The notes beneath the pieces are model-generated. The model worked only from the letters and a program-made list of their open reading frames with translations, did no database searches and was not told where the DNA came from. Shown piece by piece: positions 1 through 34,994 of a stretch of DNA of 34,994 nucleotides; positions within the stretch are counted from its first letter, which is position 1; each line of letters opens with the position of its first letter. Source of the DNA: Patescibacteria group bacterium (GTDB taxonomy: Bacteria; Patescibacteriota; Patescibacteriia; 2-12-FULL-60-25). A program made the position numbers and the translations under genes. The DNA lies in NCBI GenBank assembly GCA_029004215.1, contig JAQULH010000004.1:1-34994 (forward strand), in the 5' to 3' direction.

Positions 1-1
1 T

Positions 2-427
2 ATGGCTAAAAAGATCAAGACACTTATCAAACTGCAAATCCAAGGCGGCAAGGCTAACCCGGCCCCTCCGGTCGGTACAGCTCTTGGCCCCCAAGGTTTG
101 AACATCGCTGAATTTTGCAAGAAGTTCAATGATGCCACCAAGGATCGAATGGGCGAAGTCGTGCCGTGCGTCATCACAGTCTACGAAGACCGCACCTACG
201 AGTTCATCCTCAAGACTCCTCCGGTACCAGAACTTTTGAAGAAAGCCGCCAACATCCAAAAAGGTTCACCCAAGCCATTGACCGACAAGGTCGGCAAGGT
301 GACCAAGAAGCAGGTCCGCGAAATCGCTGAAAAGAAAATGCCCGACCTGAACTGCACCACAGTTGAAGCTGCCATGAGCCAAGTGGAAGGCACTGCCCGA
401 AACATGGGACTCGAAGTCATTGGCTAA
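2..427 (+). CDS. rplK: 50S ribosomal protein L11
   Basis: L11 binds the GTPase-associated region of 23S rRNA and forms the base of the L7/L12 stalk, where translation factors act. The 141-residue length is the family norm. The proline-rich N-terminal signature [13 protein letters not shown] lies at about residues 20-32, and the C-terminal rRNA-binding domain covers about 75-141 ([17 protein letters not shown] near the end). The ATG is at base 2, so the CDS is complete but its promoter lies outside the window. In most bacteria rplA follows directly; here two unrelated genes intervene, and a terminator sits 8 bp after the stop. Identification is secure. Confidence 0.98.
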
Positions 428-435
428 AAACAAGC

Positions 436-464
436 AAACCCCGACGCAAGTCGGGGTTTCTGTT
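436..464 (+). terminator. Rho-independent terminator after rplK
   Basis: A perfect 10-bp stem (436-445 with 450-459, core ACCCCGAC/GTCGGGGT) closes on a GCAA tetraloop of GNRA type and is followed by CTGTT. The U-tract is weak. The next gene's extended -10 box begins inside the tail, so termination and initiation overlap. Confidence 0.8.
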
Positions 465-469
465 ATAAT
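461..469 (+). promoter_or_regulatory. Extended -10 promoter of the 478 gene, near-leaderless
   Basis: TGTTATAAT is a perfect extended -10 (TGn plus TATAAT at 464-469). The ATG follows after 8 nt, so transcription should start about 2 nt upstream of it. No convincing -35 is visible because that position falls inside the rplK terminator stem. The block TATAATAGCC just before an ATATG start recurs in front of the gene starting at 10696. Confidence 0.75.
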
Positions 470-477
470 AGCCTCAT

Positions 478-867
478 ATGTCACTTAACAAATCATCACT
501 CATCAAGACCATATATTTTTATTTGGTTTCTTTGATCGCTTTACTCATGGTCGTGTTTTCAACCGCTGACCTGATCAACCTCGGCCTCAAGACCTGGGTC
601 TTCCCCAAGACTAACCAAAATTATTATGGCATGCCCTGCCCTTCACAGATCTATCCAATACCAGTTGAAAAAGGGGTAACCCAAGCAACGGCCACTGTTG
701 ATTATGTTAAGCAGTGCGAGGTAGACCGCAAGAACCAGGAAGACATGGCTATCATCCAAAACCAACGTGATGCCATCCGTGATATCTCGATGATCGTGGT
801 CGGCATTCCCCTTTTTCTGTACCACTGGATAACCATCCGGAAAGACAAAGAGACCGAGAAAGCTTAA
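478..867 (+). CDS. Small two-span membrane protein, unknown function
   Basis: This 129-residue protein is not recognised as a named family; its layout loosely recalls the small DUF5671-type membrane proteins of Patescibacteria (weak inference). Hydrophobic segments lie at about residues 10-32 (IYFYLVSLIALLMVVFSTA) and 103-119 (ISMIVVGIPLFLYHWI). Between them is a soluble loop of about 70 residues with two cysteines, in MPCPS and KQCEVD, that could pair if the loop is extracytoplasmic. The C-terminus is charged and likely cytoplasmic. The start is set by an extended -10 box ending 8 nt upstream, with no room for a Shine-Dalgarno. A terminator follows, so it is monocistronic. Confidence 0.75.
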   Translation: MSLNKSSLIKTIYFYLVSLIALLMVVFSTADLINLGLKTWVFPKTNQNYYGMPCPSQIYPIPVEKGVTQATATVDYVKQCEVDRKNQEDMAIIQNQRDAIRDISMIVVGIPLFLYHWITIRKDKETEKA

Positions 868-886
868 AGCTAATTTACAAAAAAGG

Positions 887-916
887 CAGCTTACACTTGA
901 CAGGTAAGCTGTTTTT
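887..916 (+). terminator. Terminator after the 478 membrane-protein gene
   Basis: An 8-bp stem CAGCTTAC/GTAAGCTG (887-894 with 904-911) is followed by five Ts and preceded by an A-run. The loop contains TTGACA, which appears to double as the -35 box of the next gene. Confidence 0.75.
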
Positions 917-923
917 GTATATC
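897..923 (+). promoter_or_regulatory. Promoter of the 955 gene, inside a terminator
   Basis: TTGACA at 897-902 is followed after 15 bp by TATATC (918-923). The spacing is short of the optimum. The -35 lies in the loop and the spacer in the 3' arm and U-tract of the preceding terminator. The predicted leader carries AGGAGG at 945-950, 4 nt before the ATG. Confidence 0.5.
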
Positions 924-954
924 CTCCATCACCGTCCCTTTCCTAGGAGGCACC

Positions 955-1443
955 ATGCACACGCTCGCTGTCATCAAGCCCAGCATCCTCGTCTTCACGC
1001 ATGATGACGACTACTTCCGCTGGCTGCAGGACCAAAGCCAAAACCAAGAAAGTCGGTTGCCCAGGCTAATACTGCAGGCCAACACGCCGGCTGCCGGCCT
1101 GCTCATGCTCCACACTGATCCGCACATACTGATTGTGGCTGTTGACCAGTGCGAAGACGTGGAGCGCCCGGATTACACCAAGCTCAGCCTGATCCGCTGC
1201 ATCCACTCCGTGACCCGTAGGCGAAGGCCTGTCATCACGGTCGGGCCTTTCGAGCCGCACTCCTTCATGCTGGGCGGCGCCACTCGCGAATCAACCAGGA
1301 GGCTCCTGCCAAGCGTCTTGGCAGAGCTTTACTCCTTGCAATACGCTGTCTGGTCGGCCAGCTTCAACTCCTCTTCATTGGTCGTCCAAAAGACACCGAA
1401 AATGCCAAAAAGAGGCAGGCGACGCAAGACCGCCCTGATCTGA
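955..1443 (+). CDS. Unknown protein, possibly a degenerate receiver-like fold
   Basis: This 162-residue protein has no family I can name. It has no signal peptide or membrane span. The N-terminal 115 residues alternate hydrophobic strands and helices (SILVFTHDDDYFRWLQ, HILIVAVDQ, RPVITVGPF), which resembles a response-regulator receiver fold but without a clear phosphoacceptor set; this is inference only. The C-terminus is strongly basic (PKMPKRGRRRKT, residues ~147-159), suggesting nucleic-acid or membrane-surface contact. Unlike its neighbours it has a full AGGAGG ribosome-binding site 4 nt before the ATG and GC-rich codons (CGC, CTG, GCC), placing it in the Shine-Dalgarno-bearing group. 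It sits alone between two terminators. Confidence 0.7.
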   Translation: MHTLAVIKPSILVFTHDDDYFRWLQDQSQNQESRLPRLILQANTPAAGLLMLHTDPHILIVAVDQCEDVERPDYTKLSLIRCIHSVTRRRRPVITVGPFEPHSFMLGGATRESTRRLLPSVLAELYSLQYAVWSASFNSSSLVVQKTPKMPKRGRRRKTALI

Positions 1444-1446
1444 TAA

Positions 1447-1480
1447 GACCCGACTCGAGACTCTCGACGGGTTATTTTTT
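1447..1480 (+). terminator. Terminator after the 955 gene
   Basis: The stem pairs ACCCG with CGGGT and TCGAG with CTCGA, with a 2-nt bulge on the 5' side. TTA and a run of six Ts follow (1475-1480). Confidence 0.8.
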
Positions 1481-1498
1481 ATATCCAAAGCAAGAACC

Positions 1499-1527
1499 TT
1501 GACGCTTTTGCAAATCCGGCCTAACAT
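1499..1527 (+). promoter_or_regulatory. rplA promoter
   Basis: TTGACG (1499-1504), a 17-bp spacer and TAACAT (1522-1527). The predicted start near 1534 gives a leader of about 112 nt, far longer than for most genes here. TTGACG is also the -35 of the rpsB, infB and bactofilin promoters; TAACAT recurs at the tRNA-Val promoter. Confidence 0.75.
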
Positions 1528-1533
1528 ACGGCC

Positions 1534-1645
1534 ATTATTCACGTGGGAGGTTTGGCTAACGCCGGACCGACCTATCCCCCTTCGCTAAAGCTACGGGGGA
1601 CTTACCACGGGAATGGGCTAAATAAGCCTATTCTCAGCCAAAACT
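1534..1645 (+). promoter_or_regulatory. Structured rplA leader, candidate r-protein autoregulatory RNA
   Basis: The leader can fold as an outer stem CGTGG/CCACG (about 1542 with 1603) enclosing a hairpin TTTGG/CCGGA with loop CTAACG, then a CCCCC/GGGGG hairpin (1576-1599) whose loop holds CGCTAAAGCTA. A separate 9-bp hairpin (GAATGGGCT/AGCCTATTC, loop AAATA) ends about 11 nt before the ATG. No Shine-Dalgarno is visible. Such a leader before an r-protein gene suggests feedback control by L1, as known in other bacteria, but I cannot match it to a named RNA family. The CGCTAAAGCTA hairpin recurs in the rpsB leader. Confidence 0.5.
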
Positions 1646-2338
1646 ATGGCGCAAAGCAAGCGCTACTTGGAGGCCAAGAAACTGGTCGACAAGTCTAAGA
1701 AATACACCCCGGCCGAGGCTATTGAATTAGCCAAGAAGACGGCTACAACCAAGTTCGTGGGCAGCCTGGAAGTCCATGTCCGTTTGGGTATTGATCCTAA
1801 AAAGACTGACCAGACAGTACGTGCCACTTTGGTTTTGCCTAACAGCACCGGCAAGACCAAGAAGGTCGTGGCTTTTGTGAGCGCTGATAAGGAAAAGGAC
1901 GCTAAAGACGCTGGCGCTGATATGGTCGGCGGCGAGGAATTAATTAATGAGATATTGTCGAGCGGCAAAATTGACTTTGAAGTCGCTGTAGCCACTCCTG
2001 ACATGATGCCTAAACTGGCCAAGCTGGCTAAGATCCTCGGTCCCAAAGGCATGATGCCTAACCCCAAGACTGAAACCGTCGGCCCTAACGTCAAAAAAAT
2101 GGTTGAGGAATTGAAGAAAGGCAAAATCGCTTTCAAGAATGACGTGGCAGGCATCATCCACCAGGCCATTGGCAAAACATCCCTCGAAGCCAGCCAGCTC
2201 TTGGAAAACTTCAACGCCTTGATGGAAGCCATCAAAAAGCAGAAACCGGCTTCAGCCAAAGGCACGTTCTTCAAGAACATTACGGTCACCACCACTATGG
2301 GTCCGGGCGTGTCAGTTGATCCATCCTATTTCGCCTAA
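1646..2338 (+). CDS. rplA: 50S ribosomal protein L1
   Basis: L1 binds 23S rRNA at the mobile L1 stalk and helps release deacylated tRNA; in many bacteria it also represses its own mRNA. The 230-residue length is typical. Visible family features are the N-terminal KRYLEAKKLVDKSKKYTPAEAIELAK, the central KLGKILGPKGMMPNPK-type signature (here LAKILGPKGMMPNPK, about residues 128-142), and the C-terminal TTTMGPGVSVDPS. The gene has its own TTGACG promoter and a structured leader of about 112 nt without a Shine-Dalgarno. It is separated from rplK by two unrelated genes, unlike the usual L11-L1 pair. A strong terminator follows. Confidence 0.98.
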   Translation: MAQSKRYLEAKKLVDKSKKYTPAEAIELAKKTATTKFVGSLEVHVRLGIDPKKTDQTVRATLVLPNSTGKTKKVVAFVSADKEKDAKDAGADMVGGEELINEILSSGKIDFEVAVATPDMMPKLAKLAKILGPKGMMPNPKTETVGPNVKKMVEELKKGKIAFKNDVAGIIHQAIGKTSLEASQLLENFNALMEAIKKQKPASAKGTFFKNITVTTTMGPGVSVDPSYFA

Positions 2339-2349
2339 AGTATTTCGCG

Positions 2350-2379
2350 GAGACGTAGCCTTGCTACGTCTCTTTGTTT
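2350..2379 (+). terminator. Terminator after rplA
   Basis: A 10-bp stem GAGACGTAGC/GCTACGTCTC (2350-2359 with 2363-2372), loop CTT, then TTTGTTT. Confidence 0.85.
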
Positions 2380-2425
2380 AAAAAACGGAATATTGACATA
2401 TTCACCTTAATTCTGTTTGACGATG

Positions 2426-2434
2426 TGCTAAACT
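2426..2434 (+). promoter_or_regulatory. Extended -10 promoter of the 2443 gene, near-leaderless
   Basis: TGC followed by TAAACT (2429-2434), with the ATG 8 nt downstream. The same TGC-TAAACT extended -10 is used by rpsB. TTGACA at 2393-2398 is too far away (30 bp) to be its -35. Confidence 0.6.
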
Positions 2435-2442
2435 AAAAATCT

Positions 2443-2688
2443 ATGCGCAGACAATTTGAAAACCCCCAAGACGATAACAAGGGCGACGAACTCCCTCCTC
2501 CGGATGAAGAGGAGGAAGACCGGCTCACTCCAGAACAAATGGAGCAAGCTCAAGCTTATTCGTTCGACAGTAAAACTTTCTACCTGACTGCCACTGGGCA
2601 CATGTTTAACGAGCAAGGCAAAGCAGTGACATCCAGCCGGAGGCGACAAATTTTAACAGAAGGCCAACTCATGAAAAAGGCTGCTTAA
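2443..2688 (+). CDS. Small acidic protein, unknown
   Basis: This 81-residue protein has no recognised domain. The N-terminal third is proline/aspartate/glutamate rich (DELPPPDEEEEDRLTPEQ, residues ~16-33) and probably disordered. The middle (YSFDSKTFYLTATGHMFNEQGKAV) could form a short beta-hairpin, and the end is basic (SSRRRQ). No signal or membrane segment is seen. It is transcribed from an extended -10 box 8 nt before the ATG and ends 1 bp before the start of the P-loop kinase gene, so the two are an operon and probably translationally coupled. That position suggests a link to nucleotide metabolism, but the sequence itself gives no function. Confidence 0.7.
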   Translation: MRRQFENPQDDNKGDELPPPDEEEEDRLTPEQMEQAQAYSFDSKTFYLTATGHMFNEQGKAVTSSRRRQILTEGQLMKKAA

Positions 2689-2689
2689 T

Positions 2690-3241
2690 ATGCCAAAACT
2701 TATCATTGGATTTGTCGGTCAGGCCGGGTCTGGCAAAGGTACGGCTGCCAACCTATTGCACGAAAAATACGGGGCAATTGTTTTTACTTTTAGCAGCATA
2801 CTGACAGATATCTTGAACCGATTATTTTTGCCTTCTTCCCGCGACAACCTGGTCAACATGTCCATTACACTGCGTCAGGGATTTGGACAGAACATCCTGG
2901 CCAAGGCCATGAGCCGGCAAATCGAAAACTCCACGGCTGAGATAGTGGTGGTTGATGGCATCCGGAGGCTTGAGGATATTGAGGATCTAAAACTTAACCC
3001 GGCCTTTCATTTTATCGAGATCGTAGTTGACCCCAAGACAAGGTTTGAACGGCTCAAGAAGCGCAACCAAAAACCAGGTGAAGCAGAAATGACTTGGGAA
3101 GGTTTCTTGGCTGTCGGTCAAATGGAGACCGAACTCACCATAGCCAAAGTGGCTGAGCAAGCTCAAATCAAAATCAACAATGATGGCAACATAAAGGCAT
3201 TAGAAGAAAAGCTGGATGAATTAGTGGCAAAGTTCAAATAG
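2690..3241 (+). CDS. P-loop nucleoside/nucleotide kinase-like ATPase
   Basis: The 183-residue protein opens with a Walker A loop GFVGQAGSGKGT (residues 7-18). A strand ending in VVVDGIRR (about residues 85-92) resembles the substrate region of dephospho-CoA kinase-like and deoxynucleotide kinase-like proteins, and a lid-like segment DPKTRFERLKKRNQKPGE lies at about 110-128. Family knowledge supports small-molecule phosphorylation but not the substrate. Because dUTPase, a ThyX-like protein and thymidylate kinase follow on the same strand, a (d)NMP kinase role is a reasonable inference; dephospho-CoA kinase or an archaeal-type adenylate kinase relative are alternatives. Its stop codon lies inside the first copy of a dispersed repeat. 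Confidence 0.8.
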   Translation: MPKLIIGFVGQAGSGKGTAANLLHEKYGAIVFTFSSILTDILNRLFLPSSRDNLVNMSITLRQGFGQNILAKAMSRQIENSTAEIVVVDGIRRLEDIEDLKLNPAFHFIEIVVDPKTRFERLKKRNQKPGEAEMTWEGFLAVGQMETELTIAKVAEQAQIKINNDGNIKALEEKLDELVAKFK

Positions 3242-3304
3242 CTTCGCGGATTCCTCACCTACGCTAATTAGCTTCGCAGATTCCTCGCCTACGCTCGGAA
3301 TGAC
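3239..3304 (+). repeat. Two tandem imperfect 30-36 bp repeats upstream of dut
   Basis: Copy 1 (about 3239-3268) begins at the TAG stop of the kinase gene. Copy 2 (3269-3304) follows directly. Both read TAGCTTCGC-R-GATTCCTC-R-CCTACGCT. Copy 2 is identical over 36 bp to the reverse complement of 12080-12115. The dut ATG starts 2 nt after copy 2. Confidence 0.9.
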
Positions 3305-3306
3305 TT

Positions 3307-3732
3307 ATGCAAGTTCGCATTACGAAACTTAAAGATGACATTGCTTTGCCGGCTTACCAGACGCCCGGAGCGGCTGGTTTTGATTTAGCTTCAGCCGAAG
3401 ACGTTGTCATCTTGCCTGGCCAATCTTTTTTAGTCCCAACAGGCCTGGTCATCGCAACTCCACCCGGCCATGTCTTGATACTGACCGCACGTTCCAGCTT
3501 GTTCAAAAAGAAAGGCTTGATGCTGGCCAATGGCGTAGGCACGATCGATAGTGATTATTGTGGGCCTAACGACCAACTTTATCTATCTTGTTATAACCCG
3601 GGCCAATCCCCTGTTTCCATAGCCAAAGGCGAACGCCTGGCCCAAGGCATTTTCTTGCCTTTTGTGCGGGCTGAATTCCAAGAAGGCACAGCTGACGCGC
3701 CTGACCGCGGCGGATTTGGTTCAACCGGCTGA
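3307..3732 (+). CDS. dut: dUTP diphosphatase (trimeric dUTPase)
   Basis: Hydrolyses dUTP to dUMP and diphosphate, keeping uracil out of DNA and supplying dUMP for thymidylate synthesis. The 141-residue length and all five trimeric dUTPase motifs are present: I AGFDL (23-27), II ARSSL (61-65), III GTIDSDYCGP (78-87, holding the catalytic aspartate and uracil-binding tyrosine), IV GERLAQGIF (108-116), V DRGGFGSTG (133-141, C-terminal flap). Motif III has YCG where YRG is commonest. It is the second member of the dTMP-supply cluster. A dispersed repeat ends 2 nt before the ATG, so no Shine-Dalgarno is possible. The stop is TGA, arguing for the standard code. Confidence 0.96.
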   Translation: MQVRITKLKDDIALPAYQTPGAAGFDLASAEDVVILPGQSFLVPTGLVIATPPGHVLILTARSSLFKKKGLMLANGVGTIDSDYCGPNDQLYLSCYNPGQSPVSIAKGERLAQGIFLPFVRAEFQEGTADAPDRGGFGSTG

Positions 3733-3734
3733 AT

Positions 3735-4036
3735 CTAACCACCGGTCGTAAGTTTGTATTTGAATCTGGCGAAATTGCCAGTTACAGTAATCGCTTTTAG
3801 CGTATATAAATCATCTGTCGTACGGGCAATGCCTTTTTGCGCACCGCGGGCTGCGATATAACCCGCCTCTTTAGCCATAGTCGCCAAGCTGGAGTTATAA
3901 CTGCACAGACAACATAAAGCAACCAATTTTGCGCCTTTGGGCTGGCTTTGATTTCCGGCGTTAACTCATCCATAATTGCGGCCATTCTACCTTCCCCAAC
4001 CCCTTTGATCAAATCTATTGCCTGCCCATTACCCAT
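3735..4036 (-). pseudogene. Frameshifted unknown ORF, antisense between dut and thyX
   Basis: On the minus strand two overlapping frames look like one interrupted protein. The first runs from an ATG at 4036 (MGNGQAIDLIKGVGEGRM...PEIKASPK). The second continues from about 3930 to a stop at 3735 (GAKLVALCCLCSYNSSL...RFKYKLTTGG). A single-base shift near 3940-3950, in a CCCAAAGG stretch, would join them into about 100 residues. The joined product is not recognised. It is either a decayed gene, a sequencing or assembly error, or chance. The 330-bp gap is large for this contig, which mildly supports a real former gene. Confidence 0.4.
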
Positions 4037-4065
4037 GTGCCAAGGTATAGCCGATTTTAGAGCCT

Positions 4066-5649
4066 ATGCCTACCAATGACGTGCCCAAAAAGGCCAAACT
4101 CATCCAGCCAGCTGACTCGGCTACGCGCCGCATCTACTGGCTTAACCACATCCGCACCAAGCGCGAGGATGGTGAGGCGGTAGAACTCCGTCCCACGCCC
4201 GAACAGCTGGCCGTGGCTGTTGCCAAGTGCTCCAGGAGCTCAACGCCTTTTGACCAGAACGTGGATGACGTGAGTTTGGAGAAAGCTGCCGAATTCCACG
4301 AGAAATGGGTGGTGGGTTATGGCCACGCGTCAGTGGCCGAGCATGCCGTGGCTTCAGTGGCTTTCCAGAATATCCCGCAAACTGTCATCAAAATTCTTGA
4401 AGATACACGCTTGGCCTCTTTTACTGAAGTTTCATCGCGTTATCAGGTCTTTACGCGCCAGCGAGTTGGCTTTCCCAAGAGCCTGGCTCAAAGCGAACTG
4501 GGCGGCAGAGTCAACGAGCTCTTTGATGCCCTATATAGCCTTTACGAGGAGTGTTACGCTTTACTTGATCCAATTTTCCGCGAGCGTCAACCGCAAGGTG
4601 ACATGCCTGACGCGGCTTACAAGGCGACCATCAAGGCCATGGTCTGCGACCGTGTCAGATATTTGTTACCGGCCGCAGCCTTAGCCTCATTGGGCATGAC
4701 TGCCAATGCTCGCGTCTGGGAACATACGATCGTCAAATTACTTTCGTCAGCTGATCCATTGGCACGACAAATAGGTGACGAGATTAAAAGCGTGTTACGC
4801 GGCTTTGCCAGCCTGGATCGTGACCAGGCTTTGCGCTACTTCCCTCTGCCGACGTTGCTCAAATACGCTGATCCCAACGAATATCTGGCAAATTTTGCAC
4901 CAAAACTTTCTGCCTTGTCCCAAGAAATCACAAAAAGTCATGGCCTGACACCGGAAAAAGGCGGAGAGCCCATGGGCGGCGCTACAGCTGACCACCCGGT
5001 TGTCTGCACTTTTGACGATCATTTGGCTGAGCAGCGAATCGCAGCTTCGTTGCTTTCCCGCTACTCCTTGATCCCAATGGAAAGGGCCTTGGAAATCGTC
5101 GGCAAAGATCCTCAACTTCAAGCCAGGCTCATCAAGGCTGCTTTGGAAGACCGCGGCCCGCACGATGCGCCGCCACGCGAATTTGAACATGCTTGGTTCC
5201 AACACGAAATTGTCATGGACTACGGCGCTTGGCGCGATATCCAACGCCATCGCATTTGCACGCAGACTAACCAGCCGCTGGGTACTGACTTGGGCTATGA
5301 CATGCCTGATGAAATCGGCGAGATTGGCAAGGCTAAAGAGTATGGCGAGGTTATGGACATGGCCCGCGCCCTTAACCGAGAGATTCTGGCAGCCGGGATG
5401 GTGGCTGAAGCTCAATACGTCGTGCCCATGGCTTATCGCCGGCGCTTGTTGGTAGGCTGGAACATGCGCGAGCTTTTCCATTTCATTGAACTTCGTTCCG
5501 GCAAAAAAGGCCATCCCTCTTACCGCCGCATCGCACAAGAGATATGGAAGACAGTTAATGAATCGCATCCGACTATCGCTGAGTTTATCCGCGTTGACTT
5601 GAGCACTGACAGCCTCTCAACGCTTGGCGCCAAACCAAAGGGGTTTTAA
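4066..5649 (+). CDS. Double-length ThyX-like (FAD-dependent thymidylate synthase family) protein
   Basis: ThyX makes dTMP from dUMP using FAD, NADPH and methylene-tetrahydrofolate, normally as a tetramer of about 220-residue subunits. This 527-residue protein holds two ThyX-like halves. The first (about 84-230) has GYGHASVAEH and DTRLASFTEVSSRY (113-126), matching the S-x-x-E-x-S-x-R-Y part of the RHRxxSxNExSxRY motif but with DTR for RHR. The second (about 375-500) keeps RHR (394-396) but continues ICTQTNQPLG, losing the Ser/Glu/Ser part, and ends with a ThyX-like MRELFHFIELRSG (467-479). Each half therefore holds a complementary part of the motif. Neighbouring dut and tmk fit thymidylate synthesis, but activity is not proven. 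Confidence 0.85.
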   Translation: MPTNDVPKKAKLIQPADSATRRIYWLNHIRTKREDGEAVELRPTPEQLAVAVAKCSRSSTPFDQNVDDVSLEKAAEFHEKWVVGYGHASVAEHAVASVAFQNIPQTVIKILEDTRLASFTEVSSRYQVFTRQRVGFPKSLAQSELGGRVNELFDALYSLYEECYALLDPIFRERQPQGDMPDAAYKATIKAMVCDRVRYLLPAAALASLGMTANARVWEHTIVKLLSSADPLARQIGDEIKSVLRGFASLDRDQALRYFPLPTLLKYADPNEYLANFAPKLSALSQEITKSHGLTPEKGGEPMGGATADHPVVCTFDDHLAEQRIAASLLSRYSLIPMERALEIVGKDPQLQARLIKAALEDRGPHDAPPREFEHAWFQHEIVMDYGAWRDIQRHRICTQTNQPLGTDLGYDMPDEIGEIGKAKEYGEVMDMARALNREILAAGMVAEAQYVVPMAYRRRLLVGWNMRELFHFIELRSGKKGHPSYRRIAQEIWKTVNESHPTIAEFIRVDLSTDSLSTLGAKPKGF

Positions 5650-5659
5650 AGATAGTTAG

Positions 5660-5689
5660 ACGTCACGCGGGGCACATAGTACGATATGG
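5660..5689 (+). repeat. Degenerate 7-nt periodic repeat before tmk
   Basis: From 5661 the sequence parses into heptamers mostly ending in AC (GTTAGAC, GTCACGC, GGGGCAC, ATAGTAC), matching the register and partly the sequence of the insertion inside tmk. It looks like a decayed copy and overlaps the tmk start region. Confidence 0.5.
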
Positions 5690-6519
5690 CCGATATGATA
5701 AAACGCGAGAAGAACGATGGCTTACACGCCATTATCGAGGGCATTGACGGTTCGGGTAAATCAACTGTTTTAAATGCCTGTCGCGCCTGGGCCGAAGACC
5801 GCGGCGTGACTTTTTTTAATGTGATTGAGTTCTCCGAACGTGAGGGCCGCTTGCCCAATGTGGAAGAGGTTGGCAAGGCAACAGGGCTCATCACGGCCGA
5901 GCCAACTTTTTGTTGGGTGGGTAAAGCCATCCGCGAAGAAATTATTGCCAAACATGAAAACAGTGACACGCGAAATGTGACACGCGAAACGTCAGACGGG
6001 TCACATGTCACGAGTCACGAGTCACGTTATACCGGATGGGAAACAGCCCAGGCTTTTGCTTTGGATAGATTGGTTCAGTTCCGACGGTTGGTCATCCCCT
6101 TTTTACAAAACCACCCTGAACGCATCATCTTTCAGGATCGCGGGCTTGGTTCATCCTTGGCCTATCAACCATTGCAAGACACGAGCCTGACAACAGGGCA
6201 GCTGGTTGAGCTGCCTGGCAATGCACAGACCCTGGCTTTCTCTCCAAGCTTATTAATATTGATCCGGGCAGAAGCCACGGCCACCATGGCGCGCCTGGCC
6301 CAAAGGACTGAAAAGCAGGATAAAGATATCTTCGAAGAACCCAGTTTCCAACAAAGGCTGGCCCAGCGATATTTATCGGACGATGTTTTAGGCCATTTTA
6401 GGCAAGCGGGCACTAAAATCGCGGAAGTTGACGGCAACCAGGGCATAGACCAAGTGGCCTCGGCTGTCAAAAGCTTGCTCTCGCAAAACCTACCCGATTT
6501 TGGTAGGATTAAGGCATAA
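5686..6519 (+). CDS. tmk: Thymidylate kinase-like protein with in-frame repeat insertion
   Basis: Phosphorylates dTMP to dTDP, completing the cluster begun by dut and the ThyX-like gene. The 277 residues carry a P-loop GIDGSGKST (19-27), an ETAQAFALDR segment (about 118-127) of the TMP kinase substrate region, and QDRGLGSS (149-156), the DR-type motif. It is longer than the usual 205-230 residues. Part of the excess is residues ~93-114, encoded by nine consecutive heptamers at 5963-6025; 63 nt keeps the frame. The inserted peptide is rich in S, T, R, H, D and E and probably forms a surface loop. A later ATG at 5695 is an alternative start. The assignment among deoxynucleoside-monophosphate kinases is inferred from the motifs and context. 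Confidence 0.88.
   Translation: MADMIKREKNDGLHAIIEGIDGSGKSTVLNACRAWAEDRGVTFFNVIEFSEREGRLPNVEEVGKATGLITAEPTFCWVGKAIREEIIAKHENSDTRNVTRETSDGSHVTSHESRYTGWETAQAFALDRLVQFRRLVIPFLQNHPERIIFQDRGLGSSLAYQPLQDTSLTTGQLVELPGNAQTLAFSPSLLILIRAEATATMARLAQRTEKQDKDIFEEPSFQQRLAQRYLSDDVLGHFRQAGTKIAEVDGNQGIDQVASAVKSLLSQNLPDFGRIKA
5963..6025 (+). repeat. Nine-unit heptamer repeat inside tmk
   Basis: The stretch parses without gaps into nine 7-nt units: GTGACAC, GCGAAAT, GTGACAC, GCGAAAC, GTCAGAC, GGGTCAC, ATGTCAC, GAGTCAC, GAGTCAC. Left-hand units (GTGAC) are reverse complements of the right-hand ones (GTCAC), so the whole is imperfectly palindromic. It is an open, in-frame part of the kinase CDS. Confidence 0.85.
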
Positions 6520-6523
6520 AAAT

Positions 6524-7732
6524 ATGCTTGACCAAACCCAAGCGAAATTAAGTTTTCGCACAACCCTTTCCCTTTTACTGGCTGCTGTTTTCTGGCCGGT
6601 TGTTGCCATTTTCATTGCCAGTTTGTTGGCCATGCTTAACGTCAAAAACTTAAGCCTGATTCTTATCCTAATGATTGTGATCTGGCTGGCGCTTTTTGTC
6701 TGGTTGTTTATCCAATGCTGGAAGTTAGCGCCCGAAGCAGGCACTACCCCTTGGGCCACCTTATGGATCTTCCTGCCCTTCTTTGGAATCTTCATAGTGT
6801 CCATGCTCATCCTTGAGCCCATTAAGTATTTGGCTGACAACAAACCAGCAGATAAACAGCTGCCCACGACCTGGAAGCTGATTAAAGAAACCTGGAAATT
6901 CTATACTGAAAATTTCAAAGCCAGCGTTAAAATTTCCTTGCTTTTCCTTTATACCTATATCGTAGTTGGCGCGATCATGGCTGTTGTCGCCTACTTCAAG
7001 CCGCTCTGGGTAAACACCTTTCCCCTCATCCTCATCATTCCCCTGGGCATCATGTCAGCCTGGATTACCCTTAAGCTCCTCCACCAAACTGCCGCCCAGG
7101 AATCCGGCCAGGTGCTTGAGCCATTAAAGAACAGTGGTCGTAAGCTCCTATCTTTCATTTGGATTTTTATAGAAATGATGGTCTTTAGTGCCGGTCCCCT
7201 GATTTTGGTAAACGCTATTTTCTCATTGACCTTTGTCATGATAGTCGGTTGGAGCGCCTTCTTTAAGGACGCAACAGAAATTGTCAGAACACTTTCCTTG
7301 GGGGCCTCGGCTGTCACCATGCTCCTGGCTATTTTTGTCTGGGGTGTTCTGATCATCGCTTCTGTTGCCTGGCTGATTTACAAATCAGCTGTCTGGAATA
7401 GCTTTACCATGCCAGTCTTCATCTTGCAGGACAAAAAGAGCTTGGCAGCCCTCAAAGAATCCGACCGCCTGGCCAAGAGCCGTTGGTGGGGCTTGTATTG
7501 GAAAAATTTCATGTCAGGCATGGTCTTTGGCGGTTACAGCATGCTAATTAGCCTGGGCATGAGCGTGGCGGCCTTGATCCTAACAACCATCTTCCAAGCG
7601 CTGAACATGGGATATATTTTTACCGAGTTTATGGGCCAGGCTTTGAACGGAGTCGTGCAGATGATTATCATGCCGCTGCTTATTGTCTTTACTGTCAAGC
7701 TTTACCGCGTCTTCCTTAAAACAGCCGGCTAA
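6524..7732 (+). CDS. Polytopic membrane protein, unknown function
   Basis: A 402-residue integral membrane protein with about eight to ten hydrophobic spans spread over its length (for example VFWPVVAIFIASLLAML, LILILMIVIWLALFVWLF, LWIFLPFFGIFIVSMLIL). A conserved-looking cytoplasmic stretch near residues 310-330 (LAALKESDRLAKSRWWGLYWKNF) resembles bacterial multi-span proteins related to the glycerophosphoryl diester phosphodiesterase membrane domain; this is loose inference. The ATG at 6524 is preferred over an in-frame upstream non-ATG start at 6500, which would overlap tmk. It begins 4 bp after tmk and is probably co-transcribed. No transport or enzyme motif is seen, so function is unassigned. 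Confidence 0.8.
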   Translation: MLDQTQAKLSFRTTLSLLLAAVFWPVVAIFIASLLAMLNVKNLSLILILMIVIWLALFVWLFIQCWKLAPEAGTTPWATLWIFLPFFGIFIVSMLILEPIKYLADNKPADKQLPTTWKLIKETWKFYTENFKASVKISLLFLYTYIVVGAIMAVVAYFKPLWVNTFPLILIIPLGIMSAWITLKLLHQTAAQESGQVLEPLKNSGRKLLSFIWIFIEMMVFSAGPLILVNAIFSLTFVMIVGWSAFFKDATEIVRTLSLGASAVTMLLAIFVWGVLIIASVAWLIYKSAVWNSFTMPVFILQDKKSLAALKESDRLAKSRWWGLYWKNFMSGMVFGGYSMLISLGMSVAALILTTIFQALNMGYIFTEFMGQALNGVVQMIIMPLLIVFTVKLYRVFLKTAG

Positions 7733-7743
7733 GACTGGAGTTG

Positions 7744-9300
7744 ATGTTGCTTATGAAACTTATACCGATTATCGGATTGGAAATCCATGTCCAATTAAAT
7801 ACTGCCAGCAAGATGTTTTGCCCTTGTCCGAATGTGGATGACGGGGCATTGCCCAATACTGCCATTTGCCCGATTTGCACTGGCCAGCCGGGCGCTTTGC
7901 CGGCCCTCAACGCCACTGCCCTGGAAAAGGGCATCTTGGCCGGATTAGCTTTAAGCTGCCGCATCCCGAGCCAAAGCGCTTTTGACCGCAAAAATTATTT
8001 TTATCCTGACTTGCCCAAAGGTTACCAAATTTCTCAATTCGCATTGCCAATTGCTTTGGGCGGATCAATGGAACTGGAGATACCGGAACAGGTACTCCCC
8101 GGGCGGGAAAACATCAAGATCGGCATCACCCGTGTCCATTTGGAAGAAGATGCTGCCAAGAATTTCCACGCGCCACAGGGTTTGAACGGCCGGCCGGCAA
8201 CCTTGGTTGACTATAACCGCGCTGGCACGCCGCTGATTGAGATCGTGACCGAACCTGACCTCCGCTCCCCTTTTGAAGCCAAATGCTTTTTACAGGAACT
8301 CCGCGCCATCATGCGCGCCATTAAAGTCTCCAATGCTGACATGGAAAAAGGCCAGATGCGCTGTGACGTGAATATCTCGTTGCTCGAAGTGGATGGCCAA
8401 GGCTTCCCTCTCAAAGAAAAGTTGAATGCCAGGACTGAAATCAAGAACCTAAACTCATTCCGGGCAGTTGAACGCGCCATTGCCTACGAGGTCCAGCGGC
8501 AAACGGCCATGTACGAGGCTGGTACGCCGCCCGTCGAATCAACCCGCGGCTGGGATGACAACCAGGGCAAGACTTTGGAGCAAAGGACAAAAGAGACTTC
8601 AGCTGATTACCGTTATTTCCCGGAACCGGATTTGCCTCCCCAAGACTTATCAGAAGCCAGGGAGCGTTTAGTTTCGGAACTTCCGGAACTGCCAGCCGAT
8701 GCTCGTCGCCGTTTGGAAACAGAATGGGGCTTCCCAACAGCCGCTGCCGCCTTCTTTACCCTGGATGAGGCCTGGCAGAATTATGCCGAGGAGGTCATGG
8801 GAGAGCTTGGCGCCTGGCTGGAAAGTACTGACCCTAAGTTAAAAAGCGGAGGCGATATTTTGATGACCCGCAAAGCTGAATTGGCCAAGCTGGCCAGCGG
8901 TTGGCTGACTTCCAAGTTGGCAGGTTTGCTGGTTGAGAGAGGGCTGACTATCAGCCAAGCCAATATCACTCCGGAAAACTTTGCCGAATTCCTGACTTTA
9001 ATCGACTCCAAGGTAATCAACAGCACGAACGGACAAAAACTTATCCAACTCATGATGGACTCGGGTGGCGATCCGTCTGATTTGATGGAAACTCACAATC
9101 TCGGGCAAAACCTCAAAGGCAACGAGTTGTCAGATGTCGTTAAACGCAACTTGGAAGCTAACCCGGAAAAAGTGGCTGATATCAAAGCCGGTAAAATGCA
9201 AATTATCAAATGGTTTGTGGGCGTTGTCATGCGCGAAACCGAAGGCCGCGCCAACCCCATCCAAGCCGAAGAAGAAATCCGCAAGCAACTTGAAGTCTAA
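7744..9300 (+). CDS. gatB: Asp-tRNA(Asn)/Glu-tRNA(Gln) amidotransferase subunit B
   Basis: GatB is the kinase/tRNA-binding subunit of GatCAB, which amidates mischarged Glu-tRNA(Gln) and/or Asp-tRNA(Asn). The N-terminus IIGLEIHVQLNTASKMFCPCPN and the segments RKNYFYPDLPKGYQISQF, EEDAAKN, DYNRAGTPLIEIVTEPD, MRCDVNIS and ARTEIKNLNSF are signature GatB regions; two cysteine pairs near the start (CPCPN, CPICTG) fit the zinc site. The C-terminal YqeY-like tail ends in GRANPIQAEEEIRKQL. At 518 residues it is somewhat longer than usual (~480). The start is uncertain: ATG 7744 has TGGAG 4 nt upstream; TTG 7741 and ATG 7753 are alternatives. gatA and gatC are not in the window. It ends flush against the convergent miaA. 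Confidence 0.97.
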   Translation: MLLMKLIPIIGLEIHVQLNTASKMFCPCPNVDDGALPNTAICPICTGQPGALPALNATALEKGILAGLALSCRIPSQSAFDRKNYFYPDLPKGYQISQFALPIALGGSMELEIPEQVLPGRENIKIGITRVHLEEDAAKNFHAPQGLNGRPATLVDYNRAGTPLIEIVTEPDLRSPFEAKCFLQELRAIMRAIKVSNADMEKGQMRCDVNISLLEVDGQGFPLKEKLNARTEIKNLNSFRAVERAIAYEVQRQTAMYEAGTPPVESTRGWDDNQGKTLEQRTKETSADYRYFPEPDLPPQDLSEARERLVSELPELPADARRRLETEWGFPTAAAAFFTLDEAWQNYAEEVMGELGAWLESTDPKLKSGGDILMTRKAELAKLASGWLTSKLAGLLVERGLTISQANITPENFAEFLTLIDSKVINSTNGQKLIQLMMDSGGDPSDLMETHNLGQNLKGNELSDVVKRNLEANPEKVADIKAGKMQIIKWFVGVVMRETEGRANPIQAEEEIRKQLEV

Positions 9301-10338
9301 TTATTTGGCCAGCCATTGGTTGACTAGCCCCACTGCCTCATCCTCATCCTTGGCCCATTGGATACGCGCATCGCGCTTAAACCACGTCTCTTGGCGTTTG
9401 GCATAATGGTAAGTGGCTAGTTTGATCAGCTGGACAGCTTCATCCAGCATAATCTCGCCACGCAAATACCTGGCAATTTCCCTGTACCCAATGGAAGTCA
9501 TGGCCGGGGCATTCCAAGGCACGCCTTTGTCATGCTGGGCGCGTACCTCGTCCGGCCAGCCATCTTCCATCATGCGCCTGATGGCACCGTCTATGCGCCG
9601 CCTTATTTCCTCACGCGGCCTTTTGATACCAACCTGGAAAGCATCAATCACCGGTGGATGTTTTTTGCGTTGCTTGGCAATCGGTTGGCCGGTAAACGTA
9701 CAAATCTCAATCGCCCTGATTACCCGCCGTGGATTTTTTAAATCAACAACCGTGGCAGCCGTTGGATCCAACCTCAACAAATGTTCAACTAACTTATTGA
9801 GGGGTTGCTTTTCAAAAGAAGCCCGCAAACTGGCGTTGGGCGGGACTCGAGGGATATCGAAATTATCGACCAAGGCCGAAGTATAAAGCCCGGTCCCGCC
9901 GACTATGATTGGCAGGTGGCCGCGCTGCACAATACCTTTAATGGCTTTAAGCGCCCTTTCCCGCCATTCTGCCACCGTCATCAATTGGTTCGGCTGTAAA
10001 AAATCCATCAAATAATTAGGAATCTCAGGAAAAGCGGCCTCGATGTCAACATGGGCATCTTCAGCTTTTTCCATGACTTCAGCGTGTTGCACTCTGACAA
10101 GATAAGCGCTATGGGTTGCGTATTTACCTTTCCTGCCCGGAGGCTTGCCAGTGCCAATGCTAAATCCTTTATACATTTGTCGGGCGTCTGCGTTGACTAT
10201 CTCTCCGTTGTGTTCCCTGGCAATACGCAAACTCAAAGCCGTCTTGCCCGATGATGTAGGCCCAACAATCACAACCGCGCGCGGCAGCGGCTTTTTAACC
10301 TTTGGTTTGGCCGTTTCGCGTGATTGAGTTTCAGACAT
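9301..10338 (-). CDS. miaA: tRNA dimethylallyltransferase
   Basis: Transfers a dimethylallyl group to N6 of A37 in tRNAs reading UNN codons, giving i6A37, the substrate of MiaB. The P-loop GPTSSGKT (26-33) is followed by the MiaA signature NADARQMYKG with GTGKPP. The segment YLMDF and the GGTGLY motif (IIVGGTGLYTSALVDNF) are present, and the C-terminus has GYREIARYLRGE and YAKRQETWFKRD. The start at 10338 (MSETQ) is chosen because an upstream extension would run into the neighbouring gene, whose stop lies 10 bp away. At 345 residues it is slightly long owing to a lysine-rich N-terminus. The stop codon abuts that of gatB with no bases between, and MiaB lies just upstream. Confidence 0.96.
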   Translation of the reverse strand: MSETQSRETAKPKVKKPLPRAVVIVGPTSSGKTALSLRIAREHNGEIVNADARQMYKGFSIGTGKPPGRKGKYATHSAYLVRVQHAEVMEKAEDAHVDIEAAFPEIPNYLMDFLQPNQLMTVAEWRERALKAIKGIVQRGHLPIIVGGTGLYTSALVDNFDIPRVPPNASLRASFEKQPLNKLVEHLLRLDPTAATVVDLKNPRRVIRAIEICTFTGQPIAKQRKKHPPVIDAFQVGIKRPREEIRRRIDGAIRRMMEDGWPDEVRAQHDKGVPWNAPAMTSIGYREIARYLRGEIMLDEAVQLIKLATYHYAKRQETWFKRDARIQWAKDEDEAVGLVNQWLAK

Positions 10339-10348
10339 AAGCTTTAAT

Positions 10349-10696
10349 TTATTTTGGTGTGGCCACAGCCGCCAGGCAGCTGTTTTTGAAATCAATGTCT
10401 TTGATTGAATTGCAGTCTAAAGCCACGTTCAAAATTTCTGCATAGGCATTTAAGCAATCCACTCTTTTGGCCATCCCAACATCATTGCAAAGGTTTAAGT
10501 CTTTGGCTGCCATGGCCTTGTCCAAATAACAGGCAAAAGGATATTGGGCCGTTTCGCACGAAGCTGAGCCGGCCTTGCCAGCTTTTTCTTTTAAGCCAGA
10601 CTTAGCCCTATAACCGTAGTTCCAATAAAATAGAGTTGCCCCAACGGCAATGACGACTATAGCTAAGCCTAAAAACCAATAATACTTCTTCGGCAT
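10349..10696 (-). CDS. Small membrane-anchored cysteine-containing protein
   Basis: 115 residues: an N-terminal transmembrane anchor (YYWFLGLAIVVIAVGATLFYW, about 5-25), then an exported-looking domain of about 75 residues with six cysteines (CETAQYPFACYLDKA, LNLCNDVGMAKRVDCLN, ALDCNSIKDIDFKNSCL). The spacing suggests disulphide-bonded helical hairpins outside the cytoplasm. No family is recognised. The ATG at 10696 is preferred over an in-frame ATG at 10714, because an extended -10 box ends 6 nt before it, putting +1 on the A of the ATG. It lies between miaB and miaA, but having its own promoter its job need not concern tRNA. Confidence 0.75.
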   Translation of the reverse strand: MPKKYYWFLGLAIVVIAVGATLFYWNYGYRAKSGLKEKAGKAGSASCETAQYPFACYLDKAMAAKDLNLCNDVGMAKRVDCLNAYAEILNVALDCNSIKDIDFKNSCLAAVATPK

Positions 10697-10702
10697 ATGG
10701 CT

Positions 10703-10711
10703 ATTATAGCA
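10703..10711 (-). promoter_or_regulatory. Extended -10 promoter of the 10696 gene, leaderless
   Basis: TGC plus a perfect TATAAT (10708 to 10703) followed by six nt and ATG. With standard spacing, transcription starts on the A of the start codon. The box overlaps the miaB stop codon. No -35 is evident. Confidence 0.8.
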
Positions 10712-12032
10712 CAATTTGGCCTTCCAGCTGCCAAGTCATGGCTTTTTCAATGCTGGCTGGCATGATCTTGCCAACCATCCAATCCTTGGCCCCTGTGGCA
10801 CGCACGCTCTTTAATTCTTGCGAAGTCCCATAGGCAATATCCCCATCAACTTTTTCAATAAAGACCTGTAAAACTTTTCCGCAAAAATCCTGGTTCTTGC
10901 GCAAGGCATTTTGCTCCATCAAGTCTTGCAAGACCTGCCAACGGCGTTTCTTTTCTTCATCGGGAACATCATCCTTAAATAAGCGATAGCCCAAAGTTCC
11001 TGTCCTTGGGCTGTATTGGGCCGTGTATGAAATATCAAAATCAGATTCCTTGTAAAGGCTGATCGTGTCTTCGAAATCTTTTTCTGTTTCACCGCAAAAC
11101 CCGACAATGATGTCAGTGCCCAAGGCTATGCCCGGGCGCGTTGCTTTGACTTTATTGATAACCTCCAAATAATCCTCACGTGTGTATTTACGGTTCATAC
11201 GGCGCAGGACTTCATTAGATCCAGCCTGTACGGGCAGATGTAAATAGTTAACCTGCTTGGGCAAAGTCAAAGCATGAATAATCTCATCTTCCATGGACAT
11301 TGGATGGGCAGCTGTCCAATGCAAGCGTTTAACGCCTTCAATTTGGTTTATTTCCCAAAGCAAGGCTGCAAAATGGTTCTTGTATGGATTATGGGCAGTA
11401 AAAGTACCCGGATCAGGAGCTTTATAGTCATTCACGGCTTGCCCCAAAAGCGTGATGTCGATCCTGCCTTTGGAAACTAAATCATTGATCTCATCTAAAA
11501 CATCGGCCACTGGCCGGTTGCGTTCCAAACCGCGGGCATAAGGCACAACACAATAAGTGCAAAAATGGTTGCAGCCTGTCTGGATTGTGACATAAGCCTG
11601 GTAAGCCTTTTGGCGCAAAGGGTTGATCTTTAAGTAGTCCTCTGCCACATCGCCGCTGATGATCCATTCCGGGCGCAGCTCAGCTATCCAACGCGGCAAG
11701 TTGACCATGTCGGGTGTTGCGAAAAATAAGTCGGCCATGCCCAAACGCCGGCGCAGCTCACCTGTCTTATCCCGCCCGGCCATGCAACCAGTCACGGTAA
11801 TCAAAACATCCTCTCCCTTTTTCTTGCGCTCCATCAGTTCCTCCATCCGGCCGTAAATTCTTTCTTCCGCATGGGCCCGGACTGAACAAGTGTTGAATAT
11901 AATTAAATTCGCTTCTTTCTCCACCAATGATTCATCCAAACCGATGGACTTTAACAGCCCGGACAGCCTTTCCGAGTCATTGGTGTTCATCTGGCAGCCG
12001 TAAGTTTGGATGAAATAAGATGGACGTTTCAT
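10704..12032 (-). CDS. miaB: tRNA i6A37 methylthiotransferase
   Basis: A radical-SAM enzyme adding a methylthio group to i6A37, the step after MiaA. The N-terminal UPF0004 domain has three cluster cysteines (QTYGCQMN near residue 13, FNTCSVR near 49, TGCMAG near 83). The radical-SAM cluster motif is GCNHFCTYC (about 154-162, CxxxCxxC), then VPYARGLERNRP. A C-terminal TRAM domain follows (QVFIEKVDGDIAYGTSQELKSV). QTYGCQMNTNDSE and YSPRTGT favour MiaB over RimO or MtaB; the usual GQNVNSY is GQAVNDY here. Length (442) is normal. No Shine-Dalgarno; a TATTAT -10-like box lies 15 nt before the ATG. Confidence 0.95.
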   Translation of the reverse strand: MKRPSYFIQTYGCQMNTNDSERLSGLLKSIGLDESLVEKEANLIIFNTCSVRAHAEERIYGRMEELMERKKKGEDVLITVTGCMAGRDKTGELRRRLGMADLFFATPDMVNLPRWIAELRPEWIISGDVAEDYLKINPLRQKAYQAYVTIQTGCNHFCTYCVVPYARGLERNRPVADVLDEINDLVSKGRIDITLLGQAVNDYKAPDPGTFTAHNPYKNHFAALLWEINQIEGVKRLHWTAAHPMSMEDEIIHALTLPKQVNYLHLPVQAGSNEVLRRMNRKYTREDYLEVINKVKATRPGIALGTDIIVGFCGETEKDFEDTISLYKESDFDISYTAQYSPRTGTLGYRLFKDDVPDEEKKRRWQVLQDLMEQNALRKNQDFCGKVLQVFIEKVDGDIAYGTSQELKSVRATGAKDWMVGKIMPASIEKAMTWQLEGQIVL

Positions 12033-12079
12033 GCGCGCGAGAGTAACATAATAAGCAATAAACGTCCAACGTCACCTCC

Positions 12080-12115
12080 GTCATTCCGAGCGTAGGCGAG
12101 GAATCTGCGAAGCTA
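12080..12115 (-). repeat. 36-bp dispersed repeat, inverted copy
   Basis: The reverse complement of this stretch is identical over all 36 bp to 3269-3304. It lies between miaB and the 12123 small ORF, 7 bp before that ATG. At both sites the repeat is immediately upstream of a plus-strand start codon, but in opposite orientation. Confidence 0.92.
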
Positions 12116-12122
12116 GTGAACT

Positions 12123-12299
12123 ATGCCCGACGCACAGCAACTAACAGAAGAACAGCAAAAAGCTATCCAAGAAATCTTGCGCCAATACCGCGAAGAGGCT
12201 GATTCGATTATCGCTGCCCACGGTGACCGGGTAAAAGAAATTTTAAATGACTTAGACAAGAAAAAAGCCGAAGAGTTGCAAAAGATGATTCAAGGTTAG
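12123..12299 (+). CDS. 58-residue helical/coiled-coil small protein
   Basis: A short plus-strand ORF reads MPDAQQLTEEQQKAIQEI, continues through LRQYREEADSIIAAHGDRVK and ends KKAEELQKMIQG. It is almost wholly composed of helix formers with heptad-like hydrophobic spacing and no glycine or proline except at the ends, so a single long amphipathic helix or coiled coil is likely. No family is recognised. It is the only plus-strand gene between 9.3 and 25.4 kb. Its TAG stop overlaps the enolase TAA stop on the other strand within TTAG. It begins 7 bp after a dispersed repeat and has no Shine-Dalgarno. The case for coding rests on composition and the tight fit. Confidence 0.6.
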   Translation: MPDAQQLTEEQQKAIQEILRQYREEADSIIAAHGDRVKEILNDLDKKKAEELQKMIQG

Positions 12300-13561
12300 A
12301 TTTCCCTTTCTTCAATCTCCAACAGACGGTTATATTTCTCAACTCTTTCTGACCTTGAGAGCGAGCCTGTTTTGATATATTCAGACCCGCAGGCCACGGC
12401 CAAGTCAGCGATAAAGGTGTCGGATGTTTCTCCTGAGCGATGCGAAATACTGGTTGCAAAACCATGCTTATGGGCCATGATAATTGTCTCAGCCGTTTCT
12501 GTCAGTGACCCAACTTGGTTCAATTTGATAAGAATAGCATTGGCCGCTTTTTCTTTTATGCCTTTGGCCAGACGGGCGGAGTTGGTCACAAATAAATCAT
12601 CACCTACGATGCGGCAATGGCGTCCTAAACGGGGCATTGAGCCTGACCAGGCGGCCCAATCATCTTCGGCAAAAGGATCTTCCAGGCTGACAATGGGATA
12701 TTTCTTTTCCCAGGCCAAGTAACGCTCCAAAAGTTTATCCGCCGTAAAGCGACGGCCGCCTTCAGCCTTGAAGACATACTCTGCTGATTTCTCGTCGTAA
12801 AATTCAGATGATGCTATGTCAGCCGCAATTCCCACCTCGCGTCCGGCATGATAACCCGCCTTCTTGATGGCAAGCTTGAGCAAATCAAAGGCAGCTTCCA
12901 CGTTCTTGAGTTTGGGCGCAAAACCGCCTTCATCGCCAACGGTTGTGACAAAACCCTGTTCTGACAAAAGTGACTTTAAAGCGTGAAAAACTTCGGCCCC
13001 CGCCCTAACGCGCTCAGCCATCTTCTTTTGCAAAGGTACAATCATGCACTCTTGGATGTCTAACGACCAATTGGCATGCGCACCGCCGTTCAATACGTTC
13101 ATGGTGGCAATGGGCATCTTGGCTGCATGCGGAAAGCGATAAATGCGGCGTAGAGTTTTCCAAAGCGGTTGCTCGATAGCCTGGGCGTGGGCTTGGGCAC
13201 ATGCCAAAGAAACTGACAGGATGGCGTTGGCACCGAGCTTCTTCTTGTTGGTCGTGCCATCCAGCTCAAGCATCACATGGTCAATGTCCTGCTGGCGGCG
13301 GACATCCACTCCTTTCAAGACTTTCGCAATTTTTTGGTTGACGTTATTGACTGCTTTTTGCACGCCCTTGCCGCCATAGCGCTTGCCGTTGTCGCGCAGC
13401 TCCAGCGCCTCGTGTGAACCGGTTGATGCGCCAGATGGTACTTTAGATTCGGCGCTCGTGCCGCCTTTCAGCGTCACCCGGCAAGCCACAGTTGGGTTGC
13501 CGCGAGAATCCAAAATCTCCCTGGCGTGGATGGATTGAATATCAAATTTGGACATATACAT
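12296..13561 (-). CDS. eno: Enolase
   Basis: Interconverts 2-phosphoglycerate and phosphoenolpyruvate. Signature regions: AREILDSRGNPTV at the N-terminus; GASTGSHEALELRD (substrate loop); NVLNGGAHANWSLDIQECMIVP with the acid/base glutamate; the Mg ligands in AADIASSEFYDE, SLEDPFAEDDW and VGDDLFVTN; the catalytic lysine in ILIKLNQVGS; and SHRSGETSDTFIADLAVA. Length (~420) is normal. The start at 13561 overlaps the pgk stop as TAATG, implying translational coupling; an in-frame ATG at 13555 is the alternative and is closer to usual enolase N-termini. The gene is downstream of pgk in a lower-glycolysis block. Confidence 0.97.
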   Translation of the reverse strand: MYMSKFDIQSIHAREILDSRGNPTVACRVTLKGGTSAESKVPSGASTGSHEALELRDNGKRYGGKGVQKAVNNVNQKIAKVLKGVDVRRQQDIDHVMLELDGTTNKKKLGANAILSVSLACAQAHAQAIEQPLWKTLRRIYRFPHAAKMPIATMNVLNGGAHANWSLDIQECMIVPLQKKMAERVRAGAEVFHALKSLLSEQGFVTTVGDEGGFAPKLKNVEAAFDLLKLAIKKAGYHAGREVGIAADIASSEFYDEKSAEYVFKAEGGRRFTADKLLERYLAWEKKYPIVSLEDPFAEDDWAAWSGSMPRLGRHCRIVGDDLFVTNSARLAKGIKEKAANAILIKLNQVGSLTETAETIIMAHKHGFATSISHRSGETSDTFIADLAVACGSEYIKTGSLSRSERVEKYNRLLEIEEREI

Positions 13562-14871
13562 TATGATTTTTTTCCGCCAAAGGCGGATCCGCCTCTGGCG
13601 GAAATTGAACCTTTTTTGTGAACAATGTTCCTAATCTTTTGAATAATTTTTGTAGACTTTGTCTCGCGCATTGGTTCTTTATATAGTGCTTCGATGCCGG
13701 GCAACTTACCCTTCTTCTCAATGAACTCGAGCAACGCTCCTCCGCCCATTGAGATATGGTCAAACCATTCGCTCATGCCGGTTTGGATGGCGACCGGCAC
13801 CGTGTCCCCTCCTCCGACCAAACCATAGGCTTTGCCCTTGCTGCGTGAGGCAATCGCCCGTCCAACGACTAACGAGCCGTGGCTAAAGGCAGGGATCTTG
13901 GCCACACCCACTGGACCATTCCAAAGTATTGTCTGGGCTTTTTTCAAAAGGGCTGCCCATTCACGCATGGTCGTTGTACCGATATCGCCTATCACTTCGT
14001 TGGCCTTAACCGATTTGACTGACACGACGTGCGGCCTGGCATGGGCATCAATTTTTTTGGCGACCAAAACATCTGTTGGCAAAATTATTTTTGAATTCTT
14101 GATAATGGCTTTGGCATATTTAACGCCTTCTTTTTCTGTCAGTGATTTACCGATCTTCCAATGCTTGGCAACGAAAAAAGGATGGGCCATGGCGCCGCCG
14201 ATCATTATCTTGTCAGCTACTTTAAGCAACGATTTGATGACTGGCATCTTGGTCGAAAGCTTAGCCCCACCAATCACTGCCATGAACGGCTTCTTTGGCC
14301 TGTCTATCAAATGATTGGCGGCTTCAATTTCTTTGACCAGCTGAGGGCCGGCAAAATGCGGTAAATAACTCGCAATACCCGAAACTGAAACATGGGCGCG
14401 GTGGCATGAGGCAAAAGCATCGTTGATAAAATACTGCCCCAACGAGGCATAGGCCTGACTCAACTTATGGTCATTCTTTTCCTCACCTGCATAAAAACGG
14501 ACGTTCTCCATCAAGAACAAATCTCCCGGATCAGCTGCCTTGAATGAATCTTCAACCATGGCCATTCCCTCCTTAGTCAATATGTCCTCGCCGCAAAACA
14601 TGAGCGGCTGGTCCAAATAAGCCTCGGCCAAAGGCAGGAGACGGGCCGTTGATAGTTCCTTCTCCCGCTTCTTGGGTCTACCCAAGTGTGTAAGGATAAT
14701 CACGACCGCCCCGCGTTTTTGGAGGTCGTGGACAGTAGGCACCGACATCTCAATTTTAGCCAAATCTTCCTTGGATGGCATGCCTTGGACAGGAATATTC
14801 CAATCCAAGCGCAAAAGCACGCGCTTCCCTCGCAAGGGCACACGCGAGTTCAAAACCGGCAGTTGTTTCAT
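13561..14871 (-). CDS. pgk: Phosphoglycerate kinase with repeat-derived C-terminal tail
   Basis: Transfers phosphate from 1,3-bisphosphoglycerate to ADP. N-terminal domain motifs: VLLRLDWNIPV (substrate-binding RxDxNxP), ILTHLGRP and NDAFASCHRAHVSVSGIAS. C-terminal nucleotide-binding motifs: AVIGGAKLSTKM, WNGPVGV and GLVGGGDTVPVA. A normal PGK would end soon after SMGGGALLEFIEKKGKLPGIEAL; this one continues for about 40 residues. The last ~14 codons (encoding SARGGSAFGG) come from a double palindrome at 13571-13604. The tail is basic and glycine/serine rich and is unlikely to matter for catalysis. Its own extended -10 box ends 8 nt before the ATG. The stop overlaps the eno start. Confidence 0.96.
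   Translation of the reverse strand: MKQLPVLNSRVPLRGKRVLLRLDWNIPVQGMPSKEDLAKIEMSVPTVHDLQKRGAVVIILTHLGRPKKREKELSTARLLPLAEAYLDQPLMFCGEDILTKEGMAMVEDSFKAADPGDLFLMENVRFYAGEEKNDHKLSQAYASLGQYFINDAFASCHRAHVSVSGIASYLPHFAGPQLVKEIEAANHLIDRPKKPFMAVIGGAKLSTKMPVIKSLLKVADKIMIGGAMAHPFFVAKHWKIGKSLTEKEGVKYAKAIIKNSKIILPTDVLVAKKIDAHARPHVVSVKSVKANEVIGDIGTTTMREWAALLKKAQTILWNGPVGVAKIPAFSHGSLVVGRAIASRSKGKAYGLVGGGDTVPVAIQTGMSEWFDHISMGGGALLEFIEKKGKLPGIEALYKEPMRETKSTKIIQKIRNIVHKKGSISARGGSAFGGKKS
13571..13604. repeat. Double TCCGCC-N3-GGCGGA palindrome in the pgk 3' end
   Basis: Two back-to-back 15-bp hairpin units, TCCGCC-AAA-GGCGGA and TCCGCC-TCT-GGCGGA, form a larger palindrome TTTCCGCC...GGCGGAAA. It lies within the last codons of pgk. 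The same unit with TTA in the centre occurs in the rpsB leader at 21745-21759. Confidence 0.85.
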
Positions 14872-14879
14872 ACTGGCCT

Positions 14880-14888
14880 ATTTTATCA
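14880..14888 (-). promoter_or_regulatory. Extended -10 promoter of pgk, near-leaderless
   Basis: TGA plus TAAAAT (14885 to 14880), with the ATG 8 nt further on. No Shine-Dalgarno fits. The downstream block AGGCC resembles the AGCC that follows the -10 boxes at 461 and 10703. Confidence 0.65.
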
Positions 14889-14924
14889 CGTCTGTAGCCA
14901 AAATATAACGCTTTGTCACGGGAG

Positions 14925-15827
14925 CTAGATTCCCAATTCTAAAACCACAATCTCCGGTGGGCAAAGCAGGCGGGCGCGGCATAAAACTTCGCCCAATCCC
15001 CTGGTAATAAAAGTTGGAATGCCATTGATGACCTTGCGGCCCATATCCACCCGCCGACCGAGCTTTGAAGGCACAACCAAGCAACCGATTAAGGGAAATC
15101 TGATCTGGCCTCCGTGAGTATGGCCACAAAGCACTAAATCAGCCTGGCCTTCGGACAAGTCAAGCAAAGCATCTGGCTCGTGGGCCAAAGCTACTAAAGG
15201 TTTTTCAGTTATCCTTTTGGAAATCTTTGGCGCTCCGTACAAAGTTTCGTCTAAGCCGGCCAACTGCAACTCCAATCCTTGAAAAGAAATCATCTTGGTC
15301 TCGTTAGTCAAGCTCTCAAATCCCCAGGCAGACAACTGTTCTTTGACAATCTGTGGGTCATCCAAATAATCGTGGTTACCCAACACAAAATATTTGCCAT
15401 GCCTCATGTCTAATTTTGCCAAACACTGAAGCTTGTCCAAGTGCGACGCGTCGCAAACAGAAAAATCTCCGCCGACTAGCAAGAGTTCCGGATCAATCTC
15501 TTTGATCATGGAACACAACTTTTTATACCAGGCTTCTGATTTATTACTTCCAGCATGCAAGTCCGCAATGTAGACAGCCTTAAGCCAGGCCTGGGGTGAC
15601 TTAGACAAAGCTTCGCGCAAATGTGTGGTTTTCAATCGTTTGGGCGCTATCCAAATACCATAAGCCAACAAAACCAGACAAAGAGCCATCAAATAAGACA
15701 GCCAAAGCCAAGCTCCGCCCAACCACCAGCCAAGGCTGGCCAAAGCCAAACCCAACAAAGCCAAGATGGCCATGGCTGCATCGAAAAGGACAAAGGATTG
15801 GTTGTTGGTTTGTAAATTAAGTTTCAT
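14925..15827 (-). CDS. Membrane-anchored calcineurin-like metallophosphoesterase
   Basis: 300 residues. Two N-terminal membrane spans (about 15-33 and 37-60) precede a catalytic domain with the metallophosphoesterase motifs YIADLHAGS (86-94), GGDFS (119-123), GNHDY (150-154), ALAHEPD and CGHTHGGQIRFP. This set of DxH, GD, GNHD and GHxHGG defines a dinuclear metal site. The arrangement with N-terminal spans and GHTHGGQ is like YkuE/YaeI-type enzymes, some of which hydrolyse UDP-diacylglucosamine or other lipid-linked phosphates; the substrate here is unknown. The start at 15827 overlaps the gap stop as TAATG, so the two are translationally coupled. The upstream-extended ORF beginning at 15884 lies inside gap and is rejected. 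Confidence 0.88.
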   Translation of the reverse strand: MKLNLQTNNQSFVLFDAAMAILALLGLALASLGWWLGGAWLWLSYLMALCLVLLAYGIWIAPKRLKTTHLREALSKSPQAWLKAVYIADLHAGSNKSEAWYKKLCSMIKEIDPELLLVGGDFSVCDASHLDKLQCLAKLDMRHGKYFVLGNHDYLDDPQIVKEQLSAWGFESLTNETKMISFQGLELQLAGLDETLYGAPKISKRITEKPLVALAHEPDALLDLSEGQADLVLCGHTHGGQIRFPLIGCLVVPSKLGRRVDMGRKVINGIPTFITRGLGEVLCRARLLCPPEIVVLELGI

Positions 15828-16831
15828 TATAAGTTCTTGCCGACCACCAGCGCAATCTCGGCCAAACGCATGGAATAGCCCCACTCATTGTCATACCAGG
15901 CAACCACTTTAACCAAATCACCATCAATGACATTGGTCATGGCCAAATCAACGATACAGGAATGCGAATTGCCCACGATATCAGATGAGACAAGAGGTTC
16001 TTCTGTCACTGTCAGCACGCCCTTCCACCGATTTTTGCGCGCTTCTTGCTTAAAGACCTTATTGATCTGGTCAATCGTAACTTTTTTGCGAGTCACGGCC
16101 GTGATGTCTGAAATGGAACCAACTGCCACCGGCACGCGGATGGATATGCCGTCGAATTTGTTTTTTAAACTGGTAATGACTTCTGTCACGGCCAAAGCTG
16201 CACCAGTGGTCGTCGGAACAATATTTTCAGCTGCTGCCCGGGCGCGCCGCAGATCTTTGTGCGGGCCATCTTGCAAAACCTGGTCGGCGGTGTAAGCATG
16301 CACGGTCGTCATCATGGATTTCTTTATGCCAAAATGTTCCTTAAGCACAGCCATGACCGGCGCAATACAGTTAGTAGTACAAGAAGCGTTATTGATGATC
16401 TTACTCTTCTTGCCCGCATCTTTTTGATTCAGACCTATGACATAAGTCGGCACTCCCCTGCCTTCTGCCGGCGCACTGATGATGACGCGCTTGGCCCCTG
16501 CCTTAAGGTGCGGTGAAGCCTTCTCATACGTCCGGAAACGGCCCGTGCACTCCAAGACAACATCTACCTTAAGCTTGCCCCAAGGCAAAGCTGTTGGGTC
16601 TTTTTCGGCATAAACCGGCACGTGTTTGCCTTCAATCACTAAAGCGTCTTTCGTGTAGTCCACCTCTTTGTCATAAAGGCCATAGCTCGTATCGTGCTTG
16701 AGCAAGAAAGCCAAAGTTTTAGTGTCGGTCAGGTCATTGATGGCCACGACATTAAAGCCCTTCATGCCAAAACCCGCCTTAAAGACGCCCCGGCCTATGC
16801 GGCCAAAACCATTGATTGCAATGTTTGTCAT
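15827..16831 (-). CDS. gap: Glyceraldehyde-3-phosphate dehydrogenase (type I)
   Basis: Oxidises glyceraldehyde-3-phosphate to 1,3-bisphosphoglycerate with NAD. The Rossmann start INGFGRIGRGVFK (6-18) and IND at 31-33 (aspartate typical of NAD preference) are followed by the catalytic signature NNASCTTNCIAP with Cys151, then MMTTVHAYTADQ containing the catalytic histidine, RRARAAAENIVPTTTGAA, and the closing WYDNEWGYSMR. Length (334) is normal. It starts 8 bp after the upstream membrane-anchored protein gene with no Shine-Dalgarno and ends with a TAATG overlap into the metallophosphoesterase. With pgk and eno it forms three enzymes of lower glycolysis on the same strand. Confidence 0.98.
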   Translation of the reverse strand: MTNIAINGFGRIGRGVFKAGFGMKGFNVVAINDLTDTKTLAFLLKHDTSYGLYDKEVDYTKDALVIEGKHVPVYAEKDPTALPWGKLKVDVVLECTGRFRTYEKASPHLKAGAKRVIISAPAEGRGVPTYVIGLNQKDAGKKSKIINNASCTTNCIAPVMAVLKEHFGIKKSMMTTVHAYTADQVLQDGPHKDLRRARAAAENIVPTTTGAALAVTEVITSLKNKFDGISIRVPVAVGSISDITAVTRKKVTIDQINKVFKQEARKNRWKGVLTVTEEPLVSSDIVGNSHSCIVDLAMTNVIDGDLVKVVAWYDNEWGYSMRLAEIALVVGKNL

Positions 16832-16839
16832 AGATAAAA

Positions 16840-17664
16840 TTATTTAACCTTAACGTGGACTTCTCCGCTTTCGGTCGTGCCGGTCATGTCAGTAATATAC
16901 TCCTTGATAAACAAGTTCTTGGCATCCTGCCAACGTATTGCTGCCACTCCGGTCTGGCCCATGAAGGTGCGATGAGCCTTAGCCTTGGCTCCTGAAACAA
17001 CTTTATCTTCCTTAAGGTTAACAATCATCAGGTCCTGCATATCGTTGTTTATGAAGCTGGCATAAGCCGCATATTTATAATCCGGGGAAAAAACCGCCCC
17101 AACCGGCACAGAAGAGCTTTCTATGACACTGCCATCTTTGGTGTCGTACAGCCAGATACGTCGGTCATTGGCATTGCGGCCAGAACCAAAAGCCCAAGCC
17201 CCAAAGACAATGTGTTGCCCTCCCACGCTTAACTCAATAGGTTGGAGCAGCTCATTGGTCATGGGCGCGCCCGGCAACCGTCTTAAGCTCGGGATGATGA
17301 TCTGTTTCGAGCCATCCGCAGCCAAACGATAAAGGCCGGCATCATCGCAAGCTCCGGTAAAACTCGGGGCACAGGCTTGGTAAGCAAGATAAAGGCCGGA
17401 AACATCTGATGCTTGGTATAAATATTGTGTTTGATTGGCGTTGCTTTCCTGGTCAACTTTGACTCCCAGGTTATTCAAAAACAAAGCCATGCTGATCTGT
17501 TGCCGATATAGCAAGGTTGTAATTGATCCCATGATAAAGACTCCTGCAAACAGAAAAAGGAAAGCAAAGAAAACCCAGAAAGACCGACGCTTATAAGTGG
17601 GTTCGCATTGGCATGCTGGCTTGGCGGCAACGGCCGCGGAAGAACGAGCTCTCTTGATTGGCAT
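16840..17664 (-). CDS. Membrane-anchored, possibly beta-propeller protein
   Basis: 274 residues, no family assigned. A basic N-terminus with a CxC (KPACQCEPTYKRR) precedes one transmembrane helix (FWVFFAFLFLFAGVFIMG, about 30-50), giving an N-in, C-out topology. The exported part resembles TolB/WD40-type repeats: short strands around GLYRLAADGSKQIII, RRIWLYDTKDGSVIESS, VFSPDYKYAAYASF and LMIVNLKEDKVV, so part of a beta-propeller is plausible but not proven. CAPSFTGACDD may form a disulphide. The ATG at 17664 is preferred; the upstream extension runs into the trxA terminator. It ends 8 bp before gap and is presumably co-transcribed with it. Confidence 0.75.
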   Translation of the reverse strand: MPIKRARSSAAVAAKPACQCEPTYKRRSFWVFFAFLFLFAGVFIMGSITTLLYRQQISMALFLNNLGVKVDQESNANQTQYLYQASDVSGLYLAYQACAPSFTGACDDAGLYRLAADGSKQIIIPSLRRLPGAPMTNELLQPIELSVGGQHIVFGAWAFGSGRNANDRRIWLYDTKDGSVIESSSVPVGAVFSPDYKYAAYASFINNDMQDLMIVNLKEDKVVSGAKAKAHRTFMGQTGVAAIRWQDAKNLFIKEYITDMTGTTESGEVHVKVK

Positions 17665-17686
17665 ATATATGGTTTGGGAAGGATCT

Positions 17687-17714
17687 AAAAATCCCCTCCT
17701 ATTAGGGAGAGGAT
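17687..17714 (-). terminator. Terminator after trxA
   Basis: On the minus strand ATCCTCTCC pairs with GGAGGGGAT (9 bp including one G-U), loop of about five nt, then TTTTTAG. It ends about 23 bp before the next start, separating trxA from the gap operon. Confidence 0.8.
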
Positions 17715-17741
17715 ACCATAAACGCATTGACTTAGTAACTA

Positions 17742-18059
17742 TCAGGCATGTGCCAGGATTTTTTCTTTCAAAACCTCTTTAGTCATGCCACCCACCAGCT
17801 GGTCAACGACCTTGCCGTCTTTAAAGATCAAAAAGGTCGGGATAGACATGATATTAAACTGGCCGGCCAACCCGGAATTTTCATCCACATTGAGTTTGGC
17901 GATCTTGGCTTTGTCTTTTATCTCCTCAGCCAGTTCTTCGACTATGGGGGCCATCATGCGGCACGGGCCGCACCAAGGTGCCCAAAAATCCACTAAGACC
18001 GGCAAATTTGACTTCATGACCTCGCTCTCAAAATTGTCCTGTGTGATTTCGATCTCCAT
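17742..18059 (-). CDS. trxA: Thioredoxin
   Basis: A small dithiol-disulphide oxidoreductase that keeps cytoplasmic thiols reduced. 105 residues, typical length. The active site DFWAPWCGPCRMM has WCGPC at 29-33, the cis-proline loop is MSIPTF near residue 74, and the C-terminal helix is KEVLKEKIL. There is no signal peptide. The upstream region is a block of 7-nt periodic repeats that ends 12 nt before the ATG; a TATCCC box 6 nt before the ATG could serve as a weak -10 with no leader. A terminator follows. The nearby exported cysteine-rich proteins could be clients indirectly, but nothing in the sequence shows this. Confidence 0.97.
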   Translation of the reverse strand: MEIEITQDNFESEVMKSNLPVLVDFWAPWCGPCRMMAPIVEELAEEIKDKAKIAKLNVDENSGLAGQFNIMSIPTFLIFKDGKVVDQLVGGMTKEVLKEKILAHA

Positions 18060-18071
18060 AATATTGGGATA

Positions 18072-18167
18072 GCGAATGTCGAATATCGAATGTCGAATAT
18101 CGATGGATCATGTTCGAGATTCGATATTCAGCGAGCTCAGTGCGAGCGGATATTCGATATTCGATGG
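18072..18167. repeat. TCGAATA-type 7-nt periodic repeat block between infB and trxA
   Basis: From 18072 the sequence parses as GCGAATG, TCGAATA, TCGAATG, TCGAATA, TCGATGG, ATCATGT, TCGAGAT, TCGATAT with exact 7-nt spacing. After an interruption, TCGATAT and TCGATGG recur at 18154-18167. Left units (CGAATA) and right units (ATTCG) are partly complementary, so it can fold on itself. It fills almost the whole intergenic space. Confidence 0.85.
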
Positions 18168-18175
18168 TTTATGAG

Positions 18176-20209
18176 TTAGCGTTGAATTTCAACTTTGCGT
18201 ATTTTAGTCTCTTCGCTGAAAATTTCCAACCTGTCGCCTGTTTGTAATTTTTCCTTGCCCCGGTAAGAGATGCCGCACTCCTGTCCGGAATGCACTTCTT
18301 TGACCTTTTCCTTGCCAACTTGCAGCGATTCGACCACGCCCTCACCCACTGGCTGCTCTTCCCCGCCGGATTCCTTGCGCCAGACAATCAGCTTAGCTCC
18401 GCTTTGGGCCATGCCCTGCCTGATCTTACAGCCGACAACCATCCTGTCTTTTTCCGTGCGGAAAACAGCCACCACTTCCCCACTGCCCAGCGGCGTGCGG
18501 ATGACCTCAGGCGGCAAAAGCTTGTTTAAGCGGGCGACGACATCATCAATCAATTCGTAAATGATTTTGACTTGCTTGACCTCAACCTTTTTTTCGCGGG
18601 CCATGGCTGCGGCGGCCGGCGTGGCGACTGTGTTGAAGCCATAAACGACTGATGGCGTGGCTCCGGCTGCGCTCTCAATATCGCTTTCCGTGATATTGCC
18701 CAAGCCTTTTTTCAAGACTTCAACGCCTACGTATTCATGGTCGATTTTTTCCAGCATGCCCAAAATGGCTTCGAGCGAGCCCAAGACGTCAGCTTTGACC
18801 ACAATGTTAAGCATGATCTTCTTTTGCTCGCCTTCCTTGCCTTCTGCCTTAGGCGCCTTGATGGCCGTGAACTGGTTGGCAATCTGCTGGCTGGTCTTAG
18901 CCTTTCTCTCCAACTTATGGAAATCCTCTGGAACTTCAACAATATCACCCACGGCCGGAGCGACCTTAAAGCCCAAAACTTTAACTGGCACACCCGGGCC
19001 GGCTGCGTCCAACAATTTTCCGTTCCAATCGCGCATGGCGCGCACGCGGCCATAAAGGTTACCGCCCATGCCCAACCAATCATTGCGGTGCAAGGTGCCT
19101 GTCTGAACCAAAATGGTGGACACTGGCCCTTCAGCCTTGTCCACGTGTGATTCAATGATGGTGCCGGCAGCCAAACGGTTCGGATCAGCCTTAATTTGGT
19201 CGGCGTTCATGTCAGCAATCAGCAAAATCATTTCCAAAAGGTCATCAATGCCAACACCCTGCTTGGCGGAAATCTTAACCATGGGCACGGTGCCACCCCA
19301 AGCTTCGGTTGTCACGCCATACTCGGCGAGCTGCGCCAAAACGCGATCCGGATCAGCTTCGGGTTTGTCAATTTTATTCAAAGCCACGATAAACGGCAGG
19401 TGCGCCGCATGGATAATGTCGATGACTTCCTTGGTCTGCGGTTGTACGCCGTCATCTGCAGCTACGACTAAGATGGCGATGTCAGCGACTTTAGCACCGC
19501 GCGAGCGCATGACAGTAAAAGCCTCATGACCCGGAGTGTCAATGAAAGTCATCATGCGGCCCTTGCGCTGAACCTGGTAAGCGCCGATGTGCTGCGTAAT
19601 GCCGCCGGCTTCGCCTTCCATGACATTGGTCTTGCGGATGGCATCCAAAGTCCTGGTCTTGCCGTGGTCAACGTGGCCCATGACTACCACCACTGGCGGA
19701 CGGGAAGCTGTTTTTTCAACTGTCTGTGAATCTAAAATTTCTTTGAGCCTGTCTTGCGCCTGCACTGACTCGTGGCTTTCTGCGCCAGCCGCTTCTCGTT
19801 TGGCTTCGAACCCAAGCTCGTCGGCAATGATGGCCGCTGTCTCAAAATCAAGGCGTTCGTTCTGTGAAGCCAAGATGCCGGCTCGCATCAACTCTTGAAT
19901 GACGCGCGTTACAGGCAGGTTCATCTTACCGGCCAACTCACGGACGATAATGATCTCGGGCAATAAAACTTCTTTTTTAGCACCTGATTCGGCCGCCAGC
20001 TTATCCTTTGTTTGCTGGCTGGTAGAAAGCAATTGTCCGCGCAACCGGTCACGCCTGGCTTTTTCAATCCATTTGCGGAAAATCTTTTCCGCCATGATGT
20101 TGTCGATCTTGATGGCTCGAGCTCCAATATCAAAACCTAACTCAGGGAGTTTATCCAAGAGCTCTTGCGGGGTCACCTTAAGGCGACGGGCCAAATCACT
20201 GACGTTCAT
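18176..20209 (-). CDS. infB: Translation initiation factor IF-2
   Basis: GTPase that delivers initiator tRNA to the 30S subunit and promotes subunit joining. An IF2_N-type helical module sits at the N-terminus (MNVSDLARRLKVTPQELL), a second at about 84-125, then the G domain with G1 GHVDHGKT (178-185), G3 DTPGH (224-228) and G4 NKID (278-281). C-terminal domains end with GYRGKEK-like features and a C2 barrel. At 677 residues it is a short form lacking the long linker of E. coli IF-2. The start at 20209 is fixed by a strong promoter whose -10 ends 6 nt upstream; the longer ORF reaching 20311 would run through the promoter and the tsf terminator. Confidence 0.96.
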   Translation of the reverse strand: MNVSDLARRLKVTPQELLDKLPELGFDIGARAIKIDNIMAEKIFRKWIEKARRDRLRGQLLSTSQQTKDKLAAESGAKKEVLLPEIIIVRELAGKMNLPVTRVIQELMRAGILASQNERLDFETAAIIADELGFEAKREAAGAESHESVQAQDRLKEILDSQTVEKTASRPPVVVVMGHVDHGKTRTLDAIRKTNVMEGEAGGITQHIGAYQVQRKGRMMTFIDTPGHEAFTVMRSRGAKVADIAILVVAADDGVQPQTKEVIDIIHAAHLPFIVALNKIDKPEADPDRVLAQLAEYGVTTEAWGGTVPMVKISAKQGVGIDDLLEMILLIADMNADQIKADPNRLAAGTIIESHVDKAEGPVSTILVQTGTLHRNDWLGMGGNLYGRVRAMRDWNGKLLDAAGPGVPVKVLGFKVAPAVGDIVEVPEDFHKLERKAKTSQQIANQFTAIKAPKAEGKEGEQKKIMLNIVVKADVLGSLEAILGMLEKIDHEYVGVEVLKKGLGNITESDIESAAGATPSVVYGFNTVATPAAAAMAREKKVEVKQVKIIYELIDDVVARLNKLLPPEVIRTPLGSGEVVAVFRTEKDRMVVGCKIRQGMAQSGAKLIVWRKESGGEEQPVGEGVVESLQVGKEKVKEVHSGQECGISYRGKEKLQTGDRLEIFSEETKIRKVEIQR

Positions 20210-20215
20210 GGCGGC

Positions 20216-20244
20216 ATGATAGGCTTTTAAGCCCCAATCGTCAA
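20216..20244 (-). promoter_or_regulatory. infB promoter, leaderless
   Basis: TTGACG (20244 to 20239), 17-bp spacer, TATCAT (20221 to 20216), then GCCGCC and ATG. Standard spacing places +1 on the A of the infB ATG, so the mRNA should have no leader. It is the clearest full promoter linked to a leaderless start in the window. Confidence 0.85.
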
Positions 20245-20262
20245 GATTTAGTGATGGTTGAG

Positions 20263-20299
20263 ATAAAAACGACCGCCTTGTCAATGCATGGCGGCCGTT
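20263..20299 (-). terminator. Terminator after tsf
   Basis: AACGGCCGCC pairs with GGCGGTCGTT (10 bp, one G-U), followed by TTTTTATC on the minus strand. It separates the rpsB-tsf operon from infB. Confidence 0.85.
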
Positions 20300-20316
20300 A
20301 TTTTTGAACAACAGGA

Positions 20317-20925
20317 TTACGAGATTGTCCCCTTCTTACCGAGTTCCCAGCGGACAAAACGGGCAATGACGATTTTCTCGCCGATCTTGGCGATCTTATC
20401 GTTAACCATCTGTTCGATTGTCTTTTCCTCATCCTTGAAGAAGGCTTGCTTGGTCAAGCAAACCTCGTTAGTCCATTTGTCGAGCTTGCCTAGCACAATC
20501 TTAGCTTTCATTTCTTCTGGTTTGTTGTCGCCGGAGACTTCTTCCAAAAACATTTGGCGTTGACGTTCCAGGTCAGCCGATGGAATTGTTTCCGGTGAAA
20601 GGAAATCCGGGTTCATGGCAGCTACCTGCATGGCCAAGTCATTGGCAAAAGCCACGAAGTCTTCGTTGCGTGCCACAAAATCAGACTCGCATTGCAGCTC
20701 GAGCATGGCGCCCATTCTTTTGTTGTGATGTAAGTAAGTGGCAATCAAGCCTTCGGCTGTTGTGCGTTCAGCTGTTTTTTGGGCGGCTTTGATTTCACCC
20801 ATCTTACGGAGCTCTTCCAAGGCCTTTTCCATGTCGCCATTGGCCAAGTCTAAAGCTTTTTTGCAGGCCATCATGCCCGCGTTTGTCTTTTCGCGTAATT
20901 CCGCGACTAATTTCATGTCTGTCAT
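20317..20925 (-). CDS. tsf: Elongation factor Ts
   Basis: Nucleotide-exchange factor for EF-Tu. The N-terminal UBA-like domain and signature are clear: LVAELREKTNAGMMACKKALDLANGDMEKALEELR (about 5-39, with the TNAGMMDCKKAL-type motif). ELQCESDFVARNEDF near residue 80 is the core region contacting EF-Tu. At 202 residues it is the short form, as in Thermus, compared with about 290 in E. coli. The start at 20925 is 37 bp after rpsB; in-frame ATG at 20916 is possible. A GGGAGG lies too far upstream (over 20 nt) to act as its Shine-Dalgarno. It is co-transcribed with rpsB, the standard pairing, and ends at a strong terminator. Confidence 0.97.
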   Translation of the reverse strand: MTDMKLVAELREKTNAGMMACKKALDLANGDMEKALEELRKMGEIKAAQKTAERTTAEGLIATYLHHNKRMGAMLELQCESDFVARNEDFVAFANDLAMQVAAMNPDFLSPETIPSADLERQRQMFLEEVSGDNKPEEMKAKIVLGKLDKWTNEVCLTKQAFFKDEEKTIEQMVNDKIAKIGEKIVIARFVRWELGKKGTIS

Positions 20926-20962
20926 AAAGTTCAAAATTATTATTTGTCCTCCCGACCGTTTG

Positions 20963-21730
20963 TTACTTCTTCTCCTGTGGCTTGCGCATGTCGCGCGGGC
21001 CACCTTGGAGCAAGGTACCTGCCAGGCGTGAACGGTTGGCTTCCCATTCATCCTTGCCTTGCTTGCAGGCCTGGCCAACCAATCCGACGATTAAGGTAAT
21101 GGCCTTAACTGCATCGTCATTGGCCGGAATCGGGTAATCAACATCTTTTGGATTAACGTTCGAGTCGCAGATGGCGATGACTTTGATGCCACGGCGGACA
21201 GCCTCGGCCAAAGCAGTCTTATCCTTATGGATATCTTGGATGAAGATGGCGTCAGGGATGCGTGTCATGTCCTGGATACCGCCCACCTTATCTTCCAACA
21301 TCTTGATCTGTTCGCTGAATTTTAATTGTTCGAGTTTTGTGTATTTGCCCAGCTCTCCTTTTTCATGCCTGCGCTTCAAATCCTTAAAGCGCTTCAAGAG
21401 TTGTGCGATGACCGAAAAGTTGGTCATGGTGCCGCCCAGCCAGCGCTTGGTGATGGAAGGCATGCCGGCGTCCTTGGCAGCGGCTTCAACAATCGAGGAA
21501 GCTTGCTTTTTTGTTCCAACGAACAAAACTATTCCGCCGCGCGCGGTTGTTTGCTTGCAGAAAGCCAAAGCCTCTTCCAAAGCCTTAAGAGTGGTCTCTA
21601 CATTAATAATATGGATGCCCTGCCGTGAACCGAACAGGTACTTCTCCATTTTGGGATGCCATTTGGAAGTCCGGTGCCCAAAGTGCACGCCGGCCTCCAG
21701 CATCTCCACGAGTGTGGGTGTCTTAACCAT
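20963..21730 (-). CDS. rpsB: 30S ribosomal protein S2
   Basis: S2 binds late in 30S assembly between head and body, near S1 and S8. The N-terminal LVEMLEAGVHFGHRTSKWHPKM and the later KRWLGGTMTNFSVI and IPDAIFIQDIHKDKTALAEAVRRGIKVIAICDSN..DYPIPANDDA stretches are standard S2 signatures. Length (255) is normal. It is transcribed from a TTGACG promoter with a 171-nt structured leader. The only Shine-Dalgarno candidate (GGAGG, 12 nt before the ATG) overlaps the 3' arm of a TCCGCC/GGCGGA hairpin, suggesting regulated or repeat-disturbed initiation. tsf follows in the usual order. Confidence 0.98.
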   Translation of the reverse strand: MVKTPTLVEMLEAGVHFGHRTSKWHPKMEKYLFGSRQGIHIINVETTLKALEEALAFCKQTTARGGIVLFVGTKKQASSIVEAAAKDAGMPSITKRWLGGTMTNFSVIAQLLKRFKDLKRRHEKGELGKYTKLEQLKFSEQIKMLEDKVGGIQDMTRIPDAIFIQDIHKDKTALAEAVRRGIKVIAICDSNVNPKDVDYPIPANDDAVKAITLIVGLVGQACKQGKDEWEANRSRLAGTLLQGGPRDMRKPQEKK

Positions 21731-21902
21731 ATAGATTTTGATCCTCCGCCTTAGGCGGAAGAGCCTTTTAACCTCCCTTTGGTAAGCTTAGGGACCCCTC
21801 ATAGCTTTAGCGACGTGGGGCAGGCGCCTAAACAAATGGAACCAAGGGTGGGAATTTGTCCCAAGTTAAGGGACATTTAGTTATTAGATTGCCTAATTTG
21901 GC
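21731..21902 (-). promoter_or_regulatory. Long structured rpsB leader
   Basis: About 171 nt from the predicted start to the ATG. Visible helices, 5' to 3': TGTCCC/GGGACA with a 7-nt loop; CCCC/GGGG (21820 to 21795) enclosing CGTCGCTAAAGCTATGA; and the palindrome TCCGCC-TAA-GGCGGA (21759 to 21745), whose 3' arm overlaps the putative Shine-Dalgarno. rpsB leaders bound by S2 are known elsewhere, so autoregulation is plausible, but I cannot match the fold to a named family. The CGCTAAAGCTA hairpin resembles the one in the rplA leader. Confidence 0.5.
21745..21759 (-). repeat. TCCGCC-N3-GGCGGA hairpin over the rpsB ribosome-binding site
   Basis: A perfect 6-bp hairpin with a 3-nt loop. On the mRNA the sequence continues GGCGGAGGATC, so the GGAGG needed for ribosome binding shares bases with the hairpin 3' arm. 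It belongs to the same palindrome family as 13571-13604. Confidence 0.8.
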
Positions 21903-21908
21903 GTGGGG

Positions 21909-21938
21909 AGTTTAGCAGGATAAGCCCTTTTGCGTCAA
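21909..21938 (-). promoter_or_regulatory. rpsB promoter
   Basis: TTGACG (21938 to 21933), 18-bp spacer, extended -10 TGC-TAAACT (TAAACT 21914 to 21909). It starts about a dozen bases beyond the U-tract of the terminator of the upstream lipoprotein gene. Confidence 0.8.
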
Positions 21939-21949
21939 GATTCACAGGT

Positions 21950-21985
21950 AAAAAAGAGGCCTCACGCGCAGGACGCACGCAAGGC
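21950..21985 (-). terminator. Terminator after the first lipoprotein gene
   Basis: GCCTTGCGTG pairs with the 3' arm CGCGTGAGGC (two or three G-U pairs), followed by CTC and a run of six Ts on the minus strand. Nearly the same sequence ends the neighbouring paralogue, showing that the duplication includes the terminator. Confidence 0.85.
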
Positions 21986-21997
21986 TTCGGAGGTGGG

Positions 21998-22921
21998 TCA
22001 CTGCCAGCAGTGGAGCTGCTGGAAGATCATGTTGGCAGAGAGCTGAGTCTCACAGTTGCCATGGAGGACGCCGCCTGAGTAGCTGCCCACGTAGGCATCA
22101 CCAACGCAGACAATATACTCGTCAGTGGCAGGGCAACTGGTGGCGGTTGGGCAGCGGTACGTCCAGGTCGTCAGGACAGTGTTGCCTGAGGTAGTGAACC
22201 CCGGCTCGAAGGTGATATCCAGGCCAACCGTGGCTGCCACAGGCGAGGCAATGATCATCTTCTCGCCAGGATTGGCAAACTTCCAGGCCGTGTAGTCTTG
22301 CGGCGTACCCGCGTCTGGGACTGTGAAGGTGTACTTGCCAAAGACTCCCAGCACCTTGCCCGCAGGCGGATCGTCGCTGACAGTGATGACAATTGTTGCC
22401 CAACCTGGCTTGCCATACTTCTGGCAATCGGTCAGCACAACAGCGTCTTCCTGGGCAACATCCGGCAGCTCGACATCAGGCGCAGCTTCGGGCTGCACGT
22501 CAGCCTCAGCCTCTGGCTCGGCTTCGGGCGATGCCTCTGGTCCTGCTTCAGGCTCGGCTTCGGGTGACGAAGCTTCGGCCTCGACCTCTGCTTCAGGCGC
22601 AGCTTCGGGCTGGACCTCTGGCTCGGCTTCGGGTGAGGCCTCCTTGTCCGACCCAGCGTCCTTTGGGCCTGCTTCAGCCTCGGGTTTGGCGTCGACCGAG
22701 GCTTCTGCCTCGTGCTTGACATCAGGCTGGCCTGCCTCGACATCGTGCTTGACGTCGGGCTTGGGCTCTTGCTGAGCATCAGGGAGCTTGTCAGGCTTGG
22801 AATCCTGGATTCCCGAATCTGCGATGCCTGGGGAGAAGGTGAACTCGTCACCACCGCAACCCAGGATGGATGACACCAAAAGCGTCGCAATGGAAAGAAC
22901 TGCCCATATGATTTTGTTCAT
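21998..22921 (-). CDS. Secreted lipoprotein with Asp/Glu/Pro/Ala linker (paralogue 1)
   Basis: 307 residues. A lipoprotein signal peptide ends in a lipobox (VSSILGC, lipid-anchored Cys22), then GGDEF and a long acidic, Pro/Ala-rich linker (about 30-165) with repeats such as PEAEPEA, probably a disordered spacer off the cell surface. The C-terminal domain (about 168-307) has six cysteines and the conserved run PGEKMIIASPVAATVGLDI, then FEPGFTTSGN and CPATDEYIVCVGD, likely disulphide-bonded beta structure. Family unknown; such linkers are familiar from Myxococcota-type lipoproteins, so transfer is possible but unproven. ATG 22921 is chosen because GAGGAG lies 6 nt upstream and it aligns with the paralogue start; ATG 22927 would abut the Shine-Dalgarno. 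Confidence 0.85.
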   Translation of the reverse strand: MNKIIWAVLSIATLLVSSILGCGGDEFTFSPGIADSGIQDSKPDKLPDAQQEPKPDVKHDVEAGQPDVKHEAEASVDAKPEAEAGPKDAGSDKEASPEAEPEVQPEAAPEAEVEAEASSPEAEPEAGPEASPEAEPEAEADVQPEAAPDVELPDVAQEDAVVLTDCQKYGKPGWATIVITVSDDPPAGKVLGVFGKYTFTVPDAGTPQDYTAWKFANPGEKMIIASPVAATVGLDITFEPGFTTSGNTVLTTWTYRCPTATSCPATDEYIVCVGDAYVGSYSGGVLHGNCETQLSANMIFQQLHCWQ

Positions 22922-22967
22922 CTTCATCTCCTCATATGCGATGGTTGACCGGTATCTGTATACTTAT

Positions 22968-22996
22968 CTATTACACTAATAAAGTCTGATTGTCAA
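22968..22996 (-). promoter_or_regulatory. Promoter of lipoprotein gene 1
   Basis: TTGACA (22996 to 22991), 17-bp spacer, TAATAG (22973 to 22968), then a leader of about 40 nt with GAGGAG before the ATG. The leader segment GTCAACCATCGCA is shared with the paralogue. Confidence 0.75.
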
Positions 22997-23007
22997 GATT
23001 TACGGGT

Positions 23008-23044
23008 AAAAAAAGAGGCCTCACGCGTAAGATGCGCGCAAGGC
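23008..23044 (-). terminator. Terminator after the second lipoprotein gene
   Basis: GCCTTGCGCG pairs with CGCGTGAGGC (10 bp with two G-U pairs), followed by CTC and seven Ts on the minus strand. Near-identical to the terminator at 21950-21985. Confidence 0.85.
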
Positions 23045-23057
23045 TTGGGAGGTGGGG

Positions 23058-23798
23058 CTACTGCTTCAACGTGCAGTGGACTTGCTGCTTGTAGTGCACG
23101 TCCATCTGGTAGTCGCAGTCTTTCACGCAGTTGTCGCCCGAACACTTGCCCACGAAGTTCTTGCCGGCGCAGACCAGGTACTCGTCCGTGGCAGGACAGC
23201 CCGTTTGGTCGCAGCGGATGTCCCAGGTGGACAGGTCGTTGTTGCCCGGAGTTGTGAACCCGGGCTCAAACACGATGTCCAAACCGATGACGGCTGCCGT
23301 GGGCATGGCCACGATCAGCTTCTCGCCTTGGTTGCCGAACTTCCACGGCGCATAGTCCTGCGGAATACCCGAGTCCAGGATGGCGAACGAGTACTTGCCG
23401 TACACGGCCAGGACCTGGCTCAAAGGCACTTCGTCGTTGACCCTGATGACCACGGTCACGAAACCGATATTGCCCCACTGCTGGCAATCGCCCAGTGGTG
23501 AGATCTCCTCCACTGCATCTGGGAGCTCGACGTCGGGCGATGCCTCGGGCAACGAAGCTTCTGCCTCGACCCCTGCTTCAGTCGAAGCTTCGGGCAACGA
23601 GGTTTCCTGGTCCATCCCAGTGTCCTTGGCGTCAGCGTCAGGCTTGTTGGCGTCGTGCTGCTTGTCGGGCTTGGCATCCTCGACACTGGAATCGCCTACT
23701 TCGGAAGGAGCAGCAGTGAAATCTTTTCCACCGCACCCCAGGATGAATGACGCCAAAAGCGCCACCACGGAAAGAACTGCCCACGTAAACTTGTTCAT
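23058..23798 (-). CDS. Secreted lipoprotein with acidic linker (paralogue 2)
   Basis: 246 residues, a paralogue of the downstream gene. Lipobox SFILGC places the lipidated cysteine at residue 22. The linker (about 30-95) is shorter and less repetitive (EASLPEASPDVELPD is shared). The C-terminal domain matches its neighbour point for point: GDCQQWGNIGFVTVVIRV, LAVYGKYSFAILDSGIPQDY, NQGEKLIVAMPTAAVIGLDI, FEPGFTTPGNN, CPATDEYLVCAG. Extra cysteines near the end (KCSGDNCVKDCDYQ) are not in paralogue 1. GAGGAG lies 7 nt before the ATG at 23798; a GTG at 23801 is the alternative. Same-strand tandem order with shared leader and terminator indicates segmental duplication followed by linker divergence. 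Confidence 0.85.
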   Translation of the reverse strand: MNKFTWAVLSVVALLASFILGCGGKDFTAAPSEVGDSSVEDAKPDKQHDANKPDADAKDTGMDQETSLPEASTEAGVEAEASLPEASPDVELPDAVEEISPLGDCQQWGNIGFVTVVIRVNDEVPLSQVLAVYGKYSFAILDSGIPQDYAPWKFGNQGEKLIVAMPTAAVIGLDIVFEPGFTTPGNNDLSTWDIRCDQTGCPATDEYLVCAGKNFVGKCSGDNCVKDCDYQMDVHYKQQVHCTLKQ

Positions 23799-23847
23799 CA
23801 CGCATCTCCTCTTGTGCGATGGTTGACTGCAAACTGTGTACTTCTCT

Positions 23848-23874
23848 CTTATAACAAAAAGGCCTTTTTGTCAA
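23848..23874 (-). promoter_or_regulatory. Promoter of lipoprotein gene 2
   Basis: TTGACA (23874 to 23869) and TATAAG (23853 to 23848), 15 bp apart; shifting the -10 to TAAGAG gives 17. The spacer is an AAAAAGGCCTTTTT palindrome. The short-spaced arrangement with TTTTTG before the -10 resembles the 955 promoter. Confidence 0.6.
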
Positions 23875-23899
23875 GGCCTGGTGGCTAATTTAAGCCATT

Positions 23900-24964
23900 T
23901 TATTCTTCTTCGTTGCCCATTTTACCGCTTTTGACAGCTGCTATTATGACATCTAAACCACCATCTAAGATGTTTTGGATGTTGTGCCAAGATTTTTTGA
24001 TGCGATGGTCAGTGATCCTGTCTTGAGGATAGTTGTAAGTGCGGATCTTTTCCGAACGATCACCAGAACCAATCTGCGACCTGCGTTCAGCATCCAGCTC
24101 TTGCCTGCGTTTTTGTTCTTGATGCTCCCAAATCCTGGCGCGCAAAATTTGCATGGCGCGTTCGCGGTTCTGCTGTTGTGACCGCTCATCCTGGCAGTTA
24201 ACAACCGTGTTGGTCGGTATGTGAGTGATCCTGACTGCGGAGTAAGTCGTGTTCACAGATTGCCCGCCCTTGCCGCCGGCGCAGAAAGTATCAATGCGTA
24301 AATCTTTTGATTCGATTTTTAATTCCTCTTCCTCCAGTTCCGGCAAGACAGCCACTGTGACAGTCGAGGTGTGAATCCTCCCCTGCTTCTCGGTTTCTGG
24401 CACGCGCTGTACGCGGTGGACACCCATCTCAGTTTTTAAAGTGCCATAAGCATTGGTGCCCTGCACATAAAAAATAATTTCTTTGTAACCACCCTGCTCT
24501 GCCAAAGACTGGCTGGCCAAAGAAGTCTTCCAGTTCTTGCGCTCGGCAAAACGCATAATCATACGGAAAATATCAGCTGCAAAAATAGCCGCTTCTTCGC
24601 CGCCAACTCCGGCGCGGATTTCTATGATGGCGTTGGCATGGTCATATGGCCCGGGCGGGACAAGCGACAGTTCAAAAGCTTCTTTGGCCGCCTCAAAATC
24701 TGACTTGAGGTGGGGCAATTCAGCTTCGGCCAATGATCTCATTTCTTCATCATCTGAACCAGCCGTTTGCTCCGCTTCTTCCAGAGCTGCCTTCAAGGCT
24801 GCAAATTTTTCGCCGCATTCGACTAAAATTTTTGCTTCTGAATAGGCACGTGAAACATCCCTGACTTTTTCAGGGCTCGAGAGGAAGGCCGGGTCAGCCA
24901 TCTCATTTTCCAGCTTGACCAACCTTTCTCTGGCTTGTTTTAGACTATCCATCAAATCAGACAT
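23900..24964 (-). CDS. prfA: Peptide chain release factor 1
   Basis: Recognises UAA and UAG and triggers peptide release. The codon-recognition region [18 protein letters not shown] contains the RF1-type PxT tripeptide as PET (189-191; PAT or PVT are commoner), and the hydrolysis motif GGQ is at 233-235 in [12 protein letters not shown]. The N-terminal coiled region and a C-terminal [15 protein letters not shown]-type segment are normal; length 354. UGA is also used as a stop in this window, so an RF2 must be encoded elsewhere. The prmC methyltransferase gene, often adjacent, is not here. The ATG follows by 6 nt a TACTAT hexamer formed at the edge of the GTAACGA repeat block. Confidence 0.97.
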
Positions 24965-24970
24965 AACAAA

Positions 24971-25059
24971 ATAGTAACGAGTAAAAGGTAACGAGTAAAT
25001 AGTCCACTCCGTTACCCGCTGCCATTACCCGTTACTTTTAACTTTTTACTCGTTACTAT
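24971..25059. repeat. GTAACGA 7-nt periodic inverted repeat between rpmE and prfA
   Basis: The left half parses in sevens from 24974 (GTAACGA, GTAAAAG, GTAACGA, GTAAATA). Its first 16 bp (24971-24986) are perfectly inverted at 25044-25059. The middle adds further GTTACCC/GTTACTT units. The block spans the whole intergenic region and supplies a TACTAT hexamer 6 nt before the prfA ATG. A related block lies at 32537-32613. Confidence 0.9.
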
Positions 25060-25368
25060 CTAATCTTCGATTAGGGCGGCCGGTTGCTTGGCAGCACGTT
25101 TTACTGCCTTGGCCTTGGCCCGCTTTTCGGTCTTGGCCTTTTTACCCAACACAGCCTTCTTGGCTTCCTTGGCAGCTGCCTTGCCCTTGAATTTTTCGAC
25201 GCGACCTTCGGTGTCAATTAGGACTTTTTTACCAGTATAAAAAGGATGGCACTTGGCGCATAACTCAACGTGGATCTCCTTAACAGTAGATCCTACGGTC
25301 ATTTCATTGCCGCAAGCGCAAATAATCTTGGCATCCGGGTAATAAGCCGGATGAATCTTGGCTTTCAT
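25060..25368 (-). CDS. rpmE: 50S ribosomal protein L31, zinc-type, with basic tail
   Basis: L31 bridges the ribosomal subunits. The core is MKAKIHPAYYPDAKIICACG...EIHVELCAKCHPFYTGKK with four cysteines (17, 19, 37, 40), the zinc-binding C+ form. The protein is 102 residues, longer than the usual 66-75, because of a lysine/alanine-rich tail from about residue 60 (AKEAKKAVLGKKAKTEKRAKAKAVKRAAK), probably disordered and rRNA-contacting. The ATG at 25368 is preferred to a GTG at 25377, as L31 proteins begin with MK. A TG-T-TAACCT extended -10-like box ends 9 nt before it. The rpmE-prfA order is common in bacteria. Confidence 0.95.
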   Translation of the reverse strand: MKAKIHPAYYPDAKIICACGNEMTVGSTVKEIHVELCAKCHPFYTGKKVLIDTEGRVEKFKGKAAAKEAKKAVLGKKAKTEKRAKAKAVKRAAKQPAALIED

Positions 25369-25435
25369 AGTGGCCACAGGTTAACAGACCTTTTAACTCT
25401 TGGCAAGCCAGCGGGTCATGGGTTACCCTGGGGCC

Positions 25436-26452
25436 ATGTTAACTAAAGACTTTTGGTACGATTTACCCCAAGACAGGATAGCCCAGGAACCGGCCCGGCC
25501 CCGTGATAGCTCAAAACTCATGGTTTTAAGCTGCCAAGATGGCAAAGTTGACCATAAGCACTTCTCTGACCTACCTTCCCTACTCAAACCAGGCGATCTT
25601 TTGGTTTGGAATGATACCAAGGTTTTCCGGGCCAGATTGACGGCTAATAAAAACCAACACGCCTTTGAGGTCTTCCTTCTCCGGCCGCAGAACAAGGACT
25701 GGCTAGCCTTAATCAAGCCGGCCAAGAAACTCCAGATTGGCGATGAGCTAGTCTTGGCGGAAGGCGTCAGAGCCAGGTTGGTAGATAAATTGCCGGATGG
25801 ATCTGTCTTGCTGCATTTTGAAATGACTGATGATCAGGTCTTTGCTTTCACTGATCGTCATGGGCAAGTACCAACTCCCCCATATGTTAAGCAGTCCGAT
25901 AAATTGGATGATTACCAAACTGTTTACGCGAAAGAGATTGGTTCAGCCGCCGCGCCAACAGCCGGCTTTCACTTTACGCCGAAGCTAATAGAAAAAATAA
26001 AATCGCAAGGCATTAACTTCGCAACCGTAACTTTGCATGTTGGCCTTGGCACATTCAAGCCCATCACCGCTGAGAAACTTGAAGACCATATCATGCACGA
26101 AGAGTGGGTTAACGTGCCGCAAGAGACTCTTGATGCAATCGCCGAGACAAAACAACGCTGCAGCAGAGTAATTGCAGTCGGGACGACGACTGTCAGATCT
26201 TTAGAATCAGGCATTCAAAAAGGCTTCACCAATATTTTCATTACTCCGGGTTATAGATTCAAGATAGTCGACGCTTTAATAACTAACTTCCATTTGCCAG
26301 GCTCGACGTTAATTGTTCTGGTCAGCGCTTTCGCTCAAAATAAAATGATTGAACCTGATGCCGGAAGACAATTCGTACTCAATGCCTACCAACAGGCCAT
26401 TGAGAATGGTTACAGATTTTATTCTTTCGGCGATGCCATGTTTATCCAGTAG
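25436..26452 (+). CDS. queA: S-adenosylmethionine:tRNA ribosyltransferase-isomerase
   Basis: Converts preQ1-modified G34 to epoxyqueuosine using the ribosyl part of SAM. 338 residues. Visible signatures: DFWYDLPQDRIAQEPARPRDSSKLMVL, DLLVWNDTKVFRARL, AAPTAGFHFT, VTLHVGLGTFKPI, TNFHLPGSTLIVLVSAF and the closing YRFYSFGDAMFI. The longer ORF from 25400 would run back into the divergent rpmE promoter region; ATG 25436 matches the family start. TTGGCA with TACCCT 18 bp downstream ends 6 nt before the ATG, so a leaderless start is possible but the boxes are weak. No other queuosine gene is in the window; the organism may salvage preQ1. Confidence 0.96.
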   Translation: MLTKDFWYDLPQDRIAQEPARPRDSSKLMVLSCQDGKVDHKHFSDLPSLLKPGDLLVWNDTKVFRARLTANKNQHAFEVFLLRPQNKDWLALIKPAKKLQIGDELVLAEGVRARLVDKLPDGSVLLHFEMTDDQVFAFTDRHGQVPTPPYVKQSDKLDDYQTVYAKEIGSAAAPTAGFHFTPKLIEKIKSQGINFATVTLHVGLGTFKPITAEKLEDHIMHEEWVNVPQETLDAIAETKQRCSRVIAVGTTTVRSLESGIQKGFTNIFITPGYRFKIVDALITNFHLPGSTLIVLVSAFAQNKMIEPDAGRQFVLNAYQQAIENGYRFYSFGDAMFIQ

Positions 26453-26850
26453 ATATGCAGCGACCCTCGGGCATAGGCGCGCGAGGGTCAAGAAAGTGAG
26501 CCGTAAAGGCTCCAGGCCAAGGAAACCACTCTAGGTCACGAAAGCGCGACCCTTTGCGGTCTACTGCGGCGTTGGTACTACTTGGACGAATGACGTATCA
26601 TCATGCGATGACAATCTCCTGGTGGAAGTGCAACTGCAACGTACTGCTGAAAATCGGAAGTTAAACCTCCTTTCTAACCACGCAGTGGCCACGTACCCTG
26701 AGTTGATGCCAACACGTGCCCGCACTAGTTGTTACGCACACACATCTTACGATGCCTCCTTCCCAGGCTCGTTCGGCCTCAAAGCTCGAAGCTTCACCTT
26801 ACGGCCCAGGTGCATAATGATGCTATTTACAAACCATCCTGTCAAGAAAG
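26453..26850 (-). other. ORF-poor region with promoter-like and Shine-Dalgarno-like sites
   Basis: About 400 bp with no convincing gene. On the minus strand TTGACA (26845 to 26840) and CATCAT (26822 to 26817) are 17 bp apart. Downstream are three strong Shine-Dalgarno-like sequences: AAGGAGG at 26755-26761 (then MCVRNN-stop, 26745 to 26725), AAAGGAGG at 26666-26673 (no start nearby) and CAGGAGA at 26615-26621 (then MMIRHSSK-stop, 26604 to 26578). At 26460-26550, GACCCTCG/CGAGGGTC and a second GACCC downstream can compete for the same GGGTC; GAGCC/GGCTC forms a small hairpin. It may be a non-coding RNA or a decayed gene. Confidence 0.3.
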
Positions 26851-26879
26851 TGATTAATCGAAATATTTTTAGATATGGA

Positions 26880-26940
26880 GAAGCCTCGCGTGGATGCGAG
26901 GCTTCGAAGCTGGAGGAGCCGACGGCGCAAGACCGTCGGC
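26880..26940 (-). terminator. Two strong hairpins after the 27163 gene
   Basis: A perfect 8-bp hairpin GCCGACGG/CCGTCGGC (26918-26940) and a perfect 10-bp hairpin GAAGCCTCGC/GCGAGGCTTC with a 6-nt loop (26880-26905) lie 26-86 nt after the stop. Neither has a proper U-tract; the second is followed by TCCATATCTAAAAATATTT. They could stop transcription weakly or protect an mRNA 3' end. Confidence 0.45.
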
Positions 26941-26965
26941 TGGTGGAGGGGGGCGGCGACGGGGA

Positions 26966-27163
26966 TCAGTCCTCGGGCGCGAGGGGCGCGTCGCTGCTGT
27001 GGCGAACCTCGAGCCCGACGCGTTGCGCGCCCGGGAAGTGCTCGTCGAGAACGCGCGCCGACGCGGCGTGGCGCCCGATCTGCTGCTTGCTGTCGCTGCT
27101 GCTGGTGCTGCCGTGGTCGTCGATCTTCGTCAAAGAGTTATGCCGTTCGGAGATGGCGCTCAT
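26966..27163 (-). CDS. 65-residue GC-rich small protein, unknown
   Basis: MSAISERHNSLTKIDDHG continues with a serine-rich stretch and ends SSDAPLAPED. It is hydrophilic, without signal or membrane segment, and probably partly disordered. No family is recognised. Support for coding is contextual: a TTGACA/TGAAAT promoter with 17-bp spacing at 27285-27257, a GAGGAG Shine-Dalgarno 5 nt before the ATG, and strongly GC-rich third positions (for example GCG CCC CTC GCG CCC GAG GAC), unlike the housekeeping genes. A 14-codon upstream ORF overlaps its start. Longer plus-strand ORFs through this region reflect the high GC and lack initiation signals. It may be recently acquired. Confidence 0.55.
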   Translation of the reverse strand: MSAISERHNSLTKIDDHGSTSSSDSKQQIGRHAASARVLDEHFPGAQRVGLEVRHSSDAPLAPED

Positions 27164-27204
27164 CGCCTCTCCTCACGTTGCAACAAGGATCGCAAGCTCA
27201 TCAT
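27160..27204 (-). CDS. 14-residue upstream ORF coupled to the 27163 gene
   Basis: Reads MMSLRSLLQREERR and stops at TGA, which overlaps the next ATG as ATGA. AAGGAG lies 9 nt before its start. The downstream gene's own GAGGAG is inside this micro-ORF (codons Glu-Glu-Arg). The layout is typical of translational coupling by a leader ORF; the peptide itself may have no function. Confidence 0.4.
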   Translation of the reverse strand: MMSLRSLLQREERR

Positions 27205-27256
27205 GGGCACATTCTCCTTTTCTGCGCGAAATGCGCGGGTACGATGATGCGACGGT

Positions 27257-27285
27257 ATTTCAGCAAAAATCGCCCCTTTTGTCAA
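27257..27285 (-). promoter_or_regulatory. Promoter of the 27163 gene
   Basis: TTGACA (27285 to 27280), 17-bp spacer, TGAAAT (27262 to 27257). It overlaps the last codon of the upstream yraN and gives a leader of about 85-90 nt with two AGGAG-type sites. Confidence 0.7.
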
Positions 27286-27638
27286 GAGGCGTCCGGTAGC
27301 CAACGGACATCAAAATCTTGGTCATTAATCACTATAGCTAGAACATCAGCATGGATATCTTGTGAGCCGATGTTCTTATCCAGCACATACCATTGGATAG
27401 ATTTATAAAAATGATCTCGCTTGCGATGAGTCAACGATTCCTCGGGTTGACCGTATCGATCTGACCCGCGAGTTTTGACTTCAATGAACCGCCACTCATC
27501 ATCCTTACGGACAATCAAATCAATCTCCCCTGTCTTACAGCGCCAATTGCGATCAATCACAAAATAACCTTTTTCTTCAAAAAATAAGGCGGCGATTTGC
27601 TCGCCGCTTTGGCCAAAGGCCTGCTTACTTATTTCCAT
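27282..27638 (-). CDS. YraN/UPF0102-family endonuclease-like protein
   Basis: 118 residues with the conserved UPF0102 layout: G..GE..A near the N-terminus (FGQSGEQIAALFFEEKGY, Glu13), RNWRCKTGEIDLIVRKDD (GEIDLI 37-42, Asp40) and FIEVKTRGS (51-59, the E-x-K of a restriction-endonuclease-like fold). The D...ExK arrangement implies a Mg-dependent nuclease; the family's biological role is unsettled, with proposed links to DNA repair or uptake. Its ATG overlaps the stop of the upstream membrane protein gene as TAATG, so it is translationally coupled. The stop lies within the promoter of the next small gene. Confidence 0.92.
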   Translation of the reverse strand: MEISKQAFGQSGEQIAALFFEEKGYFVIDRNWRCKTGEIDLIVRKDDEWRFIEVKTRGSDRYGQPEESLTHRKRDHFYKSIQWYVLDKNIGSQDIHADVLAIVINDQDFDVRWLPDAS

Positions 27639-28042
27639 TATTTCTTTGACTTAGGCAACCACTTGTTCAACTTTTCCCGTTCGGCTTTTAATTGATTAAT
27701 GCGAGGTATCTCGACCCGGATATAGCGAAGGATGCTCCAGGCCCAAGCCAAGCCACTCAACAACAAGACTATCAGCCAAACCCTCATGCTCAAAATCGGT
27801 ACGCTTTCAAAGACAAAAAGATAGAACAATAAGCCGAGCAAGCCCATGGTCAACAAAAGCGTGCCCACCCTTTCCACGGCCCGACGGTTGAATTTATCTA
27901 AGTTAGCTTTAATGCCATAAAGCTTGGCCACTAAACCCATGATGGCTAAAGCGATAAAGATAACCAACAATGTCGTGCCAATCCAAGGCAAAAACATGGA
28001 CGGCTGCATCTGGAACCAAAAATCGAAAGTCAGTAAGTTCAT
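27638..28042 (-). CDS. Three-span membrane protein, unknown function
   Basis: 134 residues with hydrophobic segments at about 17-42 (MFLPWIGTTLLVIFIALAIMGLVAKLYG), 60-80 (VGTLLLTMGLLGLLFYLFVF) and 84-106 (ILSMRVWLIVLLLSGLAWAWSIL). A charged C-terminal helix follows (YIRVEIPRINQLKAEREKLNKWLPKSKK) and is probably cytoplasmic. The loop NLDKFNRRAVERVG between spans one and two is basic. No domain family is recognised. Translation is coupled to yraN by a TAATG overlap. No Shine-Dalgarno or clear promoter is seen in the 50 bp upstream. Confidence 0.75.
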   Translation of the reverse strand: MNLLTFDFWFQMQPSMFLPWIGTTLLVIFIALAIMGLVAKLYGIKANLDKFNRRAVERVGTLLLTMGLLGLLFYLFVFESVPILSMRVWLIVLLLSGLAWAWSILRYIRVEIPRINQLKAEREKLNKWLPKSKK

Positions 28043-28095
28043 ATATTGATAACGCGAAAATCTTGCCTTAAGCGTTCCCTTATTTCAAGTCCCCG

Positions 28096-28680
28096 TCAAG
28101 CCTCGCCCTCAACCGGCTCCTCTGTCCGTTCATACAGCAGTCCATAGTGTGAGTGCCCAACATCAACTTCATCCAAGAGTTCCATATACGGGCTTTGGCA
28201 AATAGCCTGGCTTTGTTCTGAGGTTAAACGGCGGTCAGCCGGCGGGCCAATGGCCGTAGCCGTAGCCTTCCACTCAACGACCAGGATACGCCCCCCGGGT
28301 TTGGTCAGCCGCGCCATTTCACGGATTAAAGCCGGTCGGTTCTGGGAAAGATATAAGTTATTGATCAGCAAACAGAGATCCAGGCTGGCCGGATCAATGC
28401 GCGTGGCGCCGTAGACATCCATATCGGCCCAAACTGTCTTGATGTTAAAAAATTGGTCATGCTTGGCCGAACGTTCGATGTGTTCCAAAAAATCACGCCT
28501 GATATCCACGGCATAAACAACCCCGTCCGGGCCAACCAGCTGAGCAGCCGGCATGACAAAATGCCCTGTCGCACCGCAACCCATGTCCGCCACATGCCAA
28601 GCTCGGCGTATACCAACACGCTCCAATAGCTTGAATGGATTGATCAACTCAGTACCGCTCGTCAAAACAAAACCCTGCAT
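28096..28680 (-). CDS. Class I SAM-dependent methyltransferase
   Basis: 194 residues with a Rossmann-type methyltransferase layout. Motif I is VADMGCGATGHF (30-41, glycine-rich SAM loop). Motif II acidic end is VYAVDIRRDFLEHIE. VWADMDVYG gives the adenine-binding aspartate, and LDLCLLINNLYLSQNR then LTKPGGRILVVEW are motifs IV and V. The closest general type is the UbiE-like/methyltransferase-11 group; the substrate cannot be read from sequence. ATG 28680 is preferred over an upstream TTG at 28686. It begins 2 bp after the stop of the small membrane protein gene, forming a two-gene operon. It is not PrmC: the NPPY motif is absent. Confidence 0.88.
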   Translation of the reverse strand: MQGFVLTSGTELINPFKLLERVGIRRAWHVADMGCGATGHFVMPAAQLVGPDGVVYAVDIRRDFLEHIERSAKHDQFFNIKTVWADMDVYGATRIDPASLDLCLLINNLYLSQNRPALIREMARLTKPGGRILVVEWKATATAIGPPADRRLTSEQSQAICQSPYMELLDEVDVGHSHYGLLYERTEEPVEGEA

Positions 28681-28682
28681 AC

Positions 28683-28955
28683 TCAATAAGTCGGGATCTC
28701 ATTCTTGGGGTTCAGGTTCAGCCAACTGCCAATTGTAGCGTGCAAAAATGCCCCCCAAAGGTTAGTGGCCACCATAAAACCGATCAAGCACATGATGATG
28801 CCTATGAGGCGATACATGAGACGCGACCCGCCGGCTCCCAAATAACGGTCAGCCCAATCCATGGAACCAAACCATTCATAAACCTGGTTGGCTTTGATAG
28901 TAACGGCGGCTCCGATTATGACAAGCACTAAGCCTATGACAATTTGTAAAAACAT
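28683..28955 (-). CDS. Small two-span membrane protein
   Basis: 90 residues: an N-terminal span (MFLQIVIGLVLVIIGAAVTI, 1-20), a loop with VYEWFGSMDWADRYLGAGGSRLMYRL, and a second span (IGIIMCLIGFMVATNLWGAFL, about 51-71). This layout, with WFG/WAD/YLG in the loop, is common among small uncharacterised Patescibacteria proteins (general impression, not a database result). The start is fixed by an extended -10 TGA-TATAAT ending 8 nt before the ATG. The TGA stop is followed 2 bp later by the methyltransferase start. Confidence 0.75.
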   Translation of the reverse strand: MFLQIVIGLVLVIIGAAVTIKANQVYEWFGSMDWADRYLGAGGSRLMYRLIGIIMCLIGFMVATNLWGAFLHATIGSWLNLNPKNEIPTY

Positions 28956-28963
28956 ATTTTTAA

Positions 28964-28972
28964 ATTATATCA
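28964..28972 (-). promoter_or_regulatory. Extended -10 promoter of the 28955 gene, near-leaderless
   Basis: TGA plus a perfect TATAAT (28969 to 28964), with the ATG 8 nt downstream after TTAAAAAT. It lies in the 22-bp gap just after the MBL-fold gene stop. Confidence 0.8.
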
Positions 28973-28977
28973 CCCCG

Positions 28978-29805
28978 TCATTTCTTCTCCCAGGTCAGCC
29001 CGTCAGTTACGACTTTAACCGTCCCTGTAAACCCTGACTTGCGCGCCTCGGCTTCCATGGCGGCAGGCGTGTCAAAACCAATGTAATGGGTCAGCCAAAG
29101 CTCTTTGACTTGCCCGCGATAGGCCAACATGCCGCATTGGCCTGGGCCCATATGGCCATAACCAGCCGTATACTCCTGTCCGATTCTGGTACCACAATCA
29201 GCGATCAATAAATCAGCACGTTCCACATTGGCAAACAGCGACTCAGTTATGCCGGCATCGCCCGTATAGACAACCGTTGTGCCTTTAGTTTCGATCCTAA
29301 AACCTAAGGCAGGATGCTGGCCAAAACCATGGTAAACCCCAAAAGCCTTGAGTTTTAATCCGGGGAGGACTTCTTTTTCCCACCCGCCCCGCATGGGTTG
29401 AAGTTCAAAATTAAACTTTTCTGGGAAGTGGTTTATTTTGTCAGCGGCTTCAGGATGTCGCCACATCCAAGACTGCTTGAACCCGTCGATTGATACTTCG
29501 TGCATGTAAACATCCAGCTTGTCCACGCCATCGATTGGCGGCCCCCAAAGCGCCCGGCAAAGCTTGGCCTGCAGAAAGGTGGCTAAGTCAGCATGGTCAG
29601 GATGTACATGGCTGACTGCGGCACAGCCAACGCGGCCATAATCATAACCAACGTCTTCCAACCTGAACCTGGCGCCTTCACTCACGTCCAGCAGCAGAAG
29701 CTTACCGTCAAAATCAACCAAGAACCCCGGCGGATAGCGACGCGGCCCGGGCAAACACATATTGGCACAAACGCCGGAACCGAGAGTAACAACTTTAAGC
29801 GACAT
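28978..29805 (-). CDS. MBL-fold metallo-hydrolase (RNase Z-like layout)
   Basis: 275 residues of the metallo-beta-lactamase superfamily. It opens with VVTLGSGVCANMC, has LLLLDVSEGARFRLE, then the metal-binding SHVHPDHADL (65-74, HxHxDH). Later ligands appear in AFGVYHGFGQHPALGFRI, VYTGDAGITESL (Asp) and LWLTHYIGFDTP (His). The order is like RNase Z/ElaC and related phosphodiesterases, but the long tRNA-binding exosite arm is not evident, so the substrate is open: tRNA 3' ends, cyclic nucleotides or others. Its extended -10 TGA-TATACT ends 9 nt before the ATG, with no Shine-Dalgarno. Confidence 0.88.
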   Translation of the reverse strand: MSLKVVTLGSGVCANMCLPGPRRYPPGFLVDFDGKLLLLDVSEGARFRLEDVGYDYGRVGCAAVSHVHPDHADLATFLQAKLCRALWGPPIDGVDKLDVYMHEVSIDGFKQSWMWRHPEAADKINHFPEKFNFELQPMRGGWEKEVLPGLKLKAFGVYHGFGQHPALGFRIETKGTTVVYTGDAGITESLFANVERADLLIADCGTRIGQEYTAGYGHMGPGQCGMLAYRGQVKELWLTHYIGFDTPAAMEAEARKSGFTGTVKVVTDGLTWEKK

Positions 29806-29814
29806 ATTAAGCAG

Positions 29815-29823
29815 AGTATATCA
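29815..29823 (-). promoter_or_regulatory. Extended -10 promoter of the MBL-fold gene, near-leaderless
   Basis: TGA plus TATACT (29820 to 29815), then nine nt to the ATG at 29805. It is divergent from the promoter of the 29886 micro-ORF, about 30 bp away. Confidence 0.7.
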
Positions 29824-29849
29824 TACGGGAATAGCTTGACATACGCCCC

Positions 29850-29878
29850 TTTACAGGCCGAAGAAATCCATTTAAGAT
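29850..29878 (+). promoter_or_regulatory. Promoter of the micro-ORF/ATP-grasp unit
   Basis: TTTACA (29850-29855), 17-bp spacer, TAAGAT (29873-29878). Predicted +1 is 1 nt before the ATG of the micro-ORF, so that ORF would be translated leaderlessly. A separate TTGACA at 29835-29840 has no partner -10. Confidence 0.6.
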
Positions 29879-29885
29879 TTTCTTC

Positions 29886-29960
29886 ATGACGGATCATTCA
29901 CTAAATCAAGCTGCGTTAGCCGTTATTATTACCCTTATTGGAGGTAGAGGCCGTCCGTAA
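29886..29960 (+). CDS. 24-residue micro-ORF, candidate leader peptide of the ATP-grasp gene
   Basis: Reads MTDHSLNQAALAVIITLIGG followed by RGRP and TAA. The middle is hydrophobic and branched-chain rich (LAVIITLI), then a GG pair and a basic end. Its final codons GGC CGT CCG contain GGCCGTCC, which can pair with GGATGGCC at 29983-29990, the 5' side of a terminator hairpin. This is the classic geometry of a ribosome-sensing leader peptide. Alternatively, the GG and the adjacent ATP-grasp gene could mean it is a ribosomally made peptide substrate. Coding is inferred from promoter placement and layout. Confidence 0.4.
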   Translation: MTDHSLNQAALAVIITLIGGRGRP

Positions 29961-30016
29961 TTTTTCTGTCCAGGAAAGTTGAGGATGGCCCCGCCCGACG
30001 CGAGGCCGTTTTTTTT
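29949..30016 (+). promoter_or_regulatory. Putative transcription attenuator before the ATP-grasp gene
   Basis: Terminator: GGCCCCGC pairs with GCGAGGCC (29987-30007, 7 of 8 positions paired, loop CCGAC), followed by G and eight Ts (30009-30016). Antiterminator: GGCCGTCC (29949-29956, in the last codons of the micro-ORF) pairs with GGATGGCC (29983-29990, 8 bp with one G-U), which would dismantle the terminator. The two folds are mutually exclusive. The downstream gene has its own Shine-Dalgarno about 50 nt after the T-run. Confidence 0.5.
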
Positions 30017-30078
30017 CGCCTTTTGGACAACTTACAACTTAATCGGCTTATTGACTCACGGGAAGAAGGAGAATCAAG

Positions 30079-31416
30079 ATGCCTGACATGGAGTACGCGA
30101 TCCGACAACAGACTTACGTGCATGACATGTCGCCCTTCGGTTTTTTGAAGGGCATCACGGGGCTTGCAGCTTATGCCAGCCGAGCGTTGGTCTGCCCTGG
30201 CACGGCGGTTGCCGGATTTGCCAACCAAGAAAGCTGTCACTCTTTGACGGCCAACTTTGATTGGCTACGTCATATCGGAATCGGAGCCGACCACCTGATC
30301 GTTGTGCCGTGCGAAAATCTCCGCTCGGGACTTCTGCAGCCGAACGGCGCGAATTTTCTTCCCCTTATCAGCGAATCGATCAGGAATGGCCGGCCGTTGA
30401 ATTTCTTTCTTTCGCGCAACATGGGCACCCTGGTCAAAGCGCTCGGCCTGACTTGGGATGCGGTAACCACGGCTCAGCCCGAAATCGCAGAGTTCTTCGA
30501 CGACAAGCACTATCTTCGGTGCCTCGGTGCCAAACTTGGGGTGGACAAGGCCTTCCCAGCCTGGGAGTTTGTCTCAAGCAACTTTAAGAACGTCAAAGAC
30601 AGCCGAAAACGGGTATTGGGTTGGGCACGAGACAATCATCTCCCAACCGAACATGTCTTTCTCAAAGCACATGACACGGATGGAGGAGCCGGCCTGCTGC
30701 GCTGGGGTCCAGAAACTCCAGAGAAAGATGTCTCCGAATTTTGCCATCAATACCTGCCGCGCGGTTTAATCGTTGACGCAGGTTATCCGGCAAGCGCTTT
30801 TGAGATGTCCGAATACTCGGTCAAAATTCTCGTGAAAGAAAATGCATGGGATCTCCTCTACTTCTCTCGGCAGATCATCCGCCGCGATGCCCACGCGGGC
30901 AACGAGGTTGCAATCGGAGAGCACGTTTTGCCTTTGGCTTTAGCCGAGCGGGTTCTCGCCTTTCTCAGCCCAATTTGCGACGAGGCCGTAAAGCGCGGCT
31001 ACGGAAGCCACCTCTCCAGGACCATGGGATTTGATTTCATGGTCGTACACGGCAAACAAGGTGAACACGTGCTGATCTTGGAGTGCAACGCCCGCACCAC
31101 GGCTGCAGACTATGCCATGGCCGTTTGCGTCCAGGCAGCACAAAGGTTCAAAGGCCAAGCCGCCGTGGTCATGGAGAATATATCCGTGCCCGCTGCTTGC
31201 CATGATGAACTGCGTGATCACTATTTCCGTGGCCGGCCATGGGACGGGCTGTCACCTGGTTTCCTGATCGGAAATGCCGCCTGCCTCGTCCACGGCAAAG
31301 CGACCATCTTCTGCATTGCCGATAACCTATCCGAAGCCCGCCGGATGCGTGAAAAGCTTATACCAATCAACAGCGATTCGCAGCTCCGTCACTCTACTCA
31401 ACCACCTGCCCCCTAA
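30079..31416 (+). CDS. ATP-grasp-domain protein, possible peptide ligase-type enzyme
   Basis: 445 residues. ATP-grasp features: DDKHYLRCLGAKLG (141-154, opening of the ATP-binding region), HVFLKAHDTDGGAGLLRW (192-209, lysine plus glycine-rich loop), GFDFMV (317-322) and ILECNART (333-340), the Mg-binding E-x-N-x-R. ATP-grasp enzymes join a carboxylate to an amine or thiol through an acyl-phosphate; PGM1-type peptide ligases have a similar ECN.R signature, but the substrate here is unknown. The first ~135 residues are a distinct unassigned domain. Initiation uses AGAAGGAG 7 nt before the ATG, unlike the housekeeping genes. It lies behind the micro-ORF and attenuator, and its stop codon is in the loop of its terminator. 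Confidence 0.8.
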   Translation: MPDMEYAIRQQTYVHDMSPFGFLKGITGLAAYASRALVCPGTAVAGFANQESCHSLTANFDWLRHIGIGADHLIVVPCENLRSGLLQPNGANFLPLISESIRNGRPLNFFLSRNMGTLVKALGLTWDAVTTAQPEIAEFFDDKHYLRCLGAKLGVDKAFPAWEFVSSNFKNVKDSRKRVLGWARDNHLPTEHVFLKAHDTDGGAGLLRWGPETPEKDVSEFCHQYLPRGLIVDAGYPASAFEMSEYSVKILVKENAWDLLYFSRQIIRRDAHAGNEVAIGEHVLPLALAERVLAFLSPICDEAVKRGYGSHLSRTMGFDFMVVHGKQGEHVLILECNARTTAADYAMAVCVQAAQRFKGQAAVVMENISVPAACHDELRDHYFRGRPWDGLSPGFLIGNAACLVHGKATIFCIADNLSEARRMREKLIPINSDSQLRHSTQPPAP

Positions 31417-31440
31417 ACCGCTCGGCCTGGGGGCTTTTTT
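31408..31440 (+). terminator. Terminator after the ATP-grasp gene
   Basis: GCCCCC (31408-31413) pairs with GGGGGC (31429-31434), followed by six Ts. The TAA stop codon lies in the loop. It faces the terminator of the convergent tRNA-Leu. Confidence 0.9.
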
Positions 31441-31444
31441 ATTA

Positions 31445-31472
31445 TAAAAAAAACTCCCCATTCTTAGGGAGT
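31445..31472 (-). terminator. Terminator after tRNA-Leu
   Basis: ACTCCC pairs with GGGAGT (31453-31472), followed by about eight Ts on the minus strand. It starts 5 nt after the encoded CCA. Confidence 0.9.
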
Positions 31473-31477
31473 CTTCC

Positions 31478-31563
31478 TGGTGCTCGGGAGAGGACTTGAA
31501 CCTCCAAGGGCTTGCGCCCGCTAGCACCTCAAGCTAGTGCGTATACCATTCCGCCACCCGAGC
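31478..31563 (-). tRNA. tRNA-Leu (anticodon GAG)
   Basis: Acceptor stem GCTCGGG/CCCGAGC with discriminator A and an encoded CCA. The anticodon arm is CTAGC-TTGAGGT-GCTAG, giving anticodon GAG, which reads CUC and CUU. A long variable arm GGGC-GCAA-GCCC marks the class II leucine type; the T arm includes GGTTCAAGTCC. 86 nt with CCA. A terminator follows closely. It is divergent from tRNA-Val. Confidence 0.96.
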
Positions 31564-31607
31564 CTATATTTATTTTTGTGCCGTAAGGATACCAATGGAC
31601 TGCTATC

Positions 31608-31636
31608 TTGGCAAGATGGACTGGACAGGTTAACAT
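31608..31636 (+). promoter_or_regulatory. tRNA-Val promoter
   Basis: TTGGCA (31608-31613), 17-bp spacer, TAACAT (31631-31636), 13 nt before the mature tRNA. The -10 equals that of rplA. Confidence 0.7.
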
Positions 31637-31649
31637 GGTTCAGCCTTTT

Positions 31650-31726
31650 GGACGCCTAGCTCAGTTGGTTAGAGCATCTCGTTTACACCGAGAGGGTCGG
31701 GGGTTCAAGTCCCTCGGCGTCCACCA
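31650..31726 (+). tRNA. tRNA-Val (anticodon TAC)
   Basis: Acceptor GGACGCC/GGCGTCC, discriminator A and an encoded CCA (31724-31726). D arm is TAGCTCAGTTGGTTAGAGCA, anticodon arm TCTCG-TTTACAC-CGAGA giving TAC for valine, and T arm loop is GTTCAAGTC. 77 nt. Confidence 0.97.
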
Positions 31727-31728
31727 TC

Positions 31729-31757
31729 AAATCCCCGCTCAAGCGGGGATTTGTTAT
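31729..31757 (+). terminator. Terminator after tRNA-Val
   Basis: A perfect 10-bp stem AAATCCCCGC/GCGGGGATTT (31729-31752) with loop TCAA, then GTTAT. The tail runs over the stop of the convergent DAG-kinase-like gene, which ends at 31754, so it may serve both strands. Confidence 0.8.
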
Positions 31758-32533
31758 ATTACAGGCTTAAACCTGCGTCCCATTATGACTTTAAATTTCT
31801 GGGGTTCGATCGAAACTGAAAAACGAAAACCACTGACTGCATAGCGGTCAGCATGCCCTTCCATGGGTTGGGTGGAAAATATTTGCCCGGATTTGAAGGT
31901 CACCTTGGTCTGAGCTGACGTAAAGGATTTAAGTTTTGTCCAAAGGCGTGATTTGATATGCGTACCATGGGGAGTGATGACTGCTTCCAGCAAACCGTCT
32001 TGGGCATCAGCCAAAGTATCCCCCAGGCTGGCCACACGGCCCAAGTTACGGATCTCAAGAGTCCCACCGCTCATTAAAGTCAGATGAAAGGTATTATCAA
32101 CAAAAAGCGAAGCGGTCGTATTTTCAAAGATAACTTCGGAAAGGAAATAGCGGTCATTTAGTTTACCAACGTCCAAAGTTTCGATCAGTCGGGCGCCCAA
32201 GATATCACAAGCGGCCAGGCCGGTCGGGACATTCAAAAGCCGGGCAATGCCTGACGGTTCGGCCAAAGGAATATAGCCCATGGTCACCGGTAGCTCCGGC
32301 AAGAACCACATGACCTTGTCGAGCGTTGTATCGTTGCCAACCACCACGACATTTTTAACCCCGTTGCGCACAAAATCCTCAACTAATTCTTTGGCATTCC
32401 TAAATAAAGTCAGCCGGCCGATGCGCCCGCTCAAACCCAAAGAGGCCAAACGCGTTTCCAAAGCATCCAAAGTATCTTGGTATTGGCTGTCTACCAAAAA
32501 ATCATCGTAAATGTAGGCGTAAGCCGGATTCAT
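31754..32533 (-). CDS. Diverged diacylglycerol-kinase-like protein
   Basis: 259 residues with the layout of the DAGK/sphingosine-kinase catalytic superfamily. NVVVVGNDTTLDKVMWFL (61-78) occupies the place of the nucleotide-binding GGDGTLNEV motif, followed by VTMGYIPLAEPSGIARLLNVP, matching the LGIIPLGTGNDFAR-type segment, and a beta-rich C-terminal half (residues ~110-259). GGDGT is GNDTT and the glycine-rich second motif has AEPSG for GTGND, so lipid kinase activity is uncertain; it may bind a different ligand or be non-catalytic. The ATG lies against a GTAACGA repeat block. It is downstream of bactofilin, possibly one transcript. Confidence 0.72.
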   Translation of the reverse strand: MNPAYAYIYDDFLVDSQYQDTLDALETRLASLGLSGRIGRLTLFRNAKELVEDFVRNGVKNVVVVGNDTTLDKVMWFLPELPVTMGYIPLAEPSGIARLLNVPTGLAACDILGARLIETLDVGKLNDRYFLSEVIFENTTASLFVDNTFHLTLMSGGTLEIRNLGRVASLGDTLADAQDGLLEAVITPHGTHIKSRLWTKLKSFTSAQTKVTFKSGQIFSTQPMEGHADRYAVSGFRFSVSIEPQKFKVIMGRRFKPVI

Positions 32534-32536
32534 ATC

Positions 32537-32613
32537 AGTAACGGGTAACGAGTAAAAAGTAACGAGACATGAGGCTAATCACTCGTTACTCGTTACTAGC
32601 CACTCGTTACTTT
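32537..32613. repeat. GTAACGA 7-nt periodic repeat between the bactofilin and DAGK-like genes
   Basis: From 32537 units read GTAACGG, GTAACGA, GTAAAAA, GTAACGA with 7-nt spacing. On the right TCGTTAC, TCGTTAC, TAGCCAC, TCGTTAC are the inverted form. The bactofilin TAA stop (32609 to 32607) is made from a GTTACT unit of the block. Same family as 24971-25059. Confidence 0.9.
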
Positions 32614-33083
32614 GACGGTTCCTTGATTGCTGGCTCTTTGGGGATGGGCGCTTCGGCCGGAGCCTTGTTCTCTTCCCCGCAACGCACGTTACCCTGGAGC
32701 ATCGCGCCTGCCTCAACAACAATAGTCAGGCAAGTTATGTCGCCTTTAATCTTGGCGGTTGATTTTACTTCCAACCGGCGCTTGACCTGCAGGTTGCCTT
32801 CAACTTTGCCTGCGATCACTGCATCGGCCGCGATAACGCCAGCTTTAAGCAGGGCCTCCGGGCCAGCCGTCAGCAAACCGTCTGTTTGTATATTACCCAC
32901 CACTTCGCCTTCAATTAAGACATCACCTTGGCTTTTAAACTCTCCCTCGAGCTTAACTCCCCTGGCAATGACAGTAGCCGGCGTATTTTTATTTGGTGTA
33001 TGAAAAGTTGGTATGATCGAAGGCGGATTATTGCCTTCAGCCCTATCCGTTGATCCGGAAGGGGTAGTTCCAAAAAGTGACAT
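32607..33083 (-). CDS. Bactofilin-family polymer-forming protein
   Basis: 158 residues. A variable N-terminal tail of about 35 residues precedes the bactofilin domain (about 38-140), made of short repeats typical of a right-handed beta-helix: TVIARGVKLEGEFKSQGDVLIEGEVVGNIQ, then ADAVIAGKVEGNLQVKRRLEVKSTAKIKGDIT, and the final VVEAGAMLQGNVRC. The C-terminal tail is Pro/Ala/Lys rich (APAEAPIPKEPAIKEP). Bactofilins self-assemble into filaments at the membrane and act in shape and wall organisation. ATG 33083 is chosen over a TTG nine bases upstream because a TTGACG/TAAGGT promoter predicts transcription 3 nt before it. Its stop codon comes from a 7-nt repeat. Confidence 0.92.
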   Translation of the reverse strand: MSLFGTTPSGSTDRAEGNNPPSIIPTFHTPNKNTPATVIARGVKLEGEFKSQGDVLIEGEVVGNIQTDGLLTAGPEALLKAGVIAADAVIAGKVEGNLQVKRRLEVKSTAKIKGDITCLTIVVEAGAMLQGNVRCGEENKAPAEAPIPKEPAIKEPSK

Positions 33084-33092
33084 AGCAGCCAA

Positions 33093-33121
33093 ACCTTACT
33101 TGGCGGGTAAAAGGCCGTCAA
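33093..33121 (-). promoter_or_regulatory. Bactofilin promoter, near-leaderless
   Basis: TTGACG (33121 to 33116), 17-bp spacer, TAAGGT (33098 to 33093), then nine nt to the ATG. It lies between argS and bactofilin. Confidence 0.65.
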
Positions 33122-33128
33122 ATCAACC

Positions 33129-34994
33129 TTACATGGCATCAGGCACCGGTACTCCCAAACACCAAAGCCCGGCGGACAAAGCAGTCCGGGCAGCGGCAAT
33201 GAAGCGCAGCCTGGCTTTTTTGATATCGTCCGAAGCATCCATGACTTGGACGTCACGATAAAATTCATTAGTACAGGCAGCCGCTTCCAAAAGCCATTGG
33301 GCAATCAGTGATGGGCGGAAAGCCTCGGCAGCTTTAGCGCAAACACTTGGGAATTGAGCTAAGCACAAAGCCAGACGCTTTTCCGCATCTTCTTTAAGCA
33401 GAGTTAAATCGCCTTTGGCAAAATTAATCTTTGCCACCTTGGCCTTATTCATGATGGCCTGCAGCCGAGTGGCGGCATACTGAATGTAGGGTCCGGTATC
33501 ACCATCAAACGACAAGGCTTTTTGCATGTCGAAAAGTATGATTTTTTCCGGATCTTGCCTAAGGATGGCAAAGTTCATGCCGCCCAAAGCAATGCACCAG
33601 GCCGTATGCTGCACTTTGCCTTCGTTCCATTCGGTGCCATGCCTTTCCAAAACTTCTTTACGCGCCGCCTCCTCAGCCGCCAACATCAGGTCATTCAACA
33701 AGATAACATTCCCCTTACGGCTGGACATGGCACCTTCCGGCAAAGTCACAAACTCGTAAGCCAGATGCTTAAAAGGCTTGGTATATCCCATGAGCTTGAG
33801 CGTGGCGAAAAGCTGTTTGAAATACAATGATTGGCGCGAATCGACAACAACGATACTTAATACCTGGTCCGGATACTCCATGAACTTGAGTTCGGCCAAT
33901 GGGATGTCTTTGGCCGCGTAAATCAAAGTGCCGTCTGATTTGCGGATCATGAAAACCCCGAGTTTTTGCTTTTGTATTTCTGGATCGGGATAAGCGTCCA
34001 AATCAACAATGATGGCTCCGCGTGATTCAATGGCAATCCCCTTTTCCATCAGCTCATCCACCACATCCTTGCTTTGATCGATTAATTCACTCTCGAAATA
34101 TTGGCGTTCAATGGTGCCGCCAAAATCCTCAAGCAGACGGTTGAGTTCCAAGATGCTCCAACGGCGCGTTTCTTGCCAAAGCAAAGTCCAAGCCGGGTCA
34201 TGGGCTTCGAGTTTTTGTAATACAAACGAAACTTCAGCTTTCCAATCCTCATTCTCATCAAGCAGCTTGGTCGATTCAACATATAACCGGCCAAGATAAC
34301 CGCCTGTCCTTTCGGATATTGGTATAGAATCAATCATCTTCCTGACACCCGGGCTAGTTAGGTTCTGGAGGACCTGGGCCGCCCAAGCGCTCTCATTCAA
34401 CTGAGGCTCTGGTGATTTTTTAGACGCCTTAATTTTTTTCTGCGGAACAGCCTTGGCATGCTGGCGGACAAACAGCCAAAGGCATTTGGCAACATGCGCC
34501 CCTAAATCATTGACATAAGAAACCGGGATGGATTTCCAACCGGCAAAATTCAAAATCCGATCCATAGAAAGGCCAAGCAAGATGTTGCGCAAATGGCCAA
34601 CATGGAATTCTTTGTGAGTATTGGCATTGGCAAACTCCAGCATGACCTGTTTGCCTTTACCGATATCTTGCGAGCCGTATTTCTCACCTTTAGTCTCAAT
34701 GTCTTTGACTACCCGTTCGGCCAACCCTTCGTTGCTTAAGGTAAAATTAAGGTAAGGGCCTGTTGCCGAAACTGATTTAATGGTTGGATCTTGATGGTTA
34801 AATGAAGCAGCTAACTTTTTAGCCATCTCATTTGGGTTTAGGCCCTTCTCTTTTGCCAACTTAAAACAAGCCAAGGCTAAATCCCCCATATCCGCCTTGG
34901 ATGGGACAACTATTTCAGCTGCTTCAACCTTGCTTCCTGCCTTTTCGCCGATGACGCGCGCTAAATTAGTTTTAATGGCATCAAGAGTATACAT
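33129..34994 (-). CDS. argS: Arginyl-tRNA synthetase
   Basis: Charges tRNA-Arg. The ATG sits exactly at the window edge (34994), so the CDS appears complete with 621 residues. An N-terminal Arg-tRNA synthetase additional domain (about 1-85) is followed by the class I HIGH motif as HVGH (131-134) within FANANTHKEFHVGHLRN, VSYVNDLGAHVAK, and the KMSKS-equivalent MSSRKGN near residue 430, the relaxed form seen in ArgRS. GDTGPYIQYAATRLQAI and the closing ALSAGLWCLGVPVPDAM (DALRA-type anticodon domain) complete the family. A lysine-rich insertion lies near residues 185-200 (VPQKKIKASKKSPEPQ). Bactofilin starts 45 bp downstream from its own promoter. Confidence 0.97.
   Translation of the reverse strand: MYTLDAIKTNLARVIGEKAGSKVEAAEIVVPSKADMGDLALACFKLAKEKGLNPNEMAKKLAASFNHQDPTIKSVSATGPYLNFTLSNEGLAERVVKDIETKGEKYGSQDIGKGKQVMLEFANANTHKEFHVGHLRNILLGLSMDRILNFAGWKSIPVSYVNDLGAHVAKCLWLFVRQHAKAVPQKKIKASKKSPEPQLNESAWAAQVLQNLTSPGVRKMIDSIPISERTGGYLGRLYVESTKLLDENEDWKAEVSFVLQKLEAHDPAWTLLWQETRRWSILELNRLLEDFGGTIERQYFESELIDQSKDVVDELMEKGIAIESRGAIIVDLDAYPDPEIQKQKLGVFMIRKSDGTLIYAAKDIPLAELKFMEYPDQVLSIVVVDSRQSLYFKQLFATLKLMGYTKPFKHLAYEFVTLPEGAMSSRKGNVILLNDLMLAAEEAARKEVLERHGTEWNEGKVQHTAWCIALGGMNFAILRQDPEKIILFDMQKALSFDGDTGPYIQYAATRLQAIMNKAKVAKINFAKGDLTLLKEDAEKRLALCLAQFPSVCAKAAEAFRPSLIAQWLLEAAACTNEFYRDVQVMDASDDIKKARLRFIAAARTALSAGLWCLGVPVPDAM

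Follow-up and report, generated by a model that had tools for sequence, protein, structure and literature searches.

Origin of the heptamer tract in tmk

A run of 7-nt units lies inside the gene for thymidylate kinase (tmk) of a Patescibacteria genome (G000; 1.195 Mb in 65 contigs), and it raises the question of what such a tract is and how it came to occupy an open reading frame. We analysed a window of 34,994 nucleotides, contig C4 of this genome, together with a set of eight congeners (G001-G008), of which G002 is the sister, or closest relative (assembly 84% complete). The statistics of repeat arrays given below rest on stretches of sequence, amounting to about 400 kb of G000, and on genome searches.

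Two inverted heptamer arms within the tmk frame

The first-pass annotation had described nine like 7-nt units in tandem. The period of 7 was confirmed for positions 5963-6027, but the units turned out to form two inverted arms of different heptamers (Table 1), GTGAC of the left arm pairing with GTCAC of the right, with a GG offset between the arms. In the best 63-nt window of the tmk coding sequence, 37 of 56 positions match at an offset of 7, compared with a mean of 21.7 (sd 1.9) and a maximum of 30 among 5000 codon shuffles of the gene. The frame is unbroken, as had been proposed: the tract reads SDTRNVTRETSDGSHVTSHESR in the tmk frame and is stop-free, and an example of the peptide predicted from the insert is NVTRETSDGSHVTSHESR. 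A decayed copy suggested at 5660-5689, in contrast, was not supported, because its 8 matches in 23 positions at period 7 were equalled by 21% of the 30-nt windows tested across the whole stretch.

The tmk copy folds poorly by itself (z -1.9, with 13 of 200 shuffles equally good). If the left arm mirrored the right arm perfectly, TGA would appear in all of its frames, and the actual left arm avoids TGA by means of its GCGAAA units; the weak fold is thus possibly due to the reading frame, which forbids the perfect mirror. The AlphaFold model of Tmk (mean pLDDT 47) was too poor to confirm the proposed surface loop.

Table 1. Positions of tmk, the parts of its hairpin and the other heptamer palindromes in the window
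Feature	Position	Strand	Basis and remarks
tmk, thymidylate kinase CDS carrying the insert	5686..6519	+	277 aa; PF02223 54 bits (cut-off 27), TIGR00041 7.8e-18
Left arm, 5 heptamers GTGACAC GCGAAAT GTGACAC GCGAAAC GTCAGAC	5963..5997	+	Sequence; aligns with seven dispersed copies
Right arm, 4 heptamers GTCACAT GTCACGA GTCACGA GTCACGT	6000..6027	+	In inverted orientation to the left arm
Full extent of the match to covariance model R1 (GTGAC/GTCAC hairpin family)	5952..6036	+	E 3.6e-16, not independent, as the model was built with the tmk copy included
Intergenic heptamer palindrome, ATTCGAT/ATATCGA type	18069..18165	.	Fold z -4.8
Intergenic heptamer palindrome, GTAACGA type	24973..25058	.	Fold z -5.5
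Heptamer palindrome, GTAACGA type	32537..32612	.	Fold z -4.4

Comparison with the congeners

Tmk of the sister G002 shares 97% identity with that of G000 and has EIIAKHDGDGQRYTGW in the position of EIIAKHENSDTRNVTRETSDGSHVTSHESRYTGW in G000. The net gain of G000 tmk over the sister is 54 nt, equivalent to 18 codons in frame, which replaces the 63 nt given at first for the length of the insert. No such element was found in Tmk of G003, G004, G006, G007 or G008, and the loop in these five congeners is shorter, as in G002, rather than being occupied by an unrelated sequence of equal length. Because the sister and five other congeners are without it, the tmk tract is an insertion, and it is most simply dated after the split from G002.

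The same Tmk loop holds a long palindromic tract of its own in G005, made of GTAACGC and GCAACGC units, and a short GGACGTG run of its own in G001. The simplest account is that G000, G005 and G001 gained their tracts independently in a tolerant loop, a reading based on the relatedness order implied by Tmk identity. The presence of heptamer tracts at one place in three congeners might also be taken as a sign of a selected regulatory or protein element, for instance a flexible loop or an RNase III site tuning tmk expression, instead of a tolerated parasite. Most congeners however are without the tract, the same families occur in unrelated genes and spacers, and loops of TsaD are reused likewise with different palindromes, so that we regard such selection as highly improbable.

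A dispersed family of GTGAC/GTCAC hairpins

When G000 was searched with two right-arm units, 31 near matches were obtained, whereas the reversed control yielded 3. Eight copies could be aligned across both arms together with a conserved core, ACGTC...TCTGACGGGTCAC, and the family consensus folds into a hairpin with 18 base pairs, where runs of 4-5 paired bases alternate with 2x2 internal loops, one step per heptamer. Since few pairs (2 of 18) show compensatory change, this consensus rests mainly on both arms being conserved. Matches to the covariance model numbered about ten in G000 and three in G002, with none in G003; two loci are common to G000 and G002 by descent, and the copy at C21:6041 represents a second in-frame gain, of 51 nt, in another gene. 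The tmk tract is one of about ten copies of this dispersed, two-armed hairpin family, and together with the repeats of like kind around S23/IVP genes, described below, it suggests a family of small mobile elements able to settle in working genes. A hairpin with inverted heptamer arms entered a permissive loop of tmk, in frame and stop-free, and its translation is predicted to add about 18 residues to the protein.

Local replication slippage, by which a chance heptamer was expanded within tmk with no mobile element involved, agrees with the regular period of 7 and with the number of units, which differs among copies, and slippage may well tune the copy number within arms. As the source of the tract it is very unlikely, since the arms are inverted and composed of two different units, the two-armed core recurs at about ten unrelated loci, and the tmk loop of the sister holds no precursor heptamer; an origin by slippage alone was rejected on account of the dispersed two-armed copies. 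The palindromes also resemble REP elements moved by RAYT, a Y1 transposase (PMC3733652), in being short and dispersed, many of them intergenic. Unlike the REP system, they have periodic heptamer arms that are different for each family, and no PF01797 (Y1 transposase) protein was detectable in G000; this explanation was rejected for lack of the transposase and is highly improbable.

Heptamer elements in other genes and spacers

When about 400 kb of G000 was scanned for tandem arrays at the same stringency as that of the tmk tract, 16 arrays had a period of 7. Periods 9 and 12 were represented by two arrays and one array, respectively, and period 14 (doubled 7) by six rows, whereas arrays of period 4-6, 8, 10, 11 or 13 were absent from these sequences. 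The rarer class of period 9 (TAAAGTCCT, GTCCTTAAG) was observed at L063:16030-16069, L068:7104-7146 and L072:10995-11031.

Three further heptamer palindromes were located in the window (Table 1). The first lies between two minus-strand genes (ends 18059 and 18176; infB- and thioredoxin-like) and is not present in G002, the difference being 99 nt. The second fills the gap between genes ending or starting at 24964 and 25060, a site where G002 has a different palindrome, and the third is situated between the genes at 32533 and 32607, overlapping the end of the second gene by a few bases.

Beyond the tmk family, other heptamer elements also were found in coding sequences, a check that the first-pass annotation had proposed: within 398 kb of G000, 11 of 24 period-7 arrays were inside genes with Pfam support, nine in number (tmk, ksgA, metG, a Mur ligase gene, znuA, a glycosyltransferase gene, tsaE, tsaD with three arrays, and a DUF4012 gene). 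TsaD of G000 has 409 residues including three heptamer inserts, compared with about 355 residues in G003. The TsaD inserts of G005, G001, G008 and G002 fall in the same loops, some of them derived from other palindrome families, and permissive loops are thus reused repeatedly. Such inserts are tolerated with the help of a simple property of the period. Because 7 leaves a remainder of 1 on division by 3, successive copies of a heptamer pass through all three phases, and the array is therefore free of stops either in every reading frame or in none; for about half of all heptamers this holds on both strands.

Two side observations concern sites at which the sister has a different palindrome. In the comparison of several sites, among them 5656-5686 and 24974-25058, with L096 and L129, the sister has another palindrome family where G000 has a heptamer element or other spacer, as though palindromes returned to spacers and loops as targets. 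In tsaD of G002 (L223), a different translated palindrome, TPTPLPHGRRGANTLSPALWG, is present in the loop that holds a heptamer element in G000.

Association of heptamer arms with S23 genes

Comparison of G000 with G002 at C3:67851 revealed an insertion that consists of an open reading frame of the 23S-rRNA IVP family (PF05635) inside two inverted GTAACGA arrays. Each of the seven PF05635 genes of G000 is flanked by inverted repeats, and at six of the seven these are heptamer arrays, each locus with its own unit; the heptamers, such as GTAACGA, CGAATCT and GTACAAC, are of the same kinds as those of the solo hairpins in this genome. For a collection scan, we employed a five-sequence alignment of PF05635, a 19-sequence alignment being too diverse. 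Among 47 PF05635 loci in seven genomes of the genus, the inverted-repeat score was above the 99th percentile of the controls at 46, and its median was 24, compared with 9 in a set of 150 control ORFs. Both flanks showed period 7 at 20 of the 47 loci and at none of the 150 controls. At the level of the phylum (29 loci from 29 genomes), the median score was 20 against 10 for mispaired flanks, and 15 loci exceeded the 99th percentile; the flanks were of period 7 in 15 cases and of period 8 in 5. Strong period 7 was also detected at 8 of 11 PF05635 loci in IMG/VR, for example as AACGTTC arrays on both flanks, a count that stands without a control set and includes some loci near-identical to each other. 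Heptamer arms are thus strongly associated with PF05635 genes, and the arms of the hairpins are common to S23 units, not to any known transposase. At two loci a relative lacks the gene together with both arms at the matching site, G002 in one case and G003 in the other; target-site duplication and exact boundaries could not be resolved at 86% identity.

Period 9 is present at some PF05635 loci as well. A minor subclass of these loci (L148, L162, L163, L164, L172 and L183) carries short, non-heptamer inverted repeats with a GCGCGCA-like core.

Taking the hairpins and the S23 genes together, the full mobile element would consist of a heptamer array, an S23/23S-rRNA-IVP gene (four-helix bundle, PF05635) and an inverted heptamer array, of which the solo hairpins are most likely the ORF-less, non-autonomous form. 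The S23 protein would recognise the hairpin in trans and aid its movement, and formation of the hairpin may keep the heptamer matched in both arms of each locus. We infer in this way that the ORF-less hairpins descend from S23 units and move with S23 help, and it is probable, in our judgement, that the tmk tract, as a copy of its family, belongs to such ORF-less mobile elements of the S23 type, served by the S23 protein in trans.

The hairpins could instead be independent repeats, REP- or MITE-like and propagated by host replication or by another enzyme, at which S23 genes land as at safe sites. The majority of hairpins are without a gene, the assembly of G000 contains no PF05635 copy with the GTGAC/GTCAC arms of the tmk family (only another genome of the phylum, L195, showed a GTCACGA-like flank at an S23 gene), and no PF05635 match was detected in the 84% complete assembly of G002, though this has heptamer arrays. 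This alternative is nevertheless unlikely, given the matched arms at nearly every PF05635 locus, each with its own heptamer, and the joint absence of arms and gene in a relative at two loci. Among strict arrays, only about a third (34 of 109) have a clearly complementary array within 90 nt, where about 5% are expected, and this result, like the poor fold of the tmk copy by itself, was counted against the reading of the hairpins as S23 elements.

With respect to gene number, G003, which has neither PF05635 nor a reverse transcriptase, contains one period-7 array in 360 kb, compared with 15 in 100 kb of G008, a genome with 15 PF05635 matches; over all nine genomes the correlation of array density with PF05635 gene number is weak and not significant (rho 0.61, p 0.08). 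Exact 12-mers common to S23 arms and solo arrays are more frequent within than between genomes (G000, G001), by only about two-fold, and we gave this excess no weight. A retroelement with an Avd-like four-helix protein was also considered and was not supported, since PF00078 (reverse transcriptase) was not found in G000, G004, G006 or G008, all of which have PF05635 genes.

As a more tentative generalization, which we judge to be somewhat short of an even chance, S23/IVP proteins may define a widespread, hitherto unrecognised class of mobile elements, free of transposase and reverse transcriptase, with inverted heptamer arms, each copy having its own heptamer, alike in both arms; rRNA intervening sequences would be a special case, and the ORF-less hairpins would enter protein genes in frame. 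If S23 genes are indeed the coding part of a heptamer-armed mobile element, many unexplained heptamer repeats and insertions in protein loops would have a common cause, the mobility and the meaning of period 7 would become testable, and the small genomes of Patescibacteria would show selfish hairpins reshaping essential, still-working proteins such as Tmk and TsaD. In a literature search of partial coverage, heptamer repeats, Patescibacteria and S23/four-helix-bundle genes were not found linked in any paper.

Comparison with known systems

Repeats of short units are familiar from cyanobacteria as STRRs, and heptanucleotide hairpins occur in the tRNA-Leu intron of Nostoc, where the heptamers are paired in the stem; the present hairpins are alike in that 7-nt units pair in the stem. 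The TAACTGA arrays of Beggiatoaceae and others consist of an invariant unit, repeated directly except in one inverted case (PMC4679880). The arrays described here share with them a unit of exactly 7 nt and a dispersed location, but differ in that the units vary by locus and the arms are inverted.

The Rickettsia palindromic elements (RPEs) are short, palindromic selfish DNA of several families, which reside in frame in metabolic genes, are apparently translated, measure about 150 bp and encode a conserved peptide, according to the summary in PMC10969869 (Ogata et al. 2000, 2002). The likeness to RPEs noted at the outset, with the distinctive period of 7, gained support from the absence of the tract in congeners and from copies in other coding sequences. 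In both systems a palindromic element is in frame in a protein gene (54 nt in tmk and 51 nt in the second gene here); in contrast to the size and the conserved peptide given for RPEs, the heptamer arms vary by family and only the period is common. The tmk insert thus appears to work like an RPE, being likened to it by behaviour and not by sequence.

The rRNA intervening sequences (IVSs) of Coxiella and Leptospira carry an S23p/IVP gene flanked by terminal inverted repeats, which pair into a long stem; they are situated in rRNA helices and excised by RNase III, their mobility has been suspected for decades, and the origin and role of S23-bearing IVSs have been called unclear (PMC4990558). The full-length relatives of the tmk hairpin, with an S23p/IVP gene between stem-forming terminal inverted repeats, resemble rRNA intervening sequences relocated outside rRNA. 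They differ from IVSs in their heptamer-array arms, in having ORF-less forms in protein genes, and in the location of the seven PF05635 loci of G000 outside rRNA genes; no rRNA was found at these seven loci, but LSU rRNA itself is missing from the G000 assembly despite its completeness rating of 95.6%, so that copies within it may have escaped detection. The tmk insert is far too short for an S23p/IVP gene, and would be at most an ORF-less form; we class it neither as an RPE nor as an IVS.

Other features of the window

Another short repeat family, with the core GCGTAGGCGAGGAATC / GATTCCTCACCTACGC, was observed at 3239-3295 and 12078-12118, in both cases as extra sequence in G000 relative to G002. 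Two adjacent, similar genes at 21998-22927 and 23058-23801 encode probable lipoproteins with linkers rich in Glu, Pro, Ala and Asp.

Follow-up and report, generated by a model that had tools for sequence, protein, structure and literature searches.

A probable ribosome-mediated transcription attenuator with a leaderless leader peptide upstream of an orphan ATP-grasp gene in Patescibacteria

The attenuators of the Enterobacteria (pheA/pheST, ilvGMEDA, thr and trp) combine a leader peptide that has many regulatory codons with mutually exclusive antiterminator and terminator stems, and the leader stop codon lies inside region 2, the 5' strand of the antiterminator. These features are shared by an element that we analysed in a 34,994-nt stretch of DNA (hereafter “the window”; contig JAQULH010000004.1 of assembly GCA_029004215.1) from a 1.2-Mb Patescibacteria (Candidate Phyla Radiation, CPR) genome, whose relatives include a Candidatus Uhrbacteria MAG. 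The element differs from its Enterobacteria counterparts in that the host has no ketol-acid reductoisomerase, in that its target appears to be an orphan ATP-grasp ligase and not a biosynthetic operon, and in that the Patescibacteria leaders lack a Shine-Dalgarno motif and usually start 6-9 nt past the -10 box. It also has no counterpart in Rfam, where no leader-family or T-box covariance model matched the window element up to E 1. A precedent for a leaderless leader peptide exists in Sinorhizobium meliloti, in which the trpL (rnTrpL) attenuator transcript begins at the leader ATG (PMC7298713), although that system has Trp codons, a trpE(G) target and an alphaproteobacterial host. Outside the Proteobacteria, actinobacterial leader-peptide elements of Trp, Cys and branched-chain genes have been found by comparison (PMC1262725). 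They too have leader peptides with codon runs, but their targets are known biosynthesis genes, and their leuA LEU element uses a pseudoknot and a Shine-Dalgarno box. In the one open-access library searched, we found no report on attenuators or leader peptides in CPR bacteria or Patescibacteria.

The features of the window locus are as follows.

28978-29805, reverse strand: metallo-beta-lactamase-fold gene, a divergent neighbour that marks the synteny
29850-29878, forward strand: sigma-70-type promoter TTTACA-17-TAAGAT; the -10 box ends 7 nt 5' of the leader ATG
29886-29960, forward strand: putative leaderless leader-peptide ORF of 24 codons, MTDHSLNQAALAVIITLIGGRGRP, with stop codon TAA at 29958-29960
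29922-29939, forward strand: putative regulatory codons GTT ATT ATT ACC CTT ATT (V I I T L I)
29949-29967, forward strand: region 2, predicted antiterminator 5' strand, GGCCGTCCgTAATTTTTCT, which includes the leader stop codon
29972-29990, forward strand: region 3, predicted antiterminator 3' strand, AGGAAAGTTGaGGATGGCC, the end of which doubles as the terminator 5' arm
29984-30016, forward strand: predicted intrinsic terminator with a 7+3 bp stem at 29984-30010 (dG -14.5) and eight Ts at 30009-30016
30065-30071, forward strand: Shine-Dalgarno-like GAAGGAG of the ATP-grasp gene
30079-31416, forward strand: ATP-grasp enzyme gene, 445 aa, with a predicted PGM1/BesA-type amino-acid/peptide ligase fold

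An earlier note, made from the letters of this DNA alone, had described most of this layout, and we found its promoter, its leaderless ORF running from the ATG at 29886 and lacking a Shine-Dalgarno motif, its terminator ending in eight Ts, and its ATP-grasp gene with AAGGAG before the ATG at 30079. The 8-bp pairing that it proposed was too short: both strands, GGCCGTCC at 29949-29956 and GGATGGCC at 29983-29990, are present, and the antiterminator to which they belong really comprises 18 bp, overlapping the last codons of the ORF, stop codon included. Downstream of the ATP-grasp gene, tRNA-Leu(GAG) and tRNA-Val(TAC) genes (31478-31726) separate it from a DAGK-domain gene. This tRNA/DAGK order is kept in relatives, including one genome (G028) in which another gene replaces the ATP-grasp gene.

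We consider it very likely that the window element is a ribosome-mediated transcription attenuator, as the earlier note had suggested, a reading for which there are no RNA, reporter or ribosome-profiling data. Comparison of sequences supports the architecture, the conservation of the competing stems, the codon bias and the portability of the module. What is inferred is actual termination and read-through, stalling, the response to starvation, the amino acid that is sensed, and a role of the ligase in helping the cell through a shortage of that amino acid. RNA polymerase would initiate at the leader ATG or a few bases 5' of it, and a ribosome would enter the leaderless ORF immediately. If the sensed aminoacyl-tRNA is plentiful, the ribosome would get to the stop codon at 29958 and mask region 2, upon which region 3 would pair with region 4, the terminator would form, and the transcript would end at about 30016. 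If the tRNA is uncharged, the ribosome would stall 9-16 nt upstream of region 2, on Ile/Leu codons; pairing of regions 2 and 3 would then block the terminator, and the ATP-grasp gene would be transcribed. The spacing is that which such a mechanism needs: every one of five leaders (that of the window and four from related genomes) has Ile codons 9-13 nt 5' of region 2, and the stop codon of the window leader falls inside region 2. Counted from antiterminator strand 2, the window leader has Ile codons at -24, -21 and -12 and a Leu CTT codon at -15.

The earlier note had named covariation of the two competing stems and a conserved micro-ORF as checks, and both came out positive: four related genomes retain the leader ORF, the antiterminator and the terminator (L003, L004, L005 and G028, the last catalogued as L111). 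Orthologues of the enzyme in three related genomes are 42-49% identical to it at the protein level and retain the whole layout, with the leaders MYKFSVKVICLGLIIKDGHS, MNSLTGSKIIVSLGLIINERHS and MKGNSLVNLFSIIGLIIDKRHS; in a further orthologue, L006 (41% identical), no attenuator can be recognised. A covariance model built from four sequences recovered the fifth copy in G028 at the syntenic position (E 1.6e-11). There the element, with leader MIFVKSNIIFVMNLFIKRGRL, adjoins a metallo-beta-lactamase-fold gene like the one found also in L003, L004 and L005, and it is placed to control a non-ATP-grasp protein of 242 aa. The presence of the same switch before an unrelated gene suggests that it is a cis-regulatory module.

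In the alignment, 97.2% of the antiterminator cells are paired with four sequences and 96.7% with five, against 35-59% when the alignment is slid, and 94.1% of the terminator cells are paired. Three antiterminator pairs are altered on both strands. One of the relatives, L004, has a three-way change (C to U in region 2, G to A in region 3 and C to U in region 4), which turns an antiterminator C-G pair into U-A and also alters the base that pairs with that G in the terminator, so that both stems survive. The observed covariation score is attained by 7 to 12 of 500 shuffles; it rests on only five close sequences, and relatedness inflates such counts. The ends of the leader peptides differ (GRP, GHS, RHS, GRL) although the RNA pairing is kept. 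Alignment A1 contained no stretch conserved enough for scanning.

Which amino acid might be sensed? The earlier note placed the stall somewhere in the LAVIITLI codons, which we narrow to Ile, or to an invariant Leu CTY codon, as the likely regulatory codons. With the five leaders pooled, Ile makes up 17.3% of residues against a background of 6.3% (2.7-fold, p 8e-5); the window leader taken alone is not significantly enriched in Ile (p 0.17), and the five leaders are not enriched in Leu (p 0.27). From this codon bias we infer that the window element probably senses Ile, with Leu not excluded. It remains possible, if doubtful, that the attenuator works as proposed and senses Leu instead, through CTY codons read by the adjacent tRNA-Leu(GAG). 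Each of the five leaders has a CTC or CTT codon at -15 or -16, and the tRNA gene is a conserved neighbour, but the enrichment is in Ile and not in Leu. Moreover, the CTY codon may be kept by RNA structure and not by decoding, since GAGG of region 4 can pair with CCTY. The tRNA gene, for its part, persists in G028 despite the different controlled gene; its adjacency is thus a matter of general synteny, and we do not count it in favour of Leu sensing. On the preferred reading of Ile, it matters that ketol-acid reductoisomerase (PF01450), which is needed for Ile/Val synthesis, was found in none of 41 family genomes, as against 14 of 14 control genomes. The switch would therefore not serve as feedback on the standard route of Ile synthesis, and the absence bears out the earlier remark that attenuation would be odd in a genome with little amino-acid biosynthesis.

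Among the distant paralogues of the ATP-grasp enzyme, one, split across two contigs, is in the same genome and is preceded by a Phe leader, MLGKSFSFYFFTP, with 1:2, 2:3 and 3:4 pairings. Other homologues are preceded by leaders rich in Phe (MLKNAFVFFFFTPTLG, MLTSVFGFFFFSPA, MRNNSFSFAFFTP, MVVNMFGFCFFTPLLG, MNIKHSSSFFFGFFATLQRVAAV and MQENTKQSYTFFFFFFFPPAGRPC), Tyr (MIFKSRQSVQAAYYYNSSALGLL) or Asn (MILSTKILTFAAGRMDGNNNRLKVLVV). Every such leader is backed by its own terminator, and the codon runs in these other genera are FFFF, FFFFFFF, YYY and NNN. Phe accounts for 27% of residues in 11 Phe leaders, compared with a 3.8% background (p 4e-26), and the Phe set has the classical 1:2, 2:3 and 3:4 pairings. 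Phe leaders such as MLKNAFVFFFFTPTLG are similar in style to E. coli pheL. Across 14 loci, pairing between region 2 and the terminator 5' arm beats shuffles (Fisher p 3.5e-6), with several single loci not significant. The ATG lies 6-9 nt past the -10 box in 16 of 21 leaders and 14-21 nt past it in three more, L076 has no convincing promoter, and a Shine-Dalgarno-like motif was found upstream of none of the 21. Two homologues (L028 and L072) have no recognisable attenuator. We set aside the weak ATP-grasp matches L032-L046 and L049-L064, which belong to a different group and mostly lack an upstream terminator. Judged by these comparisons, the window switch is one of several predicted amino-acid-specific ones.

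Switches of the same type are also found before other genes. In genome G381, the leader MKRVNEKKYLPLSLSLLLLRWSFVV precedes leuA, with an antiterminator duplex of -14.5 and a terminator of -13.0 (L090, G381:C5, 3340 +). This is, on its predicted structures, the textbook pairing of a sensed amino acid, Leu, with its pathway inside the phylum, and it supports the same reading of the other leaders. Phe attenuators stand directly 5' of small Cys-rich proteins both in the genome of the window and in G032, and in G034 a Phe attenuator heads an operon of a small Cys-rich protein and an ATP-grasp gene. In G315, an amidotransferase-like gene lies directly upstream of an ATP-grasp gene that has its own FFFFFFF leader.

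We made several side observations at these loci. The Cys-rich targets in the window's genome and in G032 (L104, G000:C45:5060-5161 -, and L103, G032:C8:26026-26120 -) are 67 and 78 aa long and have no Pfam match. The G315 gene, of the class I glutamine-amidotransferase-like kind, is itself preceded by a Phe leader, MNNQTQKFFWNYFFTS (L092, G315:C8, 9208 -); its label comes from resemblance to previously matched proteins and not from a search with this protein itself. On the contig that carries leuA (L090, G381:C5), an Asn-rich leader, NNDNNNGNN, precedes an FAD oxidoreductase resembling L-2-hydroxyglutarate oxidase / malate:quinone oxidoreductase (9403 -), an Ile-rich leader, AIIALIIALV, precedes three small ORFs of which at least two are Cys-rich (2064 +), and a possible Met leader, MTKTLLTNPGLMMMRP, comes with a strong terminator (-18.1) and an antiterminator of -16.6 (L137, 5098 +). 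A strong antiterminator/terminator combination with the leader end QTFAFALCLIVDPEAVHTS stands before a Cys-rich protein at L112 (G002:C3:353675-353808 -).

This variety of leaders bears on whether one amino acid is sensed at all. Attenuators that respond to slowed ribosomes in general are known, a reported case being that of bmrCD in Bacillus subtilis (PMC4191407). The window element could be such a switch, responding for example to a ribosome-targeting antibiotic: the mechanics would be identical, and the residues V, I, T and L are mixed in one stretch of the window leader. We think this quite unlikely, because the homologue leaders carry single-amino-acid runs, each different (FFFF, YYY, NNN), and because a Leu-rich leader precedes leuA in the same phylum.

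Sequence searches say little about the enzyme that the window switch would control. The window protein has no Pfam match, PHROGs and PDB sequence searches gave no placement, and NCBIfam returned only a weak MfnD match (14.9 bits against a cut-off of 400). PGM1_C appeared weakly, below its cut-off, in homologue L031, and a first scan of the genome contigs with the window protein gave no match. The AlphaFold2 model (pLDDT 85) matches BesA (Z 28.9), the Streptomyces ATP-grasp peptide ligase 8YND (Z 28.7) and PGM1 (Z 27.0), while GAR synthetase and PurK rank below (Z 20-23). The likeness to PGM1 (3WVQ/3WVR), BesA (8YI6) and the Streptomyces ligase (8YND/8YNQ) covers the whole-length fold (Z 27-29), but the window enzyme is only 12-17% identical to them, has no Pfam hit and lies in a different genomic setting. 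Our best guess, from the modelled structure, is that it is an amino-acid or peptide ligase. Neighbours of its homologues include amidotransferase-like genes and an M49-like peptidase, and M20 peptidases lie directly 3' in Asn- and Asp-type loci.

Since the best fold matches are peptide ligases, and PGM1 links an amino acid to a ribosomal core peptide, the ORF might be a RiPP precursor with the ATP-grasp enzyme as its ligase, the hairpin only setting the ratio of precursor to enzyme mRNA; graspetide clusters have indeed been reported in CPR bacteria (PMC8939145). This would require a conserved precursor peptide beside the ATP-grasp gene, which our leaders do not provide, as they share no core sequence. 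The peptide ends vary where the RNA pairing is constant, the same leader type precedes genes that encode no ATP-grasp enzyme (the 242-aa protein of G028, Cys-rich proteins, the amidotransferase-like protein and LeuA), and the codon runs vary by paralogue, as sensing predicts. We regard a RiPP precursor as very unlikely and retain the attenuator.

Folded singly, the window element is unremarkable (z -1.09), so the case for attenuation rests on comparison. A composition-blind scan, which required a leaderless promoter, an ORF, a terminator and an antiterminator together, gave 10 hits in 242 kb comprising the window and homologue loci, and three shuffles yielded no hit. Of the 10, nine look genuine, and two unsuspected leaders, one Asn-rich and one Phe-rich, were recovered; because known loci shaped its settings, the scan is not fully independent. 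Scanning 388 kb in other genomes gave five hits. A relaxed scan gave one hit in a 400-kb sample of the window's own genome, against a shuffle level of about 1.7, and we rejected this hit as looking like chance. Such elements are rare elsewhere in that genome, as far as the 400-kb sample goes. That an ORF, a repeat and a terminator merely happen to lie side by side, with which the ordinary single-sequence folding would agree, is already refuted by comparison and can practically be ruled out, as four other genomes conserve the element with compensatory changes and shuffled sequence gave no scan hits.

We tentatively propose, as no more than a possibility, that auxotrophic Patescibacteria have a regulon for amino-acid starvation, made up of attenuators that are leaderless and amino-acid-specific. 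Each ATP-grasp ligase would act on or scavenge the amino acid that its own leader senses, and small Cys-rich proteins, M20 peptidases and a class I glutamine-amidotransferase-like protein would be co-regulated with it. It is speculation that this might be a carrier- or conjugate-based pathway, with a parts list comparable to LysW/LysX/LysK. The usual explanation of attenuation is that it feeds back on the synthesis of an amino acid; in a reduced-genome host without the normal route to that amino acid, its supply must be reported to some other process. Since the amino acid can be read off the leader, the leader would offer a testable clue to the substrate of an enzyme family of unknown function, and the switch would give these unstudied bacteria a readable starvation response.
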